A DNA stretch of 64,000 nucleotides from Alphaproteobacteria bacterium (lineage in GTDB: Bacteria; Pseudomonadota; Alphaproteobacteria; Caulobacterales; Parvularculaceae). Made by a program: the position numbers and the translations under genes. The stretch spans positions 186,001 through 250,000 of the forward strand of contig WGLS01000004.1 in NCBI GenBank assembly GCA_016125455.1. Reading direction: 5' to 3'. The notes below the pieces were generated by a model, which had not been told where the DNA came from, did no database searches, and saw only the letters and a program-made list of their open reading frames with translations. Numbering within the stretch: position 1 is the first letter of the stretch; each line of letters starts with the position of its first letter. Shown one piece after another: positions 1 through 64,000 of the stretch.

Positions 1-992
1 GGTCCGGGCGGCAATTGCCGTCGGAGGTCCTTTGGATCCCATGGGCCGTAGGAGAAGCTCCGCGAGCCTGGGCCTGGCTCAAATCCGGTAAAGGGCGTGC
101 GGTCCGCGAGGAATGGTGGACGAGCTGTCTGGTCATCGGGTGCGGTCCGCCGCGCGGCCTTTCTGCTGCGGCCAAAAATTCCGGCGAAGTTGTCAAAATA
201 AGTTGTTGAGGTCCGACTCATCTTGTCAGGGAAGAGACGCATGATTTCCATAATGTCGTCAGGTACGTCGTTCGAAACATTCAGCCCAAGTTCGCGCGCT
301 TCAGAAGCTTCGATGGGGTAGTCATGCGTCCAACGTCCCGAGGATAGCTGTTCGGCGACGGCGATCGCCGCGTTTTCGGAAACCGTCCCCTTCAAGAGCT
401 CCCGCGCAGCACGCTCCAGCTGTTCCATAGCCATGCGTCCGATGTCTGCCAGGACCAGCGTCTGGTCGCCAATAGCGTCAGGCGATTTTGTCTGCGTGAC
501 CCGAATGACCGAAGCTGCCGGCAGTCCGCCTATCTGGGGATCAATTGGCCCAAGCACGGCGTGAGGGTTCAGGACGATCTCATCGGCGGCAAGCGCAATC
601 AGCGTGCCGCCGGACATTGCGTAGTGCGGAACGTAAATGCGCGTCGGTCCAGGGTGAGCCTTCACGGCGCGGGCAATCTGCAGCGCTGGCAGGACAAGGC
701 CGCCCGGCGTATGCAGGATGATTTCAAGTGGCATGTTTTTCGGCGTCGTCCGGATCGCCTCCAGCACGTCTTCTGCGTCATTCAGGTCGATGTACTGAAG
801 CATTGGAATGCCGAGCAGCCCCATGGGCTCCTGGCGGTGCACGATCGCGAGGATCCGGCTCTTCCGCTTCTTCTGGATCTTGGCGAAGGCTCGTTCGAGC
901 TCCTCGCCGCGCCGCCGCCGAGACATGGCGGGCAAGAAAAAGAAGAAGAGCAAAAAGAAGAGAAACGGCAGGAAGCCGAAGAGCTGGTCCAT
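1..992 (-). CDS. Membrane-anchored Clp-fold serine proteinase (SDH_sah/DUF114 type), 3' end outside window
   Basis: The reading frame is open from an ATG at 992 to the window edge (330 codons), so the C-terminus is missing. Residues 5-20 are a very hydrophobic Leu/Phe segment followed by basic residues, a likely membrane anchor. The core resembles the ClpP/SppA-like serine dehydrogenase proteinase family: HTPGG at 93-97 (oxyanion loop), YAMSGGT at 123-129 with Ser126 as the expected nucleophile, and GPIDPQ at 147-152. The Gly/Pro-rich, Arg-rich tail after about residue 290 looks disordered. Family knowledge suggests proteolysis at or near the inner membrane; the substrate is unknown. Its upstream gap to the TonB receptor gene is about 420 bases, so it is probably transcribed alone. 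Confidence 0.85.
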   Translation of the reverse strand, partial: MDQLFGFLPFLFFLLFFFFLPAMSRRRRGEELERAFAKIQKKRKSRILAIVHRQEPMGLLGIPMLQYIDLNDAEDVLEAIRTTPKNMPLEIILHTPGGLVLPALQIARAVKAHPGPTRIYVPHYAMSGGTLIALAADEIVLNPHAVLGPIDPQIGGLPAASVIRVTQTKSPDAIGDQTLVLADIGRMAMEQLERAARELLKGTVSENAAIAVAEQLSSGRWTHDYPIEASEARELGLNVSNDVPDDIMEIMRLFPDKMSRTSTTYFDNFAGIFGRSRKAARRTAPDDQTARPPFLADRTPFTGFEPGPGSRSFSYGPWDPKDLRRQLPPG

Positions 993-1414
993 TGATCCCC
1001 TCGCTCCGCGCAACAAGGCGCGGCACGCATACCCAAGATGATGGCCCGCCGCCCCCGGGGCGCGACACCGTCACTTATAGACAATCGTCATATCAGATTG
1101 GCCGACTTTTCGTTGTCCCGCCAGTCGGCGGCGAAAATTAGCGGGCCGGAAGCGTTCGGCTGACCGTCAGGACCGGCAAGCCGAGCCAGGATCCAGGGAC
1201 GGCGTCGCCATAGAGGCAGCACAATGCGCAACTGCAGCTAATCTGAGACCGGCGTGAGTAGCCAGAGGGTTGCGCGAGCAAGAAGCGGCGCGTCGGGGAC
1301 TATCCTGACCTGTCCTTCGCCCGGATGGTTGCTCGGCAACTTTTTCCGATGGCATCAGTCATGCGGCTTGCGTGCGGACCGCCAAGCCGCCGCCACTCTT
1401 CCCGGGACGCGGGG
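993..1414. other. Intergenic region without a supported gene
   Basis: This stretch lies between the starts of the Clp-fold protease gene and the 3' end of the TonB receptor gene, both on the minus strand. Open frames here are short and lack family features or ribosome sites. It should hold the protease promoter (an AT-richer patch lies at 1074-1110) and a hairpin at 1363-1390. I see no RNA gene. Confidence 0.5.
1363..1390 (-). terminator. Hairpin downstream of the TonB receptor gene
   Basis: GCGGCTTG at 1363-1370 pairs perfectly with CAAGCCGC at 1383-1390 across a 12-base loop, about 25 bases past the receptor stop codon. There is no T-run directly after it on the minus strand, so this is a hairpin with possible terminator or mRNA-end function rather than a classic intrinsic terminator. 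Confidence 0.35.
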
Positions 1415-3565
1415 TTAAAGGGTTCCGGTGATCGAAAATCGCGCGTTGATTGGCTCGCCCGTGGAGATGTTGTCGTCATTATGCGCAGCGGGGAAATAAT
1501 CCGTATCAAGCGCGTTTTCCAGATTGACCTGAACCCGGACGCCGTCGGTCACCCGGTAGTAGATGGCGGCGTCCAATCTGGCGAAGGACGGCAATTCGAC
1601 CGCATTTGAGATTGACGCAAACTGTGACGACTGATGCGTGACGCCGAGACCGAAGCTAAGGCGATCAGTCGCCTCGATCCTGTTCCAGATCGAGAACATG
1701 TGCTCCGGTACTTGCGCCAACTCCTGATTAACAACCACGCCGCCCGAAACGTTGCCGCGCTGGCTCGCGTCAAGATAGCTGTACCCGGCGCTAACGGTCC
1801 ACCACGGCGTTGCCTCGCCGACGACCTGCGCTTCAAAACCTTCCGTCCGGCTGCCAATGATCAGGACGTTCCCGGGATCAGTCGGGTCGACCGTCGTGCC
1901 GTTTTCGCGGTCCAGCCGAAAGACGGCGGCTGTCAGGCTGATCAGGTCGGTTGCGTCCCATTTCACGCCGACTTCGTAGTTGTCGAACTTCTCGGGCGCC
2001 AGTGCTTCCGTAACGGGATCAAGCCCGAGAAACTGTTCGCCAGAACGCGGCAGGAATGAGCGGCTGTAGCTTGCGTAGACTGACAGGTCGCTCACTGGCT
2101 TGTAGATCAGCCCGAGGCGGGGCGACCATTCCTCGTCGGTGCGGCCGAGAAGACCGTCATTCCCGTCGCCGGCGCCATCCTCGACTTCGAGAGTGTCGAC
2201 AACGTCAATTTCAAACCTGTCGTATCGAATGCCTGCGACGAGTTGAACCGGGCCGAGATCAATCTGGTCCTGAAGGTAGAATGAAAGGAATGCCGCCTCC
2301 GAGGACCGGCTTCGAGAATCGGCTGGAAACGAAAAGACCGGCACGGCCAGCGGGTCTGCGAACGCAAACGTCACGATATCGTCGTTTGTTGCTGCGAACA
2401 CCGCATCCTGTCGGGAATTCACGGTCGATTGGTCGCCATATTCGATACCCGCAAGTAGCGTATGGCCGAGCGGTCCGGTTGAAAACTCGCCGAGAAGGTT
2501 TGCCTGAAATATCAGATTCTGTCGTTCAGTCGGGTCGCGATAGCCGTCGAACGTGACTTCATTGAGAGTAGCGTCGAATCCGATGGGAAAGACGTTCTGA
2601 TATATCTTTTCGTAGTCGGCGAATTGAATGGTCGCATTAGCCGTAAAGCCTTCGGAGATGCGATGATCAATCCTGCCACGCGCGATATGGGCCGTCAGGG
2701 CTGCCTGATTCTGATCCGGATCGCCGAAGAAGACGTTGTCGCGGCCACGTAGCGGTTCGCCGTTCAGCGATGGCACGCCTCGATCGACGACCCGTTCATC
2801 GCGGACGTACTCGTAGGAAAGCTGCAGCTCCGTGCTTGCGCCGATCTTGGTGCTGAATGTCGGATTGACCGCATACCGATCGCCGTCAAAGAAATCGCGG
2901 TGATTGGCGAGCTCCTCATAATAGGCGTTCACTCGAACGGCCGCGCCGGCTGACAAGGCGTAGTTTACGTCGCCTTCAAGCAGGGCAGATCCGAAAGTGT
3001 CGACGCTCGCCATGCCGGATGCGAAGTCGCCATCGGTCGATGGCTTCTTCGTAACTCGGTTGACGACGCCGCCGCCGCCGCCGCGCCCAAACAGCAGCGC
3101 ATTCGAGCCGCGCAAGATCTCCACGCGTTCAAGATTATAGAGGGGACGGAAGTACTGCACGTCGTCTCGCAATCCATCGACGAAAAAATCGGCGGTCGTA
3201 TTCTGACCACGGATCGTAAACTGGTCGCGGTGGCCTTCTCCCTGTCCCGTCGATGCGCCGGGCGTGTAGCGAAGTATATCGCTGAATTCGACGAACGCCT
3301 GTTCTTCTATCTGAAGGCCTGAAATGACCGATATGCTTTGCGGCGTATCAATCAACGGAGTCGGGGCCTTCGTCGCGGAAATCGCGTCAATCGGCCGGAA
3401 CGTTCCGTCCACGTATATGTTGTCGGTGATCGCCGCATACTTCAGCATTAGCGCGTCGGAAGCGCTCGCCGCATCCGCGCCGTGGGCGACGCCGGCGGCT
3501 GCCAGCAGGAATGTAGACCCCTGGATCGCGGGGCGAAGGGCGATCTTGAAATACGAGATCAGCAT
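1415..3565 (-). CDS. TonB-dependent siderophore receptor
   Basis: A 716-residue outer-membrane receptor. The N-terminus has a signal peptide (about residues 1-30) and no STN signalling domain. The plug domain follows at about 60-190, with the family patterns DTPQSISVIS, ILRYTPGAS, FTIRGQ, VEILRGSNALLFG and a Gly-rich VVNRVTKKP stretch typical of catecholate/ferrichrome receptors. The rest is a beta barrel with repeated Tyr/Phe-ended strands and a typical RFSITGTL end. It should import an iron chelate using TonB-ExbBD energy; ligand identity cannot be read from sequence. A Fur-like palindrome lies 16 bases upstream of the start. No siderophore synthesis or ferric reductase gene is adjacent. 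Confidence 0.92.
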   Translation of the reverse strand: MLISYFKIALRPAIQGSTFLLAAAGVAHGADAASASDALMLKYAAITDNIYVDGTFRPIDAISATKAPTPLIDTPQSISVISGLQIEEQAFVEFSDILRYTPGASTGQGEGHRDQFTIRGQNTTADFFVDGLRDDVQYFRPLYNLERVEILRGSNALLFGRGGGGGVVNRVTKKPSTDGDFASGMASVDTFGSALLEGDVNYALSAGAAVRVNAYYEELANHRDFFDGDRYAVNPTFSTKIGASTELQLSYEYVRDERVVDRGVPSLNGEPLRGRDNVFFGDPDQNQAALTAHIARGRIDHRISEGFTANATIQFADYEKIYQNVFPIGFDATLNEVTFDGYRDPTERQNLIFQANLLGEFSTGPLGHTLLAGIEYGDQSTVNSRQDAVFAATNDDIVTFAFADPLAVPVFSFPADSRSRSSEAAFLSFYLQDQIDLGPVQLVAGIRYDRFEIDVVDTLEVEDGAGDGNDGLLGRTDEEWSPRLGLIYKPVSDLSVYASYSRSFLPRSGEQFLGLDPVTEALAPEKFDNYEVGVKWDATDLISLTAAVFRLDRENGTTVDPTDPGNVLIIGSRTEGFEAQVVGEATPWWTVSAGYSYLDASQRGNVSGGVVVNQELAQVPEHMFSIWNRIEATDRLSFGLGVTHQSSQFASISNAVELPSFARLDAAIYYRVTDGVRVQVNLENALDTDYFPAAHNDDNISTGEPINARFSITGTL

Positions 3566-3580
3566 AGGACCACTCGGTAA

Positions 3581-3595
3581 TGCGAATTATTCGCG
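3581..3595 (-). promoter_or_regulatory. Fur-like iron box upstream of the TonB receptor
   Basis: TGCGAAT-T-ATTCGCG is a 7-1-7 inverted repeat with one mismatched pair. It matches the GCGAAT-N-ATTCGC form of Fur-family operators in many proteobacteria. It sits 16 bases upstream of the receptor ATG at 3565, where a bound repressor would block transcription. Siderophore receptor genes are usual Fur targets, which supports the assignment. Confidence 0.6.
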
Positions 3596-3724
3596 ACATC
3601 GACTAGTCGTCCTGAGAATGTAAATCAATAGCAAAACCGGACGTCTTCGAACGGCTCCTTCGGGTTCTGGTGGATAAGTCGCAGTCCGGCCATCGAGGGA
3701 TCGCCCGACCGTGGCGATGACGAG

Positions 3725-4930
3725 CTAGTGCTTGCGGTTTTCATTGCTCGCAGGCGTCAGGCCATAGGGCTCAACGAGTCGCCAGACATGGGCTGGCGCC
3801 ATGTTCTTCAGCTTCTCGCCTTCCTCGCGGCGGAGATGTACGATTGTCTCGCAGGCCTTCATCTCAATCCGCGTCCTGGCGAACTCAAGACCGCGCGGTC
3901 CCACTCTGGGTTGCAACCACGCAACGATCGGCCGAACCCAGTCCGGCATGGTCCGTAGCGGCAGGCCGCCGGCGGCTCTTTCGACATTTGCGAGAAAGCC
4001 TTTGACCGCTGCGGCGCGTTTGCCTCGCGATCTGGGCGCGCCGGTTTTCATTTCGTCGCCTAGGAGCTGGACGAGTTCCTCGCCTCTTTCATTCCGGACG
4101 ATGATCCACTGTTCGCCTTCGCCCGCCATATAGCCGACGGTGACGTCCGCAAGCGCATTCGAATAGTCGACGCAAGTGCGGCAGGTGAGGGGAAAGAAGT
4201 CCCGCGGCAATTTCGAAATCGGGAGCTTCAGAAAGGGAATTGTGCGTACCCTGCCATCATCGAATCGCAATTCGACATGATAATCCGCCCTGAACTCAAG
4301 ATAGGAGATCGTTTCGGGCGCATCAGACAATAGCGCAAGAAAATGATGGAAATTCGCTGTTGTCGTATTGTCCGAGCACGGTGTTCCGACAACATAGATT
4401 CTCTCGAAATCTAGTTCGGCCTCAAGGGCCCGCAGCGCGTAGACCTGACAGGGAATGCCAATCACCGCGAGCCGGCGCAGGCCTTGCTGCCGGGCCGGCT
4501 CAAGCAGCGCCAGAAGGGGCGCATACCCCATCCGCATGCCGCGCGCCTTCGCCATGTCGTCTGGCCGGGTGATGATGGCCGGAACCGGCTTCCAGCGGTC
4601 CTCCGGATCCGGGACAACCGTCAGGACTGCATCTACAGCCCCAGTCGCCAGCAATCGCTCGCCCATGCGCGTGGCGATGCCTGTCCATTGCGCGCCAGGG
4701 CGCGGCGACGCGAGTGACGCGCGAAGCATGCGCCGGAAGACCCCGAAGTGAGTCTCGTCCTGTTTGCCGGCGTCGCGGGCCCGACCGTGAACGCGCGCTT
4801 CGAGGCTGTCATAGTCGGGCTTGATGAACTGGCATGCACGTCCGCATGCTTTCGGATCGCTCGTACGCGAGACGCCGCAGTCCGTGCAAAGACTTCGTGG
4901 CTCGGCGGGGCCAGGCGTTGGAATGAACAT
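3725..4930 (-). CDS. FrhB/HCAR/BciB-family iron-sulfur flavoprotein reductase
   Basis: A 401-residue protein of the coenzyme F420 hydrogenase beta-subunit superfamily, which includes 7-hydroxymethyl chlorophyll a reductase and the BciB divinyl chlorophyllide reductase. Cys15, Cys18, Cys29 and Cys33 form a cluster-binding set, followed by VHGRAR at 47-52, a pattern I recall from the BciB/HCAR branch. A VIGIPCQVYALRAL segment and the VGTPCSDN motif lie mid-protein, and a CRTCVDYSNALADVTVG stretch supplies further cysteines. Expected chemistry is ferredoxin-driven two-electron reduction via FAD and 4Fe-4S centres. The start lies 5 bases after the MoxR stop, so the two are probably co-transcribed. 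No chlorophyll genes are in the window, so BciB function is uncertain; a general FrhB-like reductase is the safe call. Confidence 0.75.
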   Translation of the reverse strand: MFIPTPGPAEPRSLCTDCGVSRTSDPKACGRACQFIKPDYDSLEARVHGRARDAGKQDETHFGVFRRMLRASLASPRPGAQWTGIATRMGERLLATGAVDAVLTVVPDPEDRWKPVPAIITRPDDMAKARGMRMGYAPLLALLEPARQQGLRRLAVIGIPCQVYALRALEAELDFERIYVVGTPCSDNTTTANFHHFLALLSDAPETISYLEFRADYHVELRFDDGRVRTIPFLKLPISKLPRDFFPLTCRTCVDYSNALADVTVGYMAGEGEQWIIVRNERGEELVQLLGDEMKTGAPRSRGKRAAAVKGFLANVERAAGGLPLRTMPDWVRPIVAWLQPRVGPRGLEFARTRIEMKACETIVHLRREEGEKLKNMAPAHVWRLVEPYGLTPASNENRKH

Positions 4931-4935
4931 ACAGC

Positions 4936-5781
4936 CTAGACGTCGCCGCGTCGCGCGAGAAATGCAAGCCGTTCAAACAGGTGGACGTCCTGTTCATTCT
5001 TGAGCAATGCGCCGTGAAGAGGCGGGATCGCCTTTCGAGGATCGCGTTCCGTGAGCACGTCTTCCGGCAGTTCTTCCGACATAAGCAGTTTCAGCCAGTC
5101 CAGCAGTTCGGACGTCGACGGCTTCTTCTTCAGTCCCGGAACGTCGCGCACGTCATAGAATATCTTGAGCGCATCGCCGACGAGCCGCTTCTTGATGCCT
5201 GGAAAATGTACGTCAACGATACTTTCCATTGTCGTCGGGTCAGGGAACTTGATGTAGTGGAAAAAACAACGGCGCAAGAATGCGTCAGGCAATTCCTTTT
5301 CATTGTTCGACGTGATGATGACAATCGGCCGACGGATCGCCCTGATCGTTTCACCGGTCTCGTAGACAAAGAATTCCATCCGATCGAGTTCCTGCAGGAG
5401 GTCGTTCGGGAATTCGATGTCCGCTTTGTCGATCTCGTCAATCAGCAGCACCGGGCGCTGCTCGGCGGTAAACGCTTCCCACAGCTTGCCGCGCTTGATG
5501 TAGTTGCCGACGTCGCGCGCGCGCTCTTCGCCAAGCTGCGAGTCCCGCAGCCGAGCAACGGCGTCGTATTCATAAAGGCCCTGGTGCGCCTTGGTGGTCG
5601 ATTTGATGTGCCATTCAAGTAGGGGCGCGCCGAGGGCGTCGGCGACCTGTTGGGCAAGCACGGTCTTGCCGGTGCCGGGTTCGCCCTTGATCAGAAGAGG
5701 GCGCTCAAGCGTTACAGCGGCATTCACCGCGACCTTCAGATCGTCCGTAGCGATATAATCTTTTGTGCCTTCAAATTTCAC
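4936..5781 (-). CDS. MoxR-family AAA+ ATPase
   Basis: A 281-residue AAA+ protein: Walker A GEPGTGKT at 33-40, Walker B LLIDEID at 112-118, sensor 1 IITSNN at 155-160 and an arginine-rich LRRC segment at 169-172. Length and motifs match the MoxR group that works as a chaperone with VWA-domain (CoxE-like) partners to insert cofactors or metals. The usual downstream VWA gene is absent; the next gene is the FrhB/BciB-like reductase, a possible client. The upstream gap of about 130 bases to the anti-sigma gene leaves room for its own promoter. Confidence 0.9.
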   Translation of the reverse strand: MKFEGTKDYIATDDLKVAVNAAVTLERPLLIKGEPGTGKTVLAQQVADALGAPLLEWHIKSTTKAHQGLYEYDAVARLRDSQLGEERARDVGNYIKRGKLWEAFTAEQRPVLLIDEIDKADIEFPNDLLQELDRMEFFVYETGETIRAIRRPIVIITSNNEKELPDAFLRRCFFHYIKFPDPTTMESIVDVHFPGIKKRLVGDALKIFYDVRDVPGLKKKPSTSELLDWLKLLMSEELPEDVLTERDPRKAIPPLHGALLKNEQDVHLFERLAFLARRGDV

Positions 5782-5908
5782 TTAGGCGCTCCCATCTGAC
5801 GCGGCCATCGAAGGACATTCAACCTTTAGGACGAATGTCCGGAATTGCGGTGACCATAAGGCGCTGAGGTGACGCGGGCAACTTTGCCGCTCGTCCCTGG
5901 AGATCACG

Positions 5909-6667
5909 TCATTCCTTGGACGTGGATGGGGCGAATGCGGCGCGAATGGCCCCGATCGCAACGACCGGGCCGGTTGGCGCCCCGGTTGGCGATCCGCCTT
6001 CGGGTTCGATGGACACCGCGAGCAATGACCCGACAGCGAGCTTGTCACGGAGCGCCTCGCCGACGCGCACGGTTGAGCGGCCGACGCCACTAATCAGGCC
6101 AAGGCTTCGCGGCGCGCCATCCTCAGGGATAAGCCACAATTGGGCGGCCTGATCGGATCGCTCGAGCGCCATTTGAAGGGCGGCGTCAGCAATTTCGACA
6201 ACCCCTGTTTCCGCGTCGATCCGGACTGAAAGAATGCTTGGAGCATCCGGCGGCGCTAGGGCGGCCATCAATGGGAAGTCGCGGACGCGAACGTCGGCTT
6301 TTGTGCTCAACATGAAGGCGGCGAAGCCAATTGCGACAAGGGCGACGGCGCAGAAACCGACCGCCGTCGCCCGCCAGAACGCCAGCGCCGACGCAAGGCG
6401 AGACGCGAGTTCCTTCTGGGACGGCGCTACGGTCGTTGGGTGGCCAAAGAGTTTCGATACAATTCGAGCTTTGAGTTCCGGCGAAGGCGACTCTTCCGGC
6501 GTCGATGTTAGCATGCCGGCGAAAAACGCCGACCAATCCGCCAATCGTACGGCAAACTGCGCATCCTCAGCCGCGCGACGCGCTGCACGGTCGTTATCCT
6601 CCGCATCAAGAACGCCAAGCGCCGCCTCGGCGGCGAACAATTCGTCTTCTTCGGACGGAACGGTCAT
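5909..6667 (-). CDS. RskA-type anti-sigma factor
   Basis: A 252-residue single-pass membrane protein. Residues 1-60 form the cytoplasmic sigma-binding part, starting with an acidic EEDELFAAEAALGVL segment typical of RskA-like proteins and lacking a zinc HxxxCxxC motif. A membrane helix spans about 100-120, and the remaining periplasmic part resembles the anti-sigma-K domain (AAQLWLIPEDG, then LAVSIEPEGGSPTG). It overlaps the sigma gene by 4 bases (ATGA), implying translational coupling and stoichiometric control. Signal sensing would occur in the periplasm. Confidence 0.9.
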   Translation of the reverse strand: MTVPSEEDELFAAEAALGVLDAEDNDRAARRAAEDAQFAVRLADWSAFFAGMLTSTPEESPSPELKARIVSKLFGHPTTVAPSQKELASRLASALAFWRATAVGFCAVALVAIGFAAFMLSTKADVRVRDFPLMAALAPPDAPSILSVRIDAETGVVEIADAALQMALERSDQAAQLWLIPEDGAPRSLGLISGVGRSTVRVGEALRDKLAVGSLLAVSIEPEGGSPTGAPTGPVVAIGAIRAAFAPSTSKE

Positions 6668-7272
6668 CGCAGGACCACGCCTCCGTCAGTTTCAGAGCCT
6701 TCGGGCGCGTCATCGCTCACGGACTGGAGGCCGCTCGGGATGCGATCAACGCACTCACGAAGCTTTATGATCGCCCGCCGGACGGCGCTCTTGACCGTTC
6801 CGACCGGCGCGCCTAGCCGCTCCGCGATATCTGAATAGGTCAGCCCTTCGAAATAGGCGCTGCGCACCATGCCGCCATGGTTCTTTGGAAGTTGTTCTAT
6901 GCAGTCCTCCAACCGCCGCATTTCGCTCGACGCTTCCGCTCGCCGTTCCGGATCAGGCGCATCGTCAATGAAAACGGTCATGTCTTCGCCATCTGGCACA
7001 GTCCGGCGGCGGCGCAGCAAATCGATCGCGGCATTGCGCGCGATGACGCACAGCCACGAAATGACGCTGGCCTTGCCGGCGGTGAAGCGATCGGCGCGAA
7101 GCCAGACATTAACGAAGGTGTCGTGAAGCGCGTCTTCCGCCAACTGTCGATCATTCAAGATACGCAGGCACACGCCATAAAGTTTCGCCGAGGTACGATC
7201 GTACAATGCTTCGAAGGCGCGCCTTTCGCCGCGAGCCGTTCGAAGCATGAGATCGTCCAGGTTTGTCGACAT
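6664..7272 (-). CDS. ECF RNA polymerase sigma factor
   Basis: A 202-residue group IV sigma factor. Region 2 contains DALHDTFVNVW at 47-57 and ISWLCVIARNAAIDLLRRRR at 71-90; region 4 carries the helix-turn-helix GLTYSDIAERLGAPVGTVKS at 143-162. It is followed by an overlapping anti-sigma gene, so its activity is probably controlled by membrane sequestration. A GGAAC-N17-CGTT promoter at 7356-7381 suggests transcription by an ECF sigma, possibly itself. The divergent exported DUF4394 gene is a likely target. Confidence 0.93.
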   Translation of the reverse strand: MSTNLDDLMLRTARGERRAFEALYDRTSAKLYGVCLRILNDRQLAEDALHDTFVNVWLRADRFTAGKASVISWLCVIARNAAIDLLRRRRTVPDGEDMTVFIDDAPDPERRAEASSEMRRLEDCIEQLPKNHGGMVRSAYFEGLTYSDIAERLGAPVGTVKSAVRRAIIKLRECVDRIPSGLQSVSDDAPEGSETDGGVVLR

Positions 7273-7352
7273 CTCGGCCCGCCGTTCCGATTCCAGCTAC
7301 TGAGAGCTTGTTTGCGCGGCGATTGCACGCCGTCACGCGTTGCGACCATGGC

Positions 7353-7381
7353 GGAAACGCGTGGCCATTGGAATGCGTTCC
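7353..7381. promoter_or_regulatory. Near-symmetric divergent ECF-type promoter
   Basis: On the minus strand, GGAAC (complement of 7377-7381) is followed after 17 bases by CGTT (complement of 7356-7359), heading for the sigma gene. On the plus strand, GGAAAC at 7353-7358 is followed after 17 bases by CGTT at 7376-7379, heading for the DUF4394 gene. The -35 of one overlaps the -10 of the other. GGAAC-N16/17-CGTT is the known consensus of several alphaproteobacterial ECF sigmas including EcfG. Predicted leaders are about 75 and 128 bases. Confidence 0.55.
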
Positions 7382-7515
7382 CCGGCATTCGGAAAATTCA
7401 ATGGTTTGAGGAAACTTTTCGGTTCCGTAATGCAACCTTTCGCCAGCGGCTTGCGTGCCTCCGAATGGTTAATCGCGTCCGCCCGTCGGCGGGTGCGTCC
7501 AATTGGAGGGTGTAT

Positions 7516-8442
7516 ATGGGCTTTCAGAGGGTAACTACAGCAGCGATCGCCAGCCTTGCGGTGGCGGCGACCTTGGTCGGCGGCGCTGAGGCTGCGCTGA
7601 CCGGCTTCGCGTTGACGTCGAATGGCCAACAGATCGTGGCGTTCGATCCTGGCAACCCCGCCGGCGCCACGACTTTGTCCGTCACGGGCGATGCAAGTCG
7701 TCTCGACGCGTTCGACTTTCGACCTGCGACAGGCGAGCTGATCGGTTTCGACAGCGCGACAGACCGCTACTTTGTTATAGATACTTCAACAGGCGCGACG
7801 ACCCGTATTGATGATGGCGCCGCCGTCGTCGTGCCCCAGTCAAACGTTCTCGATGTTGACTGGAACCCGACGATCGACCGCATGCGGCTGGTCACCGGCG
7901 CAAATGATAACGTCGTGTTCAATCCTACGAACGGGGCGACGACCCAGGTGACCGACCTGTTCTACGGCGTGGGCGACGTATCAGAGGGGGTCGATCCAAC
8001 CATCGTTGGCAATGCGTATACCAACAGTTTCGCCGGCGCAGGCGCGACGGTGCAATACGTCCTTGACGCTGCGACCGATAGTCTTGGCGCCCTTGCAAAC
8101 AACGCCGGGGCAATCTCGACGATCGCACCACTGACTCTGGGTGGATCCAGCTTCTTCTTTGGAACGAATGGCGGGTTCGATATTTTTTCCGGGGGCGGCG
8201 GGGAGGTTGCCTACGCGCTGCTCTTCGGCGGCGGTCTGACATCGCTTTTCACCCTCGATGTCGCAACCGGCGGCCTCACGAAGCTCGGCGACTTTTCAGC
8301 GAACCTTGGCGGCCTGAAAGGATTGGCGATCACCGACATAAATGAAGTGCCGCTGCCGGCCGCACTTCCAATGTTCGCAATGGCGCTTGGCGGGCTGAGC
8401 ATGGCCGCCCGGCGCCGTAAGGCGCCAGCCGCACCGCTGTAA
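7516..8442 (+). CDS. Exported DUF4394 protein with VPLPA-CTERM sorting signal
   Basis: A 308-residue secreted protein. I start it at ATG 7516 because GGAGGG ends 5 bases upstream and a signal peptide follows (cleavage near AEA, about residue 26); the frame stays open further upstream only as a shadow of the sigma gene. The body has the repeated LDAFDFRPATGELIGF and DVDWNPTIDRMRLV patterns of DUF4394, a predicted beta-propeller-like domain. The C-terminus has VPLPA at 278-282, a short hydrophobic helix and RRRK at 299-302: a VPLPA-CTERM tripartite exosortase signal. It should be cleaved and released or attached to surface glycan by an exosortase such as the one at 51865-53451. Confidence 0.88.
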   Translation: MGFQRVTTAAIASLAVAATLVGGAEAALTGFALTSNGQQIVAFDPGNPAGATTLSVTGDASRLDAFDFRPATGELIGFDSATDRYFVIDTSTGATTRIDDGAAVVVPQSNVLDVDWNPTIDRMRLVTGANDNVVFNPTNGATTQVTDLFYGVGDVSEGVDPTIVGNAYTNSFAGAGATVQYVLDAATDSLGALANNAGAISTIAPLTLGGSSFFFGTNGGFDIFSGGGGEVAYALLFGGGLTSLFTLDVATGGLTKLGDFSANLGGLKGLAITDINEVPLPAALPMFAMALGGLSMAARRRKAPAAPL

Positions 8443-8635
8443 GGCCCGGACGCCTTTGGAGCATCCGCGCTGGGAACCGAGCGCCTGTTCCCGGCGCGGT
8501 CCCTGTTGGCTGGCAACTTTCAGCCGCCAGAACTTGCGCCGCCTCTTTTCATCAGGACCGACGGCGGCCAGACTGGCCTTCATCTGACCATTCGGCGAGG
8601 TTTCGCTGGAGGGGTCGAACGGGGAAGGGCTCGGG

Positions 8636-11137
8636 ATGCGATCGGCTTGTCTAGCGGTATTGGTGATTTTTTGCGGCGTGACGGCATGCGCGCCGGCGAC
8701 AGATGGCGCGCCGGAACCAAAGCCAGGCTTGCCCACTGGCCTTAACGACAGCGCGGACACCTTGTTCCCGGTCGCCCTTACCGATGATGGCAAACTGTTT
8801 GTCGCTTTCGACGCACCCGCGGACGATGGCGTCCTCGGACGCTTTATCCACACTGCGGGGCTTACTGCAGGCTTGGGGTCGAACCCGGTAGGGCTGGATC
8901 GAGGTCTCGGCGACGCAGGGCGGATTGTTGCGTTCAGGCTGGTCGGTGGCAAAGTGCTTATAGAGCAAGAAAACTGGGAGTATCGCGCGAGCGCCGAAAA
9001 CCCGGCCGAAAAGCTTGCGGTGCGCAACTCCTTCGCGTCGTCAATTCTCTGGAGCGGAAAGGCTGAAGACAATGCGCCAGCTGGTCGCGTTGTCGTCGAC
9101 CTCGCCAGTTTCGTTGCCAGCGACGCCATGGGCGTTGGCGCCCGTTTGAAGGAAGCCGGACAGGGTAACTATTCATTCGACAAGGACCGGTCTTTCGTTG
9201 AGCGCGGCGGCGTTCTCCAGTTTCCGGACAATATAGAGATTGATGCGGCCATCACGTTCGCGGCCGCCGAAGCGGGCGACGAAGTCGCGCAAGTTGCGGC
9301 GGACGGTCGATCATTCACGTTGCGGCTGCATCACTCATTTGTCCGATTGCCTGCCGATGGCTTTGTGTCGCGCGATTTCGATCCGCGAGTCGGCGCGATC
9401 GACATGTCCTACCTTGATTTCAGCGCGCCGCTTGGCGGGCAGATCGAGCAGGCCTTCGCTCGCCGGTTTCGACTTGAGCGGGAGGATCCGTCCGTCGAAA
9501 AGGGCCCGGCGAAAAAGCCGATCGTCTTCTATGTCGACAACGGCGCGCCTGAGCCAATTCGGTCCGCTTTGGTCGAAGGCGCCTCGTGGTGGGCCGACGC
9601 GTTCGACGCCGCCGGGTTCGAGGACGCCTACCGCGTCGAGATCTTGCCCGAAGACGCCCACCCGATGGATGTCCGATACAACATCATTCAATGGGTTCAT
9701 CGACAGACCCGGGGATGGTCTTACGGGGGTGGCGTCGCCGACCCCCGAACTGGCGAAATGCTGAAAGCACGCGTCATTCTCGGGTCACAGAGGGTGCGAC
9801 AGGACCGGATGATCTTCGAAGCGCTCGGCGGCGTGGAAAAGACGGGCACCGGCGAACCGGACGATCCGCTTGAGTTGTCGCTTGCGCGCATTCGACAGCT
9901 CGCCGCCCACGAGGTTGGCCATACGCTTGGCTTTGCGCACAATTTCGCCTCGAGCACGAATGATCGCGCATCGGTTATGGATTATCCCGCGCCGCTGGTT
10001 CGTCCGACAGCGGATGGCGGCCTTGATTTCTCTGACGCGTACGGCGTCGGCGTTGGCGATTGGGACAAGTTCGCCGCGACTTGGCTTTATGCGGCTTTCC
10101 CGGATGACGCCGACGAACAGGCAATGCTCGAGGCGCTCGTCGATGATGCCTATGCCCGCGGGCTCCGGTTCGTCGATGACGCGCACGGACGGTCGACGGG
10201 CGCGGCGCACCCTTATGGTTCGGTCTGGGACAATGGCGCCGATCCAATTGCGGTGCTCGACGAGACCATGACCGTTCGCGCCAGGGCGCTCGCCAAATTC
10301 GGCGAACGCGTCTTGAAGAACCAGGAGCCGACCTCAAGACTGCGCGAAGTGATCGTGCCGCTCTATCTCTACCATCGCTATCAGACGGCCGCGGCCGCAA
10401 AGGCGCTTGGCGGATTTGAGTTTCGTCACGCAACGAAAGGCGACGAAAACGCTGTTGGCGCGCCAGTCGCCGGCGATCGGCAGCGGGCGGCCCTTGCGGC
10501 GCTCCTGCGCACTTTGGACCCTCGAGCGCTGTCCTTGTCGCCGGACGTCATCAATCGTCTGACGCCGACGATCGACGCAGGTTACGGATGGGCGAGCGCG
10601 CGCGAACAGTTCGATGGTGAAAGCGGTGAAATGTTCGACCTCTCGTCGGCGGCGGACGCCGCGGCGACGTTGACGCTCTCGGCAATTTATCATCCCGCCA
10701 GGATTGCCCGGCTCGTGGAAACCGAGCGGTTCGACGTTGACGCGCCGACGCTGGAAGAAGTCTTTCAGTCGACAGAAACCGCGGTGTTCCGGGGCGACGG
10801 ACCGGATACGGCGGCGTTGGTTTCGCGGATCGTGCAGGCCCGTTTCGTCGCCGTGATGATCGAACTTGCGGCGGCGTCGACTTCACCTGAAATTGCCGCG
10901 CGCACGGATGGATATCTGCGCGCCATGCGATCGCGATTGCGTCCTGGACTGATTGACGGCCCTTCGCAGGATCGCGCATTCCGTGAATGGCTGGTGTCGC
11001 GGATCGAAGCTCACCTGTCGCGTCCGGCGCCCAGCGCGTCGCCGACGCTGCGCGCGACGGACGCGCCTCCGGGAAGTCCTATCGGCGCCGGCGGCATGGA
11101 ATCCTGCTGGCATTGCGACGCGATCAAGAGGAAATGA
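8636..11137 (+). CDS. Lipoprotein zinc metalloprotease (DUF5117/DUF4953 type)
   Basis: An 833-residue exported protein. The signal ends in a lipobox (VTAC, Cys18), so it should be lipid-anchored. The catalytic motif HEVGHTLGFAH at 425-435 is a perfect HExxHxxGxxH metzincin-type zinc site, followed by a Met-containing SVMDYPAP turn, as expected for the Met-turn. The flanking sequence, including IEIDAAITFAAAEAG, YVDNGAPEPIRSALVEGA and YNIIQWVHRQTRGWSYGGGV, matches zinc-dependent metalloproteases annotated with DUF5117 and DUF4953. Its stop overlaps the nitrilase start, so the three genes to 12701 appear to form one translation-coupled unit. Substrate unknown. Confidence 0.9.
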   Translation: MRSACLAVLVIFCGVTACAPATDGAPEPKPGLPTGLNDSADTLFPVALTDDGKLFVAFDAPADDGVLGRFIHTAGLTAGLGSNPVGLDRGLGDAGRIVAFRLVGGKVLIEQENWEYRASAENPAEKLAVRNSFASSILWSGKAEDNAPAGRVVVDLASFVASDAMGVGARLKEAGQGNYSFDKDRSFVERGGVLQFPDNIEIDAAITFAAAEAGDEVAQVAADGRSFTLRLHHSFVRLPADGFVSRDFDPRVGAIDMSYLDFSAPLGGQIEQAFARRFRLEREDPSVEKGPAKKPIVFYVDNGAPEPIRSALVEGASWWADAFDAAGFEDAYRVEILPEDAHPMDVRYNIIQWVHRQTRGWSYGGGVADPRTGEMLKARVILGSQRVRQDRMIFEALGGVEKTGTGEPDDPLELSLARIRQLAAHEVGHTLGFAHNFASSTNDRASVMDYPAPLVRPTADGGLDFSDAYGVGVGDWDKFAATWLYAAFPDDADEQAMLEALVDDAYARGLRFVDDAHGRSTGAAHPYGSVWDNGADPIAVLDETMTVRARALAKFGERVLKNQEPTSRLREVIVPLYLYHRYQTAAAAKALGGFEFRHATKGDENAVGAPVAGDRQRAALAALLRTLDPRALSLSPDVINRLTPTIDAGYGWASAREQFDGESGEMFDLSSAADAAATLTLSAIYHPARIARLVETERFDVDAPTLEEVFQSTETAVFRGDGPDTAALVSRIVQARFVAVMIELAAASTSPEIAARTDGYLRAMRSRLRPGLIDGPSQDRAFREWLVSRIEAHLSRPAPSASPTLRATDAPPGSPIGAGGMESCWHCDAIKRK

Positions 11138-12081
11138 GCCGCGGCAAGGTCACTGCGTCAGTCGTTCAGGCCGGCTCATTCCTGTTCGATACGCCTCGGA
11201 CAATGGCCAAACTCCACGATCTTGCTGCTGATGCCGCCCGCTGCGGCGCGCAAATCGCCGTTTTCCCGGAGGCTTTTATCGGTGGGTATCCGAAAGGTGC
11301 GCACTTTGGCGCGCCTGTCGGGTCCCGCTCCATGGAAGGGCGTGAATTGTTCAGGCTGTATGCGGATGGCGCGATCCTTGTTCCGGGACCGGAAGTTGAT
11401 GCCATCGCTACCCTTGCCGGCGAACTGAAGATGGACCTCGTGGTCGGCGCGATCGAACTCGATCCCGTCACCCGCGGCACTCTGTATTGCACTGTCCTGT
11501 TTTTCTCTGGCGACGGCCGGTTTCTCGGCAAACGGCGGAAACTGATGCCGACAGCCGCCGAACGGGTGATCTGGGGGCAGGGCGACGGTTCGACGCTCGC
11601 GGTCGCGCAAGGCCTTTGCGGCCGCATTGCCGGCGTCATTTGCTGGGAAAACTACATGCCGGCCTTGCGGATGAGCCAGTACGCGCAGGGAGTCGACTTC
11701 TACTGCGCGCCAACCGTCGATGATCGCGAAAGCTGGACGTCGGCCATGCGCATGATTGCGCTTGAAGGCAGATGCTTTGTCCTGTCCGCTTGCCAGCATT
11801 TGCCAACCATCGCGATTCCGCAGGAAGTGCTTTCGATGCGGATTGACCCGCCGCCCGAGGTACTAATCGCTGGCGGCAGCCTTATTGCGTCGCCAATGGG
11901 CGAAATTCTCGCTGGGCCCGCGCGCGACTGCGAAACGATCCTCACCGCTGAACTCGACCTAGACGATATCACGCGCGCCCGAATGGATTTTGACGCCGCA
12001 GGCCACTACGCTCGGCCAGATGTCTTCAAGCTGGTCGTCAACGACAAAGTGCAAGCGCCGACAACCCTGACATCAACATGA
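11134..12081 (+). CDS. Nitrilase
   Basis: A 315-residue carbon-nitrogen hydrolase. The Glu-Lys-Cys triad is complete: Glu46 in VFPEAFIGGYPKG, Lys136 in GKRRKLMPT and Cys170 in ICWENYMP. The GYPKG and CWEN forms are typical of true nitrilases (aliphatic or arylacetonitrile), giving the carboxylic acid and ammonia. I chose ATG 11134 because it overlaps the metalloprotease stop (ATGA) and is preceded by AAGAGGAA; a longer upstream frame is inside the protease gene. It overlaps the downstream methyltransferase by 4 bases. Confidence 0.9.
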   Translation: MSRGKVTASVVQAGSFLFDTPRTMAKLHDLAADAARCGAQIAVFPEAFIGGYPKGAHFGAPVGSRSMEGRELFRLYADGAILVPGPEVDAIATLAGELKMDLVVGAIELDPVTRGTLYCTVLFFSGDGRFLGKRRKLMPTAAERVIWGQGDGSTLAVAQGLCGRIAGVICWENYMPALRMSQYAQGVDFYCAPTVDDRESWTSAMRMIALEGRCFVLSACQHLPTIAIPQEVLSMRIDPPPEVLIAGGSLIASPMGEILAGPARDCETILTAELDLDDITRARMDFDAAGHYARPDVFKLVVNDKVQAPTTLTST

Positions 12082-12701
12082 ATCCCTATCGCCGATACAT
12101 AGAGCCTGCGCTCGTTGAGTGCGCCTGCGGCCTGAAACCCATATCGAGGCAGCGTCAAAAGATTGTGCCGCGCGCTACTGGCGTCGTCCTCGAAATCGGA
12201 TTTGGCGCGGGCCAGAACCTGCCCTTTTACGATGCGTCGAAGGTGGACAAGCTTTTCGCTCTGGAACCTTCGGAACTGATGCGCCGTCGCGCAAGCAGGC
12301 GCCTTGCAGCGAGTCCGCTGTCGATTGAGTTTCTGGATCTGCCGAGCGAGGAAATTCCGCTTCCGGACGGATCGATTGACGCGGTGCTCGTAACGTACAC
12401 GCTTTGCACGATCCCGGATGCGTTGACGGCGCTTGCCGGCATGCGGCGCGTCCTGAGGCGCGGAGGGGTTCTGCACTTTTGCGAGCATGGCGCGGCCCCG
12501 GATCGCGACGTGCGCAAATGGCAGGACCGGTTCAACGGCATCTGGGGCGCGATCGCTGGCGGCTGCAATCTCAATCGGAACGTGCCCGAGCTATTGCGAG
12601 CAGGCGGTTTTGACGTCCAAGACCTCAAGACGATGTATTTGCCGTCGACGCCGAAGGCGCTCGGCTTCAACTATTGGGGATCGGCGACCGCGCGCCCTTG
12701 A
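12078..12701 (+). CDS. Class I SAM-dependent methyltransferase (METTL7-like)
   Basis: A 207-residue Rossmann-fold methyltransferase with motif I VLEIGFGAGQN at 37-47, an acidic LEPSE loop after strand 2 and VTYTLCTIPDALTAL near the motif II/III region. The C-terminal FNGIWGAIAGGCNLNR segment matches the METTL7/phospholipid-methyltransferase-like group. The ATG overlaps the nitrilase stop by 4 bases, so expression is coupled. Substrate cannot be inferred; no signal peptide is present. Confidence 0.85.
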   Translation: MNPYRRYIEPALVECACGLKPISRQRQKIVPRATGVVLEIGFGAGQNLPFYDASKVDKLFALEPSELMRRRASRRLAASPLSIEFLDLPSEEIPLPDGSIDAVLVTYTLCTIPDALTALAGMRRVLRRGGVLHFCEHGAAPDRDVRKWQDRFNGIWGAIAGGCNLNRNVPELLRAGGFDVQDLKTMYLPSTPKALGFNYWGSATARP

Positions 12702-12762
12702 TGCCGGACCGATGAAGCCGTCCGCGTTGCTGGCCTCGTCGATCGCCGGGAACGCTCGCCGG

Positions 12763-14361
12763 TCAACCGCGCAACATCTCCCGGGCGCAGTTGTGGCCAG
12801 GCGCCCCGGTGACGCCGCCGCCGGGGTGCGCGCCCGATCCGCACAGCCATAGGCCGTCAACTGGCAGGCGATACCCGGCGGCGCCAAGGGTTGGCCGCGC
12901 GGAGAACATCTGGTCAAGAGAGAGGCGTCCGTGAAAAATGTCGCCGCCGACCAGGCCGAACTTGCGTTCGAGGTCGAGCGGCGAATGTATCTGCATACCG
13001 ACGATCAGCTCGCGCAGGCCTGGCGCATAGGATTCCACTGTGGAAATGATCGTCTCGACAGCGTCCTCGCGCGCTTCGTCCCAGCTGCGTCCAATGGCGA
13101 GGTCCGGGTCGAAATGCTGGCAAAATAAACTGGCGACGTGCTGTCCACCCGGCGCCAGCGTGTCGTCCAGGGTTGAGGGGATCAGCATCTCGATGACCGG
13201 CTCGCGAGACCACCCATGCATTCTTGCGTCAAGGTATGCGCGTTCAAGGTAGCCGACCGATGGTCCAATGATTATGCCGGCGCGATGATGCTCCGCGGCG
13301 CCGTCTGTTGGCAGCGCGGTAAATTGTGGAAGTCCCGAGAGCGCGAGATTCATCCTGAACGACGCCGATCCACAGGCGTAGTGCGTCATCCGGTCCCTGA
13401 ATACTTTGCCCTTTGGCGGCAATCCGGCGGCCGGCAATAGATCGAGCGCGAGCCGCTTCGGGTTCGCGTTGCAGACGACCGCGTTCGCGCGCATGGTTCG
13501 CCCATCGACCATTCGTACGCCAATTGCGCGTCCGCCTTCGATTAGGACCTCTGCGACTGCGGCGCCGGTGAAAACCTTTGCGCCGCGCGCCTCCGCGCTC
13601 CGGCGCATGGCCGTCGTGATGGCGCCCATGCCGCCAATTGCATGACCCCATTGTCCCTTTTCGCCATTCACCTCCCCGAAGGCGTGGTGCAGTAGAACAT
13701 AGGCAGTGCCCGGCGTGGATGGCGCGGCGTAGCTGCCGACGATGCCGTCAAACGCGAACGCCCCGATGATCGCTGGATGGCGAAAATAGCGCCGCAGGAA
13801 CGCCTCGGCGGAGACGGTGAAAAAGTCGAAGACCAGCCGTTGCCTCGCCTCGGGAAGCCGTCGCAGACGGTTGCCGGTTTTCAAGGCGCGCCAAGCATCC
13901 CTGAGGCCGCCGCCAAGGTTCGGCGGCGTTTCCATCGCAAGGTCCCGGATGACGTCGGCGACGTCGCCAATGTCCGAGGCATACCGAGGCAGCGCATCGG
14001 CATCATCTGCGGAAAGGCGGGCGAACTCGTCCCGGTTGCGATCCGCATCGAACGTCAGTTTCAGGTAGTCGCCGGGACGCTGACCAAGCGGCCAGAAATT
14101 CGAAATTTCGCGGCGGACAATCCGCAGTCCGTAGGCGTGTAGATCAAGATCGGCGATGACCTTCGGGTTCAGCAGGCTGACGGTGTAGCTGGCAGTGGAA
14201 TTTCGAAAGCCGGGCGCGAATTCTTCGGTAACGGCCGCGCCGCCGACGACGTCACGGGCTTCAAGAACGATCACTGATTTTCCTGCGGACGCCAGGTAGG
14301 CAGCGCAGGTCAATCCATTGTGACCGGCGCCGATGATGATGACCTCTGCGTCATTCGGCAT
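12763..14361 (-). CDS. FAD-dependent oxidoreductase, PYROXD2/phytoene-desaturase-like
   Basis: A 532-residue flavoprotein. The dinucleotide-binding GAGHNG lies at 11-16 with the partner acidic residue in VLEARD, followed by VVGGAAVTEEFAPGF, a hallmark of the CrtI/PYROXD2 family. The C-terminal FAD segment DGLWLCGSGAHPGGGVTGAPGHN supports this. The PYROXD2-like branch is common in non-carotenogenic bacteria; no crtB, crtE or crtY is nearby, so a carotenoid role is not supported. It converges on the methyltransferase gene and appears monocistronic. Confidence 0.85.
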   Translation of the reverse strand: MPNDAEVIIIGAGHNGLTCAAYLASAGKSVIVLEARDVVGGAAVTEEFAPGFRNSTASYTVSLLNPKVIADLDLHAYGLRIVRREISNFWPLGQRPGDYLKLTFDADRNRDEFARLSADDADALPRYASDIGDVADVIRDLAMETPPNLGGGLRDAWRALKTGNRLRRLPEARQRLVFDFFTVSAEAFLRRYFRHPAIIGAFAFDGIVGSYAAPSTPGTAYVLLHHAFGEVNGEKGQWGHAIGGMGAITTAMRRSAEARGAKVFTGAAVAEVLIEGGRAIGVRMVDGRTMRANAVVCNANPKRLALDLLPAAGLPPKGKVFRDRMTHYACGSASFRMNLALSGLPQFTALPTDGAAEHHRAGIIIGPSVGYLERAYLDARMHGWSREPVIEMLIPSTLDDTLAPGGQHVASLFCQHFDPDLAIGRSWDEAREDAVETIISTVESYAPGLRELIVGMQIHSPLDLERKFGLVGGDIFHGRLSLDQMFSARPTLGAAGYRLPVDGLWLCGSGAHPGGGVTGAPGHNCAREMLRG

Positions 14362-14489
14362 CGTTCATGTCCTTTCGACATCGTTAGCGACGAGTTGCCG
14401 CAAATGTTTGAATTGGGTCAGTTCACGTTTCCAGTGCTTTACGGCCAACAGTTAGGTTCCGCGATGCAGCAACCTATCAGGCCTTCGGT

Positions 14490-14912
14490 ATGTCAGCCGT
14501 CCTTCAACTTCGTGAGGAAGACCGACTCGACCGGGCGTCGGCCGCGCCGCCGCCGAGGATGCGCCCGCAGCGCGAACAGCGTGAAGCGAATTCGCTGACG
14601 GCGCCGTTGGCGACGCCATGCCCGGCTGAAAGGCGGGATATAGCGGTCACTGACCCGACTTGCTGGCTCGCAACCCGTTTGGCCGTCTCTCGTGTACTTG
14701 CTGACGGCGCGCGGTTGAAGATCGGACTCACGGCCAGCGGCGTAAGGGCCTATTCCGCGATAGACCGTCTCACCGGCGATGTTGTGAGGGAGTGGACAGA
14801 GTCGGCGTTCCTCGAACTCGTTCGAGGCGTCCGTCAGGATGTTGCGGCGGATGTCGAGGCTGGCTTAATTCTAGCGGCCGAGCTTGACCAGGGTTCTGTC
14901 GCGCGCGGATGA
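14490..14912 (+). CDS. Small protein with a FlaG-like segment
   Basis: A 140-residue protein. The C-terminal half (about 75-120) reads LKIGLTASGVRAYSAIDRL then TGDVVREW, which resembles the LRFSVDxxTGxxVVKVIDxxTGEVIRQIP core of FlaG flagellar proteins. The N-terminal half is Arg/Ala/Pro-rich and looks disordered. The ribosome site is weak, so the true start could be internal. No flagellar gene is close. The match is pattern-level only; it could also be an unrelated hypothetical protein. Confidence 0.45.
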   Translation: MSAVLQLREEDRLDRASAAPPPRMRPQREQREANSLTAPLATPCPAERRDIAVTDPTCWLATRLAVSRVLADGARLKIGLTASGVRAYSAIDRLTGDVVREWTESAFLELVRGVRQDVAADVEAGLILAAELDQGSVARG

Positions 14913-15025
14913 GGTGGACGCCATGTAAGCGAACGCCAGACGACCATGCGCCGCAAGACGGTTGCTAACGAATTAGTCGTAGAATCGGCAGCTTAATCCC
15001 TTCAGGAAACTGGCGGGAGGCGCAG

Positions 15026-15520
15026 ATGGAGCACATTGTGCTCACTATCGTGCCGCGACATGCGGCGGAGCGCGTGCGCCAAAGCGCGTTGCCGGACCGA
15101 AGCGGACCGCACCCTGTCGATGGCGAACTGCTTGACGACATCATTTCCTATGCCGGGCGGCGCGATGAGCTTGTTCTCCTTGATCCCGCCCTTGATGAGC
15201 CCAACTTCGAGCTTGCTGGTATTACTCCCCATGCGGATGTGATCTTCGTTGAACCCGACGCGGAAGGCGGCCTCGTCAATAAGATCATCGACGACTATCC
15301 GGACCTGAGCGCCGTCCATCTCATGGCGGCGGCCGCACGAGGCGCCGAGCGGCGGTTCCTGTCTCATGACGGCCAGTCATTCACGCGCGATCCCGACCTT
15401 CTGATCGCGCGGCTAGTTGCGACAGTGCAGCGTCGCTTGATGACCAGAGGGTCGGTCCTGATTGAGAGGCGCGCAACGCGCCGCATGGCCTGGCTGGTCG
15501 CGCCCATCGACGCAGCCTGA
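15026..15520 (+). CDS. Hypothetical protein with a degenerate DUF4347-like core
   Basis: A 164-residue protein preceded by a strong GGGAGG ribosome site. Residues 45-110 follow the DUF4347 layout: a strand ELVLLDPAL, then LAGITPHADVIFVEPDAEGG, IIDDYPDLSAVHLM and an Ala/Gly turn. The usual HIISHG motif is replaced by VHLMAAAARG, so any peptidase-like function would be lost. DUF4347 normally sits in large surface proteins; a stand-alone version is unusual. The assignment rests on pattern resemblance. There is no signal peptide. Confidence 0.5.
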   Translation: MEHIVLTIVPRHAAERVRQSALPDRSGPHPVDGELLDDIISYAGRRDELVLLDPALDEPNFELAGITPHADVIFVEPDAEGGLVNKIIDDYPDLSAVHLMAAAARGAERRFLSHDGQSFTRDPDLLIARLVATVQRRLMTRGSVLIERRATRRMAWLVAPIDAA

Positions 15521-15541
15521 GGCGCACGGCATAGTCGCCCA

Positions 15542-17182
15542 ATGACACGCCAGACCGCCGCCCGCCATCTTGTCGACTCGCTCGTCATCAATGAGATCAC
15601 CCACGTGTTTTGCGTGCCGGGCGAAAGTTACCTGCCGGTGCTCGATGCCCTCTACGACGTGCGCGATCGAATCCAGCTTATCTCATGTCGGCATGAAGCG
15701 GCGGCCGCCAACATGGCTGAGGCCTATGGCAAGCTCACCGGACGCCCGGGCGTGTGCATGGTGACGCGCGGGCCAGGCGCGACGCAGGGCGCCGTCGGCG
15801 TCCATACGGCGTTCCAGGACTCCACGCCGATGATCTACCTGATTGGCCAGGTCGCCAGGTCGATGATGGACCGGGAGGCATTCCAGGAAATAGATTACCG
15901 CCAGTTCTTTGCGTCTACGGCAAAATGGGCGGGTCAGATCGATCAGGCGTCGCGCGTGACCGAGTACATGCACCGGGCATTTGCGACCGCCATCAACGGC
16001 CGCCGCGGCCCTGTCGTGCTCGCCCTGCCGGAGGATATGCTGGCCGAGGAAGCGGACGCGCCCGCGCCCCTTCGCGTCGTCGAGACGCCGCCGGCCGCGG
16101 GACCCAAGGCGATGCTTCAGTTCGAGAGGCTGTTGCGGGAGGCGCGGCGCCCATTGTTGCTAGTGGGCGGCGGCGGCTGGAGCCTGCTTGCCACGGAGCG
16201 GCTCAAGACCTTTGTTCAGGATACGGGCTTGCCGGTCGCCGCAACGTTCAGGTCAAAGGACCTTATCGACAATTGCCACCCGAATTATATCGGCGATGTT
16301 GGGATTGCGCCAAATCCGGCGCTGGCCGATCGCATCCGCGCCAGCGATCTTCTGATTGCCCTCGGGCCGCGACTGGGCGAAATGACGACGTCCGGATATG
16401 AACTCATCCGGGCGCCCAATCCTGAACAGGGTCTGATTCATATCCATCCCGGGGCTGATGAACTTGGCCGCGTTTATTGGGCGGACGTGGCGATCAACGC
16501 CTCTCCCGACCGCTTCCTTGTCGAAGCCAATCGGCGGCGGCGCGACCCGAACGCAGCATGGGCGACGCAGGCGCACGAAGGCCACGAGGCCTACCAGGCG
16601 TTTTCCACGCCCATCGAAGTGAAAGAGGGCGTGAACCTTTCGTCCGTGTTCGGGCAGCTCGGCGATCTTGCTGGCCCGAAGGCGATAATCTGCAATGGGG
16701 CAGGAAACTACGCCGCCTGGCTGCACCGGTTTCATCGGCACCGAGGTTACAAGACCCAGCTGGCGCCGACTTCGGGCGCAATGGGCTACGGTTTTCCGGC
16801 TGCACTTGCTGCGAAGGCGGCGCAACCAGACCGGACGGTGGTCTGCGTCGCCGGAGACGGATGTTTTATGATGGCGTCGAATGAACTTGCGACGGCGATG
16901 CAGTACAATCTTCCTGTCATTGTCCTCGTCGTGAATAATGGGTCATACGGAACGATTCGCATGCATCAGGAGCGGGACTATCCTGGTCGCATTTCCGGCA
17001 CAAATCTCGTAAATCCGGATTTCAAGGCGTATGCGGAGAGCTTCGGCGCCCATGGCGAACGAGTCGCAAATGACGACGCGTTTCCTGACGCATTCGAGCG
17101 TGCGCGGAAGAGCGGCAAACCAGCAGTCATCGAACTTGTGACCTCAGCGCGCGAAATCGCGCCGGGCCGACGTTTGGGGTGA
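15542..17182 (+). CDS. Thiamine diphosphate-dependent enzyme, acetolactate synthase-like
   Basis: A 546-residue member of the ThDP enzyme family with the three domains in order. Glu52 in SCRHEAAAANMAEAYG is the cofactor-activating glutamate; GDG at 438-440 with the later VVNNGSYG makes the ThDP/Mg motif; a middle FAD/ADP-fold-like domain spans about 190-330. It resembles acetolactate synthase large subunits, but no small regulatory subunit (ilvH) or ilv gene is adjacent, so a catabolic 2-oxoacid decarboxylase/carboligase role is possible. Only 21 bases separate it from the preceding gene. Confidence 0.85.
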   Translation: MTRQTAARHLVDSLVINEITHVFCVPGESYLPVLDALYDVRDRIQLISCRHEAAAANMAEAYGKLTGRPGVCMVTRGPGATQGAVGVHTAFQDSTPMIYLIGQVARSMMDREAFQEIDYRQFFASTAKWAGQIDQASRVTEYMHRAFATAINGRRGPVVLALPEDMLAEEADAPAPLRVVETPPAAGPKAMLQFERLLREARRPLLLVGGGGWSLLATERLKTFVQDTGLPVAATFRSKDLIDNCHPNYIGDVGIAPNPALADRIRASDLLIALGPRLGEMTTSGYELIRAPNPEQGLIHIHPGADELGRVYWADVAINASPDRFLVEANRRRRDPNAAWATQAHEGHEAYQAFSTPIEVKEGVNLSSVFGQLGDLAGPKAIICNGAGNYAAWLHRFHRHRGYKTQLAPTSGAMGYGFPAALAAKAAQPDRTVVCVAGDGCFMMASNELATAMQYNLPVIVLVVNNGSYGTIRMHQERDYPGRISGTNLVNPDFKAYAESFGAHGERVANDDAFPDAFERARKSGKPAVIELVTSAREIAPGRRLG

Positions 17183-17230
17183 TATGCGCCGGGCCTTGTC
17201 GGATGGCCGCCGCAACACTGACCAACTCGG

Positions 17231-17497
17231 CTATTGAGACATGTCGCCCGGACGCTCGGCGCTGTCGAAGCCGTGAACCAGCCGACGTCCCTCGCGCGTC
17301 GGTTCACCGGCTGCGTCCATCCAGTTTCGCTGCATGGCGAACTCCCGCAGCGCGTCGTCATTGCTGCTGGCGTTGAGCAGGCGCAGGAACCTCAGGATGC
17401 GCTTCCCGACTTCGACATCATTCAAGGCGGCTTCTTCGCCCGAAACTTGCGGCGCCCGATTGGGTTGGGAGCTTGCCCGGCTTGGCGTTTCCTGCAT
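17231..17497 (-). CDS. Small hypothetical protein
   Basis: An 88-residue soluble protein. I start at ATG 17497, which has AAGGA 8 bases upstream; an in-frame GTG lies six codons earlier. The N-terminal third is Ser/Gln/Pro-rich; the rest (EVGKRILRFLRLLNASSNDD, then DALREFAMQRNWMD and PTREGRRLVHGFD) looks like a small helical fold with a winged-helix flavour. I do not recognise a family. It converges on the ThDP enzyme gene. Confidence 0.5.
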   Translation of the reverse strand: MQETPSRASSQPNRAPQVSGEEAALNDVEVGKRILRFLRLLNASSNDDALREFAMQRNWMDAAGEPTREGRRLVHGFDSAERPGDMSQ

Positions 17498-17732
17498 GTT
17501 TCGCGTCCTTTTCACGCGATAATTCGAATTTAGTTAGTGTGAATGCCAACGCCAGAACAACTTTCTGCTATATGAACGCCATACTGTCATAAACGAAGGA
17601 TTGATCAACCCGCCGCCGCGAGGAAACTCTCCGGCCGATCTGGACGATAGAAAATTGCGCGGAACATGATATCCGGTGCGGATCCGAAAAAGCGGGCGGC
17701 ACGCCCGTATCGCCAGGGAGCAACAACTGAAC

Positions 17733-19043
17733 ATGTCCGCCGCCAATGAGTTCGTGTCGAACGCCGCCCTGAAATCGCGGCGCGACGAAGCGTTACCGGC
17801 CGGGTTGCCGTCCAAATCCGGCGTTTATGCCGCCAAAGCGGAAAATGCGGAGCTCTGGGATGTCGAAGGCAAGCGCTACATCGATTTCATCGGCGGCATT
17901 GGCGTTCTGAACGTCGGCCACCGCCACCCAAAAGTCGTCGAGGCGATCAAGCGGCAAGCTGATCAGTTCATCCACACCTGCTTTGGCATCGCCCAGTACG
18001 AGATTTACGTCGAACTTGCCGAACGACTGAACCTTCTTGCGCCAGGCAAGACCGTCAAGAAGACAGTGCTGTTTAACTCCGGCGCCGAAGCAGTCGAAAA
18101 CTGCGTGAAATTCGCCCGTCGAATCACCGGCCGCCCGGGCGTCATTGCGTTCGAAGGCGCCTTCCACGGGCGAACCCTTCTGGCGACGACCCTTACGGGC
18201 AAATCAAAACCGTACAAGGTCGGCTTCGGGCCGTTGGTGCCGGGCATATTCCATGCGCCGTATCCTGATGCCTATCACGGGATTTCGGAGAAGGGTTGCC
18301 TTGCGTGCCTCGAGCACATCTTCAAGACGCAGATCCCGGTCGAGGAAGTCGCGGCCATCATCGTCGAACCGGTGCAGGGCGAAGGCGGGTTCAATCCTGC
18401 GCCCGCGTCTTTCCTGCAGGCGCTGCGGAAGATCTGCGACGACAACGGTATCCTGATGATCCTCGACGAAATCCAGTCAGGGATGGGTCGGACCGGCAAG
18501 ATGTTCGCCATCGAACACGCCGGCGTCGAACCGGATCTGATCGCCTGCGCCAAATCGATTGCCGCTGGCGTCCCGCTTGCCGCCGTCATTGGCAAGGCTG
18601 ACTTGCTTGACAAGATAGCGCCAGGCGGGATGGGCTCCACCTATGGCGGCAATCCGATCGCCTGCGCCGCGGCGCTCGCCGTGCTGGAAGTCTTTGAGGA
18701 AGAGGGGCTGCTGGCCCGCGCCGAGACGATTGGCCGCCGCGTCGCCGCGAGCTGGCGCGAGCTCCAGGCCGGTCCGGCGCGCGGCCTTTTCGGCGACGTG
18801 CGTCAAGTTGGCGGCATGATCGCGGTCGAGTGCGTCGAAGACAATGACCCGAAGCGACCGAACGCGAAGCTTTCAGGCGACATTCTCACTGCCGCCCGCG
18901 AACGCGGGCTCCTGATGACCACTGCGGGGAGCCACGCCCAGTGTCTGAGGTGCCTGGTGCCCCTGACCGTGTCGGATGACGTGCTTGACGAGGGGCTCGA
19001 AATCTTCGCTGCCGCGACGCGGGCATCGATAGACGCCCCCTGA
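17733..19043 (+). CDS. gabT: 4-aminobutyrate-type class III aminotransferase
   Basis: A 436-residue PLP enzyme. Start chosen at ATG 17733 (MSAANEF), 19 codons inside the open frame. Family features: FNSGAEAVENCVKFAR, AFEGAFHGRTLLATTLTGK, the EPVQGEGGF strand, LDEIQSGMGRTGKMFA with the PLP-ring Asp, and Lys274 in ACAKSIAAG as Schiff-base residue. The length and these motifs fit GabT (GABA to succinate semialdehyde), but related omega-aminotransferases share them. No gabD is next to it. Confidence 0.85.
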   Translation: MSAANEFVSNAALKSRRDEALPAGLPSKSGVYAAKAENAELWDVEGKRYIDFIGGIGVLNVGHRHPKVVEAIKRQADQFIHTCFGIAQYEIYVELAERLNLLAPGKTVKKTVLFNSGAEAVENCVKFARRITGRPGVIAFEGAFHGRTLLATTLTGKSKPYKVGFGPLVPGIFHAPYPDAYHGISEKGCLACLEHIFKTQIPVEEVAAIIVEPVQGEGGFNPAPASFLQALRKICDDNGILMILDEIQSGMGRTGKMFAIEHAGVEPDLIACAKSIAAGVPLAAVIGKADLLDKIAPGGMGSTYGGNPIACAAALAVLEVFEEEGLLARAETIGRRVAASWRELQAGPARGLFGDVRQVGGMIAVECVEDNDPKRPNAKLSGDILTAARERGLLMTTAGSHAQCLRCLVPLTVSDDVLDEGLEIFAAATRASIDAP

Positions 19044-19059
19044 TTGGGTCAACGCCGCC

Positions 19060-19074
19060 TTAACCGTAAGTTGA
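19060..19074 (+). promoter_or_regulatory. Possible CtrA half-matched box upstream of the outer-membrane barrel gene
   Basis: TTAA-N7-TTGA matches the CtrA consensus TTAA-N7-TTAA at seven of eight positions and lies 47 bases upstream of the start at 19121. CtrA controls cell-cycle and envelope genes in many alphaproteobacteria. Such short AT motifs also arise by chance. Confidence 0.25.
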
Positions 19075-19120
19075 GGCGGGCGGCCTAGCTTCCATTTCGT
19101 TGAAGCCTGGGGCCGCCGTC

Positions 19121-19753
19121 ATGAAATTCCGTCTGGTTATCGCTGCTGCGATCTCCGCCTTCTTTGCCGTACCGTCAGCCATGGCGGAGGAACGCGACGA
19201 TCCGTTCGGTTCGATCTACGCGAGCTATGACTTTTCGACGTTCGTCCGCGGCGGCGTTTCGTTCGCCGGCAACGGACCGGACACGACCAAGATGTCGCCT
19301 TATGGATCAATCGGCGGCGCGCTGCCGATCTATGACGGCGCCGCGATCCGAGTGAGCCTTGAAGGTGAAGCCTTGATCCAGCGCCAGCGGTTCGACGCAT
19401 TTAACCCGAGCGGCGCATTCCTGACGGACTATCAGCGATGGGCATTCGCCGCCCTGTTCGGGGCGCGCGTCGATTACACGGGGATTGCCCACGTTACGCC
19501 ATTTGCGTCTTTCGGCGCAGGGCCCGCCTATGTCGATGCGGTGCCTCAGATCCTCGACGCTGTCGATCCGAACATCGTCCTTCTCGATGCAATCGAGGAT
19601 TCCCTTCAGGTAGCTTATTCCGGACGCGCCGGCGTCGAATTCTATCTCGGCGAAGGCTTCGGCATCGAGGCCGCCTATCGGTACGTCGGCTTTGCGTCTA
19701 GTCCGACGACCGGCTTCCATAGCGCGGAGCTCGGGGTCAACCGGCGCTTTTGA
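19121..19753 (+). CDS. Outer-membrane beta-barrel protein
   Basis: A 210-residue exported protein with a signal peptide (residues 1-22, cleavage after AMA). The mature part is made of alternating amphipathic strands with aromatic ends (ASYDFSTFVRGGVSF, FAALFGARVDYTG, FGIEAAYRYVGFA) and ends in a terminal Phe (NRRF), the BAM recognition signature. It fits an eight-stranded OmpA/OmpW-like barrel. ATG 19121 is preferred over an in-frame TTG seven codons upstream. Function beyond an envelope barrel is unknown. Confidence 0.8.
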   Translation: MKFRLVIAAAISAFFAVPSAMAEERDDPFGSIYASYDFSTFVRGGVSFAGNGPDTTKMSPYGSIGGALPIYDGAAIRVSLEGEALIQRQRFDAFNPSGAFLTDYQRWAFAALFGARVDYTGIAHVTPFASFGAGPAYVDAVPQILDAVDPNIVLLDAIEDSLQVAYSGRAGVEFYLGEGFGIEAAYRYVGFASSPTTGFHSAELGVNRRF

Positions 19754-19766
19754 TGGCCTGAGTCAA

Positions 19767-20594
19767 TCACCCGGTCGGCGTTAGCGATTTGCACTGCTCC
19801 GCCGGACGGGCGCTCATCATCATCTGGTCGGGATCGAACCATTTTTCTTCCAGGTCGTCCCAATAGCCCTCGAGATCCTTCTCGATGATCCAGCCATTGA
19901 TCGCGTCGCGCAATTCCTCCGCGTCCTGCTGAAGCGCGAACGCTTCGATCGTGCGGGTCAAGGGAAATTCATGCGGGATAATGTACCTCGGCGACTTTAG
20001 CTTGGTCGCCGCCTCGTCGTAGGGCGAAAAGAGGACCGCGCCGTCGATTTCGCCCGCTTTCAGCGCCGCGACGATTTCAGGGAACGACGAAAACGCCTTT
20101 AGATTTGCGCCCGCGAACTCCGCCTTCGCCACCTCGCCGGACACGCCGCCTTGCTGGTAGCCGATCGAAATATCCTTGCGATTGATGCCGCGCATTGTTC
20201 TGGCGCGTTTCGCTGCGGGTTTGGACAGGGCGAGAACATATTCGGAGTCATGATAGGGCAACGAAAAAGCCAGCGCGCTGCGCCGTGCTGCGATATTGGA
20301 ATAGCCGGACGCGACAATGTCGGCTTGCCCCTCGACAATAACGTCGCCCAACGAACAAAAAGGCGTTTCGACGTAGTCGACTTCGACGCCAAGCATTGCC
20401 GCCAGTGCGCCTGTCGCGTCGATCTCAAAGCCGGTGTAAGCGCCGTCCTCACCTTTGATGACAAACGGCGCGAGCGGCGAAACCGCGACCCGCAATGTCC
20501 CCCGCTCAAGGATCTCGGGCAGGTCCGCCGCGTGGGCCGAGCACTGAACCAGCAAGGCGCAGGCCGCTGCAATTTGGCTGGCCAGAATACGCAT
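19767..20594 (-). CDS. Periplasmic solute-binding protein, family 3 (amino-acid type)
   Basis: A 275-residue protein with a signal peptide ending near AHA (residue 22) and the SBP_bac_3 core: GTLRVAVSPLAPFVIKGEDG, then YTGFEIDATGALAAMLGV, and a second lobe ending in ALKAGEIDGAVLF. It would bind a polar amino acid or similar compound. No ABC permease or ATPase gene is adjacent, so it is an orphan binding protein, or a secreted cyclohexadienyl-dehydratase-like protein. Confidence 0.82.
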   Translation of the reverse strand: MRILASQIAAACALLVQCSAHAADLPEILERGTLRVAVSPLAPFVIKGEDGAYTGFEIDATGALAAMLGVEVDYVETPFCSLGDVIVEGQADIVASGYSNIAARRSALAFSLPYHDSEYVLALSKPAAKRARTMRGINRKDISIGYQQGGVSGEVAKAEFAGANLKAFSSFPEIVAALKAGEIDGAVLFSPYDEAATKLKSPRYIIPHEFPLTRTIEAFALQQDAEELRDAINGWIIEKDLEGYWDDLEEKWFDPDQMMMSARPAEQCKSLTPTG

Positions 20595-20664
20595 GACGTT
20601 CCCTTTCGCTCGCTCGACGCATTAATGGACCGATCCGCAGCGATCGCAAGATTGTGCGAACGGC

Positions 20665-22014
20665 TTAAGGCTTCGCGACCACAGAGGGTTCATTTGCGTC
20701 CAACTGCTTTGCGTCGACCGGAATTGCACCTACGGGCCGCGTGCGATCCGGCCGTGACGTATAGATTTCGTCAGTGTCTTCGATGGCGTCAGCTCGCCAG
20801 AGCGACGGAAAGATTCTTGTCCACGCAGCAGCGGTCGTCAGCGCGGCCGCCCCGCCAAGCAGTACCGCGCCGACTGGTCCAAGAAACCGGGCCGCGACGC
20901 CGCTTTCGAATTCACCGAGCTCATTTGACGCTGAAATGAAGATGAACGACACCGACGCAACGCGCCCTTTCATGAAATCCGGCGTTGAGAGCTGGATCAG
21001 TGATTGCCGGACGTATACCGAAATCATGTCGGCTCCCCCGGCGATGGCGAGCGCGACCATTGACAGCGCAAACGCGTTCGACAGCCCGAACCCGAGCATC
21101 GCCAGTCCGTAGACCGCAATCGCGCCGAACATCCACTTGCCGACGCGCCGCTTTAACGGAGCCGTGGCGAGGCTGACGGCCACAATCAGCGCGCCGGCGG
21201 CAGGCGCTGCGCGCAGGAAGCCGAGTCCGCTTGCCCCGACGTGAAGTATGTCCCGCGCGAATACCGGCAGGAGCGCAGTCGCACCACCGAAGAAGACAAC
21301 CACGAGGTCAAGCGAGATTGCGCCGAGGACAAGCTTGTTGTCGCGGACATAGCGCAACCCCTCCAGCATCATGGCGATGCCGCGCGCATCTTTGGGCGCT
21401 ATATGCTTCGGCGTTTTCATGGTCAGGATTATAACGGCCGCGATCGCGGTCATGATTGCGCCGACGCCGTAAACGGTCGCCGCCCCAGCGAGATAAAGAA
21501 ACCCGCCAATCGCCGGCCCGGCGATGGCGGATGTCTGAAATCCGAGGGAGTTCCAGCCGATCGCATTGGGGAGCATCTCCCTTGGCACGAGCGTCGGGTA
21601 GAGCGCGTTCGATGCCGCGGGCATGAAAGCGTTGATGCAACCGAGCATGCCGGCTGCGACGAAAAGGATCCACAAGGGCGGATCGCCCATGCCGACCGCG
21701 TAGAGTGAAAGCATGGCGAGCGTCGACGCTTTCAGGATATGCGTCACAAGGAGGATCAATTTGCGGTCGAACCGGTCGGCCGCCTGTCCGCCGACGAGCG
21801 ACAGAATCAACACCGGCGCGAACATGGTTAGGCCGATGAAGCCAAGGATCAGCGCCGACTCTTCGACGGTCCGGGTCCGTCGCGCAATGTCATACGCCTG
21901 CCAGCCGATCGCGACCGTCGTCATCTGGCGCGACGAACTCATGAGCTGTCGCATCACCCAGTAACGGGCGTAGGCAGGATATCGGAAAACGCCGATGGAT
22001 GGCGTCAGCGACAT
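20665..22014 (-). CDS. MFS transporter (EntS/DHA3-like exporter)
   Basis: A hydrophobic protein of about 449 residues with roughly 12 membrane helices. The loop GGQAADRFDRKLIL near the second helix is the MFS signature loop 2-3. N-terminal FRYPAYARYWVMRQL and the layout match the MFS_3 / EntS-like exporter branch. I start it at ATG 22014 (MSLTPSIGV); another ATG at 22062 is in frame, and neither has a convincing ribosome site. Substrate unknown. Confidence 0.82.
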   Translation of the reverse strand: MSLTPSIGVFRYPAYARYWVMRQLMSSSRQMTTVAIGWQAYDIARRTRTVEESALILGFIGLTMFAPVLILSLVGGQAADRFDRKLILLVTHILKASTLAMLSLYAVGMGDPPLWILFVAAGMLGCINAFMPAASNALYPTLVPREMLPNAIGWNSLGFQTSAIAGPAIGGFLYLAGAATVYGVGAIMTAIAAVIILTMKTPKHIAPKDARGIAMMLEGLRYVRDNKLVLGAISLDLVVVFFGGATALLPVFARDILHVGASGLGFLRAAPAAGALIVAVSLATAPLKRRVGKWMFGAIAVYGLAMLGFGLSNAFALSMVALAIAGGADMISVYVRQSLIQLSTPDFMKGRVASVSFIFISASNELGEFESGVAARFLGPVGAVLLGGAAALTTAAAWTRIFPSLWRADAIEDTDEIYTSRPDRTRPVGAIPVDAKQLDANEPSVVAKP

Positions 22015-22095
22015 GGGGTGCGGCCTTGGGAAAAGAGGAGAATTCCGTGGGGCATAGGGCATTGAACAATCAGGCGCCAGTGGCGGTTTCCTGGT

Positions 22096-22123
22096 TTGAC
22101 CGTTGCCGGTCGAACTGTGTACT
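22096..22123 (+). promoter_or_regulatory. Candidate promoter of the monooxygenase gene
   Basis: TTGACC at 22096-22101 and TGTACT at 22118-22123 with a 16-base spacer resemble a sigma-70 promoter. It lies just upstream of the palindrome at 22129-22146, where a bound repressor would block initiation. Confidence 0.4.
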
Positions 22124-22128
22124 TTCCG

Positions 22129-22146
22129 GTAAACTCGTTAGTTTAC
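22129..22146 (+). promoter_or_regulatory. Perfect palindromic operator upstream of the monooxygenase
   Basis: GTAAACT-CGTT-AGTTTAC is a perfect inverted repeat with 7-base arms. Size and position (immediately after a candidate promoter, 59 bases before the start) fit a TetR-type operator. No regulator gene is adjacent, so the repressor would act from elsewhere. Confidence 0.6.
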
Positions 22147-22204
22147 AAAGCCGGCTGGAAATCGGGCGATTGGGCAAATGGCGGCTGAGAAAAAGGAACG
22201 CAGA

Positions 22205-23782
22205 ATGGGCGAAAGCGCATTGGATGATATGCCCGGATCGGCTGCCGCCAATGATCCGCTTGGGTCGCTTAACCGCGTTGACGACGCTCGCCGCCATTTC
22301 GATGTCCTGATCATCGGCGCAGGTCTGTCAGGTATCGGCGCTGCCTATCACCTCCAGAAGAACTGTCCTGGAAGGACGTTTGCGATCCTCGAGGGACGAC
22401 AGGAGCTCGGCGGCACCTGGGACCTGTTCAGGTATCCGGGCATCCGCTCCGACAGCGACATGTTCACCCTTGGGTACCGCTTTTATCCGTGGACGGAAGC
22501 CAAGGCCATTGCCGATGGACCTTCGATCAAGGACTACGTAATACGAACAGCCAATGAATTCGGGCTGATCGAGAAGATCCGATTCAACCATTGGGTTACG
22601 GACTTTTCATGGTCATCGGCTGATGCGCGCTGGACGGTAACCGTAGGCGAGGGCGCCGACGCAAAGCGCTTCACCTGCGATTTTGTCTGGAACTGCTCAG
22701 GTTATTATCGGTACTCGGAAGGATACATGCCGGCGTTTCCGGGGGTCGAGCGATTTCAGGGGCGGCTCGTCCATCCGCAAAACTGGCCCGCGGACCTCGA
22801 CTTCGCGGACCAGAACGTTGTCGTGATCGGATCGGGCGCGACGGCCGTAACGCTGGTGCCGTCAATGGCCGCCAACGCACGCCATGTGGCGATGCTTCAG
22901 CGCTCGCCGACCTATATGTTCGCGATGCCGGCGACGAGTGGGTTGGCTCAGTTCCTCGCGCAATTCCTGCCGAAGTCCATAGTCTACAGGCTAATGCGCT
23001 CGCAGCGGATCGTGCTGCAGCAAGTGATGTTCAAGCTGGCGCGGGCGACTCCCAACGCGACGCGCAGGAAGCTGATGAACCAGGCCAGGGAGAAACTTGG
23101 CCCGGATTATGATGTCGATACGCATTTCGGCCCTGCCTACAATCCGTGGGACCAGCGAATCTGCCTCGTGCCTGATGACGACCTTTACGCCGCGATCAAC
23201 TCCGGCAAGGCCTCCGTCGTCACTGACCGGATCGACGCCTTCGAAGCGAACGGCATCCGCCTGGCGTCCGGTCAACTTCTCGAAGCGGACATCGTCGTTT
23301 CTGCTACCGGCCTGATCCTCGAGGCGGTTGGCGGCGCGAGCCTCTATGTCGACGGGGAGCGGGTCAATCTGGGTGATAAGTTCATCTACAAGGGCTTGAT
23401 GTACGAGGATGTTCCAAACTTCGTCAGCGTGTTCGGCTACGCCAATGCGTCTTGGACCTTGCGGGCCGATCTTGTCAGCGATTTCACGACGCGGCTCCTT
23501 AACCATATGAGGGATGTCGGCAAGGGTGTGGCAAAGCCCGTGAACGACGACCCGACAATGCCCCGCGACCCATTCCTCGATTTTTCGTCGGGTTTTGTGA
23601 AGCGTGCGACGCCAATCCTGCCAAAACAGGGCCGTTGGCCATGGCGCCATCCTCAAGATTTCTTCCGCGATTTTTGGAGCTTGCGCCACGGAAAAATCGA
23701 GGACGGCGTGCTCCGGCTAACACCGCGTCTGGCGCAAGCCGGAAGTGCCGGGTTTGTGACACAAAAGGCGGCTGCCGAGTAG
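22205..23782 (+). CDS. Flavin-containing / Baeyer-Villiger-type monooxygenase
   Basis: A 525-residue class B flavoprotein monooxygenase. FAD site GAGLSG at 38-43; the fingerprint FQGRLVHPQNWP at 184-195 fits FxGxxxHxxxW; the NADPH site GSGATAVTL follows shortly after. A GGTWDLFRYPGIRSDSD segment is typical of the EtaA/acyclic-ketone branch. It should oxygenate ketones or sulfides with NADPH and O2. ATG 22205 is preferred because AAGGAA lies upstream; an ATG at 22178 lacks one. Regulated probably through the palindrome upstream. Confidence 0.88.
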   Translation: MGESALDDMPGSAAANDPLGSLNRVDDARRHFDVLIIGAGLSGIGAAYHLQKNCPGRTFAILEGRQELGGTWDLFRYPGIRSDSDMFTLGYRFYPWTEAKAIADGPSIKDYVIRTANEFGLIEKIRFNHWVTDFSWSSADARWTVTVGEGADAKRFTCDFVWNCSGYYRYSEGYMPAFPGVERFQGRLVHPQNWPADLDFADQNVVVIGSGATAVTLVPSMAANARHVAMLQRSPTYMFAMPATSGLAQFLAQFLPKSIVYRLMRSQRIVLQQVMFKLARATPNATRRKLMNQAREKLGPDYDVDTHFGPAYNPWDQRICLVPDDDLYAAINSGKASVVTDRIDAFEANGIRLASGQLLEADIVVSATGLILEAVGGASLYVDGERVNLGDKFIYKGLMYEDVPNFVSVFGYANASWTLRADLVSDFTTRLLNHMRDVGKGVAKPVNDDPTMPRDPFLDFSSGFVKRATPILPKQGRWPWRHPQDFFRDFWSLRHGKIEDGVLRLTPRLAQAGSAGFVTQKAAAE

Positions 23783-23855
23783 TTGCGACAGGACTGTCAG
23801 CATCGCGGGCAATATCGTTCAGAATTCCTTGTGCCGAATCCACTAAGACGTCCAA

Positions 23856-24863
23856 ATGATCGCCGGATCACATGACGCGCCGCTTCGCGGGATCGCAGCC
23901 ATTGCCATTGGCCGCAATGAAGGCGCGCGCCTCGTCGCATGCCTGAACTCCCTCGTGTCGGAACTGACGCCGAGCGATGTGATTTACGTGGATTCCGGCT
24001 CCAGCGACGGCAGCGTCGCGGCGGCGCAGGCGCTTGGCGTTCATGTTGTCGAACTTGATATGACGACGCCGTTCACTGCGGCGCGAGCGCGCAACGCTGG
24101 CTTCGACGCCGTCGAGCGGCTCGCCGGCTCGCCGGCGTATGTCCAGTTCATTGACGGCGATTGCGAGGTCGTCGAGGGCTGGATGTCTATAGCCGCGCGC
24201 TTTCTTGGCGAGAGGCCAGAAATAGGGATCGCCTGCGGTCGACGTCGGGAGAAGTATCCTGAGGCTTCGGTTTACAATTTGCTGTGCGACATCGAATGGG
24301 AGACGTCGGTGGGCGAAGCCCGGTCCTGCGGCGGCGACTTCATGATCCGTACCGACACGTTCCGAGAGGTCGGTGGATTTGATCCGCGCCTTATCGCCGG
24401 CGAAGAGCCGGATCTATGCTTCCGGTTAAGGTCGGCGGGCTGGAAGGTCTGGCGCCTTGACGCCGAGATGACGCGGCACGACGCGGCGATGACGCACGCG
24501 TCGCAATGGTGGCGAAGAATGTCGCGCAGCGGCTACGCCTTTGCAAATGGCGCCCGCAATCACGGCCGCTCGCCGGAACGCTTCTGGGTTCGGGAGACGC
24601 TGCGGGCGGTCGCCTTCGGCGCCGGGCTCCCGCTTGCCGCGGTTGTCGGCGCGATCGCCTGGACGCCGGCGTTCCTTTTTGTCTTTGCCTACTATCCGGT
24701 CCAAATGCTGAGGACCTATATTCGCCGGGCAGATCTGCGCAAGGGCCGCGCTGCCTACGCGATTGCCTGCACGGCGGCGAGATTTCCGGAGATGATTGGC
24801 GTCTTGAAGTTCGCTTGGGCGACGCTCCGGCGACGCCAGGCCGCCCTTATCGAGTACAAATGA
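23856..24863 (+). CDS. Family 2 glycosyltransferase
   Basis: A 335-residue GT-A enzyme. The N-terminal AIGRNEGARLVACLNSL and YVDSGSSDGS form the nucleotide-sugar site; FIDGDCE carries the metal-binding DxD-like motif; DFMIRTDTFREVGGFDPRL then GEEPDLCFRLRSAGW is the acceptor-side ED motif. Hydrophobic segments near 255-295 suggest membrane association. It starts a three-gene glycosyltransferase unit with overlapping ends. Similar genes accompany exosortase/EPS loci, which gives a plausible but unproven role in surface glycan. Confidence 0.87.
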   Translation: MIAGSHDAPLRGIAAIAIGRNEGARLVACLNSLVSELTPSDVIYVDSGSSDGSVAAAQALGVHVVELDMTTPFTAARARNAGFDAVERLAGSPAYVQFIDGDCEVVEGWMSIAARFLGERPEIGIACGRRREKYPEASVYNLLCDIEWETSVGEARSCGGDFMIRTDTFREVGGFDPRLIAGEEPDLCFRLRSAGWKVWRLDAEMTRHDAAMTHASQWWRRMSRSGYAFANGARNHGRSPERFWVRETLRAVAFGAGLPLAAVVGAIAWTPAFLFVFAYYPVQMLRTYIRRADLRKGRAAYAIACTAARFPEMIGVLKFAWATLRRRQAALIEYK

Positions 24864-26152
24864 TGGATGCGGGCGCCGGGTCAGATTTGGACAGTGAAGC
24901 CAGTGTGGGGAGCGCGTGCGCCGCGCCGGCCGCGCAGACGTCTGTCCTGCGCGTCGGTTATGTAATCAATCAGTACCCAGCACTAAGCCACAGCTTCATT
25001 CGGCGTGAAATCCAGGCGCTTGAACGCGCCGGCGCGCTCGTCATCCGATATGCGATACGTCGGCCGGAGGCGGCTTCGCCGGAGGACCAGGCCGAACGCG
25101 AAAAGACACGACCCGTTATCGGCGCCGGCGGGATGCCCCTCGCCGCCATCCGGACGTTGCTGCGCTCGCCGGGCAAAGCAATTTCACTGTTGTTGAGTGC
25201 GATTGGAATGGGGGCGAGATCAGAGAGCGGCGTCGGCCGTCATTTATTCTATTGGATCGAAGCGCTCGCCCTGTCCGAATGGGCCGTGCGCGATGGCGTC
25301 GCGCACCTTCATGCCCATTTCGGCACAAACTCTGCGACCGTGGCGATGTTCGCGGCCGAACTTGCGGGTGTCGGGTACAGTTTTACTGTTCATGGACCGG
25401 AAGAATTCGACAAGGCCGCGCTGATCCATCTTGGCGACAAGATCGCTCGCGCGTCGTTCGTGGTCGCGATCTCCTCGTACGGACGCAGTCAACTACGCCG
25501 GCTGGTCGGTTTCGCCGATTGGTCGAAGATCAAAGTCGTGCGATGCGGCATCGAACCTAACTACTTTGAGCCGAAGCCGGCGGCTTCCTTTTCGCCGGAT
25601 CTTTTTGTGTCAGTTGGAAGGTTGGCGGAGCAGAAAGGTCAGGCGACGCTTGTATCGGCCGCGGCGATACTCGCGTCTCGCGGCCGCAGGTTCCGTTTGC
25701 GGATCATCGGGGACGGCCCGTTGCGCGCCGCCTTGGCGGACATGATCGCCGCGGCGCAGCTTGATGGCGTTGTCAGTCTGACTGGCGCGGCGCCGCCAGC
25801 GGAGGTCAGGTCGGCGCTCCTCGGCGCGCGGGCTTTCGTGCTGCCAAGCTATGCCGAAGGCCTGCCGGTATCGATCATGGAAGCTTTTGCGCTGGGCACC
25901 CCCGTCATCTCGACAACGGTCGCCGGCATTCCCGAACTGGTTCGCGAAGGCGTCAATGGCTGGCTCGTCGCGCCGGCGGACGAAGCGAGCCTTGCGAACG
26001 CAATGGAGGCGGCGCTCGATTCGGACGTCGGCCGCCTGGTCGCCATGGGCCTTGACGGCGCAGCCCGCGTCGCTGAACGCCACGACATCGATTCCGAAGC
26101 GGTCATCCTGATGGGTCTGTTCGAACGCGCCATTCGGGAGCGTCGCCAGTGA
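24860..26152 (+). CDS. Family 4 glycosyltransferase
   Basis: A 430-residue GT-B enzyme. N-terminal GYVINQYPALSHSFIRREIQ is typical of GT4 proteins of colanic-acid/EPS type; HLHAHFGTNSA and SFTVHGPEEFD are acceptor-domain features; SVGRLAEQKGQ, IIGDGPLR and PSYAEGLPVSIMEAFALGTP form the donor domain with the EX7E-type motif. The ATG overlaps the preceding stop (ATGA). The next gene overlaps by 4 bases (GTGA), so the three are a tightly coupled operon. Confidence 0.9.
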   Translation: MMDAGAGSDLDSEASVGSACAAPAAQTSVLRVGYVINQYPALSHSFIRREIQALERAGALVIRYAIRRPEAASPEDQAEREKTRPVIGAGGMPLAAIRTLLRSPGKAISLLLSAIGMGARSESGVGRHLFYWIEALALSEWAVRDGVAHLHAHFGTNSATVAMFAAELAGVGYSFTVHGPEEFDKAALIHLGDKIARASFVVAISSYGRSQLRRLVGFADWSKIKVVRCGIEPNYFEPKPAASFSPDLFVSVGRLAEQKGQATLVSAAAILASRGRRFRLRIIGDGPLRAALADMIAAAQLDGVVSLTGAAPPAEVRSALLGARAFVLPSYAEGLPVSIMEAFALGTPVISTTVAGIPELVREGVNGWLVAPADEASLANAMEAALDSDVGRLVAMGLDGAARVAERHDIDSEAVILMGLFERAIRERRQ

Positions 26153-27375
26153 TCGCGCTCGTTTCGGCAATCCTTCTCGCCCCCGGAATAGTATTCGGCG
26201 GCCTCGCAGCCTTTATTCTGGTCGAAGTCCTCTCGGGTTTCTTCGTGCGTCGGCGGCTGTCGCCCCGTCCCGTGGGGCGTAGGCCGGTTGCCGTCGTCGT
26301 GCCGGCGCACAATGAAGCGGCCGTCATAGAAGCGACATTGTCGAGCCTGCAGGGACAACTTCAGGAAAATGACCGCATGATCGTCGTCGCCGATAACTGC
26401 ATCGATGATACGGCGCGCATCGCTAGAAGCCTCGGGGCGGACGTCATTGAGCGAAAGGATGCAACTCACAAGGGCAAAGGGTTCGCATTACAGTTCGCTC
26501 TTGACCATCTAAAGACCAGCGTCCCGCCCGAGACAGTGTTCTTCCTTGATGCCGACTGTCGCCTCGCGCCCGGCGCCCTCGATCTCGTGGCTGGCTCATC
26601 GCAGTCGGCGGACCGCGCCGCACAGGCATTGTATCTCATGACCGCGCCGGCGAGCGCCAATGTAAAGTGTCGTGTTTCGGCCTTCGCCTGGGCGTTCATG
26701 AACCAGACCCGCATGCGCGGCCTCGACGCGCTTGCCGGCATGACCCGCGTTACCGGGGCCGGGACGGCGATCCCCTGGCGCATTGCGGGGACGCTGGAGC
26801 TTGGAGCCGGTGAAATCGTTGAGGATCTCGCCTTGTCGATTGTCCTTGCGGGCCAATGCGAAGGCCCGATCCTGATTGAGGAGGCGGTAGTCTCAAGCGA
26901 CTTTCCGTCGGATGGCCGCGCGGCGGACATTCAGCACGCCCGATGGGAGCACGGCTCTTTGCGAATCGCGTTCAGGCGCGCTCCTGGCCTTGTTTTCCGA
27001 GGTCTTGCGTCGGGCAACCGCCAGATGGCGTTTCTCGGCGTCGATATCGCCGCGCCGCCGCTGACGATTCTATTCGCTATGCTTGCAATCCTTTTGGCGA
27101 TCGGGACCTTGCTGGCGATCGTCGGCGAGGTCGCCGTGGCCTTTGCAAGCGCGATTGGCCTTGCCATGCTTGCGATTGCGGTTTTTGCCGGCTGGCTGGT
27201 CGACGGCCGGCGGATCCTTCCGTTGTCGCTCGCGCCTGCGGTTTTTGGGTATATCGCTTCAAAGTCAGGCGTTTATGGCGGCTCGGCGAGGGCGTCGACC
27301 CGCACCTGGACCAAGACTGACCGTGACCCTGCCCGGGGCGGCGCGTCAGATGAACCTCGCCCTCCCGGACAGTAG
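26149..27375 (+). CDS. Membrane family 2 glycosyltransferase
   Basis: A 408-residue protein starting with GTG that overlaps the previous stop. A membrane helix at 5-30 is followed by a GT2 domain: VVVPAHNEAAVIEATLSSL, VVADNCIDDTA, FFLDADCRL (DxD) and GEIVEDLALSIVLA. Two or three membrane helices fill about 305-375. The layout is like processive or lipid-linked glycosyltransferases that act at the inner membrane. It closes the glycosyltransferase operon. Confidence 0.87.
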   Translation: MIALVSAILLAPGIVFGGLAAFILVEVLSGFFVRRRLSPRPVGRRPVAVVVPAHNEAAVIEATLSSLQGQLQENDRMIVVADNCIDDTARIARSLGADVIERKDATHKGKGFALQFALDHLKTSVPPETVFFLDADCRLAPGALDLVAGSSQSADRAAQALYLMTAPASANVKCRVSAFAWAFMNQTRMRGLDALAGMTRVTGAGTAIPWRIAGTLELGAGEIVEDLALSIVLAGQCEGPILIEEAVVSSDFPSDGRAADIQHARWEHGSLRIAFRRAPGLVFRGLASGNRQMAFLGVDIAAPPLTILFAMLAILLAIGTLLAIVGEVAVAFASAIGLAMLAIAVFAGWLVDGRRILPLSLAPAVFGYIASKSGVYGGSARASTRTWTKTDRDPARGGASDEPRPPGQ

Positions 27376-27530
27376 GCCTTCGCAAAAGGCTCCCCCGACA
27401 CCAGGCTTGCCGCGACGCGGAAACGCGTTGCGTTTGACAGTGCATCTCCCTAGTTTCCGGCGAAAATCCAGATGACCGCTACGTTGCAGCGTACCGGTCG
27501 AGATATACCTTATCGAAGTGGTGCCGGCAG

Positions 27531-27926
27531 ATGGCGACAGCCGATTTTCTCCTCGACTATCTCCCGATCCTTGTCTTTCTCGGGATCGCGTTGGCGCTGG
27601 CGTTGGCGTTCACCTTTATCCCAATGCTCATTGCGCCGAATGCGCCTGACGCGGAAAAAGTGTCGACGTATGAATGCGGGTTCAACGCATTTGATGACGC
27701 CCGCACAAAGTTCGACGTTCAGTTTTACATCGTCGCGATCCTTTTCATTATTGTCGATCTCGACGTCGCGTTTCTATTCCCGTGGGCGGTTACGCTGTTC
27801 AACCCGACTCTCGGCGCTGACCGCGCTTTCCAGATATTCGCCTTTTGGTCGATGTTCGTATTCCTCGCCGTCTTTGCGATCGGCTTCCTGTACGAGTGGA
27901 AAAAGGGAGCGCTCGAATGGCGATAG
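27531..27926 (+). CDS. nuoA: NADH-quinone oxidoreductase subunit A
   Basis: A 131-residue membrane subunit of respiratory complex I with three helices (about 10-32, 63-87, 97-120). The [12 protein letters not shown] loop is the conserved cysteine loop of NuoA/ND3, and [21 protein letters not shown] is the conserved second helix. It starts a nuo operon; about 155 bases upstream separate it from the glycosyltransferase genes. Confidence 0.95.
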
Positions 27927-28480
27927 ACGAGCTGAAGCTTGACCGGACCCTGGACAGCGACGGGCCGGTGTATCGACCGGAAGCAAAGGATCCGTTCTTT
28001 ACGGACCTTTCCGACCAGCTGGCCGACCGCGGCTTTTTCACGGCGCCGGCGGACGCCCTGATCAACTGGGCGCGCACCGGTTCGTTGATGTGGATGACGT
28101 TTGGGCTCGCGTGCTGCGCAGTGGAGATGATGCAGGCGTCAATGCCGCGCTGGGACCTTGAACGGTTTGGTGTCGCCCCGCGCGCCTCGCCGCGGCAGTC
28201 GGACGTAATGATCGTGGCCGGAACGCTGACCAACAAGATGGCGCCGGCCTTGCGCAAGGTCTACGACCAGATGCCGAACCCGCGGTATGTGATCTCGATG
28301 GGATCGTGCGCGAATGGCGGCGGTTACTATCACTATTCGTATGCGGTCGTTCGTGGCTGCGACCGCATAGTGCCTGTAGACATTTACGTGCCAGGCTGTC
28401 CGCCGACTGCTGAAGCGCTGATCTACGGCATTTTACAGCTCCAGAAGAAGATCCGCCGCGAAGGCTCGATCGTCCGATAG
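27917..28480 (+). CDS. nuoB: NADH-quinone oxidoreductase subunit B
   Basis: A 187-residue subunit carrying the N2 cluster. Cys66-Cys67 in [10 protein letters not shown], Cys131 in [12 protein letters not shown] and Cys161 in [10 protein letters not shown] are the four ligands. I start at ATG 27917, overlapping nuoA by 10 bases with AAGGGAG upstream. It couples electron delivery to quinone at the NuoB/NuoD interface. Confidence 0.96.
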
Positions 28481-28493
28481 CGGAGGGTGCGCC

Positions 28494-28706
28494 GTGAAGT
28501 CATCGGATCTCGTGACGGGGACTGCGGCGGCGGTCGGCGTCGGTTGTGTGCTTTTTGCGCTGAATCGCAGCCTTGGCGCTGACGCGGCGTTCGGCGACGA
28601 CGTTCGGCGATCCGCTGTTGGCGCGCTGATCGCCGGCGTCGCCGTTTCGGGATACCTGCCGCTTCGCCGCCGGATCAGGAACATGATCGGGAAACCAAAA
28701 CAATGA
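28494..28706 (+). CDS. Small membrane protein inside the nuo operon
   Basis: A 70-residue protein starting with GTG behind GGAGGG. Two short hydrophobic stretches (about 8-22 and 42-56, with [15 protein letters not shown]) and a basic tail ([13 protein letters not shown]) suggest a hairpin in the inner membrane. The stop overlaps the nuoC start (ATGA), so it is co-translated with complex I subunits. I recognise no family. It could be an assembly or accessory factor. Confidence 0.65.
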
Positions 28707-29332
28707 CCGCTATCGAAGACGCCAACCCTGAGATACGCGAACTGGCCGACCATATTGCCGCGCAGAGCGCGGAAGATGTATTCAGTGTCGAGATTGCCTA
28801 TGGCGAACTTACCGTTAACGCCCGTGCGGATTCGATCGTCAGGCTGTTGACCTTCCTGCGCGATGATCCGGCTTGCCATTTCGTGCAGCTAATCGATCTT
28901 TGCGGCGTCGATCACGCGGAGCGAGCGCGGCGTTTCGATGTCGTCTATCATTTGCTCAGCCTGCACAACAATGTACGCGTTCGGGTAAAGGCGCAGGTCG
29001 GCGAATCGCAGGCTATTCCGTCAGTACGCGACGTCTATCCGGCCGCTGACTGGTTCGAACGCGAGGCGTTCGACATGTATGGAATAGTTTTTGCCGGTCA
29101 TCCGGATCTTCGCCGGATACTGACGGACTACGGCTTTGAAGGCTATCCGCTCCGCAAGGACTTCCCGCTGACCGGCTATACGGAAGTGCGGTATGACGAT
29201 GAATTGAAGAAGGTCGTCTATCAGCCGGTAAGCCTCGTTCAGGAGTACCGGGATTTCGACTATCTTTCGCCCTGGGAAGGCGCGCAGTACGTCATTCCCG
29301 GCGATGAAAAGGCGCGCGGCGCAAAGGAGTAG
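28703..29332 (+). CDS. nuoC: NADH-quinone oxidoreductase subunit C
   Basis: A 209-residue peripheral-arm subunit (30 kDa type). Conserved features: [15 protein letters not shown], the [17 protein letters not shown] strand pair and the signature [22 protein letters not shown]-like segment near 113-135, then [13 protein letters not shown]. It is separate from nuoD, as is usual outside enterobacteria. Confidence 0.96.
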
Positions 29333-29336
29333 GGCG

Positions 29337-29771
29337 ATGGGCGAAAGAACAGGCCGGTGTCTTTGCGGCGCGGTCGCATTCAAGGCTACGCCAAAGGAAA
29401 CGGACGGCGAAGTGCATGTCGACGCTTGCCACTGCGGCATGTGTCGGCGGGCAATAGGTGGGCCGCTTCTTGGCGTAACGCTTGTCGGGCCGCCAGTAAT
29501 TGAGGATGAACGCCAGCTTTCCGTTTATTCGTCGTCTGCATGGGCGGAGCGCGCATTCTGCCGAACCTGCGGCTCCAACCTGTTTTATCGGTTCAAAGAT
29601 GGATCAATGCATACGGTCCATGCCGGCGCCCTTGATGATTTATCCGATGCGGTCTTCGCAGTGGAAATCTTCGTCGATGACAAGCCCGGTTTCTATGAAT
29701 TTTCGGGCGACCGGACGCGTATGACTGGCGCGGAAGTAATGTCCGCTTTTGTGGGCGGCGAGAAGGCGTAG
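29337..29771 (+). CDS. GFA/CENP-V-family zinc protein
   Basis: A 144-residue protein with the GFA fold. Zinc ligands are Cys8/Cys10 (GRCLCGAV), Cys31/Cys33/Cys36 (CHCGMCRR) and Cys75/Cys78 (FCRTCGS). The family is named after glutathione-dependent formaldehyde-activating enzyme, although most members have unknown activity. It starts 4 bases after the nuoC stop and ends 6 bases before nuoD, so it is embedded in the complex I operon. A role in complex I is not known to me. Confidence 0.87.
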   Translation: MGERTGRCLCGAVAFKATPKETDGEVHVDACHCGMCRRAIGGPLLGVTLVGPPVIEDERQLSVYSSSAWAERAFCRTCGSNLFYRFKDGSMHTVHAGALDDLSDAVFAVEIFVDDKPGFYEFSGDRTRMTGAEVMSAFVGGEKA

Positions 29772-29777
29772 GATCCA

Positions 29778-31007
29778 ATGGCGGACGGCACGAAGATCAT
29801 TGAAGTGACGGACAGCGCGTCCGAAGCGGCGTCTGAACGAAATTTCACGATCAACTTCGGTCCTCAGCACCCGGCGGCCCACGGGGTCCTGCGGCTGGTC
29901 GTCGAACTGGATGGGGAAGTCGTCGAGCGGATCGATCCCCATATCGGCCTGCTTCATCGGGGTACGGAAAAGCTCATCGAGCACAAGACCTACCTGCAAG
30001 CGATTCCGTATTTTGATCGCCTCGACTATGTTGCGCCTATGAACCAGGAGCATGCGTTTTGCCTCGCGGTGGAGCGGATGCTTGAGATTGACGTGCCGCG
30101 CCGCGCCCAGCATATCCGCGTCCTGTTCTGCGAGATCGGCAGGATCCTGTCGCATCTCCTGAACGTTACGACCCAGGCAATGGACGTTGGCGCGCTGACG
30201 CCGCCGCTGTGGGGCTTTGAAGACCGCGAAAAGCTTATGGTCTTCTACGAGCGCGCGTCGGGCAGCCGGATGCATGCCGCGTATTTTCGGGTTGGCGGAG
30301 TCCACCAGGATCTCCCCGACGCTCTGCTTGATGACATCGACAGATGGTGCGACTCGTTCCCGAGTACGATCGACGATATCGATGCGCTGATTACGGAGAA
30401 CCGGATATTCAAGCAGCGCAATGTCGATATTGGCGTCGTTACCCGCGATGAGGCGTTCGCCTGGGGATTTTCAGGCGTTATGTTGCGCGGAACGGGCGTC
30501 GCATGGGACCTGCGCCGGTCGCAGCCCTATGAGACCTACCCGGAGTATGAATTTGAGATTCCGGTCGGCAAGAATTCTGACTGTTGGGATCGCTACCTCA
30601 TGCGCATGGAGGAGATGCGTCAGTCGATCTCCATCATGAAGCAGGCGATCGCTAAGTTGAGGGAAGAAGGACCGGGCCCCGTCATGACGTCGGACGGCAA
30701 GGTCGCGCCGCCGCGCCGCGCGGACATGAAAGGGTCGATGGAAGCGCTTATCCATCATTTCAAGCTCTACACAGAGGGCTTCCACGTGCCGCCGGGCGAG
30801 GTCTACGCCGCAGTCGAAGCGCCCAAGGGCGAATTCGGCGTCTATCTCGTGTCTGACGGTTCAAACCGTCCGTACAGGTGCAAGATCCGCGCGCCGGGCT
30901 ACGCTCACCTACAAGCGATGGACTGGATGAATCGCGGACACATGCTTGCGGACGTGTCGGCGATCCTTGGCTCCCTCGACATCGTCTTCGGCGAGATCGA
31001 TCGTTAG
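29778..31007 (+). CDS. nuoD: NADH-quinone oxidoreductase subunit D
   Basis: A 409-residue 49-kDa-type subunit that forms the quinone site with NuoB. Hallmarks: [15 protein letters not shown] with the quinone-site His, [29 protein letters not shown] and a C-terminal [19 protein letters not shown] plus DIVFGEIDR. Full length. nuoE-N do not follow; a minus-strand lipoprotein gene comes next, so the remaining complex I genes must lie elsewhere. Confidence 0.96.
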
Positions 31008-31115
31008 CGCGTTTACCGACCTGATCGATTGCGGTTGGTTGGCGGAAAACGCGACTGTAAAGGCGCCCGTAGATAAGCGGAGACGCAAGAAGAGTCGCCG
31101 CGATGCGCTGAAAAC

Positions 31116-32507
31116 CTATTCGGACGGACTGAGTTGCTGACCGTCGACGCCAAGATCCCTGTAGGGCTGAAAGTTGGCGTCATTGGTGAGGACGTAGGTG
31201 CCGTCGTTAAGCCGCCATGCCTGGTCGTAGGTGTAGTCGAGTTCAACAGATCCGCCGGCCGCGTACGGATCGTCATAGGTCTCGACGCCGCGGATCGTCT
31301 CCGACGTTTCGCGGGCCATACGATCGCTCGAGGCCTGCTGTTTTTCCCATGAATCCTGCCGCATCGCCGAGATTTCCGCATTCGTTTTTCGGTTGATCTC
31401 AGAGATCTTTCGCGAGGTTTCGAGGTTCGTCTTGTTGATTGCGGCCTGATGCTTGTTGATGCGCGCGCTCCACTCGGGACCAGCGCGATAGGAGCGGCGC
31501 ATCATTTCGCCGAATTCGAGGTCGAAGTCCTTGGCTGGCGCCTTGTACGACCAAGCGGGCATGGTTGCGCCGTAGCCTGTCCTGTAGCCCGCCATGCCGT
31601 AGGCTGGGTCCATCCAGGACTCGCTGAACGTCGCCGCAACGACGATCGCTTCGCGGACCTCGACGCCATTTTCCTGATAGGCGATAATTGCTTCGCCGGC
31701 ATCGACACGCGTGCGCATGCCGCCGCCCGGCATCGGCGTGTTCGACTCCAGCGGACGCAGTTCGCCGATCAGGTCCTGGCGCTGTCGGTATTCTACGATG
31801 CGCGCCTCCGCGTTAGCCTGGGGGACCATGCCGCGGATGTAGGCTTCGACGCTGCCGTAACTGGCCGCGCGGCATCCGCCTTGCGGCGCCGGCATGCCCT
31901 CCATCCACTGCCAGGCGTCGGTCGGCAAAATCATGACGCTTGATCGTCCGTCAGCGGATTTCACACGAAAGCTGAAATTGTACCCGGCCGAATTGCAGCC
32001 CTGATTGCCGCCCCAAACGACGCCGCCCTCCTCCGACCAGTCTGCTGGCGCGAGGATGGTGCCGGCGACGAGCGGCTTTTCAAAGCCTGTCCGGTCCATC
32101 ATGTTGAAAGGCTTCACGCGGTGCGCGCCTTCGGGAAGGCCTTTGCGGCCACTCCCTTTTTCAGCATTCTTGGCGGCCGCGTGCCTCGTCATGTCTGGCG
32201 CGGCGGATTGCGGGCCATCGCTGAGGTCCGATGCCGTCCGGGAGCCAGCAGGGGGCTCAGCCGGGGCTTGCGCCGCTTCCCCGCGCAAGGCGGCCGCTTC
32301 ACTTCGAAGCGAGGCGATCTCGCGCGCGATTTCCGCCTGCGCTTCCGGCGGCAGGTCAGCCATGACGGCTTTCAGTTCGGCGATCTCGCTCTCGATCATC
32401 GCCGCTTCTTCGGCCGGGGAAAACTCGTCTTGCGCCGCTTCGCCGCCGCATGCAGCCATGGCGAGCGCGCCCGCCCCGACAAGTGAGAAGAATGCATTTC
32501 GTGACAT
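31116..32507 (-). CDS. Lipoprotein with coiled coil, unknown function
   Basis: A 463-residue exported protein. I start at ATG 32507, which has GGGGGAG upstream and gives a signal with lipobox AMAAC (Cys20). Residues 30-75 are Glu/Ala-rich and coiled-coil-like (EIAELKAVMADLPPEAQAEI). A low-complexity Pro/Ala linker follows. Residues 145-330 look globular (GGVVWGGNQGCNSAGYNFSF), and about 345-415 are again helical (INKHQAAINKTNLETSRKIS). I recognise no family. It is convergent with nuoD. Confidence 0.65.
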   Translation of the reverse strand: MSRNAFFSLVGAGALAMAACGGEAAQDEFSPAEEAAMIESEIAELKAVMADLPPEAQAEIAREIASLRSEAAALRGEAAQAPAEPPAGSRTASDLSDGPQSAAPDMTRHAAAKNAEKGSGRKGLPEGAHRVKPFNMMDRTGFEKPLVAGTILAPADWSEEGGVVWGGNQGCNSAGYNFSFRVKSADGRSSVMILPTDAWQWMEGMPAPQGGCRAASYGSVEAYIRGMVPQANAEARIVEYRQRQDLIGELRPLESNTPMPGGGMRTRVDAGEAIIAYQENGVEVREAIVVAATFSESWMDPAYGMAGYRTGYGATMPAWSYKAPAKDFDLEFGEMMRRSYRAGPEWSARINKHQAAINKTNLETSRKISEINRKTNAEISAMRQDSWEKQQASSDRMARETSETIRGVETYDDPYAAGGSVELDYTYDQAWRLNDGTYVLTNDANFQPYRDLGVDGQQLSPSE

Positions 32508-32574
32508 TTCGCGTCTCCCCCGGGTCACATGCCCTGCAATGATAGTATGCGCAGCGCGTTCGATTCGGCGGTCA

Positions 32575-33171
32575 CTACGGCGCTGCAATCCGCCGCCAGG
32601 CATCGAGAACGTGCGCAACCCGTCGATCGTCGCCAATCAGGTCGTCGTGCACAAGAAGGCCGGTCATCATCGCCCGACTAATGGTCAAGGTCGTTTCAAC
32701 CTCACGGCGCGTTGCGCCTTCAGGGTGCAGGGCGGCAAGCTCACGCTCCATCGCGGCCCGCCAACCCTCAAGGGCCGGCGCAACTCTGGCCTTTAGATCA
32801 GGGTCCGTCCGGGCCGCGACGAGTATCTGAAGAAGCGCTTCATAGTCGGTCGTTTTGAACTGGTCGATCCACGACCTTTGCAGCGCCTGTCCGAGACCGG
32901 CCCCCTCCGTCTCCGCGTTGATCCGCGCGAAGTACCTTACTGACCTCGCCAGAAGAAACTCCGCGACCGCGGCCGTCAGGTCGAGCTTGGTCGGAAAATG
33001 ATGTTGCAGCGCGCCTGTTGAGACGCCGGAGGCGGCGACGACCTTGGCGATGCTCGTTCGGTGATAGCCTTCAGCGGCAAGGCGCGCGACCGCCGCTTCG
33101 CAAATGCGACGGCGCATCGCGGCGCTCTTGGTCGCCTGTTTTCCAGGCGCGTTCGAAATTACATTCGCCAT
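32575..33171 (-). CDS. TetR-family transcriptional repressor
   Basis: A 198-residue regulator. The N-terminal helix-turn-helix is typical: RICEAAVARLAAEGYHRTSI then VVAASGVSTGALQHHFPTK. The C-terminal part is a helical ligand domain (LQILVAARTDPDLKARVAPA). I start at ATG 33171 rather than an upstream TTG. It is divergent from the acyl-CoA carboxylase cluster, with a palindromic operator at 33186-33199 between them, so it should repress that cluster and itself, with an acyl-CoA as likely effector. Confidence 0.88.
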   Translation of the reverse strand: MANVISNAPGKQATKSAAMRRRICEAAVARLAAEGYHRTSIAKVVAASGVSTGALQHHFPTKLDLTAAVAEFLLARSVRYFARINAETEGAGLGQALQRSWIDQFKTTDYEALLQILVAARTDPDLKARVAPALEGWRAAMERELAALHPEGATRREVETTLTISRAMMTGLLVHDDLIGDDRRVAHVLDAWRRIAAP

Positions 33172-33185
33172 CTCGACATTAAAAC

Positions 33186-33199
33186 AATACAAGTGTATT
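33186..33199. promoter_or_regulatory. TetR operator in the divergent promoter region
   Basis: AATACA-AG-TGTATT is a perfect 6-base inverted repeat with a 2-base centre. It lies 15 bases upstream of the TetR start and 65 bases upstream of the carboxylase start. A TTGACA on the minus strand a few bases away (complement of 33204-33209) would place the operator inside the tetR promoter. Confidence 0.65.
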
Positions 33200-33263
33200 C
33201 TTTTGTCAATTCGTCGTCCGAACGAAGCAATTGAAGAAAGCGAACAAGGGAGACGTCACGAGG

Positions 33264-34883
33264 ATGCCGGTCTTCGAGTCCCAGATAGACGTCCGGTCGG
33301 ATGATTTCGCGCGAAATCGCGCCGCGCACCTGAAGCTCATCGAGGAATTCCGGGCGCTGGAAGAGAAGATCGTCGCTACGTCGGCGCGCGCGAAGCCAAA
33401 GTTTGATAACCGCGGCCAGTTGCTGCCGCGCGAGCGTCTTGCGCTGATCCTTGATCGCGGTGCGCCGTTCCTCGAGATTTCGACGCTCTGCGGCTATAAG
33501 ATGGACGACGACGACGGCGACTCCCAGATTTCCGGGGGCGGGTCGATCTGCGGCATCGGCTTCGTTTCCGGCGTTCGCTGCATGGTCACGGCGTCGGATT
33601 CCGGCATCAAGGGCGGGGCGGCGACGCCGATGGGCGTCGACAAGGCGCTGCGGGCGCAGGCGATCGCGCTCGAGAACCGGCTTCCCTTCATCCAGATGGT
33701 CGAGAGCGCAGGCGCGAACCTTCTCCGCCAGTCGCAGATGTTCGTCGCAGGCGGACGATCGTTCGCGAACCTCGCCAAGCTATCGGCGGCGGGCTGTCCG
33801 ATTATCGCGATCGTGCACGGCAGTTCTACTGCTGGCGGCGCCTATCAGACCGGCCTGTCGGATTATGTCGTTGCCGTCAGGGGGCGGACGAAGGTGTTTC
33901 TCGCCGGGCCGCCGCTCCTGAAGGCGGCGACGGGCGAGATCGCGACGGACGAGGACCTCGGCGGCGCGGAGATGCACTACCATGTATCCGGAACCGCGGA
34001 ATACATGGCCGAGGACGACCGCGACGGCATCCGCATCGGTCGCGAGATCGTCGCGCGGCTGCAATGGGATCGCGGCGTCAAGCGAACCGCCAATCAGAAC
34101 TTCCGTGAACCGCTCTATGATCCCGAAGAAATCCTGGGAGTGACGCCGGCTGACTACCGCACGCCCTATGACGTGCGGGAAAACATCGCGCGCATTGTCG
34201 ACGGCTCTGAGCTGCTTGGCTTCAAGGACGGCTATGGCGCAGCGACGGTTTGCGTTCAGGCGGAGGTGGCCGGCCACGCCGTCGGCATAATCTCGAACAA
34301 CGGCCCGATCGACGCCCATGGCGCAACCAAGGCCGCGCAGTTCATCCAGCTCATGTGCCAGTCGGGAACGCCCGTCGTCTTCCTGCAGAATACGACGGGG
34401 TACATGGTCGGCACGGACGCGGAGCAATCGGGCATTGTCAAGCACGGCTCGAAGATGATCCAGGCGGTCACGAACATGACCGTGCCGAAGTTCACTCTCC
34501 AGATAGGCGCGAGCTTCGGCGCCGGCAATTACGGCATGTGCGGACGATCCTTCGATCCGCGGTTCATCTTCTCCTGGCCGAATAACCGGATCGCCGTTAT
34601 GGGCGGCGAGCAGGCGGCGAAGACAATGATGATCGTCGCGGAGGAAGGCGCGAAAAAGCGCGGGCAGGAGGTCAATACCGCCTATTTCGAGGCGATGGGC
34701 GCGGAGATCGTCAAGAAATACGACGAGGAGAGCCGGGCGCTCTTCGCCACGGCGCGGCTGTGGGACGACGGCCTGATCGATCCGCGCGATACAAGAAAAG
34801 TGCTCGCGTTCTGTCTCGACACGGCGGCCGAGGCGGAGCGCCGCGAGCTCCGGCCGAACGTCTTTGGGGTCGGGAGGATGTGA
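33264..34883 (+). CDS. Acyl-CoA carboxylase, carboxyltransferase (beta) subunit
   Basis: A 539-residue biotin-dependent carboxyltransferase with N- and C-terminal crotonase-like halves. LLPRERLALILDRGAPFLEI, VESAGANLLRQSQMFVAGG, HGSSTAGGAYQTGLSDYVV and GPPLLKAATGEIATDEDLGG match the methylcrotonyl/geranyl-CoA carboxylase beta branch (LiuB/AtuC). ATG 33264 is preferred over an upstream TTG; AAGGGAG lies 13 bases before it. With the biotin-carrying alpha subunit at 37133 it would carboxylate a branched 2,3-enoyl-CoA. I lean to AtuC-like because the next gene resembles AtuD. Confidence 0.88.
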   Translation: MPVFESQIDVRSDDFARNRAAHLKLIEEFRALEEKIVATSARAKPKFDNRGQLLPRERLALILDRGAPFLEISTLCGYKMDDDDGDSQISGGGSICGIGFVSGVRCMVTASDSGIKGGAATPMGVDKALRAQAIALENRLPFIQMVESAGANLLRQSQMFVAGGRSFANLAKLSAAGCPIIAIVHGSSTAGGAYQTGLSDYVVAVRGRTKVFLAGPPLLKAATGEIATDEDLGGAEMHYHVSGTAEYMAEDDRDGIRIGREIVARLQWDRGVKRTANQNFREPLYDPEEILGVTPADYRTPYDVRENIARIVDGSELLGFKDGYGAATVCVQAEVAGHAVGIISNNGPIDAHGATKAAQFIQLMCQSGTPVVFLQNTTGYMVGTDAEQSGIVKHGSKMIQAVTNMTVPKFTLQIGASFGAGNYGMCGRSFDPRFIFSWPNNRIAVMGGEQAAKTMMIVAEEGAKKRGQEVNTAYFEAMGAEIVKKYDEESRALFATARLWDDGLIDPRDTRKVLAFCLDTAAEAERRELRPNVFGVGRM

Positions 34884-34892
34884 TGCGATCTT

Positions 34893-34974
34893 CGTCCCTC
34901 GAGACGCGGCGTCGCCGCTCCCCTGGGTGGGGATCGGAGTAGGTCTTCACCCTGAGGAGGCTCAAGGCGCCGTC
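34893..34974. repeat. Degenerate palindromic intergenic repeats (two units)
   Basis: The spacer between the carboxylase beta and acyl-CoA dehydrogenase genes holds a unit at 34893-34932 (CGTCCCTCGAGACGC then a 13-base palindrome GCGGCGTCGCCGC) and an opposite unit at 34946-34974 (CACCCTGAGGAGG, AAGGCGCCGTC). They resemble the CCTGAGGAG...GTCTCGAAGGACGAGG palindromic element scattered in alphaproteobacterial intergenic DNA, as I recall it. Transcribed, they would fold into stems. Confidence 0.5.
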
Positions 34975-35011
34975 ACAAAGAGCGAAGGCGACAAAGCGAA
35001 GGAATAAAGAC

Positions 35012-36193
35012 ATGCAATTGACCGCCGAACACGAACAACTCCGAAGCACGCTGAAGCGTTTCATTGACACGGAGATCAATCCGCATGTCGACGAGTGGGA
35101 AGAGGCCGAGATCTTCCCGGCTCATGAGGTGTTCAAGGGGCTTGGCGAACTCGGCCTCCTCGGCGTGACGAAGCCGGAAGAATATGGCGGCATGGGGCTC
35201 GACTGGTCCTATGGCGCAGTCGTCGCGGAGACGCTTGGGCATATCAATTGCGGCGCCATCCCGATGGCGATTGGCGTACAGACCGACATGGCGACGCCGG
35301 CGCTCGCGAAGTTCGGGTCCGATGCGGCGAAGGAAGATTTCCTGAAACCGTCTGTCTCCGGCGATTACGTCGCCTGCCTTGGCGTCTCGGAAGTCGGGTC
35401 CGGCTCCGATGTTGCGTCGATCAAGACGACCGCCAGGAAGGACGGCGACGATTATGTCGTCAATGGCGGCAAGATGTGGACGACAAACGGTACGCAGGCC
35501 GACTGGATGTGCCTCCTCGCCAACACGTCGGACGGCCCGGTCCATCAGAACAAGACGTTGATCTGCGTGCCGCTCAAGGACGACGACGGCGCGCATCGCA
35601 AGGGCGTGACCGTGGCGCGCAAGCTGAAGAAGCTCGGCATGCGAAGCTCCGATACGGCCGAATTCTTCTTCGAGGACGTCCGGGTGCCCCAGCGTTACCG
35701 CATCGGGGAAGAGGGCGCCGGTTTCATGTACCAGATGTTACAATTCCAGGAGGAGCGCCTGTGGGGCGCACTCTCCGGAATCATCGCGATGGAGAAAGTG
35801 ATCGAGGACACGATTGAGTATGCCGGCCAGCGAAAAGCTTTCGGCAAATCGATCCTCGACAACCAGGTTGTCCACTTCCGTCTCGCCGAGTTGAAGACCG
35901 AACTGGAAATGTTCCGGTCGTTCGTCTGGGACGCGGTCGCAAAAATGATGTCCGGCGAGGACGTCACGATGATGGCGTCGATGGCCAAGTTGAAGGCTGG
36001 CAGGCTCTCCCGCGAGATCAACGACGGCTGCCTGCAATACTGGGGCGGCATGGGGTTTATGGAGGAAACGTCAGTGTCTCGCGCGTACCGCGACGGTCGG
36101 CTCGCCTCCATTGGCGGCGGCGCCGACGAGGTCATGCTGTCGATTATCTGCAAGTACATGGGCATCCTGCCGGGAAAGACGAACCGGGGTTAG
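35012..36193 (+). CDS. Acyl-CoA dehydrogenase, citronellyl-CoA dehydrogenase-like
   Basis: A 393-residue flavoprotein with the three acyl-CoA dehydrogenase domains. GVSEVGSGSDVASIKTTA and KMWTTNGTQADWMCLLANTS form the FAD-binding beta domain; LQYWGGMGFMEETSVSRAYRDGR lies in the C-terminal helical domain. The opening (INPHVDEWEEAEIFPAHEVF) and the core closely resemble AtuD as I remember it. It would introduce the 2,3 double bond before carboxylation. Preceded by GAAGGAATAAAGAC. Confidence 0.87.
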   Translation: MQLTAEHEQLRSTLKRFIDTEINPHVDEWEEAEIFPAHEVFKGLGELGLLGVTKPEEYGGMGLDWSYGAVVAETLGHINCGAIPMAIGVQTDMATPALAKFGSDAAKEDFLKPSVSGDYVACLGVSEVGSGSDVASIKTTARKDGDDYVVNGGKMWTTNGTQADWMCLLANTSDGPVHQNKTLICVPLKDDDGAHRKGVTVARKLKKLGMRSSDTAEFFFEDVRVPQRYRIGEEGAGFMYQMLQFQEERLWGALSGIIAMEKVIEDTIEYAGQRKAFGKSILDNQVVHFRLAELKTELEMFRSFVWDAVAKMMSGEDVTMMASMAKLKAGRLSREINDGCLQYWGGMGFMEETSVSRAYRDGRLASIGGGADEVMLSIICKYMGILPGKTNRG

Positions 36194-36206
36194 CGGGATT
36201 ATCCCC

Positions 36207-36284
36207 CTTCGTCCGTCAAGACGCAGCGACAGGTTGGGAGCCGATCGCGCTTCATCCACGGACGGGGCGTCTCTAAGGGCGAAG
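36207..36284. repeat. Degenerate palindromic intergenic repeats
   Basis: Between the dehydrogenase and hydratase genes, CTTCGTCCGTCAAGACGCAG (36208-36227) and GGGGCGTCTCTAAGGGCGAAG (36264-36284) are roughly inverted copies of the same GTC-rich arms seen at 34893-34974 and 48383-48421. They are decayed and probably non-mobile now. Confidence 0.4.
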
Positions 36285-36315
36285 CGATTTTTCTCCTCTG
36301 GATGAAAGGCGACGG

Positions 36316-37132
36316 ATGAGCATCCCGAGCGAACTTACTGATCTAAAGCTGACGCGCCGCGGGGCGGCTCTCTTTATCACCCTTGATCGGCCGCAGGCGA
36401 AGAACGCGCTGACAGCCGAGATGGTTTCCGGGCTGAGTGAATTGGCTGACGCGCTTATCGCGGAGACGGAAGTGCGCGTCGTCGTCCTTCGCGGCGCCGG
36501 GGCGACTTTCTGCGCCGGCGGCGACGTCAAGGACTTCGCGAAGCAGATGATGGCGCCGGACCCGGCCCCAGGCGAACGGGATCCTGTGCGCGATGCCAAT
36601 CGCGCATTCGGGACATTGCTGCAGAAGCTTGACGCGATCCCTCAGGTCTTTGTCTCGGTCGTTGAGGGCGCGGCCTTCGGCGGCGCGATGGGATTTTTGT
36701 CCGTATCGGACGTGGTCATCGCGGCGGAGGGCGCCAGGTACTCCCTGTCGGAAGCGACCCTCGGCATTCCGCCGGCGCAGATAGGCCCGTTCGTTGTGCG
36801 CAAGATCGGCTTGTTCAACGCCCGGCGGCTCGCGTTGACCGGCGCGCGATTTGAGAACGATACGGCGTTGTCGGTCGGGCTCATCGACGAACGCGTATCG
36901 GCCGCGGATATTGAGCTGGCCCTGAAAAATTGGCTCAATGACGTTGGCCGGTGCGACCCCGCCGCAGTCGCCGCGACGAAGGCGCTCATGAACCGCGCCG
37001 CCGCCACGATTGACGACGCGCAGCTTGATGCAGCTGCGGATGATTTCGTCAGATGCCTGCGGGGACAGGGGCGCGCGGGGGCAATGGCCTTCGCAGCCAG
37101 GCAGGCGCCGCCCTGGGTAGAGGATTTCAGCG

Positions 37133-37140
<8 letters not shown>
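36316..37140 (+). CDS. Enoyl-CoA hydratase/isomerase family protein
   Basis: A 274-residue crotonase-fold protein. LDRPQAKNALTAEMV, AGATFCAGGDVKDF (first oxyanion-hole strand) and VEGAAFGGAMGFLSVSDVVI (second) are in order, and SEATLGIPPAQIGPFVVRKIG carries the expected catalytic Glu region. In this cluster it would hydrate the carboxylated (glutaconyl-type) intermediate, as AtuE/LiuC do. Its end overlaps the alpha subunit start by 8 bases. Confidence 0.87.
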
Positions 37141-39106
<1,966 letters not shown>

Positions 39107-39109
39107 GCC

Positions 39110-39973
39110 GTGAAGGACAAGGCGACACTGACTTGCGCGCTTACCGGCGTGCTGACGAATCCCGATCAACATCCTGTGCCGGTCACCCCGGAACAGATGG
39201 CCGCCGAGGCGAAGCGCGCCTATGACGCCGGCGCGACGATCATGCACGTGCATTACCGCCAGCAGGAGTCGGGCAAGGGGCACTTGCCAACCTGGGATCC
39301 GGTCATCTGTGGCGAAATCAACGACGCCATCCGGGCGGCGTGCCCGGGCGTCGTCATAAATATGACGACCGGCGTCGTCGGGCCGGAATATGAGTACGTC
39401 CTTGACTATCTGCGCGCCTGCAGGCCGGAAATGGCCGCCTGCAACGCCGGGACGCTCAACTATCTGAAGACGCGCAAGGACGGCTCCTGGGCGTGGCCCC
39501 CGATGACATTCGACAATCCGGTCGCGAAGGTGACGGACTTCATCAACGTTATGAAGGAAAACGACATCGTGCCGGAGTTCGAATGCTTTGACGTCGGCAT
39601 CGTTCGCGCCGTCGGCATGTATATCGACAACGGCATGGTCGACTTTGCCGACTACAATTTCGTCATGGGCGTGGCGTCGGGCATGCCCGCGGACGTCGAT
39701 CTTCTGCCGATCCTCCTGAAGTACAAGAAGGAAGGCATGCCCTGGCAGGCGACGGTGATCGGCCGCGAGGACGTCTGGGACGTTCACCGGCGCGTGGCGG
39801 AACTGGGCGGCAACCTTCGAACAGGGCTCGAGGACTGCTTCTATCTCCCGGATGGCTCGAAAGCGGCGTCGAACGGCCCAATGATCGAGGCGCTTGCCAA
39901 GATAGCGCGCGCGGTGGGCCGGGAAATCACGACGCCGGCGGAAACCCGTGAATTTCTCCGCCACGCCGCCTGA
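39110..39973 (+). CDS. BKACE-family beta-keto acid cleavage enzyme
   Basis: A 287-residue protein of the 3-keto-5-aminohexanoate cleavage family. Zn ligands are visible as His46 and His48 in IMHVHYR and Glu241 in GLEDC. Members join a 3-oxo acid with acetyl-CoA to give acetoacetate and a new acyl-CoA. The start is GTG, 3 bases after the carboxylase alpha stop, so it belongs to the same operon. Known liu/atu modules use an HMG-CoA-lyase-type enzyme instead, which makes this member interesting. Confidence 0.88.
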   Translation: MKDKATLTCALTGVLTNPDQHPVPVTPEQMAAEAKRAYDAGATIMHVHYRQQESGKGHLPTWDPVICGEINDAIRAACPGVVINMTTGVVGPEYEYVLDYLRACRPEMAACNAGTLNYLKTRKDGSWAWPPMTFDNPVAKVTDFINVMKENDIVPEFECFDVGIVRAVGMYIDNGMVDFADYNFVMGVASGMPADVDLLPILLKYKKEGMPWQATVIGREDVWDVHRRVAELGGNLRTGLEDCFYLPDGSKAASNGPMIEALAKIARAVGREITTPAETREFLRHAA

Positions 39974-40117
39974 ACACGTTGCCGGCGCTTTTGCGGCCAT
40001 AGGGCAAAAATCCGGCTTCGGCCTTGCGCGCTGCCCGCGCCGCTGGTATTCGCGCCATCTTCAATTTCTGTGGCGCCTTTCGTGGCGTCGATCGTCGTTT
40101 ATTCAAGGGTGCCGGAA

Positions 40118-40300
40118 ATGGCCGTTCCGAAGCGAAAAACAACCAGCGCGAAACGCGGGATGCGGCGCGCGCACGACCGGATCGGGTCGGACGCCTATGT
40201 TGAAGACAAGGATTCCGGCGAATTGCGCCGCCCGCACCACATCGACCTGAAGACCGGCAAGTATCGCGGTCGCCAGGTTCTCGAGCCGCGCGACGATTGA
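40118..40300 (+). CDS. rpmF: 50S ribosomal protein L32
   Basis: A 60-residue basic protein starting [20 protein letters not shown], the conserved L32 start. The rest ([21 protein letters not shown]) is the alphaproteobacterial, zinc-free form. ATG 40118 is clear from this start; AAGGG lies upstream. The frequent partner plsX is not adjacent. Confidence 0.95.
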
Positions 40301-40463
40301 TCTACATTCGGGCTGTGGAAACTTCGGCGTCGCGGGCGCCTTCACGCCATATCGTCGCCACTTTCCATCTATCCTATCGTTAAGATCAACCGGTCGAGGG
40401 CGGGGGCGTCCTTCGACCGCGCCGCGCCTCGAACGGGCGCGCCTACGATGGGGCCGAAAACTC

Positions 40464-41339
40464 ATGCAAAGACTTGTCGCGGCGGGCGCTAGCGCGCTTT
40501 TCGCCGCTATACTGGCGGGATGCCAGACTTACCCCGATCCTGGTGGCAACGCATTCCTGTATTGCGACCAGCGGGCGGAAGCCTGCTACCGGTCGTGCGA
40601 ATCAGCTCTCGATGAAGGGTCCTATGCCCGCTGCCAGGACAGTTGCGGGGTGAGCGCTGATCGCTGCTTTGCAAACGCCAACGCTGAGCGACGCTACGCG
40701 TCAACCTATACCGTCGTGAATCCGTGGTACGGGCGCTATGGCGCCTGGTATCCTTCACGGGGCTACGTGTTCTCTGTCGACATCTACAACCGCTACGGTC
40801 TCCGCCGTGCGTACCGCCCCCAGCGTATTGCGCCCTATGCCTATGGCCGCCCGCGGGTTGCGCCGCGTCGGGCGGTAAGGCCCTATGCGGGCCCGCCGCG
40901 GCGCGCGGCCCGACCCTATCGCGATCAGCGTCCGCGCCGTGCCGCGCCGCAACGGCGAGGCGGCGCAATTGTTGGGCCGGGTCCGCGGCAAGGACGCGCC
41001 GACCGAAATCCGAGAGGACGGGATGGCGCGGTTCGGCCAGGAAATCGCGGTCGGCCTCAAGGGCGGCCTGCCAACCGCGGCCAACCCCAAGGCAGGCCTG
41101 CCAACCGAGGCCAACCCCAAGGCAGGCCCGCCAGTCGCGGCCAACCCCAGGGCAGGCCCGCCAACCGCGGCCAACCTCAGGGTAGGCCCGCCAACCGCGG
41201 CCAGCCTCAAGGCCGCCCGGCCGGTCGTGGTCAGCCTCAGGGTCGGCCCGCCAACCGAGGCGGCGGCCCACGCCGTGGCGGCGGCGGCGGCGGCGGCGCC
41301 GACAACCGTGGCAATTCGGGCGAAGTCGACCGCGAATAG
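40464..41339 (+). CDS. Lipoprotein with Cys-rich head and 10-residue tandem repeats
   Basis: A 291-residue protein with a lipobox LAGC (Cys20). The head has six cysteines (34, 41, 45, 57, 61, 68), enough for three disulfides. A Tyr/Arg-rich middle follows, then seven copies of a 10-residue unit close to NRGQPQGRPA at 194-263 and a Gly-rich tail. The repeat region is very basic and disordered, suited to binding anionic polymers such as LPS, nucleic acid or wall material. No known family recognised. Confidence 0.75.
   Translation: MQRLVAAGASALFAAILAGCQTYPDPGGNAFLYCDQRAEACYRSCESALDEGSYARCQDSCGVSADRCFANANAERRYASTYTVVNPWYGRYGAWYPSRGYVFSVDIYNRYGLRRAYRPQRIAPYAYGRPRVAPRRAVRPYAGPPRRAARPYRDQRPRRAAPQRRGGAIVGPGPRQGRADRNPRGRDGAVRPGNRGRPQGRPANRGQPQGRPANRGQPQGRPASRGQPQGRPANRGQPQGRPANRGQPQGRPAGRGQPQGRPANRGGGPRRGGGGGGGADNRGNSGEVDRE
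41043..41252 (+). repeat. Seven tandem 30-base coding repeats
   Basis: Seven units of 30 bases (core CCAACCGCGGCCAACCCC) encode the NRGQPQGRPA units of the lipoprotein. Units differ by a few bases, mostly silent or swapping Asn for Ser or Gly, so the array is under coding constraint. Copy number is likely to vary between strains by slippage. Confidence 0.9.
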
Positions 41340-41449
41340 GTGCGGCTGACGCTGTCCTGACTCGACGAACAGGCGCGCTTGCGATTACGCATAGAGCGCT
41401 AGTTTCGTCGCCGGGCCCACGTTGCGCCGGCAAATGAGGGGCCCGCCTG

Positions 41450-43594
41450 ATGCTTCGACTATTCGGTCGCGGACCTCGCGGCGCGTTCGCCGCGAACCGC
41501 CTGACGCCGCCTGTTGCGGCAAAACGAACAGCAGTCGCGGAGCTGTTCGGCCAACGGCGAACCGATCCATACGCGTGGCTGCGCGACGAGGACTGGCGAA
41601 AGGTCCTGCGCGACCCCGGCGCCTTGGCGACGGAAATACGGGCGCACCTTGAAGCGGAGAACGCCTACTACGACGAAGGCGTCCGTCATCTCGGCCAGTT
41701 GCGCGACGCGCTCTTCGAGGAAATGAAAGGCCGGATCAAGGAGGACGACTCCTCGCCGCCACAACCAGATGGTCCGTATGCCTATTATACGCGGTTCCGC
41801 GAAGGAGGCGAGCATCCGATTTTTGCCCGTCGCCCCCGGGACGGGGGCGCGGAGCAATTGCTGTTCGATGGAGACAAGGAAAAGGGCGATGCGGAATTTT
41901 TCAACGTCGCAGCTGTCATCCATAGCCCCGATCACGCGAAAATAGCCTACGCCGTCGATCGCATCGGGTCGGAGTATTTCGACGTGCGAATCAGGGACGT
42001 CTCCAGCGCCGCCGAGGCGCCTGAGTCCATCCTGAACACAGACGGTTATGTTGTTTGGAGCGCAGATTCCGGCTCGTTTCTTTACGTCGAGCGCGATGAC
42101 AACCAGCGTCCGAAGCGCGTCAGGCGTCACGTTCTGGGCGCGGACCCTTCGGCCGACGAGGTCGTCTACGAGGAGTCTGACGACGCCTATTTCCTCAGCA
42201 TCGACATCAGCCAGAGCCGCGAGTTCATCTTCATCGTCAGCTCGAACGGGACGTCGAGCGAGGTCCGCTTCGTGCGCAGTGACGCCGCGGCCGGCGCCGC
42301 GCCCTTGTTGATCGAGCCGCGGCGGGCGGACGTCATTTACTATGCGGAACATCACGACGACAGCTTCTACATCCAGACCAACGACGACGACGCGATTGAC
42401 TTCAAGATCGTCAAAGCGCCGGTCATTGCCCCCGGTCGGGAAAACTGGGTCGATTGGCTGCCGGCGCGCGCCGGCGTATTCCTCAGGACGTTTGTTGCGC
42501 TAAAAGACTTTGTCGTGCGACTGGAGACAAAGGACGCGCTGCCGAGGATCGTGATTTCCGACTGGTCGCGAAGAAAGGAGCGAACGCTGAAGTTCGATGA
42601 GGCGGCGTACGCACTATCGATCGACGGTGGATATGAATTCGATTCTGGCGTCATCCGCGTCGCCTATGCGTCGCCGGCGACCCCGCAGGAAGTCATGGAC
42701 GTAAACCTTCGCACCAACGCCCGCACGACGGTCAAGGTTCAGGAAATCCCGAGCGGGCATAATCCGGATGATTACGTCGTTGAGCGGATGACTTTGCCCA
42801 TGCGTGACGGCGCCGAAACGCCGGTCACTATCCTGCGGCGCAAGTCGACGAAGTTCAACGCCAGGGCGCCGATGTTCCTTTATGGATACGGCGCATACGG
42901 AATTTCGATTCCGGCGGACTTCAATGCAAGGTCGCTGTCGCTGGTCGACCGTGGCGTCGTCTACGTTACTGCCCACGTTCGCGGCGGCGCGGACAAGGGG
43001 CGCGGCTGGTACCTCGATGGCAAGCTTGAAAACAAGCAGAACTCCTTCAATGATTTTGTCGACGTCGCGGCCGAACTCCACCGGCAGGGCAAGTCGGCCC
43101 CGGCGCGCACGGTTATTTTTGGCGGATCGGCTGGAGGGCTGCTCGTCGGAGCGGCGGTGAACCAGGCGCCGGAGCGATTTGCCGGCGTGATCGGGGCGGT
43201 GCCGTTTGTTGACGTGCTCAATACGATTTCGGACGCCGATCTGCCCCTGACGCCGCCGGAATGGCTGGAGTGGGGCGACCCCATCCGCGACAAGGGCGCA
43301 TTCGAGCGGATCCGCAGCTATTCGCCCTATGACAATATCGACCCGACGCGGCATTATCCGCCGATCCTCGCCACAGGCGGCATCGCGGACTACCGGGTGA
43401 CCTACTGGGAGCCGGCGAAATGGATCGCCCGGCTTCGGGAAGAAGCAAAGGGCGGGCCTTTCTTCCTGCGTATGGACATGAGCGCGGGGCACGCCGGGTC
43501 GGCGGCCCGCTTCGAGCGGCTCAGAGAATTTGCGGAATACTACGCTTTTGCGCTGGAGGTTTTTGGGCTCGCGGAGCCACGCCGGAAAGGCTGA
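41450..43594 (+). CDS. S9 family serine peptidase, oligopeptidase B-like
   Basis: A 714-residue prolyl-oligopeptidase-family enzyme. Residues about 75-400 form the seven-bladed propeller; the catalytic domain has Ser560 in FGGSAGG, Asp647 in GGIADYRVTYWEP and His681 in SAGHAGSAARF. YGYGAYGISI and HVRGGADKGRGWYLDGKLE are strong oligopeptidase B features (cleavage after basic residues in peptides). No signal peptide, so probably cytoplasmic. Confidence 0.92.
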   Translation: MLRLFGRGPRGAFAANRLTPPVAAKRTAVAELFGQRRTDPYAWLRDEDWRKVLRDPGALATEIRAHLEAENAYYDEGVRHLGQLRDALFEEMKGRIKEDDSSPPQPDGPYAYYTRFREGGEHPIFARRPRDGGAEQLLFDGDKEKGDAEFFNVAAVIHSPDHAKIAYAVDRIGSEYFDVRIRDVSSAAEAPESILNTDGYVVWSADSGSFLYVERDDNQRPKRVRRHVLGADPSADEVVYEESDDAYFLSIDISQSREFIFIVSSNGTSSEVRFVRSDAAAGAAPLLIEPRRADVIYYAEHHDDSFYIQTNDDDAIDFKIVKAPVIAPGRENWVDWLPARAGVFLRTFVALKDFVVRLETKDALPRIVISDWSRRKERTLKFDEAAYALSIDGGYEFDSGVIRVAYASPATPQEVMDVNLRTNARTTVKVQEIPSGHNPDDYVVERMTLPMRDGAETPVTILRRKSTKFNARAPMFLYGYGAYGISIPADFNARSLSLVDRGVVYVTAHVRGGADKGRGWYLDGKLENKQNSFNDFVDVAAELHRQGKSAPARTVIFGGSAGGLLVGAAVNQAPERFAGVIGAVPFVDVLNTISDADLPLTPPEWLEWGDPIRDKGAFERIRSYSPYDNIDPTRHYPPILATGGIADYRVTYWEPAKWIARLREEAKGGPFFLRMDMSAGHAGSAARFERLREFAEYYAFALEVFGLAEPRRKG

Positions 43595-43690
43595 ACGGCC
43601 CGGCTGGCGGCGAGCCGGCTCATGGCCTTCCCGCCGGCGAAGTCTTCGGCTAACTCCCTCGCAAGCTTCACCGCATCGCGAAGGGACTGA

Positions 43691-44983
<1,293 letters not shown>

Positions 44984-45010
44984 TTGCCATTGCCGGCGCG
45001 ACCAGCGGTG

Positions 45011-45030
45011 GGTCGGCCTCAGGGCCGACC
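45011..45030. terminator. Hairpin between convergent eno and patatin genes
   Basis: GGTCGGCC-TCAG-GGCCGACC is a perfect 8-base stem with a 4-base loop, 27 bases after the eno stop. The patatin stop codon lies in the loop. No T-run follows, so it may work as a bidirectional barrier for convergent transcripts rather than a classic terminator. Confidence 0.45.
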
Positions 45031-46527
45031 GGTCGTTGCATCGGCCCTGCCGTTAGAGATCGCCGATGACGGTTGATCCGCGTCGGCGCCTATTTCGCGA
45101 GGCGAGAAGCCGGCGGCTTTCATCTGTCGCCGTATTTCCGGGATTGCGTCGCGCACTATGGCGTAGGCTGCCGCCACGACGAGATCGCCGTCGCATCCGG
45201 AGATCTTCAGGCTTGTCGGCACGTCGCGAAGGCGGGCCGCGGGCGTCGCGTAGCGCTTGCGAATGCCGCGGCAGCTTTCTGGCCAGCTCTCGAGGCGGGC
45301 GTCGACGATTGAAAGTTCGATGATGACTGCCGGGAAACCCAGTTCTTCCGCCGCCGCGGTCCACACGATCGCCCGATAGGCTTCGGCCCGGACATTGGCG
45401 ATCGCGACGACTTGTCCCGGATTCCGCGTCCAAAGCCTGAGGTTCGAAGTATCGCGATAGGCGTCCGTATCCGTCGGAACGCCCGCATTGATCGAGATGA
45501 TGATCGCCCGGTCGGGCGGCGCGCCTGAGCGTTTCGCCCGCAACAGGAGTTCCTGCAGACTCTCCGTCCCCGTATTGTCGAGAATGCCGCCATCGCCGAG
45601 ATGCCAGTACTCACGTGCGTCATCGCGGGACCGGTGCGGCGCTTCGATGGCGACCGGTCCGAGAAGCGGTGGAAAAGCAGCCGACGCCGCGACCGCCAGC
45701 GACAGCGGCAAGTCGTCTGGCGTCGGACGCGCCTGTCCTGCCGCCGAAAAACTATCGGCCCAGACGACAGCGAGCGCGTCGCTTTTGCCCGCGATTTCCA
45801 CGCCGGGCAGGAGACTTGCCTCGCCGATCTCCGCGATTGCGGCCTGGGAAAAAACAAACCGCCGGGAGTCGTCGTAGCTTGCGGCGTTGATGAGCAGTAC
45901 CGGCCTCTCGCCCATATCGCCGAACGTCGCGCCGTCAAGAAACGATGCGTCGAGCGTTTCCTGAAGCGAAGTGATCCGACGGGTTGGGCTGAGGAAGCGG
46001 ATCGGATTGTAGATCTGTCGCAACGCAGTCGGCGTCAGGTAGTTTTTCCGCATCGTGGCGAGGAATTCATCGAAATAGGCGTCCGCGCATTCCCGCCGCG
46101 GCGCCTGAATGCCGCAGGCCGTCAATGGTTGCGTCGCGAGATACGCCGCCGCGAAACTGCCGCCCGATACGGCGGAAAGATGACTGACGCGCGCCAGTAT
46201 GCCTTCCTCGTAAAGAGCTTCCGCGCTGGCCGCTGCAAATACCGCCGCGCGGCTGCCGCCGCCGGAAAAGGCGAGGCCGACGAATTCCCTGTCGCCTGAC
46301 GCCGATGACGCCGCCGATGACGCCGCCGACGACGCCGCCGAGGCAAAGACCGGATTGACTGGCGTGGCGGATACTTGGCCCGGCACGCCGCCGACCGCAG
46401 GCAGCGCGCTCGACTGCGAGGCGTCAGCGTCCATGCGGTAGTGAATACGGTCGGGCAGGAAAACGACGCAACCACTCGTCGTAAATGTGAGGAGAAAGAG
46501 CGCCGCCGCTCTCAACAGGTATCTCAT
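45019..46527 (-). CDS. Patatin-like phospholipase lipoprotein
   Basis: A 502-residue exported protein with lipobox TSGC (about residue 20). A Ser/Ala linker at about 65-75 precedes the patatin domain: LAFSGGGSRAAVF (oxyanion loop), LSAVSGGSFAAAY (nucleophile Ser in SxSGG form) and WHLGDGGILDN (Asp of the dyad). It should hydrolyse phospholipid acyl esters in the envelope. ATG 46527 gives the signal peptide; the frame upstream is longer but unsupported. It is inserted inversely between eno and ftsB. Confidence 0.87.
   Translation of the reverse strand: MRYLLRAAALFLLTFTTSGCVVFLPDRIHYRMDADASQSSALPAVGGVPGQVSATPVNPVFASAASSAASSAASSASGDREFVGLAFSGGGSRAAVFAAASAEALYEEGILARVSHLSAVSGGSFAAAYLATQPLTACGIQAPRRECADAYFDEFLATMRKNYLTPTALRQIYNPIRFLSPTRRITSLQETLDASFLDGATFGDMGERPVLLINAASYDDSRRFVFSQAAIAEIGEASLLPGVEIAGKSDALAVVWADSFSAAGQARPTPDDLPLSLAVAASAAFPPLLGPVAIEAPHRSRDDAREYWHLGDGGILDNTGTESLQELLLRAKRSGAPPDRAIIISINAGVPTDTDAYRDTSNLRLWTRNPGQVVAIANVRAEAYRAIVWTAAAEELGFPAVIIELSIVDARLESWPESCRGIRKRYATPAARLRDVPTSLKISGCDGDLVVAAAYAIVRDAIPEIRRQMKAAGFSPREIGADADQPSSAISNGRADATTGRP
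46297..46341 (-). repeat. Short imperfect triplet-type repeat in the patatin linker
   Basis: Repeated GCCGCCGATGAC-like blocks encode the SAASSAASSAASSA linker of the patatin lipoprotein. Such runs are slippage-prone and explain a flexible tether between the lipid anchor and the catalytic domain. Confidence 0.6.
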
Positions 46528-46708
46528 TTTTGCTCGATTGCCCCCGACGATTGCGGCGCTGGCGCCGCGGTAGCTGTTTCTTCGCGAGTTGACCGCAAAC
46601 TCAGGCGCAAGCCCATCCCCCACTGCGGGAGGCGCAACCCCTTTCACACGCCATGTCCGCGCGCCGTATTGTCTCCGGCGAGAGAATGCGGCCTTCGTCG
46701 TGTTGGCG

Positions 46709-46724
46709 TTAACTGTCCGTTTAC
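46709..46724 (+). promoter_or_regulatory. Possible CtrA box upstream of ftsB
   Basis: TTAA-CTGTCCG-TTTAC matches the CtrA consensus TTAA-N7-TTAA(C) with one mismatch, 40 bases before the ftsB start. A division gene is a plausible CtrA target in alphaproteobacteria. The motif is short, so chance cannot be excluded. Confidence 0.35.
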
Positions 46725-46763
46725 CTTGGCTGATTCATTGCTGACGATTCGGGAGGGCAATGC

Positions 46764-47120
46764 GTGCGTATATCTTTGAAGACAATGGTTGGCGCAACGG
46801 TATGGGCTGCGCTGATTGGATGGATTGCGCTAGAGGCAATGAGCGCCCTTGTTGGGCCGGCGAGCTATCGTGCGCTTGCCGAGCGGGAAGCGACGCTCGC
46901 CCAGCTTGAGGCGGACCTTGTAGACCTCTCCGCGCATCGCGAGCGCCTGACGCAGCGGGCTGACCGGCTGAATTCCGCGCATATCGATGCGGAACTGCTC
47001 GACGAAAGGGTGCGGGCGGTCCTCGGTTACGTGAGCGACGGCGAATGGGTCGCGTCGCGCGCGGAAATCGAGGCGGCGCTTTCTGGCGACGGTGAATGGC
47101 CCGACATGACCGCTGAATGA
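46764..47120 (+). CDS. ftsB: Septum formation initiator, FtsB/DivIC family
   Basis: A 118-residue bitopic membrane protein: helix at about 8-30 (MVGATVWAALIGWIALEAMS) followed by a coiled coil (LAEREATLAQLEADLVDLSA) and the conserved LDERVRAVLGYV end. FtsB links with FtsL/FtsQ at the division site. GTG start behind GGGAGGG (46751-46757). The position before pdhA is typical of alphaproteobacteria. Confidence 0.88.
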   Translation: MRISLKTMVGATVWAALIGWIALEAMSALVGPASYRALAEREATLAQLEADLVDLSAHRERLTQRADRLNSAHIDAELLDERVRAVLGYVSDGEWVASRAEIEAALSGDGEWPDMTAE

Positions 47121-47202
47121 AGGCGTCGCACAAGCCGCGCGCCATCCTTGCCGCTGCCGGGAGGCGGCGATAAACAGGGCCAGCGATGACCGGAGGCCCA
47201 AC

Positions 47203-48276
47203 ATGGCGGACGCCAGTAAGACGGCAAGCAGAACGGCTGGCAAGACCGCGGGCAAATCCGTCCGAAAGACGACCAGCAAGGCAACCAGCAAGCCAGCTAG
47301 CTCGAAGAGCAACCTCCAGGCGACTGGTGAAGAGCTGCTGAAGTACTATCGCGACATGTTGCTGATCCGCCGCTTTGAGGAGCGCGCCGGCCAGCTTTAC
47401 GGCATGGGCCATATTGGCGGGTTCTGTCATCTCTACATCGGACAGGAAGCGGTCGTCGTTGGCGTTGAGGCCGTGAAGAAGGATGGCGACCAGACGATCA
47501 CCGGCTACCGCGACCACGGCCACATGCTCGCCTGCGGCATGGACCCGAAGGGCGTGATGGCGGAGCTGACCGGCCGGGAAGGGGGCTATTCCAAGGGCAA
47601 GGGCGGCTCCATGCACATGTTCTCCAAGGAGAAGGAGTTCTATGGCGGCCACGGCATCGTCGGCGCCCAGGTGCCGCTCGGCGCGGGCCTAGCGTTCGCC
47701 AACCGGTACCGCGAGAACGGCAATGTAAGCCTGACGTATTTCGGCGACGGCGCGTCGAACCAGGGCCAGATTTTTGAAGCGATGAACATGGCGGAGCTGT
47801 GGTCGTTGCCCGTCGTATTCATCATTGAAAATAATCAGTACGCGATGGGCACAAGCGTCAAGCGTTCGCACTCAGAGACTCATCTTTATCGGCGCGGCGC
47901 GTCGTTCGGCATTCCGGGCATGGAAGTCGACGGCATGGACGTCGTCGCCGTCCGGGAGGCCGCGCGCGAAGCAATCGACCACGCCCGCACCGGCGGCGGC
48001 CCCTACGTCCTCGAGATGAAGACCTATCGCTATCGCGGGCATTCGATGTCGGACCCGGCGAAGTACCGTACGCGCGAGGAGGTCGAAGGTTTCCGCGAGC
48101 ACAACGACCCGATCAAGCGCTGCGAGGCGCGCATAATTGAGGGCGGCCACGCCGACGCGGCGGCGTTGAAAGAGCTCGACAAGGATATCAAGGATATTGT
48201 CAAAGGCGCGGCGGACTTCGCCCTGGAGAGCCCCGAGCCGTCGGCCGAAGAGTTGTACACGGACGTTTTAGCTTGA
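47203..48276 (+). CDS. pdhA: Pyruvate dehydrogenase E1 component, alpha subunit
   Basis: A 357-residue ThDP subunit. GHIGGFCHLYIGQEAVVVG, YRDHGHMLACGMDPKGVMAE, and FGDGASNQGQ...IENNQYAMGTS (ThDP/Mg site) are conserved, as is YRYRGHSMSDPAKYR (phosphorylation-loop region). An extra Lys/Thr/Ser-rich stretch of about 37 residues precedes the core. The beta (pdhB) and E2 (pdhC) genes that normally follow are missing here; a minus-strand gene comes next. Confidence 0.95.
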   Translation: MADASKTASRTAGKTAGKSVRKTTSKATSKPASSKSNLQATGEELLKYYRDMLLIRRFEERAGQLYGMGHIGGFCHLYIGQEAVVVGVEAVKKDGDQTITGYRDHGHMLACGMDPKGVMAELTGREGGYSKGKGGSMHMFSKEKEFYGGHGIVGAQVPLGAGLAFANRYRENGNVSLTYFGDGASNQGQIFEAMNMAELWSLPVVFIIENNQYAMGTSVKRSHSETHLYRRGASFGIPGMEVDGMDVVAVREAAREAIDHARTGGGPYVLEMKTYRYRGHSMSDPAKYRTREEVEGFREHNDPIKRCEARIIEGGHADAAALKELDKDIKDIVKGAADFALESPEPSAEELYTDVLA

Positions 48277-48329
48277 CCCGCTAGTTGGCGCGAAGCCCCG
48301 CTCTTCTTTTCTGGCTGAATGCTCATGGC

Positions 48330-48346
48330 GATGAGCGCCGCTCATC
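48330..48346 (+). terminator. Hairpin downstream of pdhA
   Basis: GATGAGC-GCC-GCTCATC forms a perfect 7-base stem, 54 bases after the pdhA stop. There is no T-run. It may stabilise or end the pdhA transcript, consistent with pdhA being the last gene of its unit here. Confidence 0.35.
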
Positions 48347-48382
48347 TATAGCGGCGACGTTCGACATCAAATTTGTCGCTTA

Positions 48383-48421
48383 AGCCTGAGAGAATCGAAG
48401 GCTTGTCTCTAAGGACGAGGG
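48383..48421. repeat. Degenerate palindromic intergenic repeat
   Basis: AGCCTGAGAGA, AAGGCTTGTCTC and AAGGACGAGGG in order match most positions of the alphaproteobacterial CCTGAGGAG...GTCTCGAAGGACGAGG element, with CTCATCAGGATGA following at 48431-48443. Same family as at 34893-34974 and 36207-36284. Confidence 0.5.
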
Positions 48422-48511
48422 CGAAAATCTCTCATCAGGATGAAGCGACGCCCATCGGGAACGCTCGATGCTCTGGTCCGTCGTCTACCCCGGCGAATGC
48501 CAAGACCTGAT

Positions 48512-49318
48512 TTAGCCGACGAGGACGCGCTTTGCGCCGCCGGCCATCCATCCGCGCCAGACAATCAGTATACCGATGATAAGGCCAATCCCAAGCGGCG
48601 CGGCAAATGGAAGATCCGCGCTCGCGAGATAAAGATCCCGCCACCAGCCTATGTCGTCGAACACTTCTAGTCCGATGCTTTGCAGGACAAGCGCAAGGCT
48701 AAGGACAAGGAACGGCGCCCCGAACTTTGGCTTTTGAAAATACAGGACCAGGGCGAAGAGGATCGCGAGCGCCTGGGAAAGATGGATTGCCCAGTAGACG
48801 TTGCGCACGTCCTCCGGCGAGTTGACGATCAGGCCAGGCGCAAGCCCATTGAAAATCCGTCCAAGGATCGACTCGGCGAAGAGAAACGGGATCGCCAGCA
48901 TGTACCGCGCGTGAAGCTGGGGCGTTCGCCGGTTCTTCAATCCACCGAAATAGAGAATGGCGATTGCGACTATCGCGACAAGCGTCAGGACGCCGATGCC
49001 GGGCGCGAACACAATCCGGTAAGGGTCGCCGTCGATGACGGTTTGCGCCTCGGACTGAATCACGACGAAGAAGCCGGCGAGGAATGCCGGAAAGAGCGCG
49101 AGGCTCAACCGGCCGAACAGGCGATGCAACCAGAACCGTTCATGGTGGATACTCCAACTCTGTCCGGCGAGAAGCAGCAACCAGAGCGTCGCGGACCAGC
49201 TATGCAGGTGGATGGCCGGGCCCGCGCCAAGTGGGTTCGAGAAGAACTGGAACCAGAATGCCAGAACCGCCGCCGGCAATAGGGCCAGAACGAAATAGTG
49301 GGCGTGACGGTATGGCAT
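48512..49318 (-). CDS. Polytopic membrane protein of unknown function
   Basis: A 268-residue protein with about seven to eight membrane helices. Histidines are concentrated near the first helices (AIHLHSWSATLW, SWSIHHERFWLHRLFGR), a pattern suggestive of heme or metal binding as in cytochrome-b-like membrane proteins, but no CxxCH motif exists. I do not recognise a named family. It lies downstream of the GNAT gene on the same strand after a gap of about 130 bases. Confidence 0.75.
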   Translation of the reverse strand: MPYRHAHYFVLALLPAAVLAFWFQFFSNPLGAGPAIHLHSWSATLWLLLLAGQSWSIHHERFWLHRLFGRLSLALFPAFLAGFFVVIQSEAQTVIDGDPYRIVFAPGIGVLTLVAIVAIAILYFGGLKNRRTPQLHARYMLAIPFLFAESILGRIFNGLAPGLIVNSPEDVRNVYWAIHLSQALAILFALVLYFQKPKFGAPFLVLSLALVLQSIGLEVFDDIGWWRDLYLASADLPFAAPLGIGLIIGILIVWRGWMAGGAKRVLVG

Positions 49319-49447
49319 TCAGGGATCCCCCGATCCGACCAATGACGCTGGGACGCAAATTGATCCACTTTTCCTAGCCAATCGGTCGCCAGTCGTATAG
49401 CGCCGAGCGCAAGGCCGCCAGGATCCTTGCGGCTCAGCTATCGCGCT

Positions 49448-49972
49448 TTACCGCCAATCATCGCGCTTCATCTCGTAAGTCACATGCGCCGGATGTCCCG
49501 TCGGCGCGTCTTCGCCGACAAGCCGTGCGCCCAGCTTCTCTACTGCTTTTCGTGACCGGATATTGTCGAATCCAACGCGAAACCGCACCGCATCGAATGA
49601 CTGAAAGGCATGAGCGAGCATCAGGCGCTTAAGCTCCGCATTCGTTCCGTCGCCCCAGTGCTTGCGGACGAGGAACGTCCAGCCGATCTCGACCGTATCG
49701 CCTGCCACGATCTTGTACCGCGACGAACCGATGACTTCGCCCGTCGCCTTGTCGATGATCGCGAATGCGCCGCCGCCGCCGGTTACTCTCAGGTCGAGCG
49801 CATCGTTGAAAAAGGCGCGAAAGACGTCTTCCTTCCATCGGTCGGCTGCTGGGTGCTGTTCCCAGATCAGCGGATCGGCGGCCGCAGCGTAGAGCGCCAC
49901 CCAGTCCGTCGGAGCCAGCGGGCGGACGATGACCCGTTCGCCCATCAGTGTCGGTTGCGGGTCGAAGCTCAT
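49448..49972 (-). CDS. GNAT-family N-acetyltransferase
   Basis: A 174-residue acetyltransferase of the RimJ/RimL-like branch: ERVIVRPLAPTDWVALYAAA, AFAIIDKATGEVIGSSRY, EIGWTFLVRKHWGDGTNAEL (acetyl-CoA loop) and FDNIRSRKAVEKLGARL. The ATG overlaps the amidotransferase stop (ATGA), so it is co-translated with it. An inference is modification of a surface sugar or peptide in the exosortase pathway. Confidence 0.85.
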   Translation of the reverse strand: MSFDPQPTLMGERVIVRPLAPTDWVALYAAAADPLIWEQHPAADRWKEDVFRAFFNDALDLRVTGGGGAFAIIDKATGEVIGSSRYKIVAGDTVEIGWTFLVRKHWGDGTNAELKRLMLAHAFQSFDAVRFRVGFDNIRSRKAVEKLGARLVGEDAPTGHPAHVTYEMKRDDWR

Positions 49973-51861
49973 GCCGCCGTCTCTAGAAATGCATCCCACA
50001 TGATCAGTGTCCAGAGTTCGTTCGAGCAATCCGAAACGCCGGCGCGATGGCGCGCCGCCATTTTCTCGACCGCAGCCTCATTGAAACGGCCATCGGCCTT
50101 CCAGCGCGGCGACGCTAGGAAGGCGTCGAGCGGTCCATGCGGATTGGCGAGCCATTGCTTGAGAGGCAGCGCAAATCCCTGTTTGGGCCGGTAGAGAATA
50201 TCGTTGGGGAGACGCGCTTCCATGGCCCGCTTCAGGACGCGCTTGCCGAGACCGTCTTTGAGCTTGAAACTGGTCGGCAACCCGTTCGCCCATCCGACCA
50301 GTTCGGGGTCAAGAAAAGGGGCGCGAACTTCGAGCCCATGCGCCATGGACGCTCGATCCACTTTGGTCAGCATGCGGCCGGGGAGCCAGGTTTCAAGATC
50401 GATCGCCTGAGCATAGCGCACCGGGTCGGTCACGATCTCCGGCGGCAGGCTGCGCGCTGCGTTTTCAATGACGCAAACGGAGTCATAGTCGCCAAGGGCG
50501 TGCAGGCATTCCGTTGACAGAAGACCACGCACTCGCTCGGGCAGGTTCATGCCGATGGCGCGGGCGTAGCCAGCGGCATCGTCTTCGCCAAGCGACTGAA
50601 GCGTCGTCCTCGCCCTGAGGAACCGCGGCGCCCAGTCCGCCTTTGGATAAATGGCGCCCGCCGGCGCGAACAAAAGCCGTCGCAGCGCCGCCGGAATGGC
50701 GCGACGGGTTCGCATTTCCGCGGCGACCATCGGATAACGGCGGTAGCCGACGAAGGTCTCGTCGCCGCCGTCGCCGGATAGCGCCACGGTCGCCATTCGA
50801 CGCGCCGCTGCGCAGACCTGATATGTGGGAAGGGCGGATGAGTCCGCGAAGGGCTCGCCATAGGCGCGCGCGATGCGAGGGATCAGCGATCCGGCGTCCA
50901 GCGCCATCATTTCTACCGTCTGCGCCAAGCCATAGCGTTCAGCGACGGCGCGGGCAAACGACCGCTCATCAGTAGCCGCATCTTCGAATCCGACGGTGCA
51001 CACCTTCGCCGAATTACCCGCGAGCGCCATGGAAGCGGCAATCGCCGAGGAGTCAACGCCGCCTGAAAGAAATGCGCCGATCGGCACGTCTGAAATCATC
51101 TGGACCCGCACGGCCTCGTCGAGGCGGTCCGCAAGCTCGACCGCCGCGTCGTCAAAAGATTGCGTTTGGTCGGCAAGGGAAAAAGACGCCAGCCAGTAGC
51201 GTTCGAGCCGGATCGATCCGCCGCGCGTTGCGATGAGCCGTTCGCCCGGTCTCAGTTTTCGGATTGATTTGTAGATGCTCTTTGGCTCCGGGACATATCC
51301 GTAGACGAGATAGTCGGAGAAGGCCGCATCATCGATCTCGTTCGCCACCATGCCAGACGCAAGAACGGCCTGGATTTCCGACGCAAAGACGATAAATCCG
51401 TCCGGGGTTTCGGCATAGTAGAGCGGCCGTTCGCCAAGGCGGTCGCGCGCCAGCAGTAGCTGACGCAGGTCGCGGCGCCAGTGAGCGAAGGCGAACATGC
51501 CGCGCAGTCGATCAGTAAATTCAGGGCCTTCAAGCGTCAGTCCTTCGGCAAGAACCTCGGTATCGGAGCGAGTCCGGAAAAAGCCGTCCTTGAAAATCGA
51601 GGTGCTGGCGCAATCGAGATAATTATAGATCTCGCCATTGTAGGTGAGAATGCCGAGCCCATCCGCGGTTTGAAATGGTTGCGCGCCGCCTTCAATATCG
51701 ATGACGGCAAGCCGGCGGTGGCCGATGGCGACCCCGGGCTCGACGAATGCCCCTTCGCCGTCGGGGCCGCGATGCGCGATCGCGTCCATCATTGCCTTAA
51801 GGCGCGCCGGTTCGATCGGACGATTGCTGACGATATCGACGATGCCGGCGATGCCGCACAT
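49969..51861 (-). CDS. Asparagine synthase-like amidotransferase (exosortase A system type)
   Basis: A 630-residue two-domain enzyme. The glutaminase domain begins with the catalytic Cys2 (MCGIAGIVD); IAHRGPDGEG and ILTYNGEIYN are typical. The synthase domain has the PP-loop SGGVDSS at 266-272 and SGDGGDETFVGYRRYP. It lies directly downstream (3 bases) of the exosortase gene, the arrangement of the amidotransferase 1 family of exosortase A loci, which is thought to amidate exopolysaccharide. A housekeeping asnB is the alternative. Confidence 0.88.
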   Translation of the reverse strand: MCGIAGIVDIVSNRPIEPARLKAMMDAIAHRGPDGEGAFVEPGVAIGHRRLAVIDIEGGAQPFQTADGLGILTYNGEIYNYLDCASTSIFKDGFFRTRSDTEVLAEGLTLEGPEFTDRLRGMFAFAHWRRDLRQLLLARDRLGERPLYYAETPDGFIVFASEIQAVLASGMVANEIDDAAFSDYLVYGYVPEPKSIYKSIRKLRPGERLIATRGGSIRLERYWLASFSLADQTQSFDDAAVELADRLDEAVRVQMISDVPIGAFLSGGVDSSAIAASMALAGNSAKVCTVGFEDAATDERSFARAVAERYGLAQTVEMMALDAGSLIPRIARAYGEPFADSSALPTYQVCAAARRMATVALSGDGGDETFVGYRRYPMVAAEMRTRRAIPAALRRLLFAPAGAIYPKADWAPRFLRARTTLQSLGEDDAAGYARAIGMNLPERVRGLLSTECLHALGDYDSVCVIENAARSLPPEIVTDPVRYAQAIDLETWLPGRMLTKVDRASMAHGLEVRAPFLDPELVGWANGLPTSFKLKDGLGKRVLKRAMEARLPNDILYRPKQGFALPLKQWLANPHGPLDAFLASPRWKADGRFNEAAVEKMAARHRAGVSDCSNELWTLIMWDAFLETAA

Positions 51862-51864
51862 CGC

Positions 51865-53451
51865 CTATTGCCTGTCGTCTGGGCGGCGCGCGCGCCAGCG
51901 CTCGAATGGCTCAGTTGCGTTCAGGAAAGTCGATATAGCGGCGATCGCGTCCGAGTTCGTCGCGCCATGGGCGTAAACGAAGAAAACGCCGCCGGGCGGC
52001 GAGCGTCCCGCAAGTCGCTCGCGCGCGAGCGCGATGCGCAAGTCGTGCGGCGCGCCATGGATGCGGTCGCCAAGCCAGTAGCCCTCAGCGATCGCGAAGC
52101 CGCCAGATTCATCTGCCGGCGTTGTAATGCGCATGCGCGCAGGCTGGCCGAGCGCTTTGAGTTCGGCGGTCCGCGACGAAATCGCGCCCGCGTTTGCTTT
52201 GATGGCGTTGCGCGTCTCGTAGCCGGCGATCTCCGCGCTCGGACGGTCATGCGCAAAGGCGCCAATGACGAAGTCGACTCGAATGTCCTCGCCGCGCCAA
52301 TAGACGTCGTGCCGGATTGCGTCGGCGTGGCGAAGATCTGGCCGCCATGCCCCCGCTTCAGGCTGGCTCGCGCGCCATCCCGCGGCCGCGACCCGCGCTA
52401 CTGCCGATTCCGGTTTGCTTCCATGGCCGGAGACGGCCGGCGCGATGACGCCGCGCTCGTATGCCGCCGCGGTGAAAATCAGCGCCATGGCGATGGCGAT
52501 CGTGGTGAATGACAGGAAGGGCCCATCGGTCGCTTCGTCGCGCGATAACGCGCCCGCGACCTGCGCCGGCGGGTCGCCTTTGCGAAGACTGGAAAGGGCG
52601 ACGAAGAATGCGGCGGCGACAATGCCGAATGCGCCGCCGCCGACCAGAAAATGATCGTGGGAGAGGCCAAACGCATCATCCGTCAAGACCGTCAGGACAA
52701 TGACGATGAAGACCCTGAGCCAGTTTGCGGCAAATGCCAGCGCGACGGCAAGTCCGATGGCGACAGTCCGTCGGCCGACGCCGTTCAGTGCTATGAAGGA
52801 GGCGAGGCACGCCATCATTGCCATCGCGGTCAACAGCCGGACGCCGGAGCAGGACTCTGTAATGGCGAACCCGCGCCCGCCCGCCGTCAGGAGAATGCCC
52901 TCGCGGACAACATCGATGCCGGATAGCGAAAGCATCGCCGCTACGACGTTTGCGGTCGCCAGTTGCAGTGGCGCCGCGATGCCGTCGCCGAGCGGCGGCA
53001 TGAACAGCAGGAATGCAAGCGCTGGCATGTTCCGCGCTGAGGCATGTCGGCCAAAAATGACGACGAAGCCAGAAATCAGCACGCCGACGAATGCGAACTG
53101 GCGAAAAACGTCAACGCCTGCGGCGCGCGCCAGAAGCAGGGCGAACAGACAAAGGGCGAGGCCGGCGAGAGCGGGCCAACGCGATCCGGCGAAGGACGCG
53201 TGAGCCCATTCGGCGCGTCGCGCCCAGATGAGCGCGATAGACGTTGGCGCAGCGAAGGCGCCGTGCAGGTGCGCTGACGACTGGCTCCAGGTTCTCGCCA
53301 TTGACGCGAGCGTATCGGAAAACGCCACGCAGGCGAGCGCCATGAAGACAAGCCAGGCGATGAGGGGACTATCGGGAACGCGCCACGGCCCGGCGCGCAC
53401 GACGCGCTTCTCTTGCGCGTCGTCTTCGCAACCTGATGAAGCCTGGCTCAT
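51865..53451 (-). CDS. Exosortase fused to EpsI domain (XrtA/XrtD type)
   Basis: A 528-residue membrane protein. About eight helices in residues 30-290 form the exosortase transpeptidase; the catalytic residues are Cys201 in ESCSGVRLL, Arg246 in NWLRVFIVI and a His at 265 or 267 in SHDHFLVG. After a further helix at about 315-335, residues 340-515 are an EpsI-like periplasmic domain (WRASQPEAGAWRP, VYWRGEDIRVDFVIGAFAHD). It should cleave C-terminal sorting signals such as the VPLPA-CTERM of the protein at 7516. It heads the amidotransferase-GNAT unit. Confidence 0.92.
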   Translation of the reverse strand: MSQASSGCEDDAQEKRVVRAGPWRVPDSPLIAWLVFMALACVAFSDTLASMARTWSQSSAHLHGAFAAPTSIALIWARRAEWAHASFAGSRWPALAGLALCLFALLLARAAGVDVFRQFAFVGVLISGFVVIFGRHASARNMPALAFLLFMPPLGDGIAAPLQLATANVVAAMLSLSGIDVVREGILLTAGGRGFAITESCSGVRLLTAMAMMACLASFIALNGVGRRTVAIGLAVALAFAANWLRVFIVIVLTVLTDDAFGLSHDHFLVGGGAFGIVAAAFFVALSSLRKGDPPAQVAGALSRDEATDGPFLSFTTIAIAMALIFTAAAYERGVIAPAVSGHGSKPESAVARVAAAGWRASQPEAGAWRPDLRHADAIRHDVYWRGEDIRVDFVIGAFAHDRPSAEIAGYETRNAIKANAGAISSRTAELKALGQPARMRITTPADESGGFAIAEGYWLGDRIHGAPHDLRIALARERLAGRSPPGGVFFVYAHGATNSDAIAAISTFLNATEPFERWRARRPDDRQ

Positions 53452-53517
53452 GTTCCGGTCCGTATCAGCGGCTGCGGCGGCCGACAGCCGCTCGTCGCGC
53501 AGGGGACCTGCAGCGGC

Positions 53518-54960
53518 TTATCGTGCGGCGTCGTTGACGACCATGCAGGCTCGCTTGATGGCGCGCATCTGATCGCAGGCCTTCCGCGCTTCGGTTTCAG
53601 TCAGCGCCACGAACCGCGCGCGATAGAATGTTTCGCCGTCCGGGCCGGCCATCGGCGCCACCATCCGTGCGAATGACGTCAGCTTGAGCGAGGTAGCAGC
53701 CTCTTCAAGCTCGCTGATCGCAAGCTTTTTGTCGCGAAACGCGCCGATCTGAACATCCCATTGTTCGGCGCGAACATCGTCGACGTCGCCCTGGGCGGGA
53801 TTCGATTCCAAATCTGCGGCCGCAAGACGGAACTGTTCGAATTCGTTCAGATCTTCGATAATGCCTTCAGCTTCCGCGGTCGAAAGCGGTTCGCCAACGG
53901 AAAAGCCAGCAGCTTCGATCAGGGCGGAGATGGCGTCGTCGGCCGGGTTTGGCGCGAGCGATGGCCCGGTCGCAATAGACGCAGCCAGGATCGCGGCTTC
54001 CGCGGCGATCGCCCCGGAGATGCCGGCGTCGCCGGCGAGGCTTGGCGCGCCGATGGCTTCAGCCGAGGCGAGCTGGATAATCGGCTCGGCGCCGGGTTTC
54101 AGGCGCGGGATTGGCGCGTCCCGGTGAAGCGCCGAAAGGAGAGTTGGCCTTTTCTTTATCTGCAGGAACGCCGCATCGAGGATTTCAGCCATGTGCTTGT
54201 CGCGGGTCCGGCCCGACCGGCCGCCGAGGACCACGCCTATCAGGCGTTCTCCGTCCCGTTCAGCGGAAGTTGCCAGATTGAAGCCTGAACGACGCGTGTA
54301 GCCGGTCTTCAGGCCGTCAGCGCCAGCGTATGTCTTCACGAGCGAATTGTGCGTGCGATAAGTGCGGCCATTCCAGTCAAACGACTTCGTTGCGAACAGC
54401 GGGTATTGCTCCGGGAAGTCCTGGATCAGACGGCGCGACAGGATTGTCAGGTCCTTTGCCGTTGTCAGCATACGACGGTTCGGAAGGCCGGAGGCGTTCC
54501 GGAATGACGTGTTGTACATGCCGAGCTCTTTGGCCTTCGCTGACATTTTACGCGCGAATTGCCATTCCGTCCCCGAGATCGCCTCGGCGACGACAACGGC
54601 GACGTCGTTCGCTGACTTGACGATCAGCGCTTCGATCGCGGTCTGCACGTCGATCGTCGATCCGGATGACACGCCGAGTTTGGAGGGCGGTTGCCCCGCC
54701 GCCCGGTCGGAAACCTTGAGCTTTGATTCCGGCGACAACCGGCCCGCCTCCAGTTCCTCGAAAAGGAGGTAGAGCGTCATCATCTTGGTGAGGGAGGCAG
54801 GGTAAAGCTGTTTGTCTGCGTAGCGGCTGAAGAGCACGTCGCCAGTATCAGCATGCACGACAATTGCCGCATAATTAGGGTTGGCGACGGCAGGCGCAGC
54901 GGCCATCGCTACGAACGAGAACAATAACGCCGCCAGTAAGGACGCAAACCGAACCGCCAT
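53518..54960 (-). CDS. D-alanyl-D-alanine carboxypeptidase with SPOR domain
   Basis: A 480-residue penicillin-binding protein 5/6 type enzyme. After a signal peptide (residues 1-26), the motifs are SLTK at 56-59, SAN at 116-118 and KTG at 218-220. A Pro/Ala-rich linker leads to a SPOR domain at about 400-478 (WDVQIGAFRDKKLAISELEE), which binds denuded septal glycan. It trims the pentapeptide at the division site. ATG 54960 chosen for the signal peptide; in-frame GTG codons lie just upstream. Confidence 0.92.
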   Translation of the reverse strand: MAVRFASLLAALLFSFVAMAAAPAVANPNYAAIVVHADTGDVLFSRYADKQLYPASLTKMMTLYLLFEELEAGRLSPESKLKVSDRAAGQPPSKLGVSSGSTIDVQTAIEALIVKSANDVAVVVAEAISGTEWQFARKMSAKAKELGMYNTSFRNASGLPNRRMLTTAKDLTILSRRLIQDFPEQYPLFATKSFDWNGRTYRTHNSLVKTYAGADGLKTGYTRRSGFNLATSAERDGERLIGVVLGGRSGRTRDKHMAEILDAAFLQIKKRPTLLSALHRDAPIPRLKPGAEPIIQLASAEAIGAPSLAGDAGISGAIAAEAAILAASIATGPSLAPNPADDAISALIEAAGFSVGEPLSTAEAEGIIEDLNEFEQFRLAAADLESNPAQGDVDDVRAEQWDVQIGAFRDKKLAISELEEAATSLKLTSFARMVAPMAGPDGETFYRARFVALTETEARKACDQMRAIKRACMVVNDAAR

Positions 54961-55257
54961 ACTCACATTCACCTCGCCGCCACGTACCGGTTCAGCGCGT
55001 CGCACCCCTTTCGTCATTGGGATGTCTTGCGCTTCCGACGTCAATCCCTGTTACGCCGCAAAACGTCGTATCGCTTCAAACCCCGACGATTGAATTAAAG
55101 CCGGGATGTCGATTCGCTCGAATTTGGCGAAAACCGAAGCAAGCGATATGCCGTGCGGCGCTATGCCCAACCTATCCATTGCTTAATCACCGTAAACGCC
55201 AGGTTAACGCGGCCCGCCAAGCCTGCCGGCGGGCGAGTTTTCTGGCTGGAGAAAAGT

Positions 55258-55320
55258 TTGCTGCATTGCACAAGCGAATCGTTGACATTCACGAGACGCA
55301 CGCTATGTTGCATTGCACAA
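55258..55320 (+). promoter_or_regulatory. Phasin promoter with paired PhaR-like repeats
   Basis: TTGACA at 55282-55287 and TATGTT at 55304-55309 with a 16-base spacer form a good sigma-70 promoter. The 12-base sequence TGCATTGCACAA occurs twice, at 55262-55273 and 55309-55320, 47 bases apart, flanking the -35 and abutting the -10. TGC-rich repeats near phasin promoters are known targets of PhaR, the PHB-sensing repressor. Start codon is 124 bases downstream. Confidence 0.7.
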
Positions 55321-55443
55321 TAAGAGCGCCTCGCACATGCGTCCCGTTTTGACGACCCGGCAGCGGCGCTGAGTTGGTGAGAAACGCACGTGTCGGCCCC
55401 GCGGATAAATGCCGCGCGCCGGTCAAACTAAGGAGACGAACTG

Positions 55444-55884
55444 ATGCCAGCGACAAAAACCAAGACCGCCGAAGCCTTTGATTTTGCTCAGATCATGACG
55501 CCGGAATCTTTCAAGGAAGGGTTCGACAAGGCCGCCGAAAGCCTGCGCGACGCGACGGAATTCCAGAAAGAAGCCATGGAAGCCATGATGACGAGCGCCG
55601 GCGTCTACGCGAAGGGCGTCGAGAAGGCGGCCAGTGAGCACTCGGCCTTCGTGAAGGAGTCCTACGACGACGGCGCGGCCGCGATGAAGGCGGCGACCTC
55701 TGCCTCAAGCGTTCAGGAAGCGCTCGAAATCCAGTCCGAATTTAGCCGTTCGATAATGGAAAAGAACCTCTCGTTCGTCGCGAAGCTCGCCGATCATTGG
55801 ACCGCGGTCGCCAAGGAAGCGACGGATCCGCTCGCCAAGCGATATGGCGAGTTCGTCGAAAAGGTTCAGGCATACCGTCCGTAA
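55444..55884 (+). CDS. phaP: Phasin family protein
   Basis: A 146-residue helical protein (phasin_2-like): FDFAQIMTPESFKEGFDKAAES, EFQKEAMEAMMTSAGVYAKG, a long amphipathic helix and LADHWTAVAKEATDPLAKRY. It should coat polyhydroxybutyrate granules. Strong ribosome site AAGGAG; own promoter with PhaR-like repeats; an intrinsic terminator follows. PHB synthase genes are not in the window. Confidence 0.9.
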   Translation: MPATKTKTAEAFDFAQIMTPESFKEGFDKAAESLRDATEFQKEAMEAMMTSAGVYAKGVEKAASEHSAFVKESYDDGAAAMKAATSASSVQEALEIQSEFSRSIMEKNLSFVAKLADHWTAVAKEATDPLAKRYGEFVEKVQAYRP

Positions 55885-55910
55885 CGCCGTTAAGTCGAGT
55901 TGCGTACCTT

Positions 55911-55943
55911 AAGGGCCGGGCGATTTTCGCCCGGCCCTTTTTT
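55911..55943 (+). terminator. Rho-independent terminator of the phasin gene
   Basis: AAGGGCCGGGCG pairs perfectly with CGCCCGGCCCTT (stem 12 bases, 5-base loop), and the stem runs into TTTTTT. It lies 26 bases after the phasin stop. This is the clearest intrinsic terminator in the window. Confidence 0.92.
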
Positions 55944-56274
55944 CGTTGCTCGTCGGATGGGGCTTCTACGGGTTGGTTAATCATGATCGGCGGTAGAGAC
56001 TTGCGCAAAGTCGGCGACCTCCCATCTGACGAAAGGCGAGGTGGCGGCGACGCCGATGGGATGACACTCCGGAAATTGATAGCATCATCTCGCCGAAAGG
56101 CGATTGACTGGCGCAAACGGTTTTGAACGAATTGTCGTATACAGGTTGCAGGCAGGCGGCGTGCTTATCGGATGTTCGGCTGATGGACCAATGGATTTCG
56201 GCCGGGGACAAGCGACTGGCGCACTAGTTACCTGCTGTTGACGGGCAAGACACGGACGAATGGACTGACGCGGG
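55944..56274. other. Intergenic region upstream of clpS without a supported gene
   Basis: About 330 bases between the phasin terminator and clpS. It must contain the clpS-clpA promoter, but no strong -35/-10 pair stands out. I see no RNA gene or convincing small ORF; no repeat is evident. Confidence 0.5.
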
Positions 56275-56607
56275 ATGGCTTCGGAAGAGGACGAAAACGG
56301 GACCGGTACGGGTACGGGGGTAGGCGTCGTCTCAAAGACGTCGCCAAAAACCAAGCGACCCTCGCTCTACAAGGTGCTGCTGCTGAACGATGACTATACG
56401 CCGCAGGAGTTCGTGGTCTGGCTTCTGCAGGCCGTGTTCCACAAGGACTCCGAGGATGCGGTCCGGATCATGCTTCACGTTCACCAGAACGGCGTCGGCG
56501 TTTGCGGCGTTTACACCTACGAGGTGGCGGAAACCAAGGTTGCGCAAGTAATGGAAATTTCCCGGCGTAATCAACATCCGTTACAGTGCACGATGGAAAG
56601 GGAGTAG
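56275..56607 (+). CDS. clpS: ATP-dependent Clp protease adaptor ClpS
   Basis: A 110-residue N-degron adaptor. The core [20 protein letters not shown] and the [20 protein letters not shown] segment hold the binding pocket for N-terminal Leu/Phe/Tyr/Trp. The first 30 residues are a disordered Gly/Thr linker needed to deliver substrate to ClpA. Its stop abuts the clpA start, so they form an operon. Confidence 0.96.
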
Positions 56608-58956
56608 ATGCCGTCCTTCAGCCGATATCTCGACGAATCTTTGCACCGCGCCATTTCGCTCGCGACAGAGCGCCAGCATGAATTGGCGACCCTGGAACAT
56701 CTTCTCCTCGCCCTGACCACCGATCAGGATGCGGCGGCTGTCATGCGTGCGTGCAACGTCGATCTCGACGAGCTGCGTCGGCAACTCTACGAATTCGTCG
56801 AGAACGATCTGGCGAACCTGAAGCTAGAAGGCGATAACGAACAGGCGAAGCCGACGGCGAGCTTCCAGCGAGTCATTCAGCGCGCGGTCATTCATGTCCA
56901 GTCGTCCGGCCGGGAAGAGGTGACGGGCGCGAACGTTCTCGTGGCGTTGTTCGCCGAACGCGAAAGCCATGCTGCGCATTTCCTGCAGATGCAGGACATG
57001 ACACGGTTCGACGCCGTCAACTACATCTCCCACGGGTTGGCGAAGCGGTCCGGCGAGAGTCAGTCTCGCGCGCCGCGCGGCGCCTCGGACGACGCCGAGG
57101 CCCCCGGCGGCGGCAAGGCTGAAAGCGCGCTTGCCGCCTATTGCGTCGATCTCAACCAGAAGGCGCGCGCAGGCAAGATTGACCCGCTGATCGGCCGCGA
57201 CGCGGAGATCGAGCGCTCCATCCAGGTGCTTTGTCGCCGGCGCAAGAATAATCCGATCCTCGTCGGCGACCCAGGCGTCGGCAAGACGGCGATCGCGGAG
57301 GGCCTCGCTCGCAAGATCGTTGATGAAGACGTGCCGGAAGTGCTTGCGGACTCGACGATATTCGCGCTCGACATGGGCGCGCTCCTTGCCGGCACGCGAT
57401 ATCGCGGCGACTTTGAGGAGCGCATCAAGGCTGTCCTGAAAGAGCTCGAAGAGCACGAGGACGCCGTGCTGTTCATCGATGAAATTCACACTGTCATAGG
57501 CGCGGGCGCAACCTCTGGCGGCGCAATGGACGCGTCGAACCTGTTGAAGCCGGCGCTGCAATCCGGCGCGCTAAGGTGCATGGGATCGACGACGTACAAG
57601 GAGTATCGCCAGCATTTCGAAAAGGATCGCGCGTTGGCGCGTCGATTCCAGAAGATCGACGTCGTGGAGCCGACAATCGACGATACCGTTCAGATCCTTA
57701 TGGGGCTGAAACCCTATTTTGAGGATCACCATAACATTAAGTACACGGACGAAGCGATCAAGAGCGCCGTGGACCTCTCCGCCAAGCACATGACCGATCG
57801 CAAGCTGCCGGACAAGGCGATCGACGTTATCGATGAGGCCGGCGCTCGCCAGATGTTGTTCACCAAGGACCTGCGCAAGCAGGTCATCGGCGTGCATGAG
57901 ATTGAGGAAATTGTCGCAAAGATGGCGCGCATTCCGCCGAAATCGGTTTCAAAATCCGATACGGAGCGCCTGAAGAATCTGGGCACGGACCTGCGTCGGG
58001 TCGTCTTCGGCCAGGACGCGGCGATCGACCAGCTCGCTGCCGCAATCAAGCTTTCGCGCGCCGGATTGCGCGAGCCGAACAAGCCGGTCGGCAATTATCT
58101 GTTCGCCGGCCCGACAGGCGTCGGCAAGACTGAGGTCGCCAAGCAGTTGGCGTCGCTACTCGGCGTCGAACTCGTACGCTTCGACATGTCGGAATACATG
58201 GAGCGCCATACCGTTTCGCGCCTTATCGGCGCGCCTCCGGGATATGTCGGCTTTGACCAGGGCGGTCTCCTGACCGACGCGATCGATCAGAACCCGCACT
58301 GCGTCCTGCTGATGGACGAAGTCGAAAAGGCGCACCCGGAGATTTTCAATATTCTCCTTCAGGTGATGGACAATGGCGTCCTGACGGACACAAACGGCAA
58401 GAAAATCGACTTCCGCAACGTGATCGTGATCATGACGACCAATGCAGGCGCCTCCGACGCCGCGAAAAACGCGATTGGCTTCGCCGGCGGCCGCAAGGAC
58501 GACGAGCGCGACGAGGCGATCAAGCGCACTTTCACGCCGGAGTTCCGGAACCGCCTCGACGCGATCGTGCAGTTCGCCGGCCTGTCGTCGAAAATCATCG
58601 ACCGGATTGTCGAGAAATTCGTCCTGCAGCTGGAAGCGCAGCTTGCGGATCGCAACATCACTTTTGACGTCGATCCGTCCGCGACAAGATGGCTGGCGGA
58701 AAAAGGCTTCGACGAGGAAATGGGCGCGCGGCCGCTGGCGCGGGTTATCCAGGACCAGATCAAGAAGCCGATTGCGGACGAAATCCTGTTCGGGTCGCTG
58801 CGCCACGGCGGCGTCGTGAAGGTCTTCGTCAATCCGGAAGATCCGAAGAGCCTCGCGTTCGAATACATTCCGGAAGAGCCGGAAACGGCCGACCCTGACG
58901 ATGGTCAGGGTCCGGATGACGGGGCCGGCGTGCCGGCGCTTGTTGACAAGCGATAG
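56608..58956 (+). CDS. clpA: ATP-dependent Clp protease ATPase ClpA
   Basis: A 782-residue AAA+ unfoldase. The N domain (residues 1-145) starts [20 protein letters not shown]; the first ATPase has GDPGVGKT at 220-227, the second GPTGVGKT at 501-508, with matching FIDEIHT and [12 protein letters not shown] Walker B motifs. It feeds ClpP with ClpS-delivered substrates. Full length; the start is 0 bases from the clpS stop. Confidence 0.97.
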
Positions 58957-58985
58957 ACGCCCCAGGGCGCGAAAGGCGACAGGGA

Positions 58986-59001
58986 CCCCGCGCAAGCGGG
59001 G
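58986..59001. terminator. GCAA-loop hairpin between clpA and the epimerase-like gene
   Basis: CCCCGC-GCAA-GCGGGG is a perfect 6-base stem with a GNRA tetraloop, 29 bases past the clpA stop and 33 bases past the convergent gene's stop. No T-run; it may act as a bidirectional transcript end. Confidence 0.4.
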
Positions 59002-59034
59002 CGCCTGCCTTCGCTGGCTTGCGATCTCATCGAA

Positions 59035-59979
59035 TTACTGCATGAGCGTGATGGTGAGCGCGTCCTCGCGGGAGTAGGGCGCCTCGCCGATCAGACCTGT
59101 AAGCTTCGAGCCGTCCATCGCGAGCGGGACCGACAGGTTGAGGAGCGCAAGCCCGCGGGCGAGTGGGTGCGACGGGTCATAGCTCGGGGTGATCTCGCCT
59201 GACCACCCCAGCCGCGCCGCCATCGCTTCGGCCCATCCGCGATTCGAAATCGGGGCGTGATCGACGACATTGAACGTCTCGTTCGCTGCCCCGGGCGCCA
59301 GCGCCGACTGAGCGATCGCCCAGCCGACATTGCCGGAAAAGCCATAGGTTGTCGTCCAGTCCAGCCATTCACGCGGCGCCGCCAGTTCGGGCGCGTCCTT
59401 TTTCATGGGCGCTGCAGCCCAGTTGAACCGCTTCTGACGATCGCTGGGCCCATACACCATCGGCAGCCTGAGGATCGTCGATTCGATCGACATTGCCCGC
59501 GTGGCGTCCTCAATTGGGATCTTGTCGTAGTGATCGAGCCATAGCGCTGGATCGTTGGGGCTGCGCGTCGCGCCGAGACGGTAGGGGTAGCGGGAGGTGC
59601 GCAGCGGCGAGGTCTCGGACAGCCAGGGTAAGGGCTCCCCTGTTTCCTTGCGGTGCAACAGGCCGTAGTTGCGATAAACATCCGACGAACTGATCAGCAC
59701 ATATCGCTTCACGAGCCCATCGAGCGCGTCAAGCAAAGGCGTTGTCTCTTTCATCGTCATCGCCAGCACGTCGATCACGACGTCGATCTTCCGGTATCGG
59801 ATGACGTCAATGATTGACTGTGGCTTCGTGCGGTCCGCCGTGACGATCGGGATTTCAGACGGTTGGGTTGTTCGCCCGCGCCGCGCAACGCCGACGGCCT
59901 TGACGCCGGCGCGCCGGAAAGCGGCGAGGGCCGCGTCGCCAATGGCGCCGCCGACGCCGATTACAAGAACATTTGCCAT
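59035..59979 (-). CDS. NAD-dependent epimerase/dehydratase family protein
   Basis: A 314-residue extended SDR-like protein. The cofactor site is VLVIGVGGAIGDAALAAF near the start; SSSDVYRNYG resembles the SDR Ser-Tyr region but the usual YxxxK is not clear, so catalysis may be non-classical. STILRLPMVYGPSDRQKRFN and the TFNVVDHAPISNRGWAEAM segment fit sugar epimerase/reductase relatives. Start at ATG 59979 rather than an in-frame GTG two codons upstream. Substrate unknown. Confidence 0.78.
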   Translation of the reverse strand: MANVLVIGVGGAIGDAALAAFRRAGVKAVGVARRGRTTQPSEIPIVTADRTKPQSIIDVIRYRKIDVVIDVLAMTMKETTPLLDALDGLVKRYVLISSSDVYRNYGLLHRKETGEPLPWLSETSPLRTSRYPYRLGATRSPNDPALWLDHYDKIPIEDATRAMSIESTILRLPMVYGPSDRQKRFNWAAAPMKKDAPELAAPREWLDWTTTYGFSGNVGWAIAQSALAPGAANETFNVVDHAPISNRGWAEAMAARLGWSGEITPSYDPSHPLARGLALLNLSVPLAMDGSKLTGLIGEAPYSREDALTITLMQ

Positions 59980-60006
59980 ATTCACAGGATCTCCGGATTC
60001 GGGCCC

Positions 60007-61239
60007 CTACATTCGTTCGGCGACGTCGCGCGCTTCGGCAATGAAGGCGGCCGCAGCCGGAAACGCGAATAAGGGCGGATAGCTGGAATTGTTCGACGTC
60101 GCGGCGATTGCAATGTCGCCGGGCGCATCTGGAAATGTCGCAAAGATTGTCAGCCCACCGACCGAGCCCCCGGTGTGCCCAATCGCCTTGGCGTCACCGA
60201 TGGCGCGGCGCGCCGCGGCGATGACTTCCGGCCCGAATGCGCGGGCGGCGTCATTGAGCCTGTCAGGCGCCATGTCAACTGCCCAGCCAATGCCATAGCC
60301 GGTCGCGGCGCCATGTGCGGCAGTTTGGGAAGTTGTCAGGATGTCATAGGTCTCGGCGCTGACAAGGCGATCCGTCCCCATCGCGGCGGCGAAGCGCAGG
60401 ATATCGCTCGGCGTCGACAGAAAGCCGCCGCCCGCCCACTTTGCGCTGTTGTCAACGAATGGCGCATTCTCCGTGCGGTCGTTCGCAACGTCGTATGAGT
60501 AGAAACGCGTGCGGTGCGCCACGATCTCTTCCACGTGGTCGGCCGTAGTCGCCGTCATGCCGGCCGGGTCGAAAACCGCCGCCTGCATGTAATCGAGGAA
60601 GGTATCGCCGGATGCGCCTTCGATCGCGGCGCTAATGAGGTTCCAGCCATAGCTTGAATAGACATAGGCCGAGCCCGGCCGATTGATCAGCGGATCATCC
60701 TTGAAAATGTCGAGCGCCGCGCTGACCGAGGAATAGCGCGTAGCGGACAGGAATTCATCGCCCTCATAGTGGCGGATGCCTCCAAGATGGCCGCCAAGTT
60801 GCCGGATAGTGACTGGATAGGTCTTGCGCGGAAAGTCCGGCGCATAGGCCTGCACCTCCGCATCGAGATCGAGCCTGCCTTCGTCGACGAGGCGGCCGAT
60901 CGCTGCGGCGGTCAGGGTCTTCGAAACGCTCCCGATCCGGAACTTCGTCTGCGGCGTCACGGGGACGTCGTTTTCCAGATCCGCGCTGCCAAATCCTTCG
61001 GCCCAGACGATCTCGCCGCAGGCGCTTACCGCAACGCTGAAGCCGTACTCGCCGGGTCGCCCCACTCGTGCGTCGATTGCCCGGGTCTGGAAGTCGACAA
61101 GCTCGCGCGCGCGGGCGGTTGCGGCCTCGACTTCCGCTTTTCCTACTGGGCATTGGGTCGAGCGGGCGTTTGCCTCGCCGCCAAGGCTGGCGGCAAAGAG
61201 GACGATGGCGGATGCGACTGCGAAAAGCTTATTGCTCAT
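60007..61239 (-). CDS. Serine hydrolase, class C beta-lactamase family
   Basis: A 410-residue exported protein with a signal peptide (cleavage after ANA, residue 26). The catalytic motif SVSK at 104-107, the YSSYGWN segment (Tyr-x-Asn equivalent) and the GHTGGSVGG box near the C-terminus place it in the beta-lactamase/transpeptidase-like family. Such proteins act as esterases or D-amino peptidases; beta-lactam resistance is not implied. ATG 61239 has AAGG upstream. About 30 bases downstream of the HIT gene. Confidence 0.85.
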   Translation of the reverse strand: MSNKLFAVASAIVLFAASLGGEANARSTQCPVGKAEVEAATARARELVDFQTRAIDARVGRPGEYGFSVAVSACGEIVWAEGFGSADLENDVPVTPQTKFRIGSVSKTLTAAAIGRLVDEGRLDLDAEVQAYAPDFPRKTYPVTIRQLGGHLGGIRHYEGDEFLSATRYSSVSAALDIFKDDPLINRPGSAYVYSSYGWNLISAAIEGASGDTFLDYMQAAVFDPAGMTATTADHVEEIVAHRTRFYSYDVANDRTENAPFVDNSAKWAGGGFLSTPSDILRFAAAMGTDRLVSAETYDILTTSQTAAHGAATGYGIGWAVDMAPDRLNDAARAFGPEVIAAARRAIGDAKAIGHTGGSVGGLTIFATFPDAPGDIAIAATSNNSSYPPLFAFPAAAAFIAEARDVAERM

Positions 61240-61268
61240 GGTCGACCTTGCGTTGAACGAGGGAATGG

Positions 61269-61703
61269 TCACATCGCACGCCGGATTTTGTCGGCAAGGA
61301 GTTCCAGGGCTTCGGCCGATGCTGGCGATCCACCTGCATGCGGAGCGATCGAGCGGCCCTCATAGACGGGCAGAATGTGCATGTGCAGATGAAAGACGGT
61401 CTGTCCCGCGAGCGAGCCATTGAACTGCGCAATGCGCACCCCGTCTGGCTCCAGCGCCGCGACCACCGCAGCCGCCACCTTCCGGGTTGTTTCGATGAGG
61501 CCGGAAAGCATGCTGGCCGGCGCCGTCAGCAGGTTCGTTGCGCCCTCCGTCTTCGGTATGACGAGGCAGTGACCCTCAGTCTGCGGAAAAATATCCATGA
61601 AGGCGAGGTAGGAACCATCCTCGAAGACCTTCACGCAAGGCATGTCGCCGCGAATGATCTTCGCGAAAATATTGTTCGGATCATAGATTTCATTCAGGGA
61701 CAT
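61269..61703 (-). CDS. HIT-family nucleotide hydrolase
   Basis: A 144-residue HIT protein with the histidine triad at His105, His107 and His109 (HLHMH). NIFAKIIRGDMPCVKVFEDG and the FMDIFPQTEGHCLVIPK segment are typical of Hint-like AMP-lysine or dinucleotide hydrolases. Start at ATG 61703 (MSLNEIYD); it overlaps the upstream gene by 14 bases. Confidence 0.92.
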   Translation of the reverse strand: MSLNEIYDPNNIFAKIIRGDMPCVKVFEDGSYLAFMDIFPQTEGHCLVIPKTEGATNLLTAPASMLSGLIETTRKVAAAVVAALEPDGVRIAQFNGSLAGQTVFHLHMHILPVYEGRSIAPHAGGSPASAEALELLADKIRRAM

Positions 61704-62112
61704 CGAGCTTTCTCCGATCCGGCTTGAATTCGGTTTTGCAGGCGACGCAGCGCAGTCTGCGGGTTCGCCACCACACGACCGAGCCATAGAGTAATAGAAG
61801 AAGCATGGGCAGGACCAGCGGCTTGACCCGAGTGAAGCGATTGCGGCCGCACCGGGGGCAGCTGGTGTCGTCGAATTCCACGCCGGGTCTGCGGTCGACG
61901 CCATGTATGAGTCTGGCAGCGTCATCCTCCGCACCCTCCGGTACGCTGATGCGAATGCCGCCCATGCCGATGCGCATGAGCGGATCGATCATCGAATAAC
62001 GGCGGTCGGGCATGGTCGCAAAAATGCCATTCGATTGCAGGAACGATTGCGCGACGATCGCTTCTTCGAGGTCGAAAAATATCAGGCGGCTTGTCGTCAC
62101 CGGCCGCGCCAT
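61690..62112 (-). CDS. DUF2007 protein with C-terminal zinc ribbon and membrane helix
   Basis: A 140-residue protein. Residues 10-75 follow the DUF2007 pattern (EEAIVAQSFLQSNGIFATM, GGIRISVPEGAEDDAARLI). A zinc ribbon is split around a membrane helix: CPRCG at about 86-90, helix PLVLPMLLLLLYGSVVWW, then CVACK. Function unknown; DUF2007 is a putative signal-transducing or binding domain. Its ATG overlaps the stop of the preceding DUF2007 gene. Confidence 0.75.
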   Translation of the reverse strand: MARPVTTSRLIFFDLEEAIVAQSFLQSNGIFATMPDRRYSMIDPLMRIGMGGIRISVPEGAEDDAARLIHGVDRRPGVEFDDTSCPRCGRNRFTRVKPLVLPMLLLLLYGSVVWWRTRRLRCVACKTEFKPDRRKLDVPE

Positions 62113-62327
62113 CAGTCGTCCGCGACGAGGGCGACGCCTTTTTCGCGCAGGAGCGCGCGAGCCTTTGGCGCCTGGTCCTCATCGACAGCGATGCGCGCGC
62201 CCCCGAACGACAGGTTGAGGCTCGCCATCGCGGCATCATAGACTGCCGCGGTGACGCCGTTCGCCTCCAGGTAGCCGACGATCAAGTGCGCTTCGTTTAC
62301 GTCTCGAACGCGTGCGACGATTTTCAT
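62112..62327 (-). CDS. DUF2007-domain small protein
   Basis: A 71-residue protein made of a single DUF2007 domain: KIVARVRDVNEAHLIVGYLE, NGVTAAVYDAAMASL, FGGARIAVDEDQAPKARALL. Start at ATG 62327 with GAGGAG upstream. It overlaps its neighbours on both sides by a few bases, so the run RidA-DUF482-DUF2007-DUF2007/zinc ribbon-HIT looks like one operon. Confidence 0.8.
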   Translation of the reverse strand: MKIVARVRDVNEAHLIVGYLEANGVTAAVYDAAMASLNLSFGGARIAVDEDQAPKARALLREKGVALVADD

Positions 62328-63523
62328 TCGGGCTCCTCTCGCGAGGCGCGCGGCGCCGCAGCCTTGCGATATGGCGCGTATTCGGCGAGGCAATCGAGCT
62401 CCTCGGCGTTCTGCGCGCGTTCCTGTTCAAGATATGTCTCGATCGCCGCCCGGAAACCGCGATCGGCGATCCAGTGTCGCGACCGCGTCTTCACCGGTTC
62501 ATAGCCGCGAGCAATCTTGTGTTCGCCTTGCGCGCCCGCCTCGACCCGAGCAAAGCCGTGATTGATCGCGTACTCGATAGCCTGATAATAGCACAGCTCG
62601 AAATGCAGGAAGGGAGCATACTCTGTACACCCCCAATATCGCCCATAGAGGCAATCGCCGCCGACGACATTGAGCGCCCCGGCGACGGGCAGGCCGTCGC
62701 GTTCGGCGACAAACATCAACAGGTCCTCGCCCATCGTCTGCGCGGCAATCGCGAAGAACTCCCGGGTGAGATACGGCATGCCCCATTTGCGCGCGCCGGT
62801 GTCCTGATAAAATCGCCAGAACGCCGCCCAGTGCGCCGGCGTGATGTCGGCGCCGCGCAGGACGCGAATCGCCAGGCCGCTGTCCAGCGTCTGCCGTCGC
62901 TCCCGACGGACGGCTTTGCGCTTCCGAGACGACAGCGCGGCGAGGAAATCGTCGAAAGTGCGGTAATCCCGATTGAACCAGTGATACTGGCTGGTCTCCC
63001 GCAACAGAAAGCCAGCGTCGGCCAGCGCCGCATCGTCCGTCGCGTCGATAAAATTCACGTGCAGGGAGGAAACCCGGAACTGCAACGCCGCCTCAATCAG
63101 GCCGGCGGCAAGACCTGCGCGCGCGGCGTCGTCCAGCGCAAGGAGGCGCGGGCCCGTCGCCGGCGTGAATGGCGCAGCGACCAGCAATTTCGGATAATAG
63201 CGCCCGCCCGCCCGTTCGTAGGCGTCGGCCCAGTGATGGTCGAAGATGTATTCGCCCCTGCTGTGCAGCTTGAAATAAGCCGGCGCGCAGGCAACGAGCG
63301 TGTCGCCACGATGAACGAGGGCGTGACGCGGAATCCAGCCGGCAGTCTCGCCGACCGAACTAGAAGCTTCAAGCGCGTTTAGGAACGCATGTCCGACGAA
63401 GGGATTGCGTGGGCGGTCGCCTGCGAGCGCATCCCAATTCGCCGCTTCGATTTTGGCAATCGAGGACGCGGTCGTCAGCTTCATTTGCGCGTTGTCGCGC
63501 TCGTTCCCGGCTCCGTCCGCCAT
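62324..63523 (-). CDS. DUF482/GNAT-family protein (FemAB-like)
   Basis: A 399-residue protein of the DUF482 acyltransferase-like family. RNPFVGHAFLNALEASSSVG, DHHWADAYERAGGRYYPKL, ETSQYHWFNRDYRTFDDFL, SSRKRKAVRRERRQ and GRYWGCTEYAPFLHFELCYY are family-typical. Members resemble FemAB aminoacyltransferases and are annotated as peptidoglycan-biosynthesis-like, without firm proof. Start at ATG 63523 with GGAAG upstream; a second ATG at 63484 is possible. Confidence 0.85.
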   Translation of the reverse strand: MADGAGNERDNAQMKLTTASSIAKIEAANWDALAGDRPRNPFVGHAFLNALEASSSVGETAGWIPRHALVHRGDTLVACAPAYFKLHSRGEYIFDHHWADAYERAGGRYYPKLLVAAPFTPATGPRLLALDDAARAGLAAGLIEAALQFRVSSLHVNFIDATDDAALADAGFLLRETSQYHWFNRDYRTFDDFLAALSSRKRKAVRRERRQTLDSGLAIRVLRGADITPAHWAAFWRFYQDTGARKWGMPYLTREFFAIAAQTMGEDLLMFVAERDGLPVAGALNVVGGDCLYGRYWGCTEYAPFLHFELCYYQAIEYAINHGFARVEAGAQGEHKIARGYEPVKTRSRHWIADRGFRAAIETYLEQERAQNAEELDCLAEYAPYRKAAAPRASREEPE

Positions 63524-63539
63524 GCGTCTTCCGGCGCGA

Positions 63540-64000
63540 TCAGCGGATTTCGGCGATTGCGTCGATCTCGACGGCGGCGCCGAGCGGCAGCGACGGGGCG
63601 CCGACCGCTGCGCGAGCATGGCGGCCGGCGTCGCCGAATATTTCCCGCATGAGAGTCGATGCGCCATCGATGACTTTCGGCTGCGCGGTAAATCCGGGCG
63701 CGCAATTGACGAAACCGCCAAGCTTGACGATGCGGGTCACGCGATCGAGGTCGCCGCGGCACGCTTCCTTCAGCTGGCTGACGATATTCAGGGCGCAGGC
63801 GCGGGCGGCGCGCACGCCGTCGTCCACGTCGAGGCCATCGCCGAGCTTGCCTTCGATGAGGCCGTCAGGCGTCATGGAAACCTGGCCGGAGACAAAAACA
63901 AGGGAACCCGACACCACGAACGGAACATAGTCCGCCACGGGTTTCGCTGGCGCCGGCAGCTTCAATCCGAGTTCCGCCAGTCTTTGTTCAGCCTTTGACA
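63540..64000 (-). CDS. RidA family protein, 5' end outside window
   Basis: The frame is open to the window end, and the upstream residues (SKAEQRLAELGLKLPAPAKP) match RidA-family N-termini, so the true start lies beyond 64000. The visible core has YVPFVVSGSLVFVSGQV, LGDGLDVDDGVRAARACALN and VGAPSLPLGAAVEIDAIA. This is the longer RidA subgroup (about 155 residues). RidA hydrolyses reactive 2-aminoacrylate-type enamines; the conserved deaminase Arg of the classic group is not obvious here, so activity may differ. Confidence 0.88.
   Translation of the reverse strand, partial: SKAEQRLAELGLKLPAPAKPVADYVPFVVSGSLVFVSGQVSMTPDGLIEGKLGDGLDVDDGVRAARACALNIVSQLKEACRGDLDRVTRIVKLGGFVNCAPGFTAQPKVIDGASTLMREIFGDAGRHARAAVGAPSLPLGAAVEIDAIAEIR

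Follow-up and report, generated by a model that had tools for sequence, protein, structure and literature searches.

A SigK-like sigma factor of an alphaproteobacterium, a predicted promoter of its divergent DUF4394 gene and a candidate promoter within the sigma gene itself

The window, by which we mean the whole 64-kb stretch of DNA that was analyzed, carries an ECF sigma factor gene and an RskA-type anti-sigma gene on the minus strand and, diverging from the sigma gene, a DUF4394 gene on the plus strand. The source genome is 96% complete and comprises 3.6 Mb in 37 contigs. The genes and features that concern us are as follows.

5909-6667, minus strand: RskA-type anti-sigma gene (rskA), 252 aa, RskA_C domain at 61.7 bits against a cut-off of 29.4
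6664-7272, minus strand: SigK-like ECF sigma factor gene, 202 aa, with Sigma70 r2 and r4 domains
7158-7187, minus strand: predicted sense promoter inside the sigma gene, directed toward rskA, with −35 CGAAACT (7187-7181), 16 bases and −10 CGTATCT (7164-7158)
7334-7363, no strand: imperfect 30-bp palindrome, CACGCGTT-N4-CCATGG-N4-AACGCGTG, with 12/15 pairs, overlapping the symmetric element
7353-7381, no strand: symmetric 29-base element of the original prediction, plus-strand letters GGAAACGCGTGGCCATTGGAATGCGTTCC
7431-7460, plus strand: predicted sigma-dependent promoter of the DUF4394 gene, with −35 TGCAACC (7431-7437), 16 bases and −10 CGTGCCT (7454-7460)
7516-8442, plus strand: DUF4394 gene with a VPLPA-CTERM tail, 308 aa, DUF4394 domain at 147 bits

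The sigma and anti-sigma genes overlap at 6664-6667, and the neighbor of the sigma has the RskA_C domain that marks a SigK/RskA pair. NCBIfam SigK-type models matched the window sigma, all below their cut-offs (PRK09646, 138.7 bits against a cut-off of 226), and its top match among solved structures was SigK (4nqw, E 1.4e-27). The protein is SigK-like and, falling below the curated SigK cut-off, is not filed as SigK. Its candidate target, the DUF4394 protein, scored 27.8 bits for the VPLPA-CTERM tail in the genome search, above the cut-off, and 23.1 bits in the protein scan, below it. Downstream on the same strand lies a gene for a met-zincin of 833 aa (DUF4953/DUF5117, 8636-11137). The fasciclin-type target expected beside a SigK/RskA pair is missing, as a domain search in which control genomes were positive found no fasciclin domain in the source genome. 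No sigma-70 promoters were found in 7150-7650, nor was a promoter for the full-length window sigma.

Relatives of the sigma are distant. Among 100 related genomes and 385 genomes of the class, the closest other sigma was 49% identical and no close orthologue was found; a contig scan with the window sigma as the single query returned no relative. Comparisons were made with the best 80 relatives listed from a further contig scan (41 to 51% identical), 79 of which have an RskA-type neighbor. In the tree, the window sigma forms a long branch (0.97) from an unresolved fork and falls outside both the well-supported main fasciclin-linked clade and a 14-row clade designated group II (100/98). Three distant sigmas of the window's family (L025, L026 and L027) carry, by eye, TGAAC(C/T)TTTT followed by CGTA before their own starts, and in this the window sigma differs.

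Several relatives reside in plasmid loci that bring together sigma, anti-sigma, fasciclin and DUF4394 genes (in Qingshengfaniella, Leisingera, Aestuarium and Ruegeria), joined in Leisingera and Ruegeria by MsrB, as in locus L165 of Ruegeria sp. TM1040. Inspection by eye revealed TGAAACT-N15/16-CGT before five of the plasmid fasciclin genes and before the DUF4394 genes of L046, L049, L089 and L108. Of the 53 distinct regions preceding fasciclin genes that neighbor related sigmas, 44 had the pattern GAAAC-N16..18-CGT, as did 39/48 once the five regions seen previously were removed; the strict form TGAAACT-N16-CGTR was present in 21/53 and 16/48, respectively. A promoter matrix was trained on 37 non-redundant fasciclin sites alone (spacer of 17 in 33 of them and 16 in 4), in which training sites score 14 to 36 and the 1% chance level is 7.3 per 250 bp. 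Although 49/53 fasciclin regions pass this level, that figure is circular, these regions being the training set, and it was not used as evidence. The matrix was then run over the window (383,700 scored positions), and p values for the intergenic region were derived from 3000 simulated copies of it. The two best positions both fall in the sigma/DUF4394 locus. The computation thus yields a motif of the related sigmas' targets together with two sites, which the window sigma would presumably recognize. A separate search for dyads before 97 sigma genes, thinned to 83, was set aside, since by eye the top pairs resembled coding sequence shared among the genes upstream and signals of a housekeeping type.

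The second-ranked site in the window, at 7431-7460 (TGCAACCTTTCGCCAGCGGCTTGCGTGCCT), scored 16.2, with p 0.0013 against the simulated copies. It lies 85 bp before the DUF4394 ATG, as against 70 to 86 bp in relatives when counted alike; measured from the first G of the −35 core, the distance is 84 bp in the window and 69 to 85 bp in the seven relatives that pass the 1% level. Across 47 distinct DUF4394 upstream regions, eight exceeded the 1% level, namely those of the window, L046, L049, L089, L108, L161, L162 and L164. The other 39, most of which belong to other DUF4394 branches, fell below it; among them are L020 and L022, which belong to the family of the window sigma and in which DUF4394 is divergent from or linked to related sigmas. 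The −35 of the window, TGCAACC, departs from the usual TGAAACT, and L161 shares the TGCAAC variant. A genome search for TGMAACY-N16-CGTGNCT with up to one mismatch gave 5 places against 3 for the control, and the sole exact match was 7431-7460; three further one-mismatch sites (L186-L188) scored 8.9, 5.6 and 4.6. Elsewhere in this intergenic region, a plus-strand GGAAAC at 7411-7416, followed by TTTT, offers a good −35 and was rejected, having no properly spaced CGT and scoring at most 4.3 nearby. Just past the predicted DUF4394 start, at 7465-7472, is ATGGTTAA, whose reverse, TTAACCAT, is a CtrA half-site sequence; it is also found before the DUF4394 gene of L020, which has TGGTTAA.

A second candidate target was found on another contig of the source genome (L189:1502-2318, contig C30), where TGCAACT-N16-CGTTCCT, scoring 19.3, precedes a VPLPA-CTERM gene by 82 bp. 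Its product of 244 aa has a VPLPA-CTERM tail and a CHRD-like domain at 23.2 bits, under the cut-off of 24.1. This gene and the window DUF4394 gene (16.2) stand out among the 18 scored VPLPA-CTERM genes, the next reaching 9.8 and the remainder 1.7 or less; these 18 came from 20 candidates with starts picked mechanically, L194 and L202 having given no row. Because only two of 18 stand out, GAAACT-N16-CGT is not enriched in the source genome (16 against a control of 20) and fasciclin genes are absent from it, the regulon appears to be small, with only part of the VPLPA-CTERM set in it.

A different promoter architecture had been put forward for this locus. In the original prediction, the element at 7353-7381 was a single symmetric site from which one sigma would drive its own operon and the VPLPA-CTERM gene, the two directions excluding each other. 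The letters are exactly as described, with GGAAAC-N17-CGTT on the plus strand and GGAAC-N17-CGTT on the minus strand, between the divergent sigma and DUF4394/VPLPA-CTERM genes; the spacing of each half, N17, is that of the family core GAAAC-N17-CGT, and the plus half carries that core exactly. The accompanying argument, that perfect spacing on both strands speaks against chance, is not borne out, because AACG-N16-CGTT, the core, is identical to its reverse complement. Its presence on one strand dictates the same on the other, so that two-strand symmetry is not independent evidence. In the 3.6-Mb genome, the core was counted at 84 places on either strand, against 81 for the reversed control pattern. 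The complete symmetric pattern, flanked by GGA and TCC, was drawn up after the site had been seen; it is rare, with about 0.07 matches expected per 64 kb, and the 2 observed are one site counted on both strands. The matrix scored the minus half at 0.1 (rank 67) and the plus half at −0.5 (rank 84), far from the training sites, and a much better site lies 50 to 80 bp closer to DUF4394. Nor was AACG-N16-CGTT present in the 250 bp before DUF4394 in any of 14 other divergent DUF4394/sigma loci, some of which, such as L089 and L108, have a gap of more than 250 bp. We therefore hold it very improbable that one symmetric site serves as the sigma's promoter in both directions; the mirror look of the element is probably a coincidence, and the element is probably not a promoter of the window sigma. 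What stands of the proposal is its broader part, in that one ECF sigma probably acts both on the divergent VPLPA-CTERM gene and on a portion of its own operon, from sites other than this one.

Parts of the element may be considered on their own. Its minus half is the top matrix match toward the sigma start codon and has a −10 block score of 3.8, as might be expected if the sigma gene had a weak promoter for autoregulation. At p 0.09, however, this better half is not clearly above chance, as an overlapping bidirectional promoter would require of both halves, and GGAAC-N16/17-CGTT was absent from the 400 bp upstream of the sigma start in all of the best 80 relatives listed. A site above the 1% matrix level precedes the sigma gene in only 4 of these 80, where about 1 is expected, and since related sigma genes so rarely have an upstream site, the sigma is probably not self-amplifying; the minus half is unlikely to be a real promoter. 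The same half is a literal match to GGAAC-N16/17-CGTT, the consensus promoter of EcfG in the general stress response. A search for NepR (PF18557) found none in the 96% complete genome, with a positive Caulobacter control, and the genome-wide motif search called for by the original prediction gave 92 matches to GGAAC-N16..18-CGTT against 155 for the reversed control. With NepR not found and the motif not enriched, an EcfG promoter can be set aside as the least credible of these readings. The symmetric look might instead derive from the palindrome at 7334-7363, whose right arm is the plus half of the element and which could be a regulator site or a hairpin in the sigma leader. The palindrome has perfect 8-bp arms around CCATGG, gave p 0.0075 for the region and matches nowhere else in the genome when up to 3 mismatches are allowed. 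That p value is one of several from tests on the region and is uncorrected, the uniqueness argues against a regulator with many sites, and no relative is near enough for comparison; a role for the palindrome is doubtful. Our preferred reading places the promoters that the window sigma would use at 7431-7460 and inside the sigma gene.

The intragenic site at 7158-7187 is the best in the window (24.1) and lies within the first fifth of the sigma coding sequence. Its codons encode a conserved peptide (TSAKL.GV.LRIL), and the match could be a by-product of this peptide, conserved for its own reasons, and of codon habits. Several results argue against this. The matrix came from other genes, those for fasciclin proteins. 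At the homologous codons of relatives its median was 22.9, compared with 1.7 for synonymous shuffles, and the observed score beat the shuffles at p<0.05 in 60 of the 71 sigma genes in which the peptide pattern was found (out of 81, the window and 80 loci). When 998 combinations of offset and strand were surveyed in 78 non-redundant sigma genes, the window included, only the intragenic site stood out, with a median of 22.8 and a score of at least 14 in 64/78, while the next best offset had a median of −1.4. Codon choice ran against the habits of the same genes: AAA was used for K30 in 63/75 (133/376 elsewhere), CTT, CTC or CTA for L31 in 64/78 (471/1510 elsewhere) and CGT for R37 in 66/68 (128/1311 elsewhere; Fisher 1.9e-58, a value that, like the others of its kind, overstates the case because related genes are not independent). 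The site is thus conserved at the DNA level beyond codon habits, and a mere by-product of the peptide is an improbable explanation for it. As judged by sequence, the sigma gene carries a predicted sense promoter of its own type, in the manner of sigH-rshA.

The intragenic site is present in 47/54 sigmas of the fasciclin-linked group (L167sig2 being counted here) and in none of the 14 group II sigmas at 7.3 or above. Within the window's family, L010, L011, L015 and L024 have one and L020 and L022 do not. It is also missing from seven Paracoccus sigmas, though retained in an eighth (L104), and from L161, L167sig2, L092, L095, L054 and L123, and presence of the intragenic site showed no visible co-variation with that of the fasciclin site (43/3/5/1 of 52). 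In Paracoccus L110, L114, L115, L121 and L126, the −35 box of the fasciclin gene is CGCAACT or TGCAACT and no intragenic site remains, a combination that hints at a shifted specificity.

The group II loci resemble the window in having the same divergent gene pair, presumably with one sigma acting both ways, and mirrored −35-like boxes. Outward GGATGC...GCATCC boxes spanning 34 to 57 bp, with A/T-rich middles, were found in 9 of the 14 other divergent DUF4394/sigma loci (L133-L138, L153, L167 and L168) and in 3 of 1400 simulated regions. They likely represent two back-to-back promoters with separate −35 boxes, belonging to another SigK-like subgroup; in contrast to the element in the window, the two boxes do not overlap.

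MPT83 is a fasciclin-domain protein, and fasciclin neighbors are common among relatives of the window sigma. SigK/RskA systems, with mpt70 and mpt83 as targets, are described for Mycobacterium, as well as for Yersinia enterocolitica, in PMC7509140, and resemble the window in that an RskA anti-sigma accompanies the sigma and the targets are exported. As stated in the same paper, the promoter directly before sigK is not SigK-regulated, and autoregulation in M. tuberculosis proceeds via Rv0449cp (PMC7509140). The window differs in its DUF4394 VPLPA-CTERM target, in a genome without a fasciclin gene, in a sigma below the SigK cut-off and in the motif TGMAAC-N17-CGT. A closer parallel for the intragenic site is sigH-rshA of Corynebacterium glutamicum, where, in the account of this pair in PMC3489674, sigH harbors a SigH-dependent promoter that serves only rshA and is thought to supply anti-sigma and end the response. 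The C. glutamicum promoter has been mapped, 62 to 66 nt before rshA (PMC3489674), whereas that in the window is predicted only, is located toward the 5′ end of the sigma gene and has been retained in many species of alphaproteobacteria. Two other alphaproteobacterial ECF promoters are (T/C)GTAAC-N17-CGAA for ECF16 (PMC8315932) and GGAATA / GT for ECF26 (PMC6180224); ECF16 has the same spacing as the window family, but the −35 and −10 letters of both are unlike its motif. We found no description of the motif, of a DUF4394 regulon or of the intragenic site in the open-licence papers covered.

Taken from sequence, the reading we favor, with a probability of roughly 0.7, is a negative-feedback circuit in which the RskA-type anti-sigma would hold the SigK-like ECF sigma. 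Once released, the sigma would transcribe the DUF4394 gene from 7431-7460 on the plus strand, not from the symmetric element, and would control a small set of exported VPLPA-CTERM proteins. Active sigma would also start a transcript at 7187-7158 on the minus strand, inside its own gene; such a message would miss the beginning of the sigma gene and include rskA, so that active sigma would make more of its inhibitor and would not amplify itself. We infer the negative feedback from this arrangement. Extended to the alphaproteobacterial SigK-like sigmas in general, the reading is somewhat less secure yet still one we lean toward: their genes would carry their own promoter in the conserved region-2 codons, the sigma would make its anti-sigma and not itself, and the outputs would be exported DUF4394, fasciclin and CHRD proteins. 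As part of this extension, with the same leaning, one stretch of DNA would encode both part of the core-binding region of the sigma and a promoter, and the peptide TSAKLFGVxLRIL may be partly shaped by that promoter.

If this is right, a widespread family of sigma/anti-sigma pairs has a negative-feedback promoter written into coding sequence, and a regulator can be proposed for the VPLPA-CTERM proteins of the DUF4394 and CHRD types. A symmetric promoter that was tempting and probably coincidental gives way to a testable map of an uncharacterized ECF circuit, and the promoter motif could be used to list the regulon in many genomes.
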